35,476 nt of DNA from a virus, in the IMG/VR virus record IMGVR_UViG_3300022074_000165, positions 1 to 35,476 of that record; one strand, 5' to 3'. Position 1 is the first letter of the stretch. Each line of letters opens with the position of its first letter. The notes under the pieces were generated by a model. The model worked only from the letters and a program-made list of their open reading frames with translations, made no database searches and was not told the DNA's origin. A program made the translations under genes and the position numbers. Positions 1 to 35,476 of this stretch are shown piece after piece.

Positions 1-58
1 TTAATTATAAATATCAACCCAACAAAAGAAGAATATAATTTAACAAACTAATTAATTT

Positions 59-88
59 TTGACATCTTAGACCGAATAACCTAATTAT
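59..88 (+). promoter_or_regulatory. possible sigma70-type promoter upstream of tail fibre
   Basis: A perfect -35 hexamer TTGACA (59-64) is followed after 18 nt by AATTAT (83-88), 4 of 6 matches to a -10 box. It would drive transcription towards the tail fibre, but the terminator at 129-158 lies in between, so read-through would be needed. AT-rich sequence throws up such hexamers by chance, so this is weak. Confidence 0.3.
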
Positions 89-128
89 TAATATACAATT
101 ACCAAATATTCTGTTTCAAGATTTAACT

Positions 129-158
129 AAAAGGTGGCTTAAAGCTGCCTTTTTTTTT
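129..158 (+). terminator. rho-independent terminator before tail fibre
   Basis: The stem AGGTGGC / GCTGCCT (132-138 with 144-150, two G-U pairs) has a 5-nt loop TTAAA and is followed by eight T residues. A-T pairs can extend it. It would end transcripts entering from the left. If the window ends are joined, it sits just after the giant internal virion gene, separating it from the tail fibre. The tail-fibre AGGA Shine-Dalgarno begins about 15 nt after the U-run. Confidence 0.8.
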
Positions 159-177
159 ACCACTAGGACAAAACAAT

Positions 178-3006
178 ATGACTATAACTAATACAACAAT
201 CAAAAGCAGTGCAAGTGGTGACGGCTCAACGTCATCGTTTACATATACTTTTCCAATAAACTCAACATCTGAGCTGAGTGTTATTATCAAAGCATCAACT
301 GGTGCTGAAACTGTCAAAGATATAACAACTCATTATACCGTTGCTGATGCTGGAGCCACGGGTGGAACTGTAACCTTCACATCTGGGAACATACCAGCTA
401 GTGGTGAAACTGTTGTCCTATTCAGAAACACTACAAAAAACCAGACTGTTGACCTTATTGAAAATGATCCGTTCCTAGCTGAAGGCCTTGAAAACCAATT
501 TGACAATCTGCAAATGCAAATCCAAGAAGTGTCAGAAGCTGTTGATCGTTCATTTAAAGTATCTAAAACAAATGCCATTACAACTAGCTCTATCACTACA
601 TCGGCAGCAGATCGTGCTAATAAAATATTATCATTTGATGCATCAGGTAATGTAGAAGCAACTGCATTTACTAACCTTGATACCCTAACTGAAATGACTG
701 ACGTAACATTATCCAGCCCAGCTGATAATGAAGTCCTAGCATACGACAGTTCAAGCACACATTTCATAAACCAAACACCAGCAGAAGCTGGTCTGGTATC
801 ATTAACTGGTTCTGAAACTCTTACCAACAAAACTCTAACCTCCCCTGTTCTTAATACTGGTGTCTCAGGTACAGCTGTTCTTGATGAAGATAATATGGCA
901 TCTGACTCAGCTACTCAATTGGCAACCCAACAATCTATTAAGGCATACGTTGATGCTGTTACAACATCACTCAATGCACAAGACCTGGATGTATCTGATG
1001 GATCATCTGCTATTGGAATTGATCTTGATACAGAAACATTAGGCATTTTGGGTGGCACTGGATTAGCTTCATCTGCATCTGGCAACAACGTCACATTATC
1101 TGTTGACGCAGCTCAAACTGGAATCACATCAGTAACAAATGCAAGTTTGGTATTAGGTAGAGATGCAGACAATGACATAGATTTTACCACAGACAACCAG
1201 ATTACATTTAGAGTAAGTGCTAATGATGGTGTGGTATTTAAAGCAAGTGGTGAAATAGAAGCAACAAGCCTTGATATATCAGGTGATGCAGACATTGACG
1301 GTACACTAGAAGCTGATGCAATTACAGTTGGTGGTACAGCACTTAATACAGTTATTGCTGGAGTAACAGTTACCAATGCAACTAATGCTGTAAACTCAAC
1401 TCATGTATCTGTTGCAGACAATGAAAATACTAATGAAGAAAATTTAATAACATTTATAGAAGATGCCTCTGCTACTGGTAATGTTGGATTAGAGTCAGAC
1501 GGAGACTTTGCATACAACCCAAGTACAGGCACAGTTTCAGCAACAATATTTAAAGGTAACATTGATGCAGTAGATGGTGACTTTGACGGCACATTAGAGG
1601 CTGATTCAATTACCGTTGGTGGTACTAACCTCACTGCTATTTATAGTCCTATTGCTGGTGGTTCTAATATTGTAACTACTGGTGCATTAAACAGTGGTTC
1701 TATTACATCTGGCTTTGGCAACATTGATAATGGCTCATCTACAATTACAACAACTGGTCAAATTGCAGCTGGCAGTTTAGATATTTCAGGTGACATAGAT
1801 GTTGATGGTACTACTAACCTTGATGTTGTAGACATTGATGGGGCTGTTGACATGGCATCTACACTACAAGTAGATGGATCTATTACATCTTCTGATGGTA
1901 TGACAATCACAACTGCTGATAACACAGATACACTTACATTAAAATCAACTGACACAGATGATGATATTGGTCCAAATTTAAGATTATATAGAGCTGTTAC
2001 TGGTGCAGACAATGATTCACTTGCAACTATTGATTTTGCTGGACAAGATGATGGTGGAGGTCTAACTGATTATGCAAGCATAACTTCACAAATTGTTGAT
2101 GCTAGTAATACTAATGAAGATGGTAAACTTACATTCAAGGTAATGAATGCTGGTTCTTTAAATCAGATGCTTACAATTAGTGGCCCTGAAACTGTTGTTA
2201 ATGAAGGCTCTAAAGACCACGACTTCCGAGTAGAGTCTAATGGTAATACTCACATGTTATTCGTTGATGGTGGGAATAATAGAGTAGGTATTGGAACGAC
2301 TCCAGACTTAGGTGTTGGTTTACACATTAGAACTGCTGATAGTGGAGCTAGTAATGTTGCTAATGCAGATGATTTAGTTATTGAGGGTTCAGGCGTTGCA
2401 GGAATTTCTATCTTTACTGGTACATCAAGTGCAGGTCAAATAAATTTTGGTGATAGTGGTGCTAATGAAAGAGGTAAATTATTGTATGACCATAATGGTG
2501 ACTATATGGCTTTATACGCAAACAGTTCTGAAAGAATGAGAATTGATTCTACTGGTGCAATAACTATGCCACATCAACCCGCGTTTCACGCAGGATTAGC
2601 TGCTACAACACAAACTAATCTTCCAACAGGAGTCACCACTTTGGAATACAAAACAGAAAGATTTGACCAGAACGCAGATTTTAATGTTAGCAATTACACT
2701 TTTACCGCACCAGTAACAGGTAAATATTTTTTGGCGGCTAATGTTGAAATAACTAGCATTGATAATGCAAATGATTACATGAGAATGGTAATGAACACTT
2801 CAAATTTAGATTACTATCAAGGTATTTGGTCTCCTAATCTAGTTTTTAGTTCTGATGGTGGTTATTGGTCTATGCACATGGCTCAATTAGTTGACATGGA
2901 TGCAAATGATACAGCTTTAATACAAATTCAAATAAACAGTGGTGCTGCTCAAGTAGATATTGTAGGCACTAACGCAAACGTATTTTCAGGATATTTAGTA
3001 TGTTAA
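178..3006 (+). CDS. tail fibre protein, T7-type N-terminus and C1q-like C-terminus
   Basis: Receptor-binding tail fibre, 942 aa. Residues 1-130 look like the T7 tail-fibre N-terminal domain that docks on the tail (VLFRNTTKNQT, then DPFLAEGLENQFDNLQ and a predicted helix ending VDRSFKV). The middle is a Gly/Asp/Thr-rich beta region with repeats: GTLEADAITVGGT near residue 373 and GTLEADSITVGGT near residue 469, plus an ISGDIDVDG unit. RVGIGTT (about 701) and SERMRIDSTG (about 783) are motifs common in marine phage fibres. The last 115 residues (FTAPVTGKYFLAANVEI ... NVFSGYLVC) resemble a C1q/TNF-type jelly roll, a trimeric ligand-binding fold. The start is supported by AGGA ten bases upstream of the ATG. 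The N-terminal assignment is firm; the C1q assignment rests on motif resemblance. Confidence 0.92.
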   Translation: MTITNTTIKSSASGDGSTSSFTYTFPINSTSELSVIIKASTGAETVKDITTHYTVADAGATGGTVTFTSGNIPASGETVVLFRNTTKNQTVDLIENDPFLAEGLENQFDNLQMQIQEVSEAVDRSFKVSKTNAITTSSITTSAADRANKILSFDASGNVEATAFTNLDTLTEMTDVTLSSPADNEVLAYDSSSTHFINQTPAEAGLVSLTGSETLTNKTLTSPVLNTGVSGTAVLDEDNMASDSATQLATQQSIKAYVDAVTTSLNAQDLDVSDGSSAIGIDLDTETLGILGGTGLASSASGNNVTLSVDAAQTGITSVTNASLVLGRDADNDIDFTTDNQITFRVSANDGVVFKASGEIEATSLDISGDADIDGTLEADAITVGGTALNTVIAGVTVTNATNAVNSTHVSVADNENTNEENLITFIEDASATGNVGLESDGDFAYNPSTGTVSATIFKGNIDAVDGDFDGTLEADSITVGGTNLTAIYSPIAGGSNIVTTGALNSGSITSGFGNIDNGSSTITTTGQIAAGSLDISGDIDVDGTTNLDVVDIDGAVDMASTLQVDGSITSSDGMTITTADNTDTLTLKSTDTDDDIGPNLRLYRAVTGADNDSLATIDFAGQDDGGGLTDYASITSQIVDASNTNEDGKLTFKVMNAGSLNQMLTISGPETVVNEGSKDHDFRVESNGNTHMLFVDGGNNRVGIGTTPDLGVGLHIRTADSGASNVANADDLVIEGSGVAGISIFTGTSSAGQINFGDSGANERGKLLYDHNGDYMALYANSSERMRIDSTGAITMPHQPAFHAGLAATTQTNLPTGVTTLEYKTERFDQNADFNVSNYTFTAPVTGKYFLAANVEITSIDNANDYMRMVMNTSNLDYYQGIWSPNLVFSSDGGYWSMHMAQLVDMDANDTALIQIQINSGAAQVDIVGTNANVFSGYLVC
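1291..1337 (+). repeat. internal duplication in tail fibre, copy 1
   Basis: A 47-bp segment matching 1579-1625 at 41 of 47 positions. It encodes the DIDGTLEADAITVGG unit. The two copies are 288 bp apart, an exact multiple of three, so the reading frame is kept. This fits growth of the fibre shaft by internal duplication. Confidence 0.8.
1579..1625 (+). repeat. internal duplication in tail fibre, copy 2
   Basis: Second copy of the 47-bp unit at 1291-1337 (41 of 47 identical), encoding DFDGTLEADSITVGG. Most differences are synonymous or conservative, so the repeat is being kept as protein. Confidence 0.8.
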
Positions 3007-3036
3007 CGAAACAATTAACCTTAAAGGAGGTAACAC

Positions 3037-3330
3037 ATGGCTGAACATAAAAAAGAAATAACATTAACAGATTTACAACAAAAGATTCTGTCTAATGATT
3101 TATATAACGACACAGATAATGCTGGTCTAGATAAATGGGTACAGGACGCAGTTGATGGTAAAATCAGCAACTGTTGGAAACGTATGCAAAGAGAATGGAC
3201 TGATAAGTTAATGAATGATGATTCATTTACAGATGCTATTCCATCTAACCAAGCAGACTTTGTAGCACTAGTAACAGCTCGTGCTGATTATAAAAATCGT
3301 AAAGCTCGTGATGATGCATCAGGAGAATAA
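3037..3330 (+). CDS. conserved-looking hypothetical protein after tail fibre
   Basis: 97 aa, hydrophilic, with no membrane segment or signal peptide. A strong Shine-Dalgarno AAAGGAGG sits 6 nt before the ATG. It has a Trp-rich helical middle (DKWVQDAVDGK..NCWKRMQREW). I do not recognise a named family. Its position between the tail fibre and the lysis genes suggests a late protein, perhaps tail- or lysis-associated. The function is unknown. Confidence 0.8.
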   Translation: MAEHKKEITLTDLQQKILSNDLYNDTDNAGLDKWVQDAVDGKISNCWKRMQREWTDKLMNDDSFTDAIPSNQADFVALVTARADYKNRKARDDASGE

Positions 3331-3348
3331 TATGGAGCTTGATTTCTA

Positions 3349-3552
3349 ATGTCTGAACTAGACAACAAGTTAGCAATCACGGAGATCCGTGGGGAACTTA
3401 AACTAATTAATCAAAAATTGGACACTCTGGTGTCAAATCATATTTGGCATTTGAACCGTGATGTTGGAGTCTTAACTAAGATTTTAATAACGGTATCAAC
3501 AATCTTGTTTTCAGGTGTCGTAACTTTACTAATCAAAACATTTTTTATGTAA
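3349..3552 (+). CDS. small membrane protein, haemolysin XhlA-like
   Basis: 67 aa. An N-terminal amphipathic helix or coiled coil (residues 1-40, EIRGELKLINQKLDTLVSNHIWHLNRDVG) is followed by one C-terminal transmembrane helix (ILITVSTILFSGVVTLLIKTF). This matches the architecture of XhlA-type lysis accessory proteins, which act at the inner membrane with a holin. It lies one gene before the nuclease/endopeptidase pair. The role is inferred from topology and position. Confidence 0.6.
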   Translation: MSELDNKLAITEIRGELKLINQKLDTLVSNHIWHLNRDVGVLTKILITVSTILFSGVVTLLIKTFFM

Positions 3553-3870
3553 ATGGCATTGTCCAATACTCGTGGCTTGGTTGCTGAAGCTCTGGCTTTA
3601 GCTCACCTTGCAAACGATCCTAACATCCTATGCTTTACAGCTGCATATGGATTAGGCCCCATAGACCTTATTACAATCAATAAGACAACTGGTGAGAGAA
3701 GATACTTTGATGTGAAGTATGCATCAAAAAGAAAAAACCATAAACCAACACACAACCCAAACATTAATCGTTGCTTGTCAAAAGCACAACAAGAGCTGCC
3801 GTTACTGGTAGAAATATTATATGTCGATACAGATAACAACAAAATTACAATTCAACGAGCATCAAGCTAG
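3553..3870 (+). CDS. PD-(D/E)XK-type nuclease-like protein (resolvase-like)
   Basis: 105 aa; the ATG directly follows the previous stop codon. The arrangement E12 (LVAEALALAHL), D38 (GPIDLITIN) and D53-x-K55 (RYFDVKYAS) fits the catalytic core of small PD-(D/E)XK enzymes such as Holliday-junction resolvases. Placed before the endopeptidase, it may resolve DNA branches before packaging, as T7 endonuclease I does. That role is inference. Its last 50 nt overlap the next gene in another frame. Confidence 0.6.
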   Translation: MALSNTRGLVAEALALAHLANDPNILCFTAAYGLGPIDLITINKTTGERRYFDVKYASKRKNHKPTHNPNINRCLSKAQQELPLLVEILYVDTDNNKITIQRASS

Positions 3871-4213
3871 ATACCCAAACTTTAGTTACGAAGAACTTGC
3901 GTGTCAGCATTGTGGCTCAATGGATTTACCACTTGAATTTTTAATAGCTCTACAAGAGTTAAGGGAAGCAGTTGCAAAGCCAATGCAAATTACCAGTGGC
4001 TATCGTTGTGCTGAACACCCAATTGAAAAAAAGAAGTCCAGTCCTGGTTACCATAATCGAGGAGCAGTTGATATTGCAGCCCACGGTGAGTTTGCATATC
4101 ACATTTTAAAAATAGCCCTGTCGGATGATCGTGGCTGGACAGGAATTGGAATTAATGTTCCATCGTTTATTCATTTGGATAGACGTGAAGAACCTACAAT
4201 ATGGAAATACTGA
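3821..4213 (+). CDS. M15-family endolysin (peptidoglycan L,D/D-Ala peptidase)
   Basis: Zinc peptidase of the M15_3 type, cleaving peptide bonds of peptidoglycan for lysis; 130 aa, a normal single-domain length. Visible zinc ligands are H78 and D84 (GYHNRGAVDIA) and H118 (FIHLDRR). SGYRCAEHP (59-67) is the typical upstream motif and NFSYEELACQHCG the typical N-terminal one. There is no signal peptide, so export depends on the holin. The start lies 50 nt inside the preceding gene; no better in-frame start preserves the N-terminal motif. It is followed by Cys-rich, basic and holin genes in a coupled row. Confidence 0.88.
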   Translation: MSIQITTKLQFNEHQARYPNFSYEELACQHCGSMDLPLEFLIALQELREAVAKPMQITSGYRCAEHPIEKKKSSPGYHNRGAVDIAAHGEFAYHILKIALSDDRGWTGIGINVPSFIHLDRREEPTIWKY

Positions 4214-4347
4214 TGCAGTGTAAAAACTGTGAACACGAGTGCCATTGTGGAAACAATGGACAATGCAAAGTGTGTGCTTGCTCAATGTGTGAACACAACG
4301 CATTAGATGAATTTTGGAAACGATTAGACGAAGATGAAAAGAACTAA
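4213..4347 (+). CDS. cysteine-rich mini-protein, probable zinc binder
   Basis: 44 aa. The ATG overlaps the endolysin stop (TGATG), with GGAA six bases upstream; an in-frame ATG at 4201 would add four residues. It has eight cysteines in about 24 residues, arranged C-x2-C, C-x-C, C-x2-C-x-C and C-x2-C, with three His nearby (MQCKNCEHECHCGNNGQCKV...), and an acidic tail. The spacing suggests two zinc sites. It is not a known enzyme. Tight coupling with the lysis genes argues that it is real. Confidence 0.65.
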   Translation: MQCKNCEHECHCGNNGQCKVCACSMCEHNALDEFWKRLDEDEKN

Positions 4348-4453
4348 AAATTTTACAACTCATACACCAGGGCCAAAAAAGAGAACAAGCATTGGTAAGA
4401 GTAAACTATCAAGACCAAAGAACAAACATACAAGAAGAAGATTGGGATTATAA
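4334..4453 (+). CDS. small highly basic protein
   Basis: 39 aa with about 15 Lys/Arg residues (MKRTKNFTTHTPGPKKRTSI...KHTRRRLGL). It overlaps the Cys-rich gene by 14 nt and its TAA shares an A with the next ATG (TAATG), so it is part of a coupled row. It has no hydrophobic segment. The charge suggests nucleic-acid binding or a virion-internal role like the basic mini-proteins at 20.2-21.1 kb. No family is recognised. Confidence 0.6.
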   Translation: MKRTKNFTTHTPGPKKRTSIGKSKLSRPKNKHTRRRLGL

Positions 4454-4842
4454 TGTTAAATTTATTAATTAAACCACTACTAGGTGTAGCTGGTGAAGTT
4501 GTTACCGGCATCGTAGAAACAAAAAAGAAAAAAGCTGAAGTTAAATTAAAAAAAATAGAAGCTGAAGCAGCTCACATGGACAAGATTATAGCTGGCAAAG
4601 CTGAGTGGGAAACAGAAGCTGCAAGACAAATGGATGGCTCATGGAAGGATGAACTAAGTTTAGTCGTGCTACTTTTTCCAGCAGTTCTTGTATTCGTTCC
4701 TGGTTGCCAAGATTTTGTTAAGAGTGGTTTTATTGCATTGCAAGAGTTACCAGCTTACTACCAAAATCTTTTATATATTGCCATCTCAGCTAGCTTTGGA
4801 ATTAAGGGGGCTGGTTCTGCAATTAAAATGTTTAAAAAATGA
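4453..4842 (+). CDS. holin, 3-TM type (GTA holin family)
   Basis: 129 aa. An N-terminal amphipathic/coiled part rich in Lys and Glu (23-65) precedes WKDELSLVVLLFPAVLVFVPG (TM), a short turn, and a second hydrophobic hairpin (LLYIAISASFGIKGAGSA). This matches the 3TM holin family first named in gene transfer agents, with its typical W-KDE entry into the first helix. It would form inner-membrane holes that release the M15 endolysin. It is coupled by TAATG to the basic gene upstream and by ATGA to the next gene. Confidence 0.78.
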   Translation: MLNLLIKPLLGVAGEVVTGIVETKKKKAEVKLKKIEAEAAHMDKIIAGKAEWETEAARQMDGSWKDELSLVVLLFPAVLVFVPGCQDFVKSGFIALQELPAYYQNLLYIAISASFGIKGAGSAIKMFKK

Positions 4843-5069
4843 TTTGGATCCTAACAGTAATGATGTGGTACGAGGGTGAGCAAACTAGAAATACCTACTT
4901 GCAAGATATGCAATTTATATCTGACAGTGCATGCAAACAATATTTGTTTGATAATAAAGTCATGCTTGTTGATAGCTTACTTGAAAAATTTAGAAACTTA
5001 GATGGAATGGAAATGAAATCTTTTGAGCATTTTTGTGAAGGCAAGTTTGTAGAACTGGATGAAGTATGA
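4839..5069 (+). CDS. small exported-looking protein with two cysteines
   Basis: 76 aa. It starts inside the holin stop (ATGA). It has a short hydrophobic N-terminus (MIWILTVMMW) followed by a soluble helical part with Cys at about 32 and 66, which could form a disulfide. The gene at 5421 has the same plan (short hydrophobic start, Ala/Asp-Cys early, Cys late), so the two may be distant paralogues. Function unknown; it belongs to the lysis/late row. Confidence 0.65.
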   Translation: MIWILTVMMWYEGEQTRNTYLQDMQFISDSACKQYLFDNKVMLVDSLLEKFRNLDGMEMKSFEHFCEGKFVELDEV

Positions 5070-5428
5070 AGATAAGTGAAGATACACCAGTAAGCATGCC
5101 AATGAGAAACTTGATTTCTATTGTTGCCTGTGTTGCTGTCGGAGCCTGGTTTGCATTTGGTGTAATCGAGAGATTAAATGTTATAGAAACTGAGCTGCAA
5201 CTGATGAACCAAGACTTGTTATCTGCAAGCTCACAGAAACCAACGGATCAAGAGCAATACATGTTGCTTGAGTTCTTATCAAAAGAACATGAAAAATTAA
5301 AAACAGACGTTGAAAATAAACTGCCTATGATTGACAAGGTAGATATGCACTCACAGTTTTTAGAAGAACGTGTCATTGATTTGGAAACCATAACAGACAA
5401 GTTAAGAAATAACGGTACACATGATTGA
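5066..5428 (+). CDS. membrane-anchored coiled-coil protein (spanin-like topology)
   Basis: 120 aa. One N-terminal transmembrane helix (LISIVACVAVGAWFAFGV, about 16-33) is followed by a long heptad-rich periplasmic helix (IERLNVIETELQLMNQ ... LEERVIDLETITDKL). An N-in anchor plus periplasmic coiled coil next to the holin and endolysin is the topology of an inner-membrane spanin, but no outer-membrane lipoprotein partner is evident nearby. ATGA coupling to the upstream gene. The spanin role is inference. Confidence 0.7.
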   Translation: MKISEDTPVSMPMRNLISIVACVAVGAWFAFGVIERLNVIETELQLMNQDLLSASSQKPTDQEQYMLLEFLSKEHEKLKTDVENKLPMIDKVDMHSQFLEERVIDLETITDKLRNNGTHD

Positions 5429-5639
5429 AGTGGTGTTTGCAATATTAATGATAAGCAATGGACAAGTTATAGAGTATGTACCTACTAACGGTATGGCTGA
5501 CTGCCTGGAACAGAAACGTATTGTATCTCGACAGATTGGTGAGAATCAAGATGGCATCTCAATACAATGCAAACAAGTCAAAGCAGAGATTGAGATCGAC
5601 ATGGGTGACAGAAAAAGGATTACAAAAATAATAGAATGA
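5421..5639 (+). CDS. small exported-looking protein with two cysteines
   Basis: 72 aa; overlaps the preceding gene by 8 nt. A short hydrophobic N-terminus (MIEVVFAILMIS) is followed by a soluble part with Cys at 28 and 50 (GMADCLEQK ... ISIQCKQVK). Same plan as 4839-5069. Possibly periplasmic with one disulfide. No named family recognised. Confidence 0.65.
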   Translation: MIEVVFAILMISNGQVIEYVPTNGMADCLEQKRIVSRQIGENQDGISIQCKQVKAEIEIDMGDRKRITKIIE

Positions 5640-5830
5640 ATTTACCAGAGAAAGTTATTGGTGTTGCATTATTAGGATTGATGGCACTGATTAGTTGGAA
5701 CTTAGTATCAACAATAAATCTACAAAAAGAATTGTTAAAGATACAGCACGACCAAAAACACATGCACGAAGATATTGAGGAACAAATAAAAAAGATAATT
5801 AAAAAGCTCAAGAAGAAGGCTAACAGATAA
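5636..5830 (+). CDS. small single-TM protein with basic C-terminal helix
   Basis: 64 aa. One transmembrane helix near the N-terminus (VIGVALLGLMALISWNLVS) is followed by a charged helix ending in a Lys-rich tail (KKIIKKLKKKANR). ATGA overlap with the gene before. Membrane-associated, possibly a lysis accessory; the function is not known. Confidence 0.65.
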   Translation: MNLPEKVIGVALLGLMALISWNLVSTINLQKELLKIQHDQKHMHEDIEEQIKKIIKKLKKKANR

Positions 5831-5839
5831 TAAACTACA

Positions 5840-6022
5840 ATGGCTTATAAGAAATTTCCAAACGTCAAACTTGGAACGTGTGAGCATTGTGGAGCTACAA
5901 TCAATAGGCATGACTCCTTTGTTGTAAAAGAAATAATGTTTCCCAAAATAAAAAAGATGTATTTATGTCACAATGCTAGAGAACAAGAAGATTGTTTTAC
6001 TAGACACGAAAAGATCGAATAG
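5840..6022 (+). CDS. small zinc-finger-like protein
   Basis: 60 aa. C-x2-C (GTCEHCGA, about 14-17) is followed by a later Cys pair (LCHNAREQEDC), consistent with one zinc site. Basic N-terminal half. Last gene of the rightward late row before the attP/integrase control region. No Shine-Dalgarno is obvious. Function unknown. Confidence 0.55.
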   Translation: MAYKKFPNVKLGTCEHCGATINRHDSFVVKEIMFPKIKKMYLCHNAREQEDCFTRHEKIE

Positions 6023-6044
6023 ATCAAAAACAATTACCACAAAG

Positions 6045-6065
6045 GTCGTTAATTTATACAACGAC
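6045..6065 (+). repeat. inverted repeat GTCGTT/AACGAC
   Basis: A perfect 6-bp inverted repeat (6045-6050 and 6060-6065) with a 9-nt spacer lies 23 nt after the last late gene. There is no immediate T-run, so it is not a clear terminator; it could be an integrase-related site or a weak terminator. The region 6023-6353 has no gene. It holds this repeat, the attP core, three operator-like palindromes and the integrase promoter. Confidence 0.4.
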
Positions 6066-6114
6066 AACCCTGATCTTATTCTGTTAAAAAAATCCCCCAA
6101 AAACTAAGATTAAT

Positions 6115-6139
6115 TGGCGGTCCCTACGGGATTCGAACC
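6115..6139 (-). other. attP core: 3' end of a tRNA gene
   Basis: Read on the minus strand, these 25 nt are the 3' end of a tRNA. They begin GGTTCGAATCC (T-loop TTCGAAT flanked by stem bases), continue through the T-stem 3' strand, and end with an acceptor strand AGGGACC, discriminator G and encoded CCA. The 5' half of the tRNA is missing: upstream bases are plain AT-rich sequence, so this is not a complete tRNA gene. A tRNA 3' end beside a tyrosine integrase is the classic phage attachment site, where integration rebuilds the host tRNA. The tRNA identity cannot be set from this fragment. Confidence 0.85.
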
Positions 6140-6147
6140 TTTTATTT

Positions 6148-6162
6148 TGATCAAAAAGATCA
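6148..6162. promoter_or_regulatory. operator-like palindrome next to attP
   Basis: TGATC-aaaaa-GATCA, a perfect 5+5 inverted repeat with a 5-nt centre, extended by one T/A pair on each side. The same architecture occurs at the repressor/Cro region (12305-12319) and at 16898-16912. It may be a repressor operator. Because it lies 9 nt from the tRNA-identity core, it could also be an integrase or excisionase arm site. Confidence 0.55.
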
Positions 6163-6281
6163 ATAAAATCAACAAAACCCACAAAAATTATTTTCCCCAA
6201 CATTATCACTACCTTTAAATTTTCCTAATTTTCCAACATATTTTAAACAAATAAAAATTGTAAGCAACCCAACCCTTCATG

Positions 6282-6310
6282 TTGACCTAAATGGTATTAT
6301 AAAATATATT
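6282..6310 (+). promoter_or_regulatory. integrase promoter
   Basis: -35 TTGACC (6282-6287, 5 of 6) and -10 TATATT (6305-6310, 5 of 6) are separated by the optimal 17 nt. The expected start is near 6317, about 37 nt before the integrase ATG. Two operator-like palindromes overlap the -35/spacer (6283-6297) and the start region (6320-6334), so control by the repressor or Cro is likely. Confidence 0.6.
6283..6297. promoter_or_regulatory. operator-like half-conserved palindrome in integrase promoter
   Basis: TGACC-taaat-GGTAT, matching the perfect variant TGACC-N5-GGTCA at 16916-16930 in 8 of 10 arm positions. It overlaps the -35 box and the start of the spacer of the integrase promoter, the right place for repression. 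Confidence 0.4.
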
Positions 6311-6319
6311 GTATATCAA

Positions 6320-6334
6320 TGATCTTTAAAATCA
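6320..6334. promoter_or_regulatory. operator-like palindrome at integrase leader
   Basis: TGATC-tttaa-AATCA, 9 of 10 arm matches to TGATC-N5-GATCA. It lies just after the predicted transcription start and 19 nt before the integrase ATG. Confidence 0.45.
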
Positions 6335-6353
6335 TATTAGGGATAATATATTA

Positions 6354-7583
6354 ATGGCATATACAACATTTCAAGAATACAAAAACAAACACAACAAAAC
6401 AGCATACAAAGTAATAACACCATACGTTAATGATGAAGGTAAGAAATCATCATTTGTTACAAAATTTGATCCCCACTCACCTACTATGCCAATGGATAAA
6501 CAAGAGGCAAAAGTAGCTGCAATGTCTTTGGCAGCTCACATTAATAAAGTTGGGCCTAAAGTTTATTTTGATTTAATGCCTTTGTGTGAGGCAGTTGAAA
6601 CTATTTATAGACCTGAACGTAGAGAACAGCATAAAACAAGTGAACCTAGAAGTTTGACAGAAAAAGAAATGCAGATGGGTTTTTATAATTGTGGAGGCAT
6701 ATACAAAAAGGGCCACAAAAAAGAAGGCCAGACTTATGGATGGATGATACGAACAAGTTTATGGAAACAGCCTATTAAAACTATCAACACTACATCTTGC
6801 ACAAACATGGTAAGAGAACTGAAACAATTAGGTTGCAAGGATAGTAAAATTACCAGTGTTGTTGATACATTAAAACAAGTTATAAAGATATGTGTGGCAT
6901 CTGATAAATGCACATTGCAAACCAATCAAATTATTAGTTTTAAAAGAAAGAAAACAAAGAAAGATATAGCAGTACAAATACCAGCTAAAAAAGATATTGA
7001 TCTTATGATCAGTAAAGCATCACCTTTGTATTCTATTATGTTTTTGTTCATATCATTGACTGGTATGAGGTGGCAAGAGATGTCAGCATTTACCTGGAAC
7101 AAGATAAGTTGGAACCGTGATATGTTAATTATAGATCACGCAATAAAAGATGGGTATTGCACAAAAGGAACTAAGACGGCAGCTGGTGAACGTGATGTAC
7201 CCTTAGTTAAAATATTAAAAGATGCTTTGTTAAAATGGAAAGAACACCCATTGTCTGACAAAACAAATGGTGATGATAGTTTTATATTTGGTGATGGAAA
7301 TGGCAACTACATTCCACATCATAAAACTAATGTGTATTACAAAAGATTAAAAGAAAAATGCAATTTAGATTGGCATGGAGGCATACATTCGTTCAGACAT
7401 TACTATGCAAGTTTACTGTTTGACTGGCATCGTAAACAAGCAATATCATTGAAGGACATTACATACTACATTGGACATACAGATATTAATTTTACCATGA
7501 AAAAGTATGCTAAATGTTTTAATGATGAAGATAAATGGTTTGAACGAGTTGACAAAATAAATGCTTGTTTAGACGAGTTTTAG
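6354..7583 (+). CDS. int: tyrosine site-specific integrase
   Basis: 409 aa phage integrase that recombines attP with a host tRNA site. The C-terminal catalytic domain shows R239 (SLTGMRWQE), a Lys in the beta-hairpin (K274, KGTKTAAGERDVPL), H345-x2-R348 (HSFRHYY), H375 (YIGHTDI) and the nucleophile Y385 (TMKKYAK). A SAM-like core-binding domain spans about 118-205. The N-terminal 60 residues (YKVITPYVNDEGKK) look like an arm-binding domain. The attP core lies 215 nt upstream and a clear promoter 44 nt upstream. Its stop overlaps tail-to-tail with the last gene of the leftward operon, whose MerR-like member may be the excisionase. Confidence 0.95.
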   Translation: MAYTTFQEYKNKHNKTAYKVITPYVNDEGKKSSFVTKFDPHSPTMPMDKQEAKVAAMSLAAHINKVGPKVYFDLMPLCEAVETIYRPERREQHKTSEPRSLTEKEMQMGFYNCGGIYKKGHKKEGQTYGWMIRTSLWKQPIKTINTTSCTNMVRELKQLGCKDSKITSVVDTLKQVIKICVASDKCTLQTNQIISFKRKKTKKDIAVQIPAKKDIDLMISKASPLYSIMFLFISLTGMRWQEMSAFTWNKISWNRDMLIIDHAIKDGYCTKGTKTAAGERDVPLVKILKDALLKWKEHPLSDKTNGDDSFIFGDGNGNYIPHHKTNVYYKRLKEKCNLDWHGGIHSFRHYYASLLFDWHRKQAISLKDITYYIGHTDINFTMKKYAKCFNDEDKWFERVDKINACLDEF

Positions 7584-7783
7584 GGGGTACCCGTAGTATC
7601 ACCTGGTTTCATTTCGTTAATCCTCGTGCTTCCTAGAAGGTTTTTTTTTGTGCAAGGAGAGCAAAAAACTAGCTCAATGCCTTGATAATTATATTTCCAA
7701 GTAAATTTAGTGTGAGTTAATGGACTGAATGTTTTATGGCACAAATCACATTTCAAACTAATCACCAGACAAAATCTTTTCAA
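7580..7783 (-). CDS. small zinc-ribbon protein
   Basis: Up to 67 aa with two C-x2-C knuckles (CDLCHKTF and CSPCTKK), a typical zinc ribbon. The longest reading starts at TTG 7783; a GTG at 7765, overlapping the upstream stop (GTGATTAG), is an alternative that keeps both knuckles. It is the last gene of the leftward early operon and ends inside the integrase gene's last codons on the other strand. Function unknown; nucleic-acid binding or a regulatory partner is plausible. Confidence 0.6.
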   Translation of the reverse strand: MKRFCLVISLKCDLCHKTFSPLTHTKFTWKYNYQGIELVFCSPCTKKNLLGSTRINEMKPGDTTGTP

Positions 7784-7997
7784 TTCCTTTGTGGTGTATG
7801 AAAAGTTCTCTTACGCAGTTTTGAATGATTCTAAGGTGGCGTATATCTTGTTCTCGATAGTATCGTCTTGATCGTGGATCGTTGTTGCGTCTTACTGGTT
7901 TGATAAATTCAGGATGTTTTGACTCCCAAAATCTAATAATCCATTGTGGCTCTTCTAATATCTGTGACACTTCACTAGTGTTATAAAATGTTTTCAT
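7758..7997 (-). CDS. MerR-like HTH protein, excisionase candidate
   Basis: 79 aa. A MerR-type winged helix-turn-helix: YNTSEVSQIL, then WIIRFWESKHPEF and the wing/second-helix signature RSRRYYREQDIRHLRII. There is no effector domain, as in phage excisionases (recombination directionality factors) and small MerR-like regulators. Being close to and convergent with the integrase makes Xis the best guess. No Shine-Dalgarno is visible. Could instead be a transcription regulator of the switch. Confidence 0.75.
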   Translation of the reverse strand: MKTFYNTSEVSQILEEPQWIIRFWESKHPEFIKPVRRNNDPRSRRYYREQDIRHLRIIQNCVRELFIHHKGIEKILSGD

Positions 7998-8005
7998 ATT
8001 ATTTA

Positions 8006-8548
8006 CTAATTTGTTAATGTAAAAATTCTTTCTTTTTCTATTTTAATTAAATGTTTTTTTCTGTCAGTGTCAGCTGCTTGCCAAGTTCCAATAGGAAACT
8101 CTTTCATATATATTTTGTCATCAGGAAAAACAGGTTTATTAAAATCTAATAAAGATAGGTTTTTTTTTAAGTAGTTGCGTGGATAGGAATACCAAAAAGA
8201 TAAATTGTGTTCCCCTGTAAATTTACCATAACGATTAAAAGTCCATAATCTAAGCTGGCAACACATTTCATCCCATAGCTTTCCATAGGAACATAGTTTT
8301 TCTATGGTTAATTTATTTGTATCTTCAATCTCAATTAAAATAAATTGATCTGTGCCACCCTCATCATCAGAACTCCAAAAATGAAAATAACCATCAGGTT
8401 GAAACCATATATTGCGTTTTCCATAATCATCCCAATGTAAATAATCCCTGTATGCACCCCTTATTAATTTTTTAAAACCATTTTTAGCAAAAGCTGATTG
8501 ATATAAAGACGCAACATTATCTCTGGCTAATTTTTCAAAAATGGACAT
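8006..8548 (-). CDS. hypothetical protein, early operon
   Basis: 180 aa, aromatic-rich (NIWFQPDGYFHFWSSDDEGGTDQFILIEIED; FWYSYPRNYLKKN), mixed alpha/beta, no signal or membrane segment. GGAG lies upstream of the ATG and 5 nt separate it from the gene before. The D/E-rich strand followed by K (FILIEIEDTNK) recalls nuclease cores, but I cannot place it in a family. Early-expressed, function unknown. Confidence 0.75.
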   Translation of the reverse strand: MSIFEKLARDNVASLYQSAFAKNGFKKLIRGAYRDYLHWDDYGKRNIWFQPDGYFHFWSSDDEGGTDQFILIEIEDTNKLTIEKLCSYGKLWDEMCCQLRLWTFNRYGKFTGEHNLSFWYSYPRNYLKKNLSLLDFNKPVFPDDKIYMKEFPIGTWQAADTDRKKHLIKIEKERIFTLTN

Positions 8549-8553
8549 TTTTT

Positions 8554-8907
8554 TTATTTCTCCAAATATGGATCTTCAAACAAACGATCAATGATAGCAC
8601 CACGGACCGTTATTGGTGTGCCATCTCCTCTACGCAATGTACGTTCTCTTAATACTGATAGTGCTTGTAATGGATCAGGATATGAATCCAATTGAGCTGT
8701 AATATCAAAACCAGCCTCTACTATTGTTGAGTACAACTCAGTTCCCTCTTTCATTTCAGGCCATGGTTTCACAACTCTTAGTTCACCAGTCTCAGGATCT
8801 AATTGTATCTCTAAATATATTTTTTGATTGTTGTGGTACAATGGCACTCTACAACATTGTCTCCTATTTGATTTAATCTCAAATTGTTCTGGGTTGCTGT
8901 TACTCAT
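8554..8907 (-). CDS. hypothetical protein (distant TSCPD-like?)
   Basis: 117 aa. A strand-rich N-terminal half (RQCCRVPLYHNNQKIYLEIQLDPETGELRVV) is followed by helices (ELYSTIVEAGFDITAQL ... LQALSVLRERTLRRGDGTP) and a C-terminal RGAIIDRLFEDPYLEK. The order of strands, helix, a small 'G-TP' turn and a final helix is faintly like the TSCPD domain at the end of ribonucleotide reductases, but the cysteines are not conserved, so this is only a suggestion. ATGA-coupled to the LexA-like gene upstream. Confidence 0.7.
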   Translation of the reverse strand: MSNSNPEQFEIKSNRRQCCRVPLYHNNQKIYLEIQLDPETGELRVVKPWPEMKEGTELYSTIVEAGFDITAQLDSYPDPLQALSVLRERTLRRGDGTPITVRGAIIDRLFEDPYLEK

Positions 8908-9101
8908 AATACTTTTAATGACCTTTTTTTACCTTGTGTTTGTTCTAAAAATCCTCTTTCAATAAGCTGTGAAACATGTGATCGAGCTGCAACTTGCGTT
9001 ATGCCTACTGCCTTGCCAACCTCTGTTTGTGATGGGCTATATCCGTTGTCTTTAAAAAACTTTTTAATAAAATCTAAAACTTTTTTTTGTTTTGGTGTCA
9101 T
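8904..9101 (-). CDS. orphan LexA-type winged-helix DNA-binding protein
   Basis: 65 aa corresponding almost entirely to the LexA N-terminal domain: KQKKVLDFIKKFFKDNGYSP, SQTEVGKAVGITQ (recognition helix region) and a wing ending RGFLEQTQGKKRSLKVL. Full LexA has about 200 residues with a self-cleaving S24 domain; that domain is absent here. It may compete with or mimic host LexA at SOS boxes, or act as a phage regulator. ATGA-coupled on both sides (start in DUF3310 stop, stop in the next start). Confidence 0.82.
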   Translation of the reverse strand: MTPKQKKVLDFIKKFFKDNGYSPSQTEVGKAVGITQVAARSHVSQLIERGFLEQTQGKKRSLKVL

Positions 9102-9316
9102 TCAATAACCTTGATTAATTTTTTTAAATACCACTCAGCCTTTTGATAATCCTGGAGTGCATTGCCTTTCATCTCAGCTCGTGAAATGTATTTGTATATT
9201 TGGCCCAAGCAATATCCTTTAAACATTTCTGTGGTTAATCCATTTTGTATGACATCAATTGTTTCAATGTCACTGCTTGTGTAATGCTTTGGATGATTAA
9301 CTGGATCGTGGCTCAT
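9098..9316 (-). CDS. DUF3310 family protein
   Basis: 72 aa. A full DUF3310 signature: VNHPKHYT, then IETIDVIQNGL, GYCLGQIYKYISRAEMKG, and a final DYQKAEWYLKKLI. This family is widespread in phages, sometimes fused to nucleotide-metabolism enzymes, and its activity is not established. Its ATG overlaps the stop of the 26-residue membrane peptide gene upstream (ATGA) and its stop overlaps the LexA-like start. Confidence 0.88.
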   Translation of the reverse strand: MSHDPVNHPKHYTSSDIETIDVIQNGLTTEMFKGYCLGQIYKYISRAEMKGNALQDYQKAEWYLKKLIKVIE

Positions 9317-9393
9317 AAACTAACCACAACTATGACTATGACAAACAAAGCCATGCCAATTAATTTCCATCCAAAAGGTGATATATATCTCAT
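9313..9393 (-). CDS. 26-residue single-TM peptide
   Basis: MRYISPFGWK followed by LIGMALFVIVIVVVSL: a short polar N-terminus and one transmembrane helix running to the C-terminus. AGGA lies 6 nt before the ATG and the stop overlaps the DUF3310 ATG (ATGA), both typical of real coupled phage genes. It would insert in the inner membrane. Function unknown. Such early membrane mini-proteins can affect host division, superinfection or lysis inhibition, which is only a possibility here. Confidence 0.6.
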   Translation of the reverse strand: MRYISPFGWKLIGMALFVIVIVVVSL

Positions 9394-9407
9394 ATAATGT
9401 CCTGGGA

Positions 9408-9458
9408 GGTGGGTAAGGAATAAAGGAATTATGAACGAATCAAAACACCCTACCCACC
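9408..9458 (-). promoter_or_regulatory. long-loop RNA hairpin before the membrane peptide
   Basis: A perfect 8-bp stem GGTGGGTA/TACCCACC (plus-strand arms 9408-9415 and 9451-9458) with a 35-nt loop. In the leftward transcript the second arm ends about 5 nt before the Shine-Dalgarno AGGA of the 26-residue peptide and lies after the SSB-like stop. It may gate translation of the downstream genes or act as an RNA processing site. No U-run, so not an intrinsic terminator. Confidence 0.45.
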
Positions 9459-9465
9459 ATAAAAG

Positions 9466-9699
9466 TTAAAATGGTATTTCATCTCCTTGTGTTGCTTGAC
9501 TTGGAGCATTAGCCTCACTGAGCTGTATTGATATGCCGTCTTTGTGCTTATCACTTTTCCATGCAGCCATTCGAGCTTTACGTTCAGACCCATCTTTGTT
9601 GACAATAGTTATTGGTCCAGTCCAAACTGGAGCTTTATCATTGTCTCTCTTTTCATTTGGAAACAGCATACCGTTTCCCATTTTTACATAATCACTCAT
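9466..9699 (-). CDS. small SSB-like protein (DUF736-like) with DEIPF tip
   Basis: 77 aa. The body (MLFPNEKRDNDKAPVWTGP, a beta-strand run, then ARMAAWKSDKHKDGISIQL) resembles small DUF736-type OB-fold-like proteins. The last residues, GDEIPF, match the acidic-aromatic C-terminal tip of bacterial SSB (DDDIPF), the docking site for host replication and repair proteins. So it is likely a single-strand binding protein working with the annealing protein directly upstream, whose stop overlaps its start (ATGA). Good AAGGAAA Shine-Dalgarno. Confidence 0.75.
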   Translation of the reverse strand: MSDYVKMGNGMLFPNEKRDNDKAPVWTGPITIVNKDGSERKARMAAWKSDKHKDGISIQLSEANAPSQATQGDEIPF

Positions 9700-10346
9700 A
9701 TCGTTTTTCCTTCTGTTAATGTTTGTTGAGTTTTAGTGTATAAAGCATCTATGGCTTTCATCTTCTTAGGATTTGAATCTCTCAGACCCTTCAAAAATTC
9801 TCTAATTTCAGGCTGGCTCACGACAGCTTTTAATGATTCTGTTTGACTAGCATTTTCAATCTGTTTCATAACACTGTCATAAGTCACTGTCTCTCTTACC
9901 AAGGCCAATCCAGTATGATTTTGATTAGACTTTTTTAACAACTCACCATCACTAATAGCTCGTTGCACTTCTTCATAAGAAGAAATCTTATCGTTGGACA
10001 ACCCAAGGTTGCCTAATGCCCTTCCAATGCAGCTTGTCTCACAATTTTCTAATGCACTTGTTTTATTGACTGGTCCAATTGCTCTAAATTCTTCAGCAGT
10101 ACCAGTTGCAACTAACTTATCGTCTATAAATATAGATGATCTCATCACAACTCTTGTGGCTGTGTTCTCAACAATCTCTGTATTTATTAAAGCTCGTGTT
10201 CCAAAATGCTTACGCATAATCTGTATTCGTGGACCTATTTCTAAATACTTTTTGCCTTTTAAATTAATAGACAACTCGTCTTGCTTTACCATTATTTCAT
10301 CCATGGCATTGCGTAATAATTTTGTTGCTGATGTTTCTTGTTTCAT
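9696..10346 (-). CDS. single-strand annealing protein (ERF/Rad52-like candidate)
   Basis: 216 aa recombinase candidate. Its core motif GPVNKTSALENCETSCIGRALGNLGL (about 93-118) is the helix found in phage ERF/Sak-type annealing proteins and relatives (usually TSALE-x2-ETSA-x-GRAL). It is preceded by a beta-rich segment (TRVVMRSSIFIDDKLVATGTAEEF). The C-terminal third is helical. It lies between a PD-(D/E)XK exonuclease and an SSB-like protein, the standard two- or three-part phage recombination set. Strong GGAGGA Shine-Dalgarno. The exact SSAP superfamily is not settled. Confidence 0.75.
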   Translation of the reverse strand: MKQETSATKLLRNAMDEIMVKQDELSINLKGKKYLEIGPRIQIMRKHFGTRALINTEIVENTATRVVMRSSIFIDDKLVATGTAEEFRAIGPVNKTSALENCETSCIGRALGNLGLSNDKISSYEEVQRAISDGELLKKSNQNHTGLALVRETVTYDSVMKQIENASQTESLKAVVSQPEIREFLKGLRDSNPKKMKAIDALYTKTQQTLTEGKTI

Positions 10347-10354
10347 TGTTCCTC

Positions 10355-11284
10355 CTATAAGTTGTGTGCTTGTTTAAATAATTCTCTGGCCTTGTGTAAA
10401 TTTTCTTCCCCTATATCTGCATAAAAACTTTCCCAATCAGGATCGTGAAAACTTAACAATCGTAATGGATCACCCTTGCTGTTTAATATATGTCTATCCC
10501 TTAATCGTGCCTGGTTTTTGAGGTATTCAAAGTGATCATTCATGGCATCTACTGTTAGTAAATCACAGTTTGATGAATCAAATATCTTGTGTTCTTTGTC
10601 ATTAACATAAAACAAGAATGGCCTCTTGTTAGTGCATTTCCAGTAGTATGACGTTTGTCTACAATGATTGATAAGTGGTGCGTCAATCTTTGTTGTGCTG
10701 ACACTTCTCGTGCCATCTTTTTTTGGTTTCAATAATCGTGGTAATCTTAATTTTTGCTCCCCAAACTTTAAATCATCTTCACCATCTATTCGGCCCAACA
10801 TACCTACAAAAGTTAAAGGCAAAGTAACATTGCGTTCTGCTATAACTGGTGTGGTAAACCTTATTGATTTCCAAGCTGCAATAGAATTTTTTAAATAATC
10901 AGCTGCTAAACCTTTAAATGCTGCATACTTTTCTTTATCTTTTTCATCAGATGGTTTGTAAGCATTCATTTCTTGATCTAACATTTCAAATGCCTGATCT
11001 TCAGATATTTTTTTGTTGTTTACTTTTTGGCTATTAAAAGTCCATATTACATCACAGAATACAAGCTGACAAATGTAACCAATTGTTGTGCCAAAAAACA
11101 TATTGATATTAGTTTTGTTGCGTCTGCGTGTCTCTTGATCAAAAGCTCCGTATAGTAAAGCCCATAACCACATAGGTTGTAATAGTTGGGTAGGTGAGTA
11201 ATGGTTTATATCTAATTCTATAAACTCTTGAGGTATGATACCTAGCTCTTCGTCTAATGATTTTGGTTTTTGTTGTTCAACCAT
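10355..11284 (-). CDS. PD-(D/E)XK exonuclease (Cas4/RecB-like)
   Basis: 309 aa from ATG 11284 (a TTG 36 nt upstream is possible but lies in the promoter area). Nuclease signature: D167 in GMLGRIDG, E176-x-K178 (FGEQKLR), then Q210-x3-Y214 (RQTSYYW), the RecB/Cas4-type core with its QxxxY motif. The family provides 5'-3' end resection. Downstream come the annealing and SSB-like genes, 8 nt and 4 nt away, so it heads a recombination operon like lambda exo/bet. The usual first-motif His is not obvious. Operator-like palindrome 52 nt upstream. Confidence 0.75.
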   Translation of the reverse strand: MVEQQKPKSLDEELGIIPQEFIELDINHYSPTQLLQPMWLWALLYGAFDQETRRRNKTNINMFFGTTIGYICQLVFCDVIWTFNSQKVNNKKISEDQAFEMLDQEMNAYKPSDEKDKEKYAAFKGLAADYLKNSIAAWKSIRFTTPVIAERNVTLPLTFVGMLGRIDGEDDLKFGEQKLRLPRLLKPKKDGTRSVSTTKIDAPLINHCRQTSYYWKCTNKRPFLFYVNDKEHKIFDSSNCDLLTVDAMNDHFEYLKNQARLRDRHILNSKGDPLRLLSFHDPDWESFYADIGEENLHKARELFKQAHNL

Positions 11285-11296
11285 GCAAATCACTAG

Positions 11297-11320
11297 ATTA
11301 TATTTGCTAAAACATGTCAA
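11297..11320 (-). promoter_or_regulatory. possible promoter of leftward early operon
   Basis: On the minus strand a perfect TATAAT (plus 11297-11302) lies 12 nt before the exonuclease ATG, so the transcript would be nearly leaderless. A TTGACA (plus 11315-11320) lies 12 nt upstream of it, too close for a normal -35; no other good -35 is seen. An operator-like palindrome at 11336-11350 is adjacent. The -10 is plausible; the whole promoter is uncertain. Confidence 0.35.
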
Positions 11321-11335
11321 TATAAAAGATCATAT

Positions 11336-11350
11336 TGATCTTCTAGATCG
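11336..11350. promoter_or_regulatory. operator-like palindrome upstream of exonuclease operon
   Basis: TGATC-ttcta-GATCG, 9 of 10 arm matches to TGATC-N5-GATCA. It lies directly upstream of the putative promoter of the leftward early operon, where a repressor could block it. Confidence 0.5.
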
Positions 11351-11432
11351 TATATAAATGTTTAATTATATGTGTATATAAATACTATTTAATATTAATA
11401 GTAATAAATATTTGTTAAAAACTAGGATAAAT

Positions 11433-11447
11433 TGATCTATAAAATCA
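11433..11447. promoter_or_regulatory. operator-like palindrome between repressor end and early operon
   Basis: TGATC-tataa-AATCA, 9 of 10 arm matches. It sits 97 nt from the copy at 11336-11350, in the non-coding gap 11285-11506. This very AT-rich gap otherwise holds only the inverted repeat at 11446-11460. Confidence 0.4.
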
Positions 11448-11460
11448 CTAATTTTTAGTG
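11446..11460. repeat. inverted repeat CACTAA/TTAGTG
   Basis: A perfect 6-bp inverted repeat with a TTT centre, 47 nt after the repressor stop in the leftward direction. In that direction it is followed by ATTTTATAG, only four T, so it would be at best a weak terminator for the repressor transcript. AT-rich arms make chance occurrence possible. Confidence 0.35.
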
Positions 11461-11506
11461 ATAAAAAATGATGATATTGTTTTTTGTTAGTAAAAAAAAA
11501 TGATTA

Positions 11507-12187
11507 TTAATCAATAAATTTAGGCCTTGAAATGACTATATCTAAATGATGAAAATGATTTATGTCTTTTTTTGCAAAGTCAACACATCTTGTATTGTAT
11601 ATATCTGACAAATAAACCATTGGCTCTGTACTCATAACTGGAGTGCTAACACCAGTTAAAAATCCACAATACCAATCTTTATTTTTTTTTAATTGAATCA
11701 ATATTGGGTGAGACATAGAATCTATCAAAGTATCATTGTTTAAAATTTGTTTTTGTTTAGAAAATAAATGAATAGCTTGTACCTGGTTGCCAAAATATGT
11801 GGTTTGTGGGTGAGTTTGATCAGCCCAAACAGCATAATGACTGTCTGTAAACTCGGTTGGACAATAAAACTTAACGATAGATGATTTAAATATTACTCTC
11901 ATATCATGAGTTGTGCATGGCATAGCATCAATTGTCTTAATTCTATTTTCTGGTATTTGAAAAAAATCAGTCCAATTAAAATTATAATTTGCAGCAATGT
12001 CTTGTGCTAATTCTATTGGCATTTTCTTTTTACCTTGCAAAATCCTTAACATGTGTTCCCTTGTGTACCATGGTTTTCTGCCTTGTGAATATGTGACTAA
12101 TATTTCTTCAATATCTATGTTTCTTGATTCAAGGGTTGGTTTCATTAACCATCCATCTCCTTTATGTATCGTTACGGCATTTTCCAT
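11507..12187 (-). CDS. lysogeny repressor candidate (XRE-like HTH)
   Basis: 226 aa from ATG 12187; AAAGGAG lies about 12 nt upstream (a TTG at 12220 would add 11 residues). Residues 42-76 (TREHMLRILQGKKKMPIELAQDIAANYNFNWTDFF) have the feel of the second half of an XRE/Cro HTH with the usual 'G-x-K-x-x-P-x-x-x-A-x-x-I-A' run. The C-terminal part (PILIQLKKNKDWYCGFLTGV ... LDIVISRP) is beta-rich like phage repressor C-domains, but I see no credible S24 Ser-Lys dyad. It is divergent from a Cro-like gene with operator-like sites between, which supports a CI role. RecA-driven self-cleavage is not supported. Confidence 0.68.
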   Translation of the reverse strand: MENAVTIHKGDGWLMKPTLESRNIDIEEILVTYSQGRKPWYTREHMLRILQGKKKMPIELAQDIAANYNFNWTDFFQIPENRIKTIDAMPCTTHDMRVIFKSSIVKFYCPTEFTDSHYAVWADQTHPQTTYFGNQVQAIHLFSKQKQILNNDTLIDSMSHPILIQLKKNKDWYCGFLTGVSTPVMSTEPMVYLSDIYNTRCVDFAKKDINHFHHLDIVISRPKFID

Positions 12188-12220
12188 AATATACTTTATC
12201 TCCTTTGTTTCATATCCCAA

Positions 12221-12235
12221 AAACCTTTATGGTCA
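12221..12235. promoter_or_regulatory. degenerate operator in repressor leader
   Basis: AAACC-tttat-GGTCA, 8 of 10 arm matches to TGACC-N5-GGTCA. It lies at or just downstream of the predicted repressor transcription start (about 12237), 36 nt from the next site, so it could serve autoregulation. The weakest of the set. Confidence 0.3.
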
Positions 12236-12243
12236 TAAAAGAT

Positions 12244-12272
12244 ATTTAACACGATATGATCTTTCATGTCAA
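12244..12272 (-). promoter_or_regulatory. repressor promoter
   Basis: On the minus strand a perfect -35 TTGACA (plus 12267-12272), a 17-nt spacer and -10 TTAAAT (plus 12244-12249, 4 of 6). The start is expected near 12237, giving a leader of about 50 nt that contains the AAAGGAG of the repressor gene. An operator-like site overlaps the -35 and spacer. Confidence 0.6.
12257..12271. promoter_or_regulatory. operator-like site in repressor promoter
   Basis: TGATC-tttca-TGTCA: one perfect half-site and one 3-of-5 half-site. It covers the -35 and spacer of the repressor promoter, so occupancy would shut off or modulate repressor synthesis. Confidence 0.4.
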
Positions 12273-12301
12273 ATATAAATAAATTATAACCATCTTATAA
12301 G

Positions 12302-12330
12302 TTGTGATCTGAGAGATCAATAAGTATAAG
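12302..12330 (+). promoter_or_regulatory. Cro/early rightward promoter, leaderless
   Basis: -35 TTGTGA (12302-12307, 4 of 6), a 17-nt spacer and -10 TATAAG (12325-12330, 5 of 6). The expected start, about 7 nt after the -10, falls on the ATG at 12337, and no Shine-Dalgarno precedes that ATG. The transcript is therefore predicted to be leaderless. The perfect operator at 12305-12319 lies between and over the two boxes. Confidence 0.6.
12305..12319. promoter_or_regulatory. perfect operator in Cro promoter
   Basis: TGATC-tgaga-GATCA, a perfect 15-bp palindrome overlapping the -35 and filling most of the spacer of the Cro promoter. One of three perfect copies in the window, all in control regions. 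Its place in a divergent repressor/Cro region makes it the best operator candidate. Confidence 0.65.
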
Positions 12331-12336
12331 TAAACA

Positions 12337-12558
12337 ATGTACTTATCGAAGTGGATTAATCTAACAAACACTAGCAAAAAAGGACTAGCAGAAAAGCTAG
12401 GAAACATAACAGCCACTTCGGTTACTCGATGGACCAAATCAAAACGATTTCCAAAACCACAAGAGCTTATGCGTATTGAAGAAATAACTGAGGGTCTTGT
12501 CACTGCAAACGACTTTGTTAAACAATGGAAAGAGCAGAATGGCCAAAAAGAAATTTAA
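12337..12558 (+). CDS. Cro/YdaS-like HTH protein
   Basis: 73 aa. An HTH of the Cro/YdaS type: SKKGLAEKLGNITATSVTRWTKSKRFPKPQELMRIEEITEGLVTANDFV, with the usual order 'A-x-x-L-G ... S/T-V-x-x-W ... P-x-x-x-x-x-x-I-E ... G-x-V'. First gene of the rightward early operon, divergent from the repressor, so it probably acts as the lytic-side antirepressor at the shared operators. No Shine-Dalgarno; the promoter predicts a leaderless mRNA. It overlaps the next gene by 20 nt. Confidence 0.82.
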   Translation: MYLSKWINLTNTSKKGLAEKLGNITATSVTRWTKSKRFPKPQELMRIEEITEGLVTANDFVKQWKEQNGQKEI

Positions 12559-12820
12559 CATTGATCAATTCAAATTAGTTCAGGTGCATTTCGAGGATGC
12601 TATGGATTATGACACTGGATGGCATGATTTAAAAAAAGTTCAAGCTGCAAAAACAGAGCCAGTTACAAGTGTTGGTTGGATCGTAAATGAAACAGAAAAG
12701 CATATTGTTTTGTCAGCAGATTTTTGTAGTGACGGCACCACTGGTAGGGCAATTGCAATACCTAAAGATTGGTGTCAAAAAATAATACCATTAAAAGAGG
12801 TTATCAATGGACCCAACTGA
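12539..12820 (+). CDS. hypothetical protein of phage early regions
   Basis: 93 aa, starting at MAKKKFN (ATG 12539, inside the Cro-like gene; GAGCAGA upstream). Body: DAMDYDTGWHDLKKVQ, SVGWIVNETEKHIVLSADF, then IAIPKDWCQKIIPL. The 'W-x-D ... VGWI ... L-x-x-D ... IP' order is familiar from small phage and prophage proteins without known function. Soluble; lies before the C5 methyltransferase. Confidence 0.7.
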   Translation: MAKKKFNIDQFKLVQVHFEDAMDYDTGWHDLKKVQAAKTEPVTSVGWIVNETEKHIVLSADFCSDGTTGRAIAIPKDWCQKIIPLKEVINGPN

Positions 12821-12829
12821 TGAGTATGG

Positions 12830-13681
12830 ATGGTAAAATTAAAAGTTTTAGATTTATTTTCAGGCATTGGTGGTTTTGCACTAGGGCTAGAAAGCACAGG
12901 TTATTTCAAGACAGTACAATTTGTCGAGAACGAAAAGTGGTGTCAACAAATATTAGCCAAGAACTTTCTTGGAGTGCCAATACATGACGACATCAAAACC
13001 TACAACACATACCAAGGCGTTGAAGCAGATGTCGTTGTTGGTGGATTCCCTTGTCAGCCCTTCTCGGTTGCTGGCAAAGGAAAAGCCATACAAGACGACA
13101 GACATCTGTGGCCAGAAATGTTTAGAGTTATTAGACAAACAAAACCTACCTGGGTCATTGGGGAAAATGTCAGAAATATTGTTAGCATCTCAGACGGCAT
13201 GGTACTCGAACAAGTGTACCTTGACTTGGAAAGCCAAGGTTACGAAGTCCAATCGTTTATTATACCAGCTTCATCAGTCAACGCACCGCACCAAAGATAT
13301 AGAACATGGATCATTGGATATAGAACCTCCGACAGAGGGCAATCTATGGAGTACCCCAACAGCTTTCGATCACACAAACATAAAAAATCCGAGGAAGAAA
13401 TCAACAGGAGGACAGAAACCTCCGTTGCAACAACAAGTACAGATGTGGCCGACACCGACAGCAAGGGATTACAAAGACAACGGGAAATCACCAGCAGAAC
13501 TTATGAGGAACTCAAAAACTTTGGCAACCCATGCTGGTGGAACACTGAACCCGATGTGGGTAGAATGGTTGATGGGCTACCCAATAGGGTGGACAGACTT
13601 AAGGGATTAGGCAATGCAATCGTACCACAAATTGCATATCAAATTGGAATGGCAATAAAAGAGGCAGAAAATGATAGCTGA
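12830..13681 (+). CDS. C5-cytosine DNA methyltransferase
   Basis: 283 aa, S-adenosylmethionine-dependent, methylating cytosine in DNA, probably to evade restriction. Motif I DLFSGIGGFALGL (8-20), motif IV with catalytic Cys GFPCQPFS (C75), motif VI ENV (112-114), motif VIII QRYR (155-158) and motif X VDRLKGLGNAIVPQIAY (254-270). The variable segment between VIII and X is short. Oddity: nearly all of the gene from 12969 to 13610 is also open in the +1 frame, and the +1 reading of the 3' half is itself a recognisable methyltransferase-type tail. Overlaps the next gene by 11 nt. Confidence 0.93.
   Translation: MVKLKVLDLFSGIGGFALGLESTGYFKTVQFVENEKWCQQILAKNFLGVPIHDDIKTYNTYQGVEADVVVGGFPCQPFSVAGKGKAIQDDRHLWPEMFRVIRQTKPTWVIGENVRNIVSISDGMVLEQVYLDLESQGYEVQSFIIPASSVNAPHQRYRTWIIGYRTSDRGQSMEYPNSFRSHKHKKSEEEINRRTETSVATTSTDVADTDSKGLQRQREITSRTYEELKNFGNPCWWNTEPDVGRMVDGLPNRVDRLKGLGNAIVPQIAYQIGMAIKEAENDS
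12969..13610 (+). other. second open frame inside the C5 methyltransferase gene
   Basis: The +1 frame stays open for 213 codons. Its last 110 residues include LWSTPTAFDH, QMWPTPTARDYKDNGKSP and GGTLNPMWVEWLMGYPIGWTDL, signatures I know from the C-terminal part of other phage C5 methyltransferases. The first half of this frame carries nothing recognisable. I do not call it an independent gene: no Shine-Dalgarno, and it lies wholly inside a gene with complete motifs. It may record a frame switch in the ancestry, or be reached by +1 frameshifting. Confidence 0.5.
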
Positions 13682-14156
13682 TATTTCATGGCATGAATAC
13701 CAAATGGCAGCTCAGGTAGGTGTCAGCCGTAAATCACAATCAATTAATCTTGGTCATAAAGATCGTTATGGCTCAGTTTGGAACCCAATTAATGACATAG
13801 GATGGTCAGTCGTTAGTGCTGTATCTGAATTGGCCGTTGCTAAATGCCTGAAGATGTATTGGGATGGCTCAGTCAATACCTTCTCACGACCTGATTTAGA
13901 GGGCATAGAAGTTAAGGCCCAACTTCATCATAGTATTGATCCTAGTAAGACAAGCAACTTTCTAATTATAAAACCAAATGCAGATGACGAGCTTGTGCAT
14001 GTCTTAGTCCTTGTTCATTCTAACACACGATACGAGGTTGTTGGATTTATTAAAGGTAAGAACGCAAAGATCACACAGTTTGAACGACAAGTAAAAGATC
14101 GGCCACCATTTTATGCCGTACCAATTGATGAACTTACAGATATGAGGATGTTATGA
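13671..14156 (+). CDS. PD-(D/E)XK-type endonuclease-like protein
   Basis: 161 aa. E53 (AVSELAVAKCL), D75 (RPDLEG) and E80-x-K82 (IEVKAQ) give the E ... D ... ExK order of PD-(D/E)XK enzymes. N-terminal helices and a C-terminal beta/alpha tail follow the size of phage endonuclease-like proteins. Sitting directly after a C5 methyltransferase (11-nt overlap), it could be a restriction-type partner or a recombination nuclease. No evidence decides between these. Confidence 0.65.
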   Translation: MIADISWHEYQMAAQVGVSRKSQSINLGHKDRYGSVWNPINDIGWSVVSAVSELAVAKCLKMYWDGSVNTFSRPDLEGIEVKAQLHHSIDPSKTSNFLIIKPNADDELVHVLVLVHSNTRYEVVGFIKGKNAKITQFERQVKDRPPFYAVPIDELTDMRML

Positions 14157-14332
14157 TTAAACATTACACAATTACTGCACTAATTTTATTTGTTTTTGTA
14201 TTGGGTTTATACATTGGACACTATTTTGCGGCCCCAATCCATCACGTTCTTGATGACCAATGGACCGAGATTACAATAGCTCGTGAACAGATAGAATTAA
14301 TCTGCATTCAAGTAGGCTGTATCTTTGAATAG
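14153..14332 (+). CDS. 59-residue single-TM protein
   Basis: Begins in the previous stop (ATGA at 14153-14156). A basic N-terminus (MIKHY) and one transmembrane helix (TALILFVFVLGLYIGHYF) precede a short acidic extracytoplasmic part with two Cys (CIQVGC). Overlaps the initiator-like gene by 8 nt. No family recognised. The coupling on both sides and clean topology support a real gene. Confidence 0.65.
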   Translation: MIKHYTITALILFVFVLGLYIGHYFAAPIHHVLDDQWTEITIAREQIELICIQVGCIFE

Positions 14333-14912
14333 CCAGGCAAAATGGGGGTGGTTTCTCCGATCTGATGTCAGCCCCAACGGGAAGATCGTTTACCTCTTAT
14401 TGAGTGAGTATAAGGCCAAATACGGGAGGTGCTATATTCGTCAACAAACCATTGCAAACCAAATTAATATGAACAGAAGAACAGTCGTTCGTGCATTGCG
14501 TGAGTTAGAAGATAAACGATTAATTACAAGAAAAAGATTAAAAAGCTCGTGTGAATATTTTTTACATATCAGCTTATTGGACAATGTTCTAAGCCCTCAA
14601 CAAAGTGATAGGACACAGGAGTCTTATATTAGAAGAGTATATAGTAATACTAATAATACTACTTATAATACTACTAAGAATACTAAGAAGGTGCCAGATT
14701 TGTCTCATCTGGGGAAGAATTTAAAGATGAATTATAAGACTGCTGTCCATGACATAAAAAATGGGAGTAGACTAAAAAAAGCGGACCAACTTGTTCACAA
14801 TAAATTCTTTACTCACATGAAATCACGAGGTGATATGGGTAAGTTTTGGCAACAACTTATTGATGGTGAAATCGAATGGCCTGAAGAACTACCAAAGTTA
14901 GGTAAAGCATAA
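14325..14912 (+). CDS. replication-initiator-like protein (HTH_36 winged helix)
   Basis: 195 aa from a TTG start at 14325 (no in-frame ATG before the conserved region; AGG eight bases upstream). Residues 8-85 form a winged helix of the HTH_36/replication-protein type: GKIVYLLLSEYKAKYGRCY, QQTIANQINMNRRTVVRALRELEDKRLI. An Asn/Thr linker (107-122) follows, then a helical basic C-terminus with KFWQQLIDGEIEWPEELP. This is the layout of lambda-O-like initiators, which bind repeats inside their own gene and recruit host helicase. Iteron-like repeats encode the linker. The role is inferred. Confidence 0.68.
   Translation: MNSQAKWGWFLRSDVSPNGKIVYLLLSEYKAKYGRCYIRQQTIANQINMNRRTVVRALRELEDKRLITRKRLKSSCEYFLHISLLDNVLSPQQSDRTQESYIRRVYSNTNNTTYNTTKNTKKVPDLSHLGKNLKMNYKTAVHDIKNGSRLKKADQLVHNKFFTHMKSRGDMGKFWQQLIDGEIEWPEELPKLGKA
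14646..14685 (+). repeat. iteron-like direct repeats, origin candidate
   Basis: Four copies of AATACTA at 14646, 14655, 14667 and 14679 (spacing 9, 12, 12) inside an almost GC-free stretch. They lie in the middle of the initiator-like gene and encode its Asn/Thr linker. The arrangement resembles the lambda origin inside gene O. A simple codon-repeat explanation is the alternative. Confidence 0.5.
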
Positions 14913-14980
14913 TGAAAGTCCTTGGTCATTCTTGGGCTTATTCTTGGTTCCTTGCTCATTCTTGGAAGTTTATCAAATGA
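14912..14980 (+). CDS. 22-residue Trp/His/Ser micro-ORF
   Basis: MKVLGHSWAYSW, then FLAHSWKFIK, with a thrice-repeated (H/Y)SW. Its ATG overlaps the initiator stop (TAATG) and its TGA overlaps the next ATG (ATGA), filling the gap exactly. At DNA level ATTCTTGG occurs three times. It may be a translated coupling element, a leader peptide or a small effector. Confidence 0.5.
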   Translation: MKVLGHSWAYSWFLAHSWKFIK

Positions 14981-15384
14981 GTATCACCTCTGTACAAATA
15001 ATAGATATGTTTCAAATAGCTTATGATACAGACAAAAAGCTGCCCTCTGTATATAAGCAAGGTGCAAGTTCTATGAGATTTGATATTGTTCATGATAGCT
15101 CAGATCATAATCGTTGGAGTAAGCAGCCCATTAAAACAGTTGCTACAAGTCGAGAGATTGAGATATACGAGTTTTGTCTTTTTTACTTAGGCCCATTAAT
15201 GAGTGTAGATGAGAGAAAACTTGTTTGGGCCAGAACCTTGAACGCCCCCTGGCATTGGATAGGCAAGAATATTCTTCATTGTTCCCGTCATACTGCAAAA
15301 AAGAGATATTTAGAAGTTATTCGTATGCTTAGAATGAGAGTGTCAATCAGTGAGGAGCTTATGAAAAAGCTCCCCAGGATTTAA
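14977..15384 (+). CDS. DUF6362-like protein, end of early operon
   Basis: 135 aa from ATG 14977 (a longer in-frame reading from 14932 would overlap the micro-ORF). The C-terminal half, DERKLVWARTLNAPWHWIGKNILHCSRHTAKKRYLEVIRMLR, has the pattern 'ER-x-x-x-W-A ... W-x-x-I ... SR-x-TA-x-x-RY' of DUF6362 phage proteins, an HTH-like motif. Probably DNA-binding and possibly an early/late regulator. It ends tail-to-tail, overlapping by 4 nt, with the leftward operon. Confidence 0.65.
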   Translation: MSITSVQIIDMFQIAYDTDKKLPSVYKQGASSMRFDIVHDSSDHNRWSKQPIKTVATSREIEIYEFCLFYLGPLMSVDERKLVWARTLNAPWHWIGKNILHCSRHTAKKRYLEVIRMLRMRVSISEELMKKLPRI

Positions 15385-15722
15385 TTAACATTATTGACAA
15401 CTTCATAGGGCTTAAACATTTTTAAGTCTGGTAATTCAGTATATATTTCCATACTCCACTGAGTTCTAAAATCCCACTTATCAACAAAAATTCCTAAATT
15501 ACACAGCTTACGAAAAGTAGAGCTGCATTTATTATAAAATTTCTCGTTACCGTTTGGAAAATCATGATCTAAAGAATACAATCTAAAATCTAATTCAGCT
15601 TTTAAAAAATCATCAACGTATTTTTTATGTTTATTGTTAAATAAATAAACTGTGTTTTTATCACATAAGCCACCAGCAGCTTTATCACCACTACAAGCAA
15701 CTAAACATAATTGAAAAGCCAT
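15381..15722 (-). CDS. hypothetical protein
   Basis: 113 aa. GGAGGA lies 9 nt before the ATG. Aromatic and charged (RLYSLDHDFPNGNEKFYNKCSSTFRKL; WDFRTQWSMEIYTELPDL). Several Cys. The N-terminus (MAFQLCLVACSGDKA) looks a little like a lipobox but lacks a basic n-region, so export is doubtful. No family recognised. Last gene of the leftward accessory operon. Confidence 0.7.
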   Translation of the reverse strand: MAFQLCLVACSGDKAAGGLCDKNTVYLFNNKHKKYVDDFLKAELDFRLYSLDHDFPNGNEKFYNKCSSTFRKLCNLGIFVDKWDFRTQWSMEIYTELPDLKMFKPYEVVNNVN

Positions 15723-15723
15723 G

Positions 15724-15927
15724 TTATTTGTCCTCCGTTTTGTTTTGTTTTAAAAATTCATTTACTCGATTTTGTGTAAATATGTGACAAGCTAACAAAA
15801 AATCATAGTCGTCAGTTTTGTCCTCTTTTAAATCGTCAATGATATAATCAAGATCAAGAATATCAGATAGTTCCTCGATTATATCAATTGCTTCATCAAG
15901 TTTGTCTTGCATTGATCTTTGTTTCAT
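15724..15927 (-). CDS. small acidic protein
   Basis: 67 aa with 23 Asp/Glu (DEAIDIIEELSDILDLDYIIDDLKEDKTDDYD), predicted helical. DNA mimicry is conceivable for so acidic a phage protein but unproven. Its start region, GAGGACCAATGAAACAAA, is identical over 18 nt to that of the gene upstream. ATGA-coupled. Confidence 0.68.
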   Translation of the reverse strand: MKQRSMQDKLDEAIDIIEELSDILDLDYIIDDLKEDKTDDYDFLLACHIFTQNRVNEFLKQNKTEDK

Positions 15928-16133
15928 TGGTCCTCACTGTTATTTAAAAAATTATCTATTTCTTTTGCTAATTTTGGTTTCTTAGAATAGCAATTTTGAC
16001 AGACCATCCCTTTATGAAAATCAATATCACAAATGGCAAAATAGCTTTGTGCTATTTCAGTCATTTCTTCATATTCGGTTTCTATGTGATATACTTTTTT
16101 GCAAATATCACAGTCATAGTTAGTTTGTTTCAT
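15924..16133 (-). CDS. small zinc-ribbon protein
   Basis: 69 aa. Two knuckles C-x2-C (DCDICKK, about 8-11; VCQNCYS, about 45-48) with an acidic middle. A zinc ribbon, so possibly nucleic-acid or protein binding. Strong GGAGG before the ATG. It ends EDQ-stop because the next gene's GAGGACCAATGA lies in frame. Confidence 0.7.
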   Translation of the reverse strand: MKQTNYDCDICKKVYHIETEYEEMTEIAQSYFAICDIDFHKGMVCQNCYSKKPKLAKEIDNFLNNSEDQ

Positions 16134-16276
16134 TGGTCCTCCTTTGTTATTTGTTGTTTAATATCGTCATAAATACTTTCTAAGGTGACATCAGAAACAT
16201 CAAAATTATCCCATTCTTGCCCCTTGTATGTGACGTAAACTTGCACTTCTAATTCATCCATATTAATTTTATTCAT
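16130..16276 (-). CDS. small acidic protein
   Basis: 48 aa (MNKINMDELEVQVYVTYKGQ ... VTLESIYDDIKQQ). A good Shine-Dalgarno AAAGGGGG lies before the ATG; the stop overlaps the next ATG, and the overlap with the upstream gene is 8 nt. Beta then alpha by eye. Function unknown. Supported mainly by its place in an unbroken chain of coupled genes. Confidence 0.6.
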   Translation of the reverse strand: MNKINMDELEVQVYVTYKGQEWDNFDVSDVTLESIYDDIKQQITKEDQ

Positions 16277-16421
16277 TGTTAACCCCCTTTATTAGTTTAA
16301 TTAGTTCAATGATTAGTTCTTTCGTGCCTAAAATAACTATTAAGACAAAGAAACAGGCCATGGCCCCCAATAGGAATTGTGGGCCTGGGTCTAGGTTTAT
16401 TGTTGTTAGCAGCTCAACCAT
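16269..16421 (-). CDS. 50-residue single-TM protein
   Basis: MVELLTTINLDPGPQF followed by a transmembrane helix (LLGAMACFFVLIVILG) and a helical tail (TKELIIELIKLIKG). Overlaps the genes on both sides by 8 nt. Membrane-associated early protein of unknown function. Confidence 0.6.
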   Translation of the reverse strand: MVELLTTINLDPGPQFLLGAMACFFVLIVILGTKELIIELIKLIKGVNNE

Positions 16422-16722
16422 TTAAGGCTTCACTATTGTTTAAATTTGTATAAATTAAATTCTCATAATTGACACGACCACCCAAACGATCTAACAAAAA
16501 CATATGTAAATATTTTGAAGTGGTCCTACTGTAATTATAATATTCTTGATCTAAATAAGTTTCAGCTACACCAAAATTTGAACTGTCATAGATTGTTTTA
16601 GCAATTAAAGTTTCATAACTTTGAAAATATTCAACCTTATTGCCTTCTGGTGTTTTAGTTTGAATTATAAATTGATTAGGAACTACATTTCCTTTTGGAC
16701 TTTTCATATTAATTACTTTCAT
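16414..16722 (-). CDS. hypothetical phage protein (DUF8033-like pattern)
   Basis: 102 aa. MKSPKGNVVPNQFIIQTKTPEGNKVEYFQSYETLIAK, then YLDQEYYNYSRTTSKYLHMFL. The pattern 'NQFII ... FQSY-x-x-x-I-A-K ... YLD-x-x-Y-x-YS-x-TTSKY-x-x-FL' is one I associate with DUF8033 phage proteins; the match is from memory. Often encoded in early regions; function unknown. Overlaps the coiled-coil gene upstream by 14 nt. Confidence 0.72.
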   Translation of the reverse strand: MKVINMKSPKGNVVPNQFIIQTKTPEGNKVEYFQSYETLIAKTIYDSSNFGVAETYLDQEYYNYSRTTSKYLHMFLLDRLGGRVNYENLIYTNLNNSEALNG

Positions 16723-16873
16723 TGCAACCCCCTTTCAATTGCTCATTAAGTTTTATTAATTTACTTTCTAAGTGGTTTAGCCTTTCAACGTCATCAGTTG
16801 AATAGCTTGTATTGTCAAACATCCAATAAATGTCATTGATCTGCTTTTGAACTTGTTTAATTTGTTCGATCAT
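16709..16873 (-). CDS. small coiled-coil protein, first gene of leftward accessory operon
   Basis: 54 aa (MIEQIKQVQKQINDIYWMFD, then a heptad-like ERLNHLESKLIKLNEQLKGG). GAGGAAAA lies 8 nt before the ATG. It follows the 16.9-kb operator/promoter region by about 25 nt, so it is the first gene of the leftward operon. Function unknown. Confidence 0.62.
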   Translation of the reverse strand: MIEQIKQVQKQINDIYWMFDNTSYSTDDVERLNHLESKLIKLNEQLKGGCNESN

Positions 16874-16897
16874 TGTTATTTTCCTCTATTAATGTTC

Positions 16898-16912
16898 TGA
16901 TCTCATAGATCA
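16898..16912. promoter_or_regulatory. perfect operator in 16.9-kb divergent control region
   Basis: TGATC-tcata-GATCA, a perfect palindrome. Its centre is 18 bp from that of the next site. It lies just downstream of the predicted leftward promoter, upstream of the leftward accessory operon. Confidence 0.6.
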
Positions 16913-16914
16913 TA

Positions 16915-16944
16915 TTGACCACTATGGTCATAATATAATATATG
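16915..16944 (+). promoter_or_regulatory. possible rightward promoter for packaging operon
   Basis: -35 TTGACC (16915-16920, 5 of 6), an 18-nt spacer and -10 TATATG (16939-16944, 4 of 6). It would start near 16951, about 90 nt before the gene at 17040. The operator at 16916-16930 covers the -35 and spacer. It could be a repressed promoter for the packaging/virion region. Confidence 0.4.
16916..16930. promoter_or_regulatory. variant operator, perfect palindrome
   Basis: TGACC-actat-GGTCA, the same 5-5-5 architecture with one matched change in each arm, so symmetry is kept. It overlaps both predicted divergent promoters. Confidence 0.55.
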
Positions 16945-16948
16945 TCAA
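16921..16948 (-). promoter_or_regulatory. leftward promoter of accessory operon
   Basis: On the minus strand a perfect -35 TTGACA (plus 16943-16948) and, after 16 nt, -10 CATAGT (4 of 6; plus 16921-16926). The start would fall near 16914, 40 nt before the ATG at 16873. Both operators overlap the -10 and start. Confidence 0.45.
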
Positions 16949-17039
16949 TACCATAATAAAAAAAAATATTGGACATTTTGCCTCGAATAAGCTTTAAATC
17001 TTGATATAATTGCAAATCATTGCGTTGATTTAATAAATC

Positions 17040-17294
17040 ATGGTAGGAAGGCCCCAATCTAAAATTTTTTGTGAGAGCCTCACAAGATCATCAAACTATA
17101 CTAGACAATGTAGGGCCAAGGGCTACTTGATGAAGTCTGGCCATTATCGTTGCAAAAATCATGGCGGATATAGTGATTGGAACGCAAAAACTAATGAAGG
17201 CAAGTTTAAGGCCCTTAGAAATTTAAGATCATTAAAACATTTATCAGATGAAAAAATTAGAACTAAATACATCATTGAAAGAGAAAATCCTTGA
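17040..17294 (+). CDS. HGG-type small zinc-binding protein
   Basis: 84 aa. CRAKGYLMKSGHYRCKNHGGYSDWNAKTNEGKFKALRNLRSLK: Cys-x14-Cys-x2-His with the HGG and 'KT-x-EGK-x-x-x-x-NL' motif seen in small phage and plasmid proteins. It probably holds a zinc and binds nucleic acid. Directly before the terminase small subunit, overlapping it by 47 nt, so a packaging or regulatory role is plausible. No Shine-Dalgarno. Confidence 0.7.
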   Translation: MVGRPQSKIFCESLTRSSNYTRQCRAKGYLMKSGHYRCKNHGGYSDWNAKTNEGKFKALRNLRSLKHLSDEKIRTKYIIERENP

Positions 17295-17712
17295 GCAATT
17301 GAGCCTGGGAGTGAATTTAACTAAAATATGTAATGACAAAACCATGCCTAGTTTAACAACTGTTTATAAGTGGTGTAGAGAATATAAAGAGTTTGGTGAG
17401 GAAGTTACAGAATGTAGAAGGTTAGGCTGCCAAACATGGCTCGATACTGCAATGAATGAATTAGACAAAAAAGACGTACCACCCAATCAAATACCATTTT
17501 TAAGAGAGAAGTTATATATGGCCCGTTGGATGGCTTCTAAATTGTTGGGAGCTTACGGGGACAAGCAAGAGATTAAACAAAGTGGTGACAGTTCATTGAC
17601 TATTAAATGGGAGGCAAGTCTCCCCCTTTCGGATCATGCACACGCAAGCATTAACGCACATGATGGAGTTCAGAAAGATAATGCTGCAACCCTGGAGGAC
17701 AAACAACCCTAA
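17248..17712 (+). CDS. terminase small subunit
   Basis: 154 aa. An N-terminal HTH (KEKILEQLSLGVNLTKICND, MPSLTTVYKWCREYKEFGEEV) that would recognise the packaging site, a central helical oligomerisation region (CQTWLDTAMNELDKK...QIPFLREKLYMARWMASKLLGAYGDK) and a flexible tail. This matches small-terminase-like proteins, with the typical 'WMASKL-x-x-x-YGDK'. A hairpin cluster follows directly, and the large subunit lies two genes on. Confidence 0.85.
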   Translation: MKKLELNTSLKEKILEQLSLGVNLTKICNDKTMPSLTTVYKWCREYKEFGEEVTECRRLGCQTWLDTAMNELDKKDVPPNQIPFLREKLYMARWMASKLLGAYGDKQEIKQSGDSSLTIKWEASLPLSDHAHASINAHDGVQKDNAATLEDKQP

Positions 17713-17738
17713 TATTTAAGGCACGGCCTAACAAATTG

Positions 17739-17807
17739 ACGGGCTTCTATCCCGTAAGCATTATTTTTTGGCAGTTTGCCAGGGGGTACACCCCGAAAAG
17801 TCGGCCG
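17739..17807 (+). other. GC-rich hairpin cluster between terminase genes, packaging-site candidate
   Basis: Three perfect inverted repeats stand in a row: ACGGG/CCCGT (17739-17755), TGGCA/TGCCA (17769-17781) and GGGG/CCCC (17783-17794), followed by the palindrome CGGCCG (17802-17807). This is the most GC-rich short stretch in an AT-rich genome and is non-coding (17713-17849). A TTTTTT run (17764-17769) after the first hairpin could make it a terminator. A cos/pac element beside terS is the alternative. Confidence 0.5.
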
Positions 17808-17849
17808 CCGTTTATATGTATATATATATCCCCAACTCAAGGTACCTAG

Positions 17850-18032
17850 ATGGATGATGATTTAAAAGATTTAATTGCAATGGTGTTTTACGACAACGGC
17901 ACAAAGAGTGTGTTCATAAACATCACAGGCTTTAGAAATGCACTGCACGGCAGAGATGTGTCTGATTATATATGCAATCAATTGAACATAGACTTAATGG
18001 ATCTATACGGTGAACAACCAACAGTACATTAA
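17850..18032 (+). CDS. small hypothetical protein
   Basis: 60 aa, acidic (MDDDLKDLIAMVFYDNGTKS ... VSDYICNQLNIDLMDLYGE). The stop shares a base with the methyltransferase ATG (TAATG). No family recognised, and no clear Shine-Dalgarno. The tight coupling is the main support. Confidence 0.6.
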   Translation: MDDDLKDLIAMVFYDNGTKSVFINITGFRNALHGRDVSDYICNQLNIDLMDLYGEQPTVH

Positions 18033-18835
18033 TGCAGTTAATTAACGATGACTGTTTAAATGCTCTAAAAAAAATAAAAGATAAAAGCATTGATTTAATA
18101 CTTACTGATCCACCTTATGGAACGACACAATGTAAATGGGATAATGTTATTCCATTTGAGCCTATGTGGAATGAGCTTAAAAGAGTAATTAAAGATAATG
18201 GTTGTATAGCATTATTTGGAAGTGAGCCATTTAGTAGTGCTTTAAGAATGAGTAATATTGAAAACTTTAAATATGATTGGGTTTGGGATAAAGTTCAGCC
18301 TACGGGTATGCCTTTGGTTAAAAAAATGCCTATGAAACAACACGAAATAGTTTCCATCTTTTATTCAAAACAACCAACATATAATAGACAGATGACAGAT
18401 AGACCACCAAAAGATGTAAGAGTCAATGCAGTAAAAAATAAACTTAATCAAAAGACAAATAAAGGCTATAATCATAATGGCACTATTATTTGCAAATATG
18501 CTAATGATTATGACCCAACTAAGGTAAACCCTAAAAGCATAATTACTTTTTCAAAACAGCCAAAAAGGATTAAAAATATACACCCAACACAAAAACCAGT
18601 GGCTTTATTAGAATACCTTATTAAAACTTATACTAATGCAAACGATAAAGTTTTAGATTTTACAATGGGTAGTGGTTCAACTGGAGTTGCTTGTAAGAAT
18701 ACAAACAGAAATTTTATAGGCATAGAACTAGACAAAGACTATTTTGATATAGCTCAACAAAGAATTGAAAATGCAAATAACTATTCCTTACAGCCCAAGA
18801 GAGCTGCAACAAGAGATACACACAAACTTAGCTAA
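18032..18835 (+). CDS. DNA adenine/cytosine-N4 methyltransferase (beta class)
   Basis: 267 aa. Catalytic motif IV DPPYG (26-30) comes first and the AdoMet motif FTMGSGSTG (210-218) near the end, with HPTQKPV (184-190, motif X): the beta-type order of amino-methyltransferases. It would modify adenine-N6 or cytosine-N4 in phage DNA, giving protection from host restriction, and might mark DNA for packaging given its place between the terminase genes. Its last 71 nt are shared with the large terminase gene in another frame. Confidence 0.92.
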   Translation: MQLINDDCLNALKKIKDKSIDLILTDPPYGTTQCKWDNVIPFEPMWNELKRVIKDNGCIALFGSEPFSSALRMSNIENFKYDWVWDKVQPTGMPLVKKMPMKQHEIVSIFYSKQPTYNRQMTDRPPKDVRVNAVKNKLNQKTNKGYNHNGTIICKYANDYDPTKVNPKSIITFSKQPKRIKNIHPTQKPVALLEYLIKTYTNANDKVLDFTMGSGSTGVACKNTNRNFIGIELDKDYFDIAQQRIENANNYSLQPKRAATRDTHKLS

Positions 18836-20051
18836 ATACAGATGGGCCGTACTATCTATACATAGACGAGCTGGCAAATCTGTATTGTGTATAAACGAGC
18901 TAATAAAACGTGCTTTAACAAACACCATGTGGAACCCACGGTACGCATACATCGGCCCAACTTATAAACAAACAAAGTCAATTATATTTGACTATTTAAA
19001 ATTTTATGCTGGTGTCATACCTGGAACGAAGTTTAACGAACAAGAACTTAGTTGTTTGTTTCCAACGGGTGCCAAAATTACACTTCTTGGATCTGAAAAT
19101 CCAGACAGCTTGAGGGGTAATTATTATGATGGAATCATTGTTGATGAGTATGCACAGGTCAATCCAAGATTATTTCCTGAAATAATTCGACCAGCATTAT
19201 CTGACCGAAAAGGTTTCTGTTACTTTGTGGGAACACCACAAGGTATGAGCAATGATTTCTATGCCAAGTACCAGCACGGACTGAAAGATAAGACCTGGTA
19301 CACAAAGATTGCTAAAGCATCTGAGACTGGCATAGTTGATCAGGAAGAACTAGATGCAGCCCTAGATTTGATGGGGCAAAAAAAGTACAGGCAAGAGTTT
19401 GAATGTGATTGGGTTGCTTCAATAGAAGGTGCCATATACGGAGATGTCATAGAAAAAATAGAACAAAAAGGACAAGTAGGTCGTGTACCTTATGATGCTA
19501 CCTACCCCGTATCAACGGCTTGGGATATAGGAATATCAGACAAAACAACGATTATATTTTTTCAACAAGTTGGAAGATCAATACAAATTATAGATTATTA
19601 CGAAAGCAGTAATGAAGGACTGCCACACTACATCAGTGTGATTAACAAGAAAGATTACGTTTACAAGGATCATTATGGGCCTCACGACCTAGAACAACGT
19701 GAGTTTACAAATGGAAAATCAAGGCGTGAGATTGCATACGAACTTGGTTTACGATTTAAGATAGTACCAAAACTTAGTATAGAGGATGGGCTGCACTATA
19801 CGCAGTTGCTACTCAATAGATGCTGGATAGACATGGATAGTTGTAAGAAACTGTTAGATGCCTTGAGGAACTATCACCGTAAGTTTAATGACACCTTGCA
19901 AACCTTTAATGCAAAGCCCGTACATGACTGGAGTTCACACGCAGCAGATAGCATGAGAACACTAGCTGTTGGCTTGCAAGAATTAAAAAACGAAGAGCAA
20001 ATACCACAACAATTTGCTGACAATAACTACAACCCGTTAGGAATACAATGA
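18765..20051 (+). CDS. terL: terminase large subunit
   Basis: 428 aa packaging motor and nuclease. Q-motif-like YSPRELQQEIH (9-19), Walker A HRRAGKS (33-39), Walker B IIVDE (124-128), coupling motif VGTPQG (155-160). RNase H-type nuclease with D254 (TAWDIGISDKT), D308 (GPHD) and D395 (HAADSMR). The start must be at 18765 or 18771, because the N-terminal motif needs these residues, so the 71-nt overlap with the methyltransferase is genuine. Followed by an ATGA-coupled mini-protein. Confidence 0.96.
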   Translation: MKMQITIPYSPRELQQEIHTNLAKYRWAVLSIHRRAGKSVLCINELIKRALTNTMWNPRYAYIGPTYKQTKSIIFDYLKFYAGVIPGTKFNEQELSCLFPTGAKITLLGSENPDSLRGNYYDGIIVDEYAQVNPRLFPEIIRPALSDRKGFCYFVGTPQGMSNDFYAKYQHGLKDKTWYTKIAKASETGIVDQEELDAALDLMGQKKYRQEFECDWVASIEGAIYGDVIEKIEQKGQVGRVPYDATYPVSTAWDIGISDKTTIIFFQQVGRSIQIIDYYESSNEGLPHYISVINKKDYVYKDHYGPHDLEQREFTNGKSRREIAYELGLRFKIVPKLSIEDGLHYTQLLLNRCWIDMDSCKKLLDALRNYHRKFNDTLQTFNAKPVHDWSSHAADSMRTLAVGLQELKNEEQIPQQFADNNYNPLGIQ

Positions 20052-20248
20052 GTAGAATATTAAGCCCCAAAATGAATATGCCACCTCCCCCAAAACAAGT
20101 TATACCGTTGACACCCATTGGATCTGTTGCAAAAGAAGATCCTGATGCACAACGAAAAAGACGTGGCAAAAAAGCAACCATACTGACATCAAACAGTGGA
20201 TTACAAAACAAAGATGAAGATTCATATAAACCATCATTACTAGGATAA
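20048..20248 (+). CDS. small basic protein with LLG tail
   Basis: 66 aa. Pro-rich N-terminus (PKMNMPPPPKQVIPL), a basic centre (AQRKRRGKKATIL) and C-terminus DSYKPSLLG. The tail is shared with the next genes (KKPKKTLLG twice, TYKPTLLS). Disordered by composition. Start overlaps the terL stop. Likely a virion or assembly mini-protein; inference only. Confidence 0.65.
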   Translation: MSRILSPKMNMPPPPKQVIPLTPIGSVAKEDPDAQRKRRGKKATILTSNSGLQNKDEDSYKPSLLG

Positions 20249-20252
20249 TACT

Positions 20253-20420
20253 ATGGCTAAACCAGGACTTTATGCAAACATACATGCAAAACGAAAAAGA
20301 ATTGCAGCTGGATCAGGTGAGAAAATGAGAAAAGTAGGATCACCAGGTTCACCAACTGCTGCTAATTTTAAACGAGCTGCAAAGACTGCAAAGAAACCAA
20401 AGAAAACTTTATTAGGATAA
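20253..20420 (+). CDS. small basic protein, DUF6496-like
   Basis: 55 aa: MAKPGLYANIHAKRKRIAAG, then SGEKMRKVGSPGSPTAANFK and the tail KKPKKTLLG. The 'PGLYANIHAKR-x-RIAAGSGEKMRK-G' pattern is common in marine phages near terL and portal and is often tagged DUF6496. Basic, likely disordered, perhaps internal to the capsid or assisting assembly. The last 26 nt nearly repeat in the next gene. Confidence 0.78.
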   Translation: MAKPGLYANIHAKRKRIAAGSGEKMRKVGSPGSPTAANFKRAAKTAKKPKKTLLG

Positions 20421-20424
20421 TAGC

Positions 20425-20541
20425 ATGAAAAAACCATTAAAAGGCAAACAAAAAAAACTTGATGCAAATAAAAACAACAGAATAGATAAACAAGACTTTG
20501 TGCTATTAAGAAAAAAACCAAAGAAAACATTATTAGGATAA
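20425..20541 (+). CDS. 38-residue protein with EF-hand-like loop
   Basis: MKKPLKGKQKKL, then DANKNNRIDKQDF and the tail LLRKKPKKTLLG. The central 12 residues follow the EF-hand loop order D-x-N-x-N-x-x-I-D-x-x-D, so calcium binding is possible. Its final 27 nt match the end of the gene before at all but one position, indicating a duplicated tail. AGGA follows it for the next gene. Confidence 0.65.
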   Translation: MKKPLKGKQKKLDANKNNRIDKQDFVLLRKKPKKTLLG

Positions 20542-20551
20542 GGAGAATATT

Positions 20552-20635
20552 ATGGCACCAATGGGCAAAGGAACATACGGATCTACTAAAGGTAGACCAC
20601 CAGTAAAAAAGAAAAAGAAAAAAAAGAATAAATAA
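20552..20635 (+). CDS. 27-residue lysine-tailed protein
   Basis: MAPMGKGTYGSTKGRPPV followed by nine residues of Lys and one Asn. AAGGAG lies 8 nt upstream. The 'MGKGTYGS-x-x-GRPP-KK' pattern recurs as a tiny gene near portal/terminase in marine phages. Such a tail would bind DNA or RNA. Function unknown. Confidence 0.62.
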   Translation: MAPMGKGTYGSTKGRPPVKKKKKKKNK

Positions 20636-20637
20636 AA

Positions 20638-20892
20638 ATGGCTCTAAAAAAACATCAGAGTCCTTCTGGTGGATTAAACGCAGCTGGTAGAAAACATTTT
20701 GGAGTTAAAGCTCCAGTAAACAAAGGAACTAATCCAAGACGTGTTTCATTTGCAGCACGGTTTGCTGGAATGAAAGGGGCTATGAAAAAACCAGATGGTA
20801 GTCCTACACGAAAAGCATTGGCATTAAAAAAATGGGGTTTCGGTAGTGTTGCTGCTGCACGAAACTTTGCAAACAAAAATAAGAAATCATAA
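20638..20892 (+). CDS. DUF6321-like small basic protein
   Basis: 84 aa. SPSGGLNAAGRKHFGVKAPV, then RRVSFAARFAGMKGAMK and ALALKKWGF. The 'GGLNAAGR ... SF-AR-x-x-GM ... AL-x-KW' order is the DUF6321 pattern known from phages, mostly near packaging genes. Strongly basic; function not established. Confidence 0.78.
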   Translation: MALKKHQSPSGGLNAAGRKHFGVKAPVNKGTNPRRVSFAARFAGMKGAMKKPDGSPTRKALALKKWGFGSVAAARNFANKNKKS

Positions 20893-20906
20893 TTAAGGAG
20901 AATACT

Positions 20907-21110
20907 ATGAGTGGAATAATCGGAGGAGGTCGTAACCCAGCACCAGTCAAAATGACACCAACAGTGCAAACGACTAAAACTCAAGACATGGCACAAGATG
21001 TCCAGGCTGCTAAGAAAAAGAAAAAGCCAGGACAATCTTCATTGATTGAAACAACATCAATGGGTCTTGGTGGTGACGCACCAACTTACAAGCCCACGCT
21101 TTTAAGCTAA
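20907..21110 (+). CDS. small protein with KPTLLS tail before portal
   Basis: 67 aa. A Gly/Pro/Thr-rich start (MSGIIGGGRNPAPVK), a Lys cluster (AAKKKKKPGQ) and C-terminus APTYKPTLLS, matching the YKPSLLG tail at 20248. TAAGGAG upstream. Disordered by composition. It is directly followed by the portal gene, 1 nt away, so a virion-assembly partner is likely. Confidence 0.68.
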   Translation: MSGIIGGGRNPAPVKMTPTVQTTKTQDMAQDVQAAKKKKKPGQSSLIETTSMGLGGDAPTYKPTLLS

Positions 21111-21111
21111 T

Positions 21112-22710
21112 ATGAAAAACAAAAACGCAGAAATGCTAGTAAACCGTTTTGCTTCATTAAGAACAAATCGGTCAACATGGGAAAGCCATTGGCAAGAAAT
21201 AGCTGATTACATGTTACCTCGTAAAGCTGACATCACAACACAACGAACTCGTGGTGATAAAAGAACTGAGGTTATATTTGATGGTACAGCTATTCATGCA
21301 TTAGAACTATTGAGTTCTAGTCTGCACGGTATGTTGACTAACTCAGCTACTCCATGGTTTACATTAGCCTACAAGGATCTTGCATTGTCTGAAAATGATG
21401 AGGCTAGAGAATGGTTAGACTCAGTCACTGAGGATATGTATGTTGCTTTCAATCGTTCAAACTTTCAACAAGAAATCCAAGAGCTATACCAAGATTTAAT
21501 ATCCTTTGGTACGTCAGCTATGTTTGTATCAACAGACGAAAAAAATCTAATACGTTTTAACACTAGACACGTTAAAGAAATATTTATTTCTGAAAATGCA
21601 AAAGGTGAAGTTGACACAGTGTTTAGACATTTCACAATGAATGCACGATCAGCATTTGAATTATTTGGTGAAGCAGTTGGGCCAGGCATATTTAACAAAT
21701 ATAAAAAAGATTTAGATGCAGATGTAAACATTTTGCATGTGGTTATGCCACGAGATACTTATGATGCATCAAAAGAAGATGCAGCTAACATGCCATTTAA
21801 ATCATGTTATGTAGATCCTGATGATGTTCACATGATTAACGAAGGTGGTTTCAAAGAGTTTCCATACGTTGTGCCACGTTATCTAAAAGCAAGTTATGAA
21901 ATTTATGGAAGATCCCCATCCATGAATGCACTCCCTGACGTTAAGATGTTAAACAAAATGTCTGAAGTAACAATCAAAGCTGCACAGAAACAAATAGATC
22001 CTCCCCTTATGGTTCCTGATGACGGTTTTATGTTACCAGTCAGAACAGTGCCAGGTGGTTTAAACTTCTACCGTTCAGGATCACGAGATCGTATAGAGCC
22101 ATTACAGATTGGAGCTAACAATCCAGTTACTGTAAACATGATACAAGATAGACAACTTGCAATACAAAAAACATTTTATGTAGATCAGTTGTTGTTATCT
22201 CAAGGTGGTCAAATGACAGCAACAGAAGTATTACAACGTAACGAAGAAAAAATGAGATTACTAGGCCCAGTCTTAGGTCGATTGCAATCAGAACTATTAC
22301 AGCCCCTTATTGAACGAGTGTTCAATATTTTAATGAGAGCTGATGTGTTTAGACCAATGCCCGATATATTAACCAATCAAACAATAGACATTGAATACGT
22401 TAGTCCACTTGCCAAAGCACAGAAATCAGGAGACTTAAATTCTGTAATGCGTGGCATAGAAATCTTTGGATCAATGTCTCAATTTGCACCAGTTTTGGAT
22501 TACTTAGACTCAGATGGGTTAGTTAAGTATGTCCAAAAAATGTTGGGTTTACCAGCACGGATTATTAAATCTGATGCTGAAGTAGCTCAAGTAAGACAAC
22601 AACGACAAGAACAACAACAACAAGCTATGGAGCAACAACAAGCAGTTGAAGCAGCACAAGCTGCTGGATCTGCTGCACCGATGCTCAAAGCTGTTGAAGA
22701 ACAACAATAA
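21112..22710 (+). CDS. portal (head-to-tail connector) protein, T7 gp8-like
   Basis: 532 aa, the usual size for T7-type connectors (T7 gp8, 536 aa). Motifs: YMLPRK near 34, then LELLSSSLHGMLTNSATPWF, QDLISFGTSAMFV, RFNTRHVKEIFISENAKGEVD, and YVDQLLLSQGGQMTATEVLQRNEEKMRLLGP. It forms the dodecameric ring for DNA entry and tail joining. The C-terminal Gln-rich tail (RQQRQEQQQQAMEQQQAV) is low complexity. Virion genes follow in order. Confidence 0.95.
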   Translation: MKNKNAEMLVNRFASLRTNRSTWESHWQEIADYMLPRKADITTQRTRGDKRTEVIFDGTAIHALELLSSSLHGMLTNSATPWFTLAYKDLALSENDEAREWLDSVTEDMYVAFNRSNFQQEIQELYQDLISFGTSAMFVSTDEKNLIRFNTRHVKEIFISENAKGEVDTVFRHFTMNARSAFELFGEAVGPGIFNKYKKDLDADVNILHVVMPRDTYDASKEDAANMPFKSCYVDPDDVHMINEGGFKEFPYVVPRYLKASYEIYGRSPSMNALPDVKMLNKMSEVTIKAAQKQIDPPLMVPDDGFMLPVRTVPGGLNFYRSGSRDRIEPLQIGANNPVTVNMIQDRQLAIQKTFYVDQLLLSQGGQMTATEVLQRNEEKMRLLGPVLGRLQSELLQPLIERVFNILMRADVFRPMPDILTNQTIDIEYVSPLAKAQKSGDLNSVMRGIEIFGSMSQFAPVLDYLDSDGLVKYVQKMLGLPARIIKSDAEVAQVRQQRQEQQQQAMEQQQAVEAAQAAGSAAPMLKAVEEQQ

Positions 22711-22721
22711 GGAGAAACACT

Positions 22722-22976
22722 ATGGCTGATGAGCAACAAAATCAGAACCAAGAAGATCAAGCAAAAGAACAACAAGAAAAGTTAAACGATTTAATTAAAA
22801 CTTATAAACTTACATTTGAAAGTGAACACGGAGCAACAGTCTTAGAAGATTTACAAAGACGTTGCCATTTGTTTAGCACAACCAATGTTAAAGGTGACTC
22901 ACATGAGTCTGCTTTTATGGAAGGTCAACGTGCAGCAGTTTTGTTTATTATTCAGATGTTGAATAGGAAAATATAA
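22722..22976 (+). CDS. Bbp19-like small virion-region protein
   Basis: 84 aa. A polar Gln-rich N-terminus, then YKLTFESEHGATVLEDLQRRCH ... SAFMEGQRAAVLFIIQML. The 'F-SE-G-x-x-VL-x-DL-x-x-RC ... EG-x-R-x-V-x-x-I' order is that of Bbp19-like phage proteins near portal and scaffold. AAGGAG upstream; the stop overlaps the next start. Confidence 0.8.
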   Translation: MADEQQNQNQEDQAKEQQEKLNDLIKTYKLTFESEHGATVLEDLQRRCHLFSTTNVKGDSHESAFMEGQRAAVLFIIQMLNRKI

Positions 22977-23083
22977 TGGAAGAATTAAAACAATATTTTT
23001 TACTATGGTGGAACGCAGATAAGAAAATAAAAATTATCTCAGCTGCTGTCGTATTAATTTTAATTTATTTAATCATAACATAA
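22976..23083 (+). CDS. 35-residue single-TM protein
   Basis: MEELKQYFLLWWNADKKIKI followed by a C-terminal transmembrane helix (ISAAVVLILIYLIIT). The ATG overlaps the previous stop (TAATG). An inner-membrane mini-protein encoded among capsid genes; function unknown. Confidence 0.58.
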   Translation: MEELKQYFLLWWNADKKIKIISAAVVLILIYLIIT

Positions 23084-23093
23084 GGAGACAACT

Positions 23094-23936
23094 ATGTCAG
23101 AAGATCAGGTAACGGCTGTCGAAGAACAAAGCCAACCGTCTGAGTCAACTGCAACAGAAACTCCAGTAGTAACAACTGAACAAACAGTTGCAAACTGGAG
23201 AGACAGTTTACCAGAGGAACTAAGAACAAACGCATCACTAGAAAAGTTTAGTGACGTATCAACATTAGCAAAAAGTTACATCAATGCTGAGTCAATGATT
23301 GGCAAAGACAAGATGGTAATACCAGGAGCTAATACAACTGAAGATGAATGGAACGACATTTACGATAAATTAGGTAGACCGTCAGATCCCAATGCTTATG
23401 AACTAAAAGCAGAACTTGCTGAAGGTGAACAAATTGATGAACAATTGATGAGTAGTTTTAAAGAAACAGCTCACAAACATGGATTGTCACCAGCACAAGC
23501 ACAAGGACTGCTTGATTATTATAATAGCATATCAAGTCAATCATTGGTTGATTTAGATAACAATGCTGTACTAGCACAAGAACAAAGCCAAAGAGAACTG
23601 CGTGAAGAATGGGGCCGAAGTTATGATGACAATCTTAACAAAGCATCAACCGTTGGAAAACAATTCTTTGGTGAAGATGTGTTTGGTATGCAATTAGCAG
23701 ATGGATCAAAGCTCGGAGATAATCCAGCATTAATTAAAGGTCTATCAAAAATGGCAAGCATAGTATCAGAAGATGTATTTGCTGGAGACAAAGACTCAGC
23801 TGCATCAAGTGCTAACATGCAACAACAGATTAACGACTTAACTGCACCTAACAGCCCGTATTGGAACAAGATGGATCCTCAACACGAGGCAACGGTGCAA
23901 AAAGTTTTGGCCTTACGATCAATCGTAACTGGCTAA
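23094..23936 (+). CDS. capsid scaffolding protein, T7 gp9-like
   Basis: 280 aa, acidic. A disordered Thr/Glu-rich start is followed by WRDSLPEELRTNASLEKFSDVSTLAKSYINAESMIGKDKM, a signature of phage capsid-assembly proteins, then a helical centre (KETAHKHGLSPAQAQGLLDYYNS) and a C-terminal helix region. It directs capsid shell assembly and leaves before maturation. AAGGAG upstream. Lies between portal and capsid, as expected. Confidence 0.9.
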   Translation: MSEDQVTAVEEQSQPSESTATETPVVTTEQTVANWRDSLPEELRTNASLEKFSDVSTLAKSYINAESMIGKDKMVIPGANTTEDEWNDIYDKLGRPSDPNAYELKAELAEGEQIDEQLMSSFKETAHKHGLSPAQAQGLLDYYNSISSQSLVDLDNNAVLAQEQSQRELREEWGRSYDDNLNKASTVGKQFFGEDVFGMQLADGSKLGDNPALIKGLSKMASIVSEDVFAGDKDSAASSANMQQQINDLTAPNSPYWNKMDPQHEATVQKVLALRSIVTG

Positions 23937-24076
23937 CAAGATTTGGAACAACTGGTTTACCAGCTCCAAAAGACAATAGGACAGACTATCAGCTACCAGC
24001 TGTAAAATGCAAGACAACCCCACTGGGATAATTGGCTGAAACATTAATCTTAACTTAAACACGAAAGGACTTAATT
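23937..24076 (+). promoter_or_regulatory. scaffold-capsid gap with small hairpin
   Basis: 140 nt without a gene. It contains a perfect CTGGT-TT-ACCAG hairpin (23952-23963) with no U-run after it, and AAAGGA before the capsid ATG. Such a gap often holds a capsid promoter or RNA processing site; no convincing -35/-10 pair is seen. Confidence 0.4.
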
Positions 24077-24949
24077 ATGAGTTCAGAAATCACAACTGCG
24101 TTTGTCGAACAGTATTCGTCAAATGTAAGTATGCTAGCACAACAAATGGGAAGCCGTTTGCGTGCTGCTGTGGATGTGGAAAACGTAACAGGTAAGAATG
24201 CATTTTTTGATCAAGTTGGCGTAACAGCTGCTGTTCAAAGAACATCAAGACATGCAGATACACCTCAGATCGATACACCACACTCACGAAGAAGATTAAG
24301 TTTGTCCTCTTACGAATGGGCAGACCTGATTGATGATCAAGACAAAGTAAGAATGTTGATAGATCCAACTTCGAATTATGCTAAGGCTGCTGCTGCGGCC
24401 ATGGGACGTTCAATGGATGATGTTATCATTTCTGCTTTACAAGGATCAGCACAAGCTGGAGTAGCTGGAGCAACTGCTGTTGCATTACCATCTACATCTA
24501 AGTTTGCAACATCTAACCAGTCTGACGGACTAACAATTGCAAAACTAATTGCAGCTAAAAAGTTCTTTGACTTGAATGATGTCGATCCTTCAATTGCCAG
24601 ATACGTTGTATGTGGAGCAACTCAGATTGCTGATTTACTTGGTACAACTCAAGTAACATCAAGTGATTTTAACACAGTCAAAGCTCTTGCGGCTGGTGAT
24701 ATTGATACTTTTATGGGTTTCAAATTCATCTTGTCTAATAGACTAAACTTTGACGCAACAAATACGGATGACAGACTAGCTTTTGCTTTCAGTCAAGACA
24801 GCATTAAATTAGGCGTTGGTAAAGATATCACTGCTAAAATTGATGTTCGTGCTGACAAGTCTTATGCTACACAAGTTTACACTTGTATGGACATAGGTGC
24901 TGTAAGAATGCAAGAAACAAAAGTGTTTCAAATTCCGTGTAACGAATAA
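24077..24949 (+). CDS. major capsid protein
   Basis: 290 aa. FVEQYSSNVSMLAQQMGSRLR, AAVQRTSRHADTPQIDTPHSRRRLSLSSYEWADLIDDQDKVRMLIDPTSNYAKAAAAAMGRSMDDVIISAL, then beta-rich domains ending MQETKVFQIPC. This is the common HK97-fold capsid type of marine podoviruses (Phage_capsid_2-like). Position after scaffold and before the tail genes confirms the call. Good AAAGGA Shine-Dalgarno. Confidence 0.93.
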   Translation: MSSEITTAFVEQYSSNVSMLAQQMGSRLRAAVDVENVTGKNAFFDQVGVTAAVQRTSRHADTPQIDTPHSRRRLSLSSYEWADLIDDQDKVRMLIDPTSNYAKAAAAAMGRSMDDVIISALQGSAQAGVAGATAVALPSTSKFATSNQSDGLTIAKLIAAKKFFDLNDVDPSIARYVVCGATQIADLLGTTQVTSSDFNTVKALAAGDIDTFMGFKFILSNRLNFDATNTDDRLAFAFSQDSIKLGVGKDITAKIDVRADKSYATQVYTCMDIGAVRMQETKVFQIPCNE

Positions 24950-24968
24950 TAGATAGGAGAATATAATT

Positions 24969-25448
24969 ATGGGTACTAAAAACTCAGACTTAGTAGCTAA
25001 CTTTGAAGCTGCTCCTCAGGTGGCAAATAGTGCTGCTCTTTTACACGGAGTTGTTCGTGTAGCACAGGGTACTATTGCACTTGCTGCTGGAGATTCAGAT
25101 GACAATGATATTGTTATGCTGGCTCCAATACCAAGTAATGCTGTTATATCTCAACTATTTATTGGTTCAGATACCCTTGGTGGATCGTGTACTTTCAATC
25201 TTGGAATCTACACTTCTGCTGGAGTAGTTAAAGACGAAGATGTATTTGCAACTGCCGTAGCTGACGCTGGGGCAATGGCAGATGTTCGTTTTGAAGCTGC
25301 TAACATCAACACTGCTGGGCAAAAACTTCACGAATTGGCTGGAGATACAACAGATCCAGGTGGATATTACTATGTGGCTGCAACTATGCAAGCTGCTGGT
25401 GGTACTGCTGGTGATATGTCGTTCAACATCAATTACGTTGTTAACTAA
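24969..25448 (+). CDS. capsid-associated (decoration-like) protein
   Basis: 159 aa, Ala/Gly/Asp-rich and beta by eye (GVVRVAQGTIALAAGDSDDNDIVMLAPIPSNAVISQLFIGSDTLGGSCTFNLGIY ... FNINYVVN). No transmembrane segment. It follows the capsid gene with TAGGAG upstream. Proteins of this size and place are often head decoration or minor capsid proteins; the family is not certain. Confidence 0.72.
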   Translation: MGTKNSDLVANFEAAPQVANSAALLHGVVRVAQGTIALAAGDSDDNDIVMLAPIPSNAVISQLFIGSDTLGGSCTFNLGIYTSAGVVKDEDVFATAVADAGAMADVRFEAANINTAGQKLHELAGDTTDPGGYYYVAATMQAAGGTAGDMSFNINYVVN

Positions 25449-25461
25449 GCACTAAGCAAAC

Positions 25462-25492
25462 TATGGGGGTAGTCGTTATGGCTACCCTCATA
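25462..25492 (+). terminator. strong hairpin after head genes
   Basis: An 11-bp stem TATGGGGGTAG/CTACCCTCATA (one G-U pair) with a 9-nt loop, between the decoration-like and tail tubular A genes. It lacks a U-run, so it is more likely an mRNA stabiliser, processing site or leaky terminator that keeps head transcripts more abundant than tail transcripts. Confidence 0.5.
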
Positions 25493-25510
25493 CATTAAGA
25501 GATATTTTAT

Positions 25511-26077
25511 ATGACATCACAAGTTGACATAGCCAACGGAGCTTTAAATCAAATTGGAGCTTCAACTATTATAAGTCTGTCTGATGACAGCAAAAATGCA
25601 CGCATGATTAATCAACGATATGACATGGTACGAGACCGTGTGTTTCGTGAACATCCATGGAATTGTTTATTAAAACGTGCAACGATTGCAGCAGACACGG
25701 CAACACCTGAGTATGAATATTCATACCAGTACACATTGCCAGCTGATTGTATTCGATTGTTAAAAACATTTGAAATGCAAGATGATGTTGATTTTAAAGT
25801 CGAAGGCAGAAAAATTGTTTCTGATGCTGAGACTATGAAGATTTTATATGTGGCAAGAATTACAGATACCACACAATACGACACAAGTTTAATTGAAACA
25901 CTAACAGCTGCACTAGCAGCAGATATTGCTTATGGCATAACTGGATCAACAACAATGATTCAGATTATGGAAGAACGATATAAAGAAAAATTAAAAGATG
26001 CTCGATTTGCAGATGCTACCGAAGGTATGCCAGACGAATTGGACTCTGATTATCCGTTTATTGCATCGAGGTTTTAA
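25511..26077 (+). CDS. tail tubular protein A, T7 gp11-like
   Basis: 188 aa, matching T7 gp11 in size and start: MTSQVDIANGALNQIGASTIISLSDDSKNARMINQRYDMVRDRVFREHPWNCLLKRATIA, then YQYTLPADCIRLLKTF. It forms the adaptor ring between portal and nozzle. The stop overlaps the next start (TAATG). Confidence 0.93.
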   Translation: MTSQVDIANGALNQIGASTIISLSDDSKNARMINQRYDMVRDRVFREHPWNCLLKRATIAADTATPEYEYSYQYTLPADCIRLLKTFEMQDDVDFKVEGRKIVSDAETMKILYVARITDTTQYDTSLIETLTAALAADIAYGITGSTTMIQIMEERYKEKLKDARFADATEGMPDELDSDYPFIASRF

Positions 26078-29000
26078 TGGCTAGATCTGCCTACCCTTAC
26101 ACCAGTTTTACTGGTGGAGAACTGTCTAAAGATTTGGATGGTCGAATTGATTTAGAAAAGTACAAAGTAGGATGTAAGACAATTGAAAATATGATTGTCT
26201 ATCCTCACGGAGTAGCATCAAGACGACCAGGCACAAAGTTTATTGCCGAAGCCAAACGTGGAACTAATGGTACAGCTCACAGACTTATACCGTTTGAGTT
26301 TTCAACGACACAAACATATATGCTTGAGTTTGGTGATGAGTATGTACGTTTTTTTAAAGACAACGGCATCATTACAAAAACTGGTTTAAACATATCAGCT
26401 ATTACCAAAGCCAATCCAGGTGTAGTGACATCAGCTACTCACGGACTAACAGCTGGTGACTATGTTATATTAGATGGCATAGTTGGCATGACAGAATTAA
26501 ATGGCCGACAATTTAGGGTTGGCACAGTTGGATCATCAACTACATTTCAACTATTAAATACTGACGGAACTAATTTTAATACAACATCATTAACAACGTA
26601 TGCATCAGGAGGTGTAGTTTATCCTATTTATGAAGTAACATCACCTTATCCATATAGTGTGTTGCCTGATCTTAAATTTGCACAATCAGCCGATGTTATG
26701 TATATCACACATCCATCGTATGCTATTCGTAAACTATCAAGAACTGCACACACATCATGGTCATTTTCAACATCAACATTAACAACTGGAACTGATTTTA
26801 TTGTATCAGCTATCACACAAGCTAATCCTGGAGTTGTATCTACAATATTAAATAATGGTTTAGTCAAAGGTGATTTTATAAAGTTTGCCAATATTGGTGG
26901 CATGACATCATTTAACAGCGGTGTATTTAAAGTTGGTGATTTAAAAAATAAAATTACAATCAGTGGCATTACTAAAGCTGATCCTGGAGTAGTAACTACA
27001 TCAGCAGCTCATGGTATGATTGAAGGTGATAGTTTTGATATTACAGATGTAGTTGGCATGACACAATTAAATGGCAACAGTTTTAAAGTAGGAGCAATTT
27101 CAGGTGGATCAACAACAGCTTTTGTAATTCAAAACGGCAATGGTATTAACATTGATACAACTGATTACACAACATTTGTTTCAGGTACATTAACTGGGCC
27201 AGATCAACATTTTGAAGTGCAAGATGAAAATGGCACTAATGTAGATACATCAAGTTTAAGCTCATTTAGTGGATCAACGGGTACAGTTACAAAACTAAAC
27301 AATCCAGTATTAAACTTAGGCACAAACAACTACCCATCGTGTGTGTCATTTTTTGAACAACGATTGGTCTTTGCAAACACCAATAACAATCCGCAGACGA
27401 TATGGTTTTCACAGTCTGGTGATTACGAAAACTTTACAGAAGGCACAGATCCAGATGATGCAATGAATTTTACCATTGCTAGTAACAAAGTTAATGCAAT
27501 ACGTTATTTAGCTGCATCACGATCATTATTAATTGGTACAACGGGTGCAGAATTTTTGGTAACAGGATCAGATAGTGTTAATGGACTATCACCTACTAAC
27601 ATTAATATTCGTAAACAATCAGCTTATGGTAGTGCCAACAAAGATGCTATTACAGTTGGCAACCTTGTGTTGTTTATACACCGTGCTAAACGTAAGATAC
27701 GAGAACTAACATATAACTATGATAGTGATAATTACATTGCACCTGATCTTACGGTATTAGCCGATCACATAACTGATAGCCTTGTTACTGACTTTGCATA
27801 CCAACAAGAGCCAGCATCTATATTGTGGGTAGTACGAACTGATGGTGTGTTAGCTGGATTAACATATCAACGAACTGAAAATGTTATAGCCTGGCATAGA
27901 CATATTTTAGGAGGCATGGCTGATACTGGTAAACAATCAGTAACTAAAAAAATACCTTTAACTGTTTCTACTTCAACAGTAAGTGTAGGTGACAATGCAA
28001 TAACAAAAGCATCTCATGGTTTATCTACGGGTGATGTTGTTAGTTATTATGCAGACTCAGATCCTATTGGTGGATTAAGACAAGATCTGTTTTATTATAT
28101 TATTGCTGTTGATTCCAATGTGATCCAATTTGCAACAACAGAAGCAAATGCAACTGCTGGTACTGCTGTTGATTTATTATCAGTTGTTTCAGGTAAATCT
28201 GTAACACATTATTTATATAAAGAAGTAAACGTAAGAACAAGCACGTTTTGGTCAGCTGCACATGGTTTTGGTGATGGAGATATAATATCTTATACAGCAG
28301 AATTGATTGCTGATAAATTTACTGGATTAGAAATAGAAAATCCATACATGACAATAACAGTTGATGGTAACTCTTTTAAATTAATTCATCAATATGATTT
28401 TGAAGATTTTAAAAAATCAGGATTAAATTATATTAATACTAACTATGTTGCCGTAGGAACAGTCAGTACGACATCAACAACTCATAAATGGTTAACTAAC
28501 GCAAAAGTAAAAACCATTGCAACTATACCAACTGATAATGCAGAAGATGAGTTGTATTTGATTGTTGAACGATATGTAAATGGTGCAACTGTTAATTATG
28601 TTGAATTTATGACACCGTTTGATTATGGAAACAGTCAAGAAAATGCATTTTATGTTGACAGTGGATTAACGTATTCTGGTGGCAAGACAACATCTATAAC
28701 TGGATTACATCATTTAGAAGGTGCATTAGTTAATGTATTGGCAGATGGTGCAACACATACAAATGAAACAGTATCATCTAGTGGAATTACACTAAACAAT
28801 TTAGCAGAAAAAGTGCATGTAGGATTTAATTATAAGTCTGTATTGCAAACCATGAGAATAGAATCAGGTGCAGATGACGGCACAGCTCAAGGCAAAATAA
28901 AACGTATTCATGGTGTAACAGTTAGATTAAATGATTCACTTGGATGTAAAGTAGGACCAGATTTAAAAAACTTAGAAACAATACCATTTCGTAATTCATC

Positions 29001-29160
29001 ACTACCAATCTCATCTCCTATCCCATTGTTTACGGGTGATAAGGATGTTGAGTTTAGAGGTGACTATGAAAAAGATGGACATGTAGTTGTCGTGCAAGAT
29101 CAACCATTACCATTGAACTTAGTAGCATTGTTTCCAAGACTAAATACATTTGATGCATAA
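26077..29160 (+). CDS. tail tubular protein B-like nozzle/stabilisation protein with FCCH-like domains
   Basis: 1027 aa, larger than T7 gp12 (794 aa). The start YTSFTGGELSKDLDGRIDLEKYKVGCKTIENMIVYPHGVASRRPGTKFI is typical of nozzle/stabilisation proteins. Residues 106-181 are an E1-FCCH-like beta domain (ITKANPGVVTSATHGLTAGD ... NGRQFRVG). A second copy (243-289, resumed at 379-405) appears split by a third (295-374). Two further 'HGL/F-x-x-GD-x-(V/I)-SY' units lie at about 645 and 730. The beta-propeller-like core shows FEQRLVFANT and PQTIWFSQSGDYENFT (about 425-455). It forms the tail tube end and binds the fibres. Confidence 0.9.
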   Translation: MARSAYPYTSFTGGELSKDLDGRIDLEKYKVGCKTIENMIVYPHGVASRRPGTKFIAEAKRGTNGTAHRLIPFEFSTTQTYMLEFGDEYVRFFKDNGIITKTGLNISAITKANPGVVTSATHGLTAGDYVILDGIVGMTELNGRQFRVGTVGSSTTFQLLNTDGTNFNTTSLTTYASGGVVYPIYEVTSPYPYSVLPDLKFAQSADVMYITHPSYAIRKLSRTAHTSWSFSTSTLTTGTDFIVSAITQANPGVVSTILNNGLVKGDFIKFANIGGMTSFNSGVFKVGDLKNKITISGITKADPGVVTTSAAHGMIEGDSFDITDVVGMTQLNGNSFKVGAISGGSTTAFVIQNGNGINIDTTDYTTFVSGTLTGPDQHFEVQDENGTNVDTSSLSSFSGSTGTVTKLNNPVLNLGTNNYPSCVSFFEQRLVFANTNNNPQTIWFSQSGDYENFTEGTDPDDAMNFTIASNKVNAIRYLAASRSLLIGTTGAEFLVTGSDSVNGLSPTNINIRKQSAYGSANKDAITVGNLVLFIHRAKRKIRELTYNYDSDNYIAPDLTVLADHITDSLVTDFAYQQEPASILWVVRTDGVLAGLTYQRTENVIAWHRHILGGMADTGKQSVTKKIPLTVSTSTVSVGDNAITKASHGLSTGDVVSYYADSDPIGGLRQDLFYYIIAVDSNVIQFATTEANATAGTAVDLLSVVSGKSVTHYLYKEVNVRTSTFWSAAHGFGDGDIISYTAELIADKFTGLEIENPYMTITVDGNSFKLIHQYDFEDFKKSGLNYINTNYVAVGTVSTTSTTHKWLTNAKVKTIATIPTDNAEDELYLIVERYVNGATVNYVEFMTPFDYGNSQENAFYVDSGLTYSGGKTTSITGLHHLEGALVNVLADGATHTNETVSSSGITLNNLAEKVHVGFNYKSVLQTMRIESGADDGTAQGKIKRIHGVTVRLNDSLGCKVGPDLKNLETIPFRNSSLPISSPIPLFTGDKDVEFRGDYEKDGHVVVVQDQPLPLNLVALFPRLNTFDA

Positions 29161-29584
29161 TTATAGAATTGAACCATTTCAATCAGCACATGCTGATAAA
29201 ATTATTTCAATTGGTGAATTTGAAAATTCATCAGTAGATTATCCAACAGATGCACTTGAAACAAAAGATGCATGGACAGGTTTTCATAATGATCAACCAA
29301 TCGTTTGTGGTGGCATCAACCCTATATGGGAAGGTGTTGCTGATGTTTGGATTATTATGAAAAAAGGTTCAAACAAACATAAATTTTTTATGCTAAAAAA
29401 CATAAAAGAAAAATTTGAAGAAACAATAACAAAACGTAATTATCATCGTGTCCAAGCAGTAGTTCGATCTGATTTTACTCACGGACTACGATTTGCTAAA
29501 TGGTTTAACATGACATCAGAAGGTGTAATGAAAAAATATGGACCAGATGGCAAGGATTACATCATGGTAGCAAGGATTAAATAA
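29153..29584 (+). CDS. internal virion protein A-like (gp13-like, GNAT fold)
   Basis: 143 aa from ATG 29153; a TTG codon 3 nt before is the alternative. The ATG overlaps the previous stop region. YRIEPFQSAHADKIISIGEF ... PIVCGGINPIWEGVADVWIIMK ... FTHGLRFAKWFNMTSEGVMKKYGPDGKDYIMVARI has the order of an acyltransferase-like fold, as in T7 gp13-type proteins. Catalysis is not implied. Lies at the gp13 place in the T7 order. Confidence 0.82.
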   Translation: MHNYRIEPFQSAHADKIISIGEFENSSVDYPTDALETKDAWTGFHNDQPIVCGGINPIWEGVADVWIIMKKGSNKHKFFMLKNIKEKFEETITKRNYHRVQAVVRSDFTHGLRFAKWFNMTSEGVMKKYGPDGKDYIMVARIK

Positions 29585-29585
29585 C

Positions 29586-30053
29586 ATGGCAGCAGCAACA
29601 GTGATGGCATTTTCTCAGATACAAGCTGGGAGACAAGCTGTTAAAACAGCACAATACAATGCACAACTTTATGAAATAGATGCAGTAAACGCAGAAAACG
29701 AAGCTGTAATAACGCAACAAAAAGCTAATTTAGAACTAAGTCGATTTCGTCAAAATATAAGAAGTATTACTGGTGATACTAAAGTTGGATATGCTGCATC
29801 AGGTGTTGACATATCACAAGGAACACCAATGGATGCATTAGAAGATATTTATCAAAATGCTAAAATTGATGAAGGATTGATACAATACAACGCAAATATA
29901 CAAAAAGCTAATTTAAGAAATCAAGCTGGCCGTTCACGTTTCCAAGGAGCTGCTGCAATACAAATGGGTAAATACAAAAAATACGCATCTAGGCTTAAAG
30001 CTGGAGCTACACTACTTGGTGGGGCTGAAGATGCTGGAATGATAGGTAATTAA
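29586..30053 (+). CDS. internal virion protein B-like (gp14-like)
   Basis: 155 aa, helical and Ala/Gln-rich: MAFSQIQAGRQAVKTAQYNAQLYEIDAVNAENEAVITQQKA, GYAASGVDISQGTPMDALEDIY. The 'GY-ASGV-x-x-x-x-GTP-x-x-x-L' motif is typical of phage gp14-type internal core proteins, which enter the host envelope during DNA ejection. Short gaps to both neighbours. Confidence 0.88.
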   Translation: MAAATVMAFSQIQAGRQAVKTAQYNAQLYEIDAVNAENEAVITQQKANLELSRFRQNIRSITGDTKVGYAASGVDISQGTPMDALEDIYQNAKIDEGLIQYNANIQKANLRNQAGRSRFQGAAAIQMGKYKKYASRLKAGATLLGGAEDAGMIGN

Positions 30054-30054
30054 C

Positions 30055-31836
30055 ATGGCTATAAAATTATATAAATCACAAGTTAATATAACTAATCAAT
30101 CATCAACTGTACCAACAGCAAAACTAGATCCAAACTTTGGTCAAGAAGTTTTTCAAGGACAACAAGCCTTGTTAGGTGTTGTTAATGACATAGAAAACAA
30201 ACACAGAAGAATACAAGAAGAAAACGAACTTATAAAAGCACAAACAGATTACACAGACGGTTACGATGAAAATGATGGGTTGTATGAAATAGTTAGAAAA
30301 AACTCTGAGTCTAATAATTTAGATGAAAGCATGGCTGGTTATGATTCACAAACTGAAAGTTGGAAAAATACAATTTTAGGAAACATAAAAAATAAAAATG
30401 TAAAAAGAAAATTTGATGCATGGGCTATGCAAACTAATAGTAAATATGGTTTAGATGTATCTCAAACAGTGCGTGGTAACAATAGAGCCATGTTAGAAGA
30501 AAACATACAACTTGATACTAATAGGTTAATTAATGAACATGTAACTGCAAGTAATGATCTGGTGAGACAAGATGCTTACAATCAATTGTTTGGCAACGAA
30601 GAATTAGGTGTAGCTGGAATGTATGATCGTTTAGATGAAATGTTTGAAACACCAATTGGCACAAATAAAGAACAATACAATCAGAAAATACAGGATTCAT
30701 TAAGTTTAGTTGAAGCTGGTTTTTTAGCAGAAAACAATCCTAATCAGTTTCTTGCTAAACAAAAACAAGGTCAATACAACAATCTTGAACCAGCTAAATT
30801 ATTAGAATTTACGGCAGCAGCTGAACAAAATGCTACTAATTTAAAAGTAAGTTATATACTAGATAGTTTTATTCCAATAGATCCTGATCAAAATTTTGAA
30901 GATGCACAAACAGCATACGATAATATTGTCAATGGTTCATTTGTAAGAAAAGATGGCACTGTTGATGAGCAATTAAAAAATGTTTACAATTCTATGTCAG
31001 ACAGTGAAAAAAGTGCATTGTCAGGTGCTTTGCAAACTAGATTTAATGTTGTGCAAAGTGATATAACTTTTAATCAAAATCAAGTTAACTTTCAAGAAAC
31101 AAAAGCAAACAATCAATATTTTGTAGATTCTATTTCAAAAGTTAGAAACGGTGAAATGGGTATTACCGATATTCAAAATATTCCTTGGTCGGGTAAACTA
31201 GGATCAGATTATAAAATTTTATTAGAAGAAATGGTAGTTAAAAAAACACAAGGTTTAATAACTGATGATGCTGGTTTAAAAATGTATAATGATTTGCATC
31301 AAGTTATTGTAGAGGACAAATTATATTCAACAAATGCAAAAATAAAATTGCCAAACGAAACACAAGAAAAAAGTATTTTGGATAGAGTCAGAGAAGGCAC
31401 TATTGGAATGAATCAACTGGAACAATTAGAAGAAATAATAGCTAAAAAAGATGATCAAACTTTTTTAAACGAAAGAAAAACATTTCAAAATTTTTTAGTT
31501 GCAAGTGAAAAACAAGTAAAAGGTGTAATGAAACAATTAGATAAATTTAATGCATATAGTGATCAAAGATTTTTTGAATTTAGTTTAGAAATGAAACAGG
31601 CTTTTTTAAACGGTTTAAAAGACGGCAAATCAGTTTATGATTTATTAATTTCTACAAGTCCTGATTACATATTGAAACCAGATATTTTACGAAAATACTC
31701 AAGAACTTTAAGAGAACAATCGTTAGAAATTAATCAAAGTTTAGGAATTAATACTGAAAACAATCAACCTGAAATCATAAAAAGAAAACCAGGTGAAACT
31801 GAAGATGAATTTTTAAAAAGATTAGAAAATAATTAA
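30055..31836 (+). CDS. internal virion protein C-like (gp15-like)
   Basis: 593 aa, long and mostly helical, polar, Lys/Gln/Asn-rich. It starts MAIKLYKSQVNITNQSSTV, then LLGVVNDIENKHRRIQEENELIKAQTDYTDGY and RKFDAWAMQTNSKYGLDVS. By place between gp14-like and gp16-like genes and by composition it is the gp15 equivalent, part of the ejected core complex. Sequence similarity to T7 gp15 is not obvious by eye. Confidence 0.78.
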   Translation: MAIKLYKSQVNITNQSSTVPTAKLDPNFGQEVFQGQQALLGVVNDIENKHRRIQEENELIKAQTDYTDGYDENDGLYEIVRKNSESNNLDESMAGYDSQTESWKNTILGNIKNKNVKRKFDAWAMQTNSKYGLDVSQTVRGNNRAMLEENIQLDTNRLINEHVTASNDLVRQDAYNQLFGNEELGVAGMYDRLDEMFETPIGTNKEQYNQKIQDSLSLVEAGFLAENNPNQFLAKQKQGQYNNLEPAKLLEFTAAAEQNATNLKVSYILDSFIPIDPDQNFEDAQTAYDNIVNGSFVRKDGTVDEQLKNVYNSMSDSEKSALSGALQTRFNVVQSDITFNQNQVNFQETKANNQYFVDSISKVRNGEMGITDIQNIPWSGKLGSDYKILLEEMVVKKTQGLITDDAGLKMYNDLHQVIVEDKLYSTNAKIKLPNETQEKSILDRVREGTIGMNQLEQLEEIIAKKDDQTFLNERKTFQNFLVASEKQVKGVMKQLDKFNAYSDQRFFEFSLEMKQAFLNGLKDGKSVYDLLISTSPDYILKPDILRKYSRTLREQSLEINQSLGINTENNQPEIIKRKPGETEDEFLKRLENN

Positions 31837-31842
31837 AATATT

Positions 31843-34800
31843 ATGAATGGTGTAAAAAAATTAAAAGCATTAGAAAACGGTGGTTTTTCAATTAATGAAA
31901 TTGAAGAATATAGAAAAAAAGAATCTCAAAAATTAAAATCTGGTGGTTTTACAAATGAAGAAATAAAAAATTATTGGGGAATAAAAGAACCAGATACAAC
32001 TGAAATTAAATCGTATTGGCAAAAAGTAAAAGATCATGCAGCTCGTGTTAGAGAAACAGCCAAAGAACCAACTCCAATGGAAAAAGCTAATCTTGATGCT
32101 GCAAAACAATTTAAAGAATCATTAGTTGGTGAAGATTTTGAAATAAAACCGTATGTTGAAAGTGGTTACAATAAATCCATTATTAACTTAATGAATGAGT
32201 ATCACGGTGGATCTGGTACGTTGCCAAAAGAATTTACTGAACCAGAACGTGATGATACTGGACACATAGAACGTGCCGTAGATACATTAAGTCAAATAGT
32301 TCCTGATTTATTGTATTATGGAGCAACTGCTGTACCATTAGCATTAGCTACAAAAAGCCCAGTTGCAACAGCTGCTGGATCTGGTCTTATGGTTGGAACA
32401 TTTAGGCAAATGTATATGAGTGCATTGGAACGTGGTGAAGTTGATACATACGCAGAATGGTGGGAAATATTTAAAGAAGAAGGATTAGAAGCTGGTGCAA
32501 AAGAAGCTGTATTATTAGGAGCCACAGCAGCAGCACCTGGTTTAATGGGAAGGTTTTTACCGACAGCAAGTAAATATATCCCATCGTTAGTAACCTCATG
32601 GGCTGCTTTTAATGCCACTGGTGCTGCATTAGAAGGTGAAATGCCTACTAAAAACGAATTGATAAATACAGCATTAGTTTTTGGAGCTTTAGGTTTTGCT
32701 TCAAAATCAGTACAAAAAGTCAATGAGGTTATAAAAAAAAATAACGTCAAGGGTGAAGAAGTTATACAAGAAGCATTGATTGATCCAATGTTTAAAGAAG
32801 ATTTGGTAAGTACAAATATTGAAACACCTAGGATATTTCAATCAGAAAAAAAAATAGAAAAAATAAAAACTACACCATCAATTGAACGTCTTGCTGAATT
32901 AAAAAATAAAGAAAAATTAGATCCATTTGAACAAGTTGAATTAAAAACATTAGAAAAATTAGAAAAAGATGGAAATTTAAGATCAGAAGCAACTCTTGAA
33001 GTTTTAGATCGAATTGAAATAGATATACCTCGAGAAAAATTTACAATAGAAAAAGCAGTAGAAACAATTAAAGATGCAAAAAACGATGCAGCAACATTAT
33101 TTTTTGATAAATTGCATCCTATATATCGTGCAGTACAAAATGCAGATAAAAGCACAATTAAAGAAGGTGCATTAAATCCTTACGAAACATTAAGAATACA
33201 ACCTGGAATGATAGGTCGTGCTGAAACTTTTATAAATAGAGGCACATTAGATTTTGGAACCTTACAAGTAAAAGGTAAATCTTTTATGGAAATATTAGAA
33301 CCCATAAGAGATAAAAAATTGTATGAAGAATTTAGTGCGTATACAGTTGCAAAACGTGTGTTAGAAAAAGAATCACAAGGTATTAAAACTGGTGTGTCAG
33401 TAGAAGCTGCAAAAAAAACAGTAGCAGAATATGATAGGGCTGGTTCAAATAAACCAGAATATAAAAAAATTCATCAAGAAATACAAGAATACAATACATC
33501 GTTGCTAACCTATCTAAAAGATGCTGGTATTTTAGATAAAAAAACATTTGACGTTATTTTAGATGCAAACAAAGATTATGTTCCTTTTTTTAGAGTGCTA
33601 GAAGGTAAAGATGGGCCAATAAATAAATCTGTAAGTAATCCTATTATGCAGATGAAAGGAAGCACTAAAGTTATACAAGATCCATTAAATAGTATTTTTA
33701 ATAACACCTACCAAATTATAACAATGGCAGAACGCAACTATGCTTTTGTTAAATTTATAGAAATGGTGAAAGCTAATAAAATTATTAAAGATAATAAATT
33801 TACAGAAATATACAAAGTTGGCAACAACGCACGATCTATGAAAATTACATCTAAAGAATTAGAAGGTATAGTTGACACAAGTAAACTTGATAAAACAACA
33901 TTAGATAATTTAACTATTTTTAGAAAAAATGGACAACAAGTTACTGACTCACAAATAGCATTATACATAAACGGCAAAAAAGAAGTATGGGAAGTTGGCC
34001 CAGAAATAGCAAAAGCATTAAAAGATAGCAATGGATTAGTTACTGAATTACTGTTGTCTCGATGGGGAAATTGGGCTACTAAACCAGCATCATGGTTACG
34101 AGCTGGTGCAACATTAGCACCTGACTTTTTTGTTCGTAACATGCTTAGAGATCCAGTAAGTGCTTCACTTTTTTCTAAAGGTTTTAGAATACCGTTTTTA
34201 ACATCAATGGAAGGTGCTTTCCACATGGTAAAACGTGGCCCATTGTATGATAAATGGATTAAGTCTGGTGGTATTCAATCCATGATTGTTAGCATGGATA
34301 AAAATTATTTTGATAAAAATATAAAAGCTGAACTTACAAAAACAAAAGTACACAACATTATAAAAGATCCAAAACAATTATTAAAAGTTATGTTGGATTT
34401 ATCCAATCCAATAAAATTACCAGGACGTACTTTAGATGTATTGCGTGATGTATCTTCTTTTGCTGAAAGTATAACAAGAATAGGTGAATTTTCTAGGTCA
34501 TACAAACAAGCACAAAAAAAAGGTTTAACAGAACGTGAAGCATTAGAACGTGGTGGATTTGAAGGTCGTGATATAACCATTGATTTTAAAAAAATGGGTA
34601 GCACCATACAAGCTGTTAATCGACTTGCTGCATTTTTTAATGCACGACTACAAGGTTATGCAAAAATGTATGAATCTTTTAAAAATAGACCAGTCTCAAC
34701 AATGACTAAAGTTGGTGCTTTTATTGTTACTCCTAGTGTATTGTTGTGGATTAAAAATCACGATAATGAAACATACAAACAATTACCTCAATGGCAAAAA

Positions 34801-35476
34801 GATTTATTTTGGATTGTTATTACGGGTGAAGGTGATGATGAAGTAGTTTATAGAATACCAAAACCATTTGAGCCAGGAATTGTATTTGGCACTGGAACTG
34901 AACGAGCATTAGATTATATATTTAGTGAAGATCCTGGTAGTATTAAAGAATTTATAAGTGAATTAGCAATTACTAATTTGCAAAATTTAGGACCAGTTCC
35001 TGAGTTAATAAAACCAGTTATAGAAAATTGGGGTAATAAAAATTTATTTACTGGACAGCCTATTATTCCTTATGGACAAGAAAATGTATTACCTGAATAT
35101 CAATACACAAACTATACATCTGAGTCTGCTAAATTTATAGGTAAAGCATTGCAATACATGTTGGGTGATCAAAACGCAATGACAAGTCCAGCACGAATAG
35201 AAAGTTTGATTAACAACTGGACTGGTACATTAGGAAAATATGTATTAGCTGCTGCTGACAAAGCATTGATCGAAAGTGGAGTAATGAAAGATCCAGTTAA
35301 ACCAGCTCCAACATTAGCTGATATACCATTTATTAAAGCATTTGTTGTAAGAAACCCATCGTCAGGATCTGAATATATAGAAGATTTTTATAAAAATTAC
35401 GAAAAAGCACAAAAAAGATTAAACACAATTAACAAACTTACTGATCCAAACGAAATTATAAAACAAATTAAAATAT
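31843..35476 (+). CDS. giant internal virion protein (gp16-like) with LPD38 domain, open at window end
   Basis: At least 1211 aa with no stop before the window end. Starts MNGVKKLKALENGGFSINEI. A hydrophobic Ala/Gly segment lies at about 147-187 (LLYYGATAVPLALATKSPVATAAGSGLMVG) and another at about 220-290. The middle is a charged helical region. Residues about 740-986 (LAPDFFVRNMLRDP ... RDITIDFKKMGSTIQAVNRLAAFFNARLQGY ... VGAFIVTPSVLLWI) match the LPD38-type domain of large polyvalent and phage ejection proteins. No lytic transglycosylase motif was noticed. If the window ends join, it gains 12 codons and stops at 36-38. Confidence 0.85.
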   Translation, partial: MNGVKKLKALENGGFSINEIEEYRKKESQKLKSGGFTNEEIKNYWGIKEPDTTEIKSYWQKVKDHAARVRETAKEPTPMEKANLDAAKQFKESLVGEDFEIKPYVESGYNKSIINLMNEYHGGSGTLPKEFTEPERDDTGHIERAVDTLSQIVPDLLYYGATAVPLALATKSPVATAAGSGLMVGTFRQMYMSALERGEVDTYAEWWEIFKEEGLEAGAKEAVLLGATAAAPGLMGRFLPTASKYIPSLVTSWAAFNATGAALEGEMPTKNELINTALVFGALGFASKSVQKVNEVIKKNNVKGEEVIQEALIDPMFKEDLVSTNIETPRIFQSEKKIEKIKTTPSIERLAELKNKEKLDPFEQVELKTLEKLEKDGNLRSEATLEVLDRIEIDIPREKFTIEKAVETIKDAKNDAATLFFDKLHPIYRAVQNADKSTIKEGALNPYETLRIQPGMIGRAETFINRGTLDFGTLQVKGKSFMEILEPIRDKKLYEEFSAYTVAKRVLEKESQGIKTGVSVEAAKKTVAEYDRAGSNKPEYKKIHQEIQEYNTSLLTYLKDAGILDKKTFDVILDANKDYVPFFRVLEGKDGPINKSVSNPIMQMKGSTKVIQDPLNSIFNNTYQIITMAERNYAFVKFIEMVKANKIIKDNKFTEIYKVGNNARSMKITSKELEGIVDTSKLDKTTLDNLTIFRKNGQQVTDSQIALYINGKKEVWEVGPEIAKALKDSNGLVTELLLSRWGNWATKPASWLRAGATLAPDFFVRNMLRDPVSASLFSKGFRIPFLTSMEGAFHMVKRGPLYDKWIKSGGIQSMIVSMDKNYFDKNIKAELTKTKVHNIIKDPKQLLKVMLDLSNPIKLPGRTLDVLRDVSSFAESITRIGEFSRSYKQAQKKGLTEREALERGGFEGRDITIDFKKMGSTIQAVNRLAAFFNARLQGYAKMYESFKNRPVSTMTKVGAFIVTPSVLLWIKNHDNETYKQLPQWQKDLFWIVITGEGDDEVVYRIPKPFEPGIVFGTGTERALDYIFSEDPGSIKEFISELAITNLQNLGPVPELIKPVIENWGNKNLFTGQPIIPYGQENVLPEYQYTNYTSESAKFIGKALQYMLGDQNAMTSPARIESLINNWTGTLGKYVLAAADKALIESGVMKDPVKPAPTLADIPFIKAFVVRNPSSGSEYIEDFYKNYEKAQKRLNTINKLTDPNEIIKQIKI

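Follow-up and report, generated by a model that had tools for sequence, protein, structure and literature searches.

The divergent regulator locus of IMG/VR record IMGVR_UViG_3300022074_000165 raises two linked questions: whether its repressor-like and Cro-like genes form an immunity switch, and whether the cro transcript could start at its own initiation codon and thus be leaderless. We analyzed the whole 35,476-nucleotide stretch of this virus (positions 1 to 35,476 of the record), referred to here as the window, in which the two regulator genes lie 149 bp apart (Table 1).

SAR11 are the commonest ocean bacteria, and their phages are among the most abundant marine viruses. The HTVC010P type is the second most abundant known pelagiphage group (PMC12753301). 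The portal/connector of the window is ~57–63% identical over 89–100% to those of pelagiphages including HTVC010P and Skadi, a comparison that places its structural genes with the HTVC010P type. The window also encodes a tyrosine integrase, and upstream of it a piece of a tRNA 3'-end (TGGCGGTCCCTACGGGATTCGAACC, read on the plus strand, 6116–6139) is a candidate attP core. The presence of both an integrase and a candidate attachment site is what would be expected of a temperate HTVC010P-like phage, with integration itself a prediction. From this gene content, we infer lysogeny and temperate growth, and the window most likely holds the immunity region of a temperate, integrase-bearing relative of the HTVC010P-like pelagiphages.

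Relatives of the Cro-like protein were grouped into classes A–H. Classes A and B (Cro 97–100% identical) carry the repressor, as do class E (Cro 67%, repressor 62% identical) and class F (Cro 51–53%, repressor 50% identical); class D (Cro ~67%) has one member with and one without a repressor, and classes G and H contain more distant Cro relatives. In class C, Cro is 92–93% identical, with a recognition helix predicted to be the same as that of the window, and no repressor gene is found between the leftward operon and cro. The class C contigs L087 and L088 retain an integrase 95% identical to that of the window but are without the repressor gene, the operators described below, and the tRNA piece; these phages are possibly lysogeny-defective or using another repressor. 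The tRNA motif is present in the repressor-carrying classes A, B, and E and was not found in class C or in the repressor-less class D contigs. Finally, the virulent phages HTVC034P, HTVC203P, and Skadi share with the window the gene order of nuclease, divergent Cro-like gene, and next gene.

The rightward regulator is Cro-like. Its Pfam matches to HTH_3 (E = 8e-4) and YdaS (E = 3e-4) both fall below the cut-off, its PHROG match is phrog_35, transcriptional repressor (E = 1e-5), and its AlphaFold model (pLDDT 91) comprises five helices, with structural matches to P22 c2 (Z 8.5) and a prophage YdaS (Z 8.5, 22% identity). The leftward regulator itself has no significant Pfam or PHROG match. Three of the six members of its family show HTH_3 (best E = 2.7e-4), and residues 13–77 are modeled as a five-helix HTH, with ten-residue blocks at pLDDT 58–86, mostly 68–86. 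Its C-terminus (residues 148–218) gives structural matches to Sm/Hfq barrels (57 residues, Z 8.5, rmsd 1.5) and, with lower scores, to the WYL proteins DriD, CapW, and BrxR. Confidence in the model as a whole is low (pLDDT 55.5; Foldseek E values of 0.01 at best), and we therefore treat this likeness as a lead only, one that weakly favors a barrel of the Sm/Hfq or WYL type over an S24 peptidase. None of the six family members has a Pfam match to the S24 peptidase, and Foldseek/VIA gave no S24 match for the repressor, which we do not take as an exclusion. For the repressor, tblastn against 50,697 phage records found no match, and a sequence comparison with solved structures gave nothing useful.

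Table 1. Coordinates of genes and predicted regulatory elements in the window
Feature	Position	Strand	Sequence, location, or basis
Cro-like XRE/HTH regulator (lytic side), 73 aa	12337–12558	+	ATG at 12337; Pfam, PHROG, AlphaFold, structure matches
CI-like repressor, 226 aa	11507–12187	-	N-terminal five-helix HTH, C-terminal five-strand barrel (modeled); Pfam of relatives, AlphaFold
Predicted repressor promoter	12244–12272	-	TTGACA (12272–12267)/17 nt/TTAAAT (12249–12244); direct reading, matrix scan
Predicted Cro promoter	12302–12330	+	TTGTGA (12302–12307)/17 nt/TATAAG (12325–12330); direct reading, matrix scan
Putative operator at Cro promoter	12305–12319	.	TGATCTGAGAGATCA, perfect palindrome; overlaps Cro -35/spacer; in class B, arms conserved and center changed
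Putative operator at repressor promoter	12257–12271	.	TGATCTTTCATGTCA; overlaps repressor -35/spacer
Putative operator upstream of leftward recombination operon	11336–11350	.	TGATCTTCTAGATCG; gene at 10355–11290
Weaker putative operator	11318–11332		Neighbor of the 11336–11350 site
Further putative operator	11433–11447	.	TGATCTATAAAATCA; between repressor gene and leftward operon
Hairpin with T-rich tail, possible terminator	11444–11462	-	ATCACTAAAAATTAGTGAT; 3' of repressor gene; folding energy -5.8 kcal/mol; arms conserved in relatives
Tyrosine integrase	6354–7583	+	Phage_integrase, E = 8.8e-14; PHROG integrase, E = 3e-32
Putative operator at integrase	6320–6334	.	TGATCTTTAAAATCA; directly downstream of predicted integrase promoter (TTGACC/17/TATATT)
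Further putative operators upstream of integrase	6148–6162 and 6012–6026
Putative operator, terminase side	16898–16912	.	TGATCTCATAGATCA, perfect; between leftward small-gene cluster and rightward terminase-side genes
Degenerate putative operator, terminase side	17026–17040

Direct reading of the intergenic region confirms the back-to-back promoters with 17-nt spacers, TTGACA/TTAAAT leftward and TTGTGA/TATAAG rightward, at the positions given in a preliminary description of this DNA. The operator-like sites that it placed over the -35 and spacer of each promoter are likewise present, as is the divergent repressor/Cro arrangement: the Cro-like protein is of the XRE type, the repressor is XRE-like, and the operators at the two promoters match each other. 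Neither -10 box fully fits the consensus, with TATAAG holding five and TTAAAT four of its six bases. In a scan with a position-weight matrix of E. coli values, the repressor promoter was the top minus-strand match, equaled by 9% of shuffles; the repressor transcript would start near 12237 and carry a leader of ~50 nt with AAAGGAG at 12206–12200. The Cro promoter is ordinary as a match anywhere in the region (41% of shuffles), but a match this good at one fixed position is rare (~0.4%). Promoter score alone was dropped as evidence for the Cro promoter because this pair is no better than chance somewhere within 149 AT-rich bases.

The sites over the two promoters are 15-bp versions of a palindrome, TGATCTnnnAGATCA, with a TGATCT half-site and a gap of 3, so that judged by sequence the two promoters have an operator in common. 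We started from these two palindromes and searched the whole genome, allowing at most two mismatches. The window contains 14 matches versus 2.2 expected, a number reached in 0 of 100 shuffles, and of these, nine lie entirely or in part within non-coding DNA, which makes up 11.5% of the sequence (p = 4e-6). The two sites at the switch noted in the preliminary description therefore stand as part of a larger set that extends to the integrase, the leftward operon, and the terminase-side regions. An unbiased palindrome scan (4096 6-mer half-sites, each with eight gaps of 0–7) was confined to non-coding DNA because whole-genome de novo scans were swamped by coding trinucleotide bias. TGATCT with gap 3 is top-ranked in each of three repressor-carrying genomes, the window and two relatives (6 versus 0.13, 5 versus 0.08, and 9 versus 0.25), and is not first in two CI-less class C genomes. 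The same type of scan gave no equally clear operator in the E- and F-class relatives, whose CI has diverged. In CI-carrying relatives, the sites are largely conserved at orthologous positions.

It could be argued that these palindromes are sites for a host regulator or a GATC methylation feature instead of phage immunity operators, given the GATC in the operator core and a DNA methyltransferase gene in the window. We regard this as very improbable: the constraint on the operator covers 12 positions, not 4, most of the sites lie close to promoters, and the regulatory regions of the repressor-less sister phages do not have them.

Which of the two phage proteins would bind these sites is best judged from class C, in which the operator between the integrase promoter and its gene is gone, though the TTGACC/17/TATATT promoter itself is conserved. 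We assign the operator to the repressor because class C retains the same predicted Cro recognition helix yet has lost both the repressor gene and the sites in its regulatory regions. This co-variation supports CI only, not Cro, as the binder. Binding chiefly by Cro, or jointly with CI as happens in lambda, would agree with the placement of the TGATCTnnnAGATCA sites, which lie where lambda Cro and CI share operators, and with a loosely similar element noted on visual inspection close to the class D–F Cro promoters; given the class C genomes, we judge it rather unlikely. Thus, TGATCTnnnAGATCA is most likely the operator of the CI-like repressor, and the operator set most likely represents a phage-wide immunity system. 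Another palindrome, TGACCnnnnnGGTCA, was considered as a Cro operator and rejected, with 13 matches versus 8.3 expected (not significant).

We then consider the cro transcript. The gene has an ATG start and no Shine–Dalgarno (SD) sequence, the two sequence features looked for in a leaderless mRNA. As the preliminary description had stated, an SD is missing: anti-SD pairing reaches only -1.0 kcal/mol for cro, compared to -8.7 kcal/mol for the repressor gene. Of 40 gene starts that we inspected in the window, about half have energies of about -4 to -13 kcal/mol, indicating that the phage does use SD sequences. No cro gene in classes A–H has an SD (-1.0 or weaker). On these pairing energies, translation of Cro is not SD-led, wherever transcription starts. 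The virulent phages are unlike the window in this respect, with cro genes that have a leader and a strong SD (-4.7 to -8.7 in HTVC034P, Skadi-4, and HTVC203P), and they also have no repressor or integrase match.

The -10 box of the Cro promoter is followed by TAAACA and then the ATG. As the promoter ends 6 nt before the ATG, transcription would most likely begin on the AUG or one base before it; a C at 12335 precedes A12336, so the start could equally be A12336 (1-nt leader) or A12337 (none). Classes A, B, and C all have the TATAA box 6 nt before the ATG, even though class C otherwise differs in its upstream DNA. The TTGT of the -35 is also conserved in these three classes, and in each the Cro promoter is the top-scoring promoter of the last 100 nt. 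Class E has TATAGT 6 nt and class F GATACT 8 nt from the ATG. Class D has TAATAT 7 nt before the ATG with no convincing -35, while a site 29 nt upstream scores better, and in this class alone a promoter at leaderless distance is not significant (p 0.36–0.57). For classes A–F, the combined p for a promoter at this distance is ~1e-4, or 9e-4 without the near-duplicate class B, in a test chosen after the alignment had been viewed and applied to classes that share ancestry.

Transcription of cro might instead start further upstream, from a plus-strand TGGTCA/19/TATGAT pair at 12230–12260 or another distal site. The SD-less leader could then reach ~70 nt, and its unstructured AT-rich sequence would drive translation. 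This pair scores slightly higher than the proximal promoter (7.8 versus 7.1), its sequence and spacing are conserved in class B, and the best score in class D likewise lies further upstream. However, the pair is lost in class C, where the proximal TATAA survives; its 19-nt spacer is poor, and its TATGAT overlaps the repressor-side operator. We consider a distal start a credible but unlikely alternative, and a leaderless cro mRNA (0–1 nt) quite probable on the conserved position of the proximal promoter. For this phage group, start-site data were found neither in the infection transcriptome paper on HTVC022P/HTVC027P nor in a literature search on leaderless mRNAs in SAR11. Alphaproteobacteria often have leaderless mRNAs, with 375 in Caulobacter (PMC4117421) and 171 in Sinorhizobium (PMC3616915), so a leaderless gene would be unsurprising if the host is SAR11, as the phage relatives suggest.

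The repressor/Cro pair is well supported as a real switch of a known kind. As in the lambda CI/Cro system (OR, PRM/PR), operators lie over both divergent promoters, and further operators lie beyond the repressor gene at the leftward operon, like OL. In lambda, the leaderless mRNA is that of the repressor, transcribed from PRM, as the preliminary description correctly held. The window shows the predicted reverse, a repressor gene with an SD-bearing leader and a leaderless cro, and further differs from lambda in having operators also at the integrase and terminase-side regions and no S24 peptidase detected in its repressor. The novelty implied by this contrast, however, does not hold. Leaderless cro is already known by experiment from PY54, a Yersinia telomere phage in which cI and cro each have only one mRNA, shown to be leaderless by RACE, and in which, as in the window, the promoter lies immediately upstream of the cro start codon (PMC4488713). 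PY54 differs from the window in also having a leaderless cI, in the single operator bound by its Cro, and in its linear plasmid prophage.

Two other systems share parts of this organization. The CP-933P locus also pairs divergent XRE regulators, PaaR2 and the YdaS-type, Cro-like partner YdaS, which is among the closest structures to the Cro of the window; there, unlike the prediction for the window, it is the repressor PaaR2 whose transcript is leaderless by RACE (PMC8630535), not that of the Cro-like partner. The operators and stoperators of mycobacteriophage L5 resemble the window in that repressor sites are scattered genome-wide beyond the switch. In L5, the sites lack symmetry and for the most part lie outside promoters (PMC6550527), whereas those of the window are palindromic and mostly promoter-proximal.

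In the model that we favor, TGATCTnnnAGATCA would be the binding site of the CI-like repressor at both switch promoters, by the leftward recombination operon, by the integrase, and next to the terminase-side genes, and this binding would silence the phage in the lysogen. We infer that the Cro-like protein would counter CI from the divergent promoter. Its transcript would probably begin at the AUG or 1 nt ahead of it and be translated as a leaderless, non-SD mRNA, whereas a leader and SD would be present on the mRNA of the repressor. As a whole, this explanation of the locus, including both the leaderless cro and the CI operators, appears fairly likely from the sequences compared. A more far-reaching proposal is improbable: that the repressor represents a family, as yet undescribed, of XRE plus Sm/WYL-like proteins, induced by a nucleic-acid ligand (for example, single-stranded DNA, as in WYL regulators) without RecA-stimulated self-cleavage, and acting through dispersed palindromic operators that appear and vanish phage-wide with its gene, opposite a leaderless cro on the lytic side.

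With the operator, repressor, Cro, integrase, and candidate attP, a lysogeny switch among HTVC010P-group relatives has concrete components that can be tested. The more useful result is a set of defined operators whose presence tracks that of the repressor among integrase-bearing HTVC010P-type relatives. The series of relatives, from those with a repressor, through those with an integrase and no repressor, to virulent phages, would allow the gain and loss of lysogeny to be studied, and the SD-led cro of virulent relatives compared to the SD-less, probably leaderless cro of integrase-bearing ones offers a test of leader loss.

Several minor observations were made alongside. The window encodes a C5 cytosine methyltransferase (12830–13681); at the same hotspot, contigs L004 and L010 carry a different methyltransferase-like gene and L003, L005, and L011 none. 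In class C (L087, around 5319), the integrase -10 (TATATT) lies 8 nt before the ATG, and integrase may therefore be leaderless there; in the window, the leader is longer and includes a putative operator. The leftward nuclease gene has TATAAT ~12 nt before its ATG (11290–11302), perhaps suggesting that short or absent leaders are general for early promoters here. On the terminase side, a second perfect palindrome, TGACCACTATGGTCA, occurs at 16916–16930, 18 bp from the operator at 16898, and in class B, TGACCTTTTAGGTCA adjoins the operator that matches this site.
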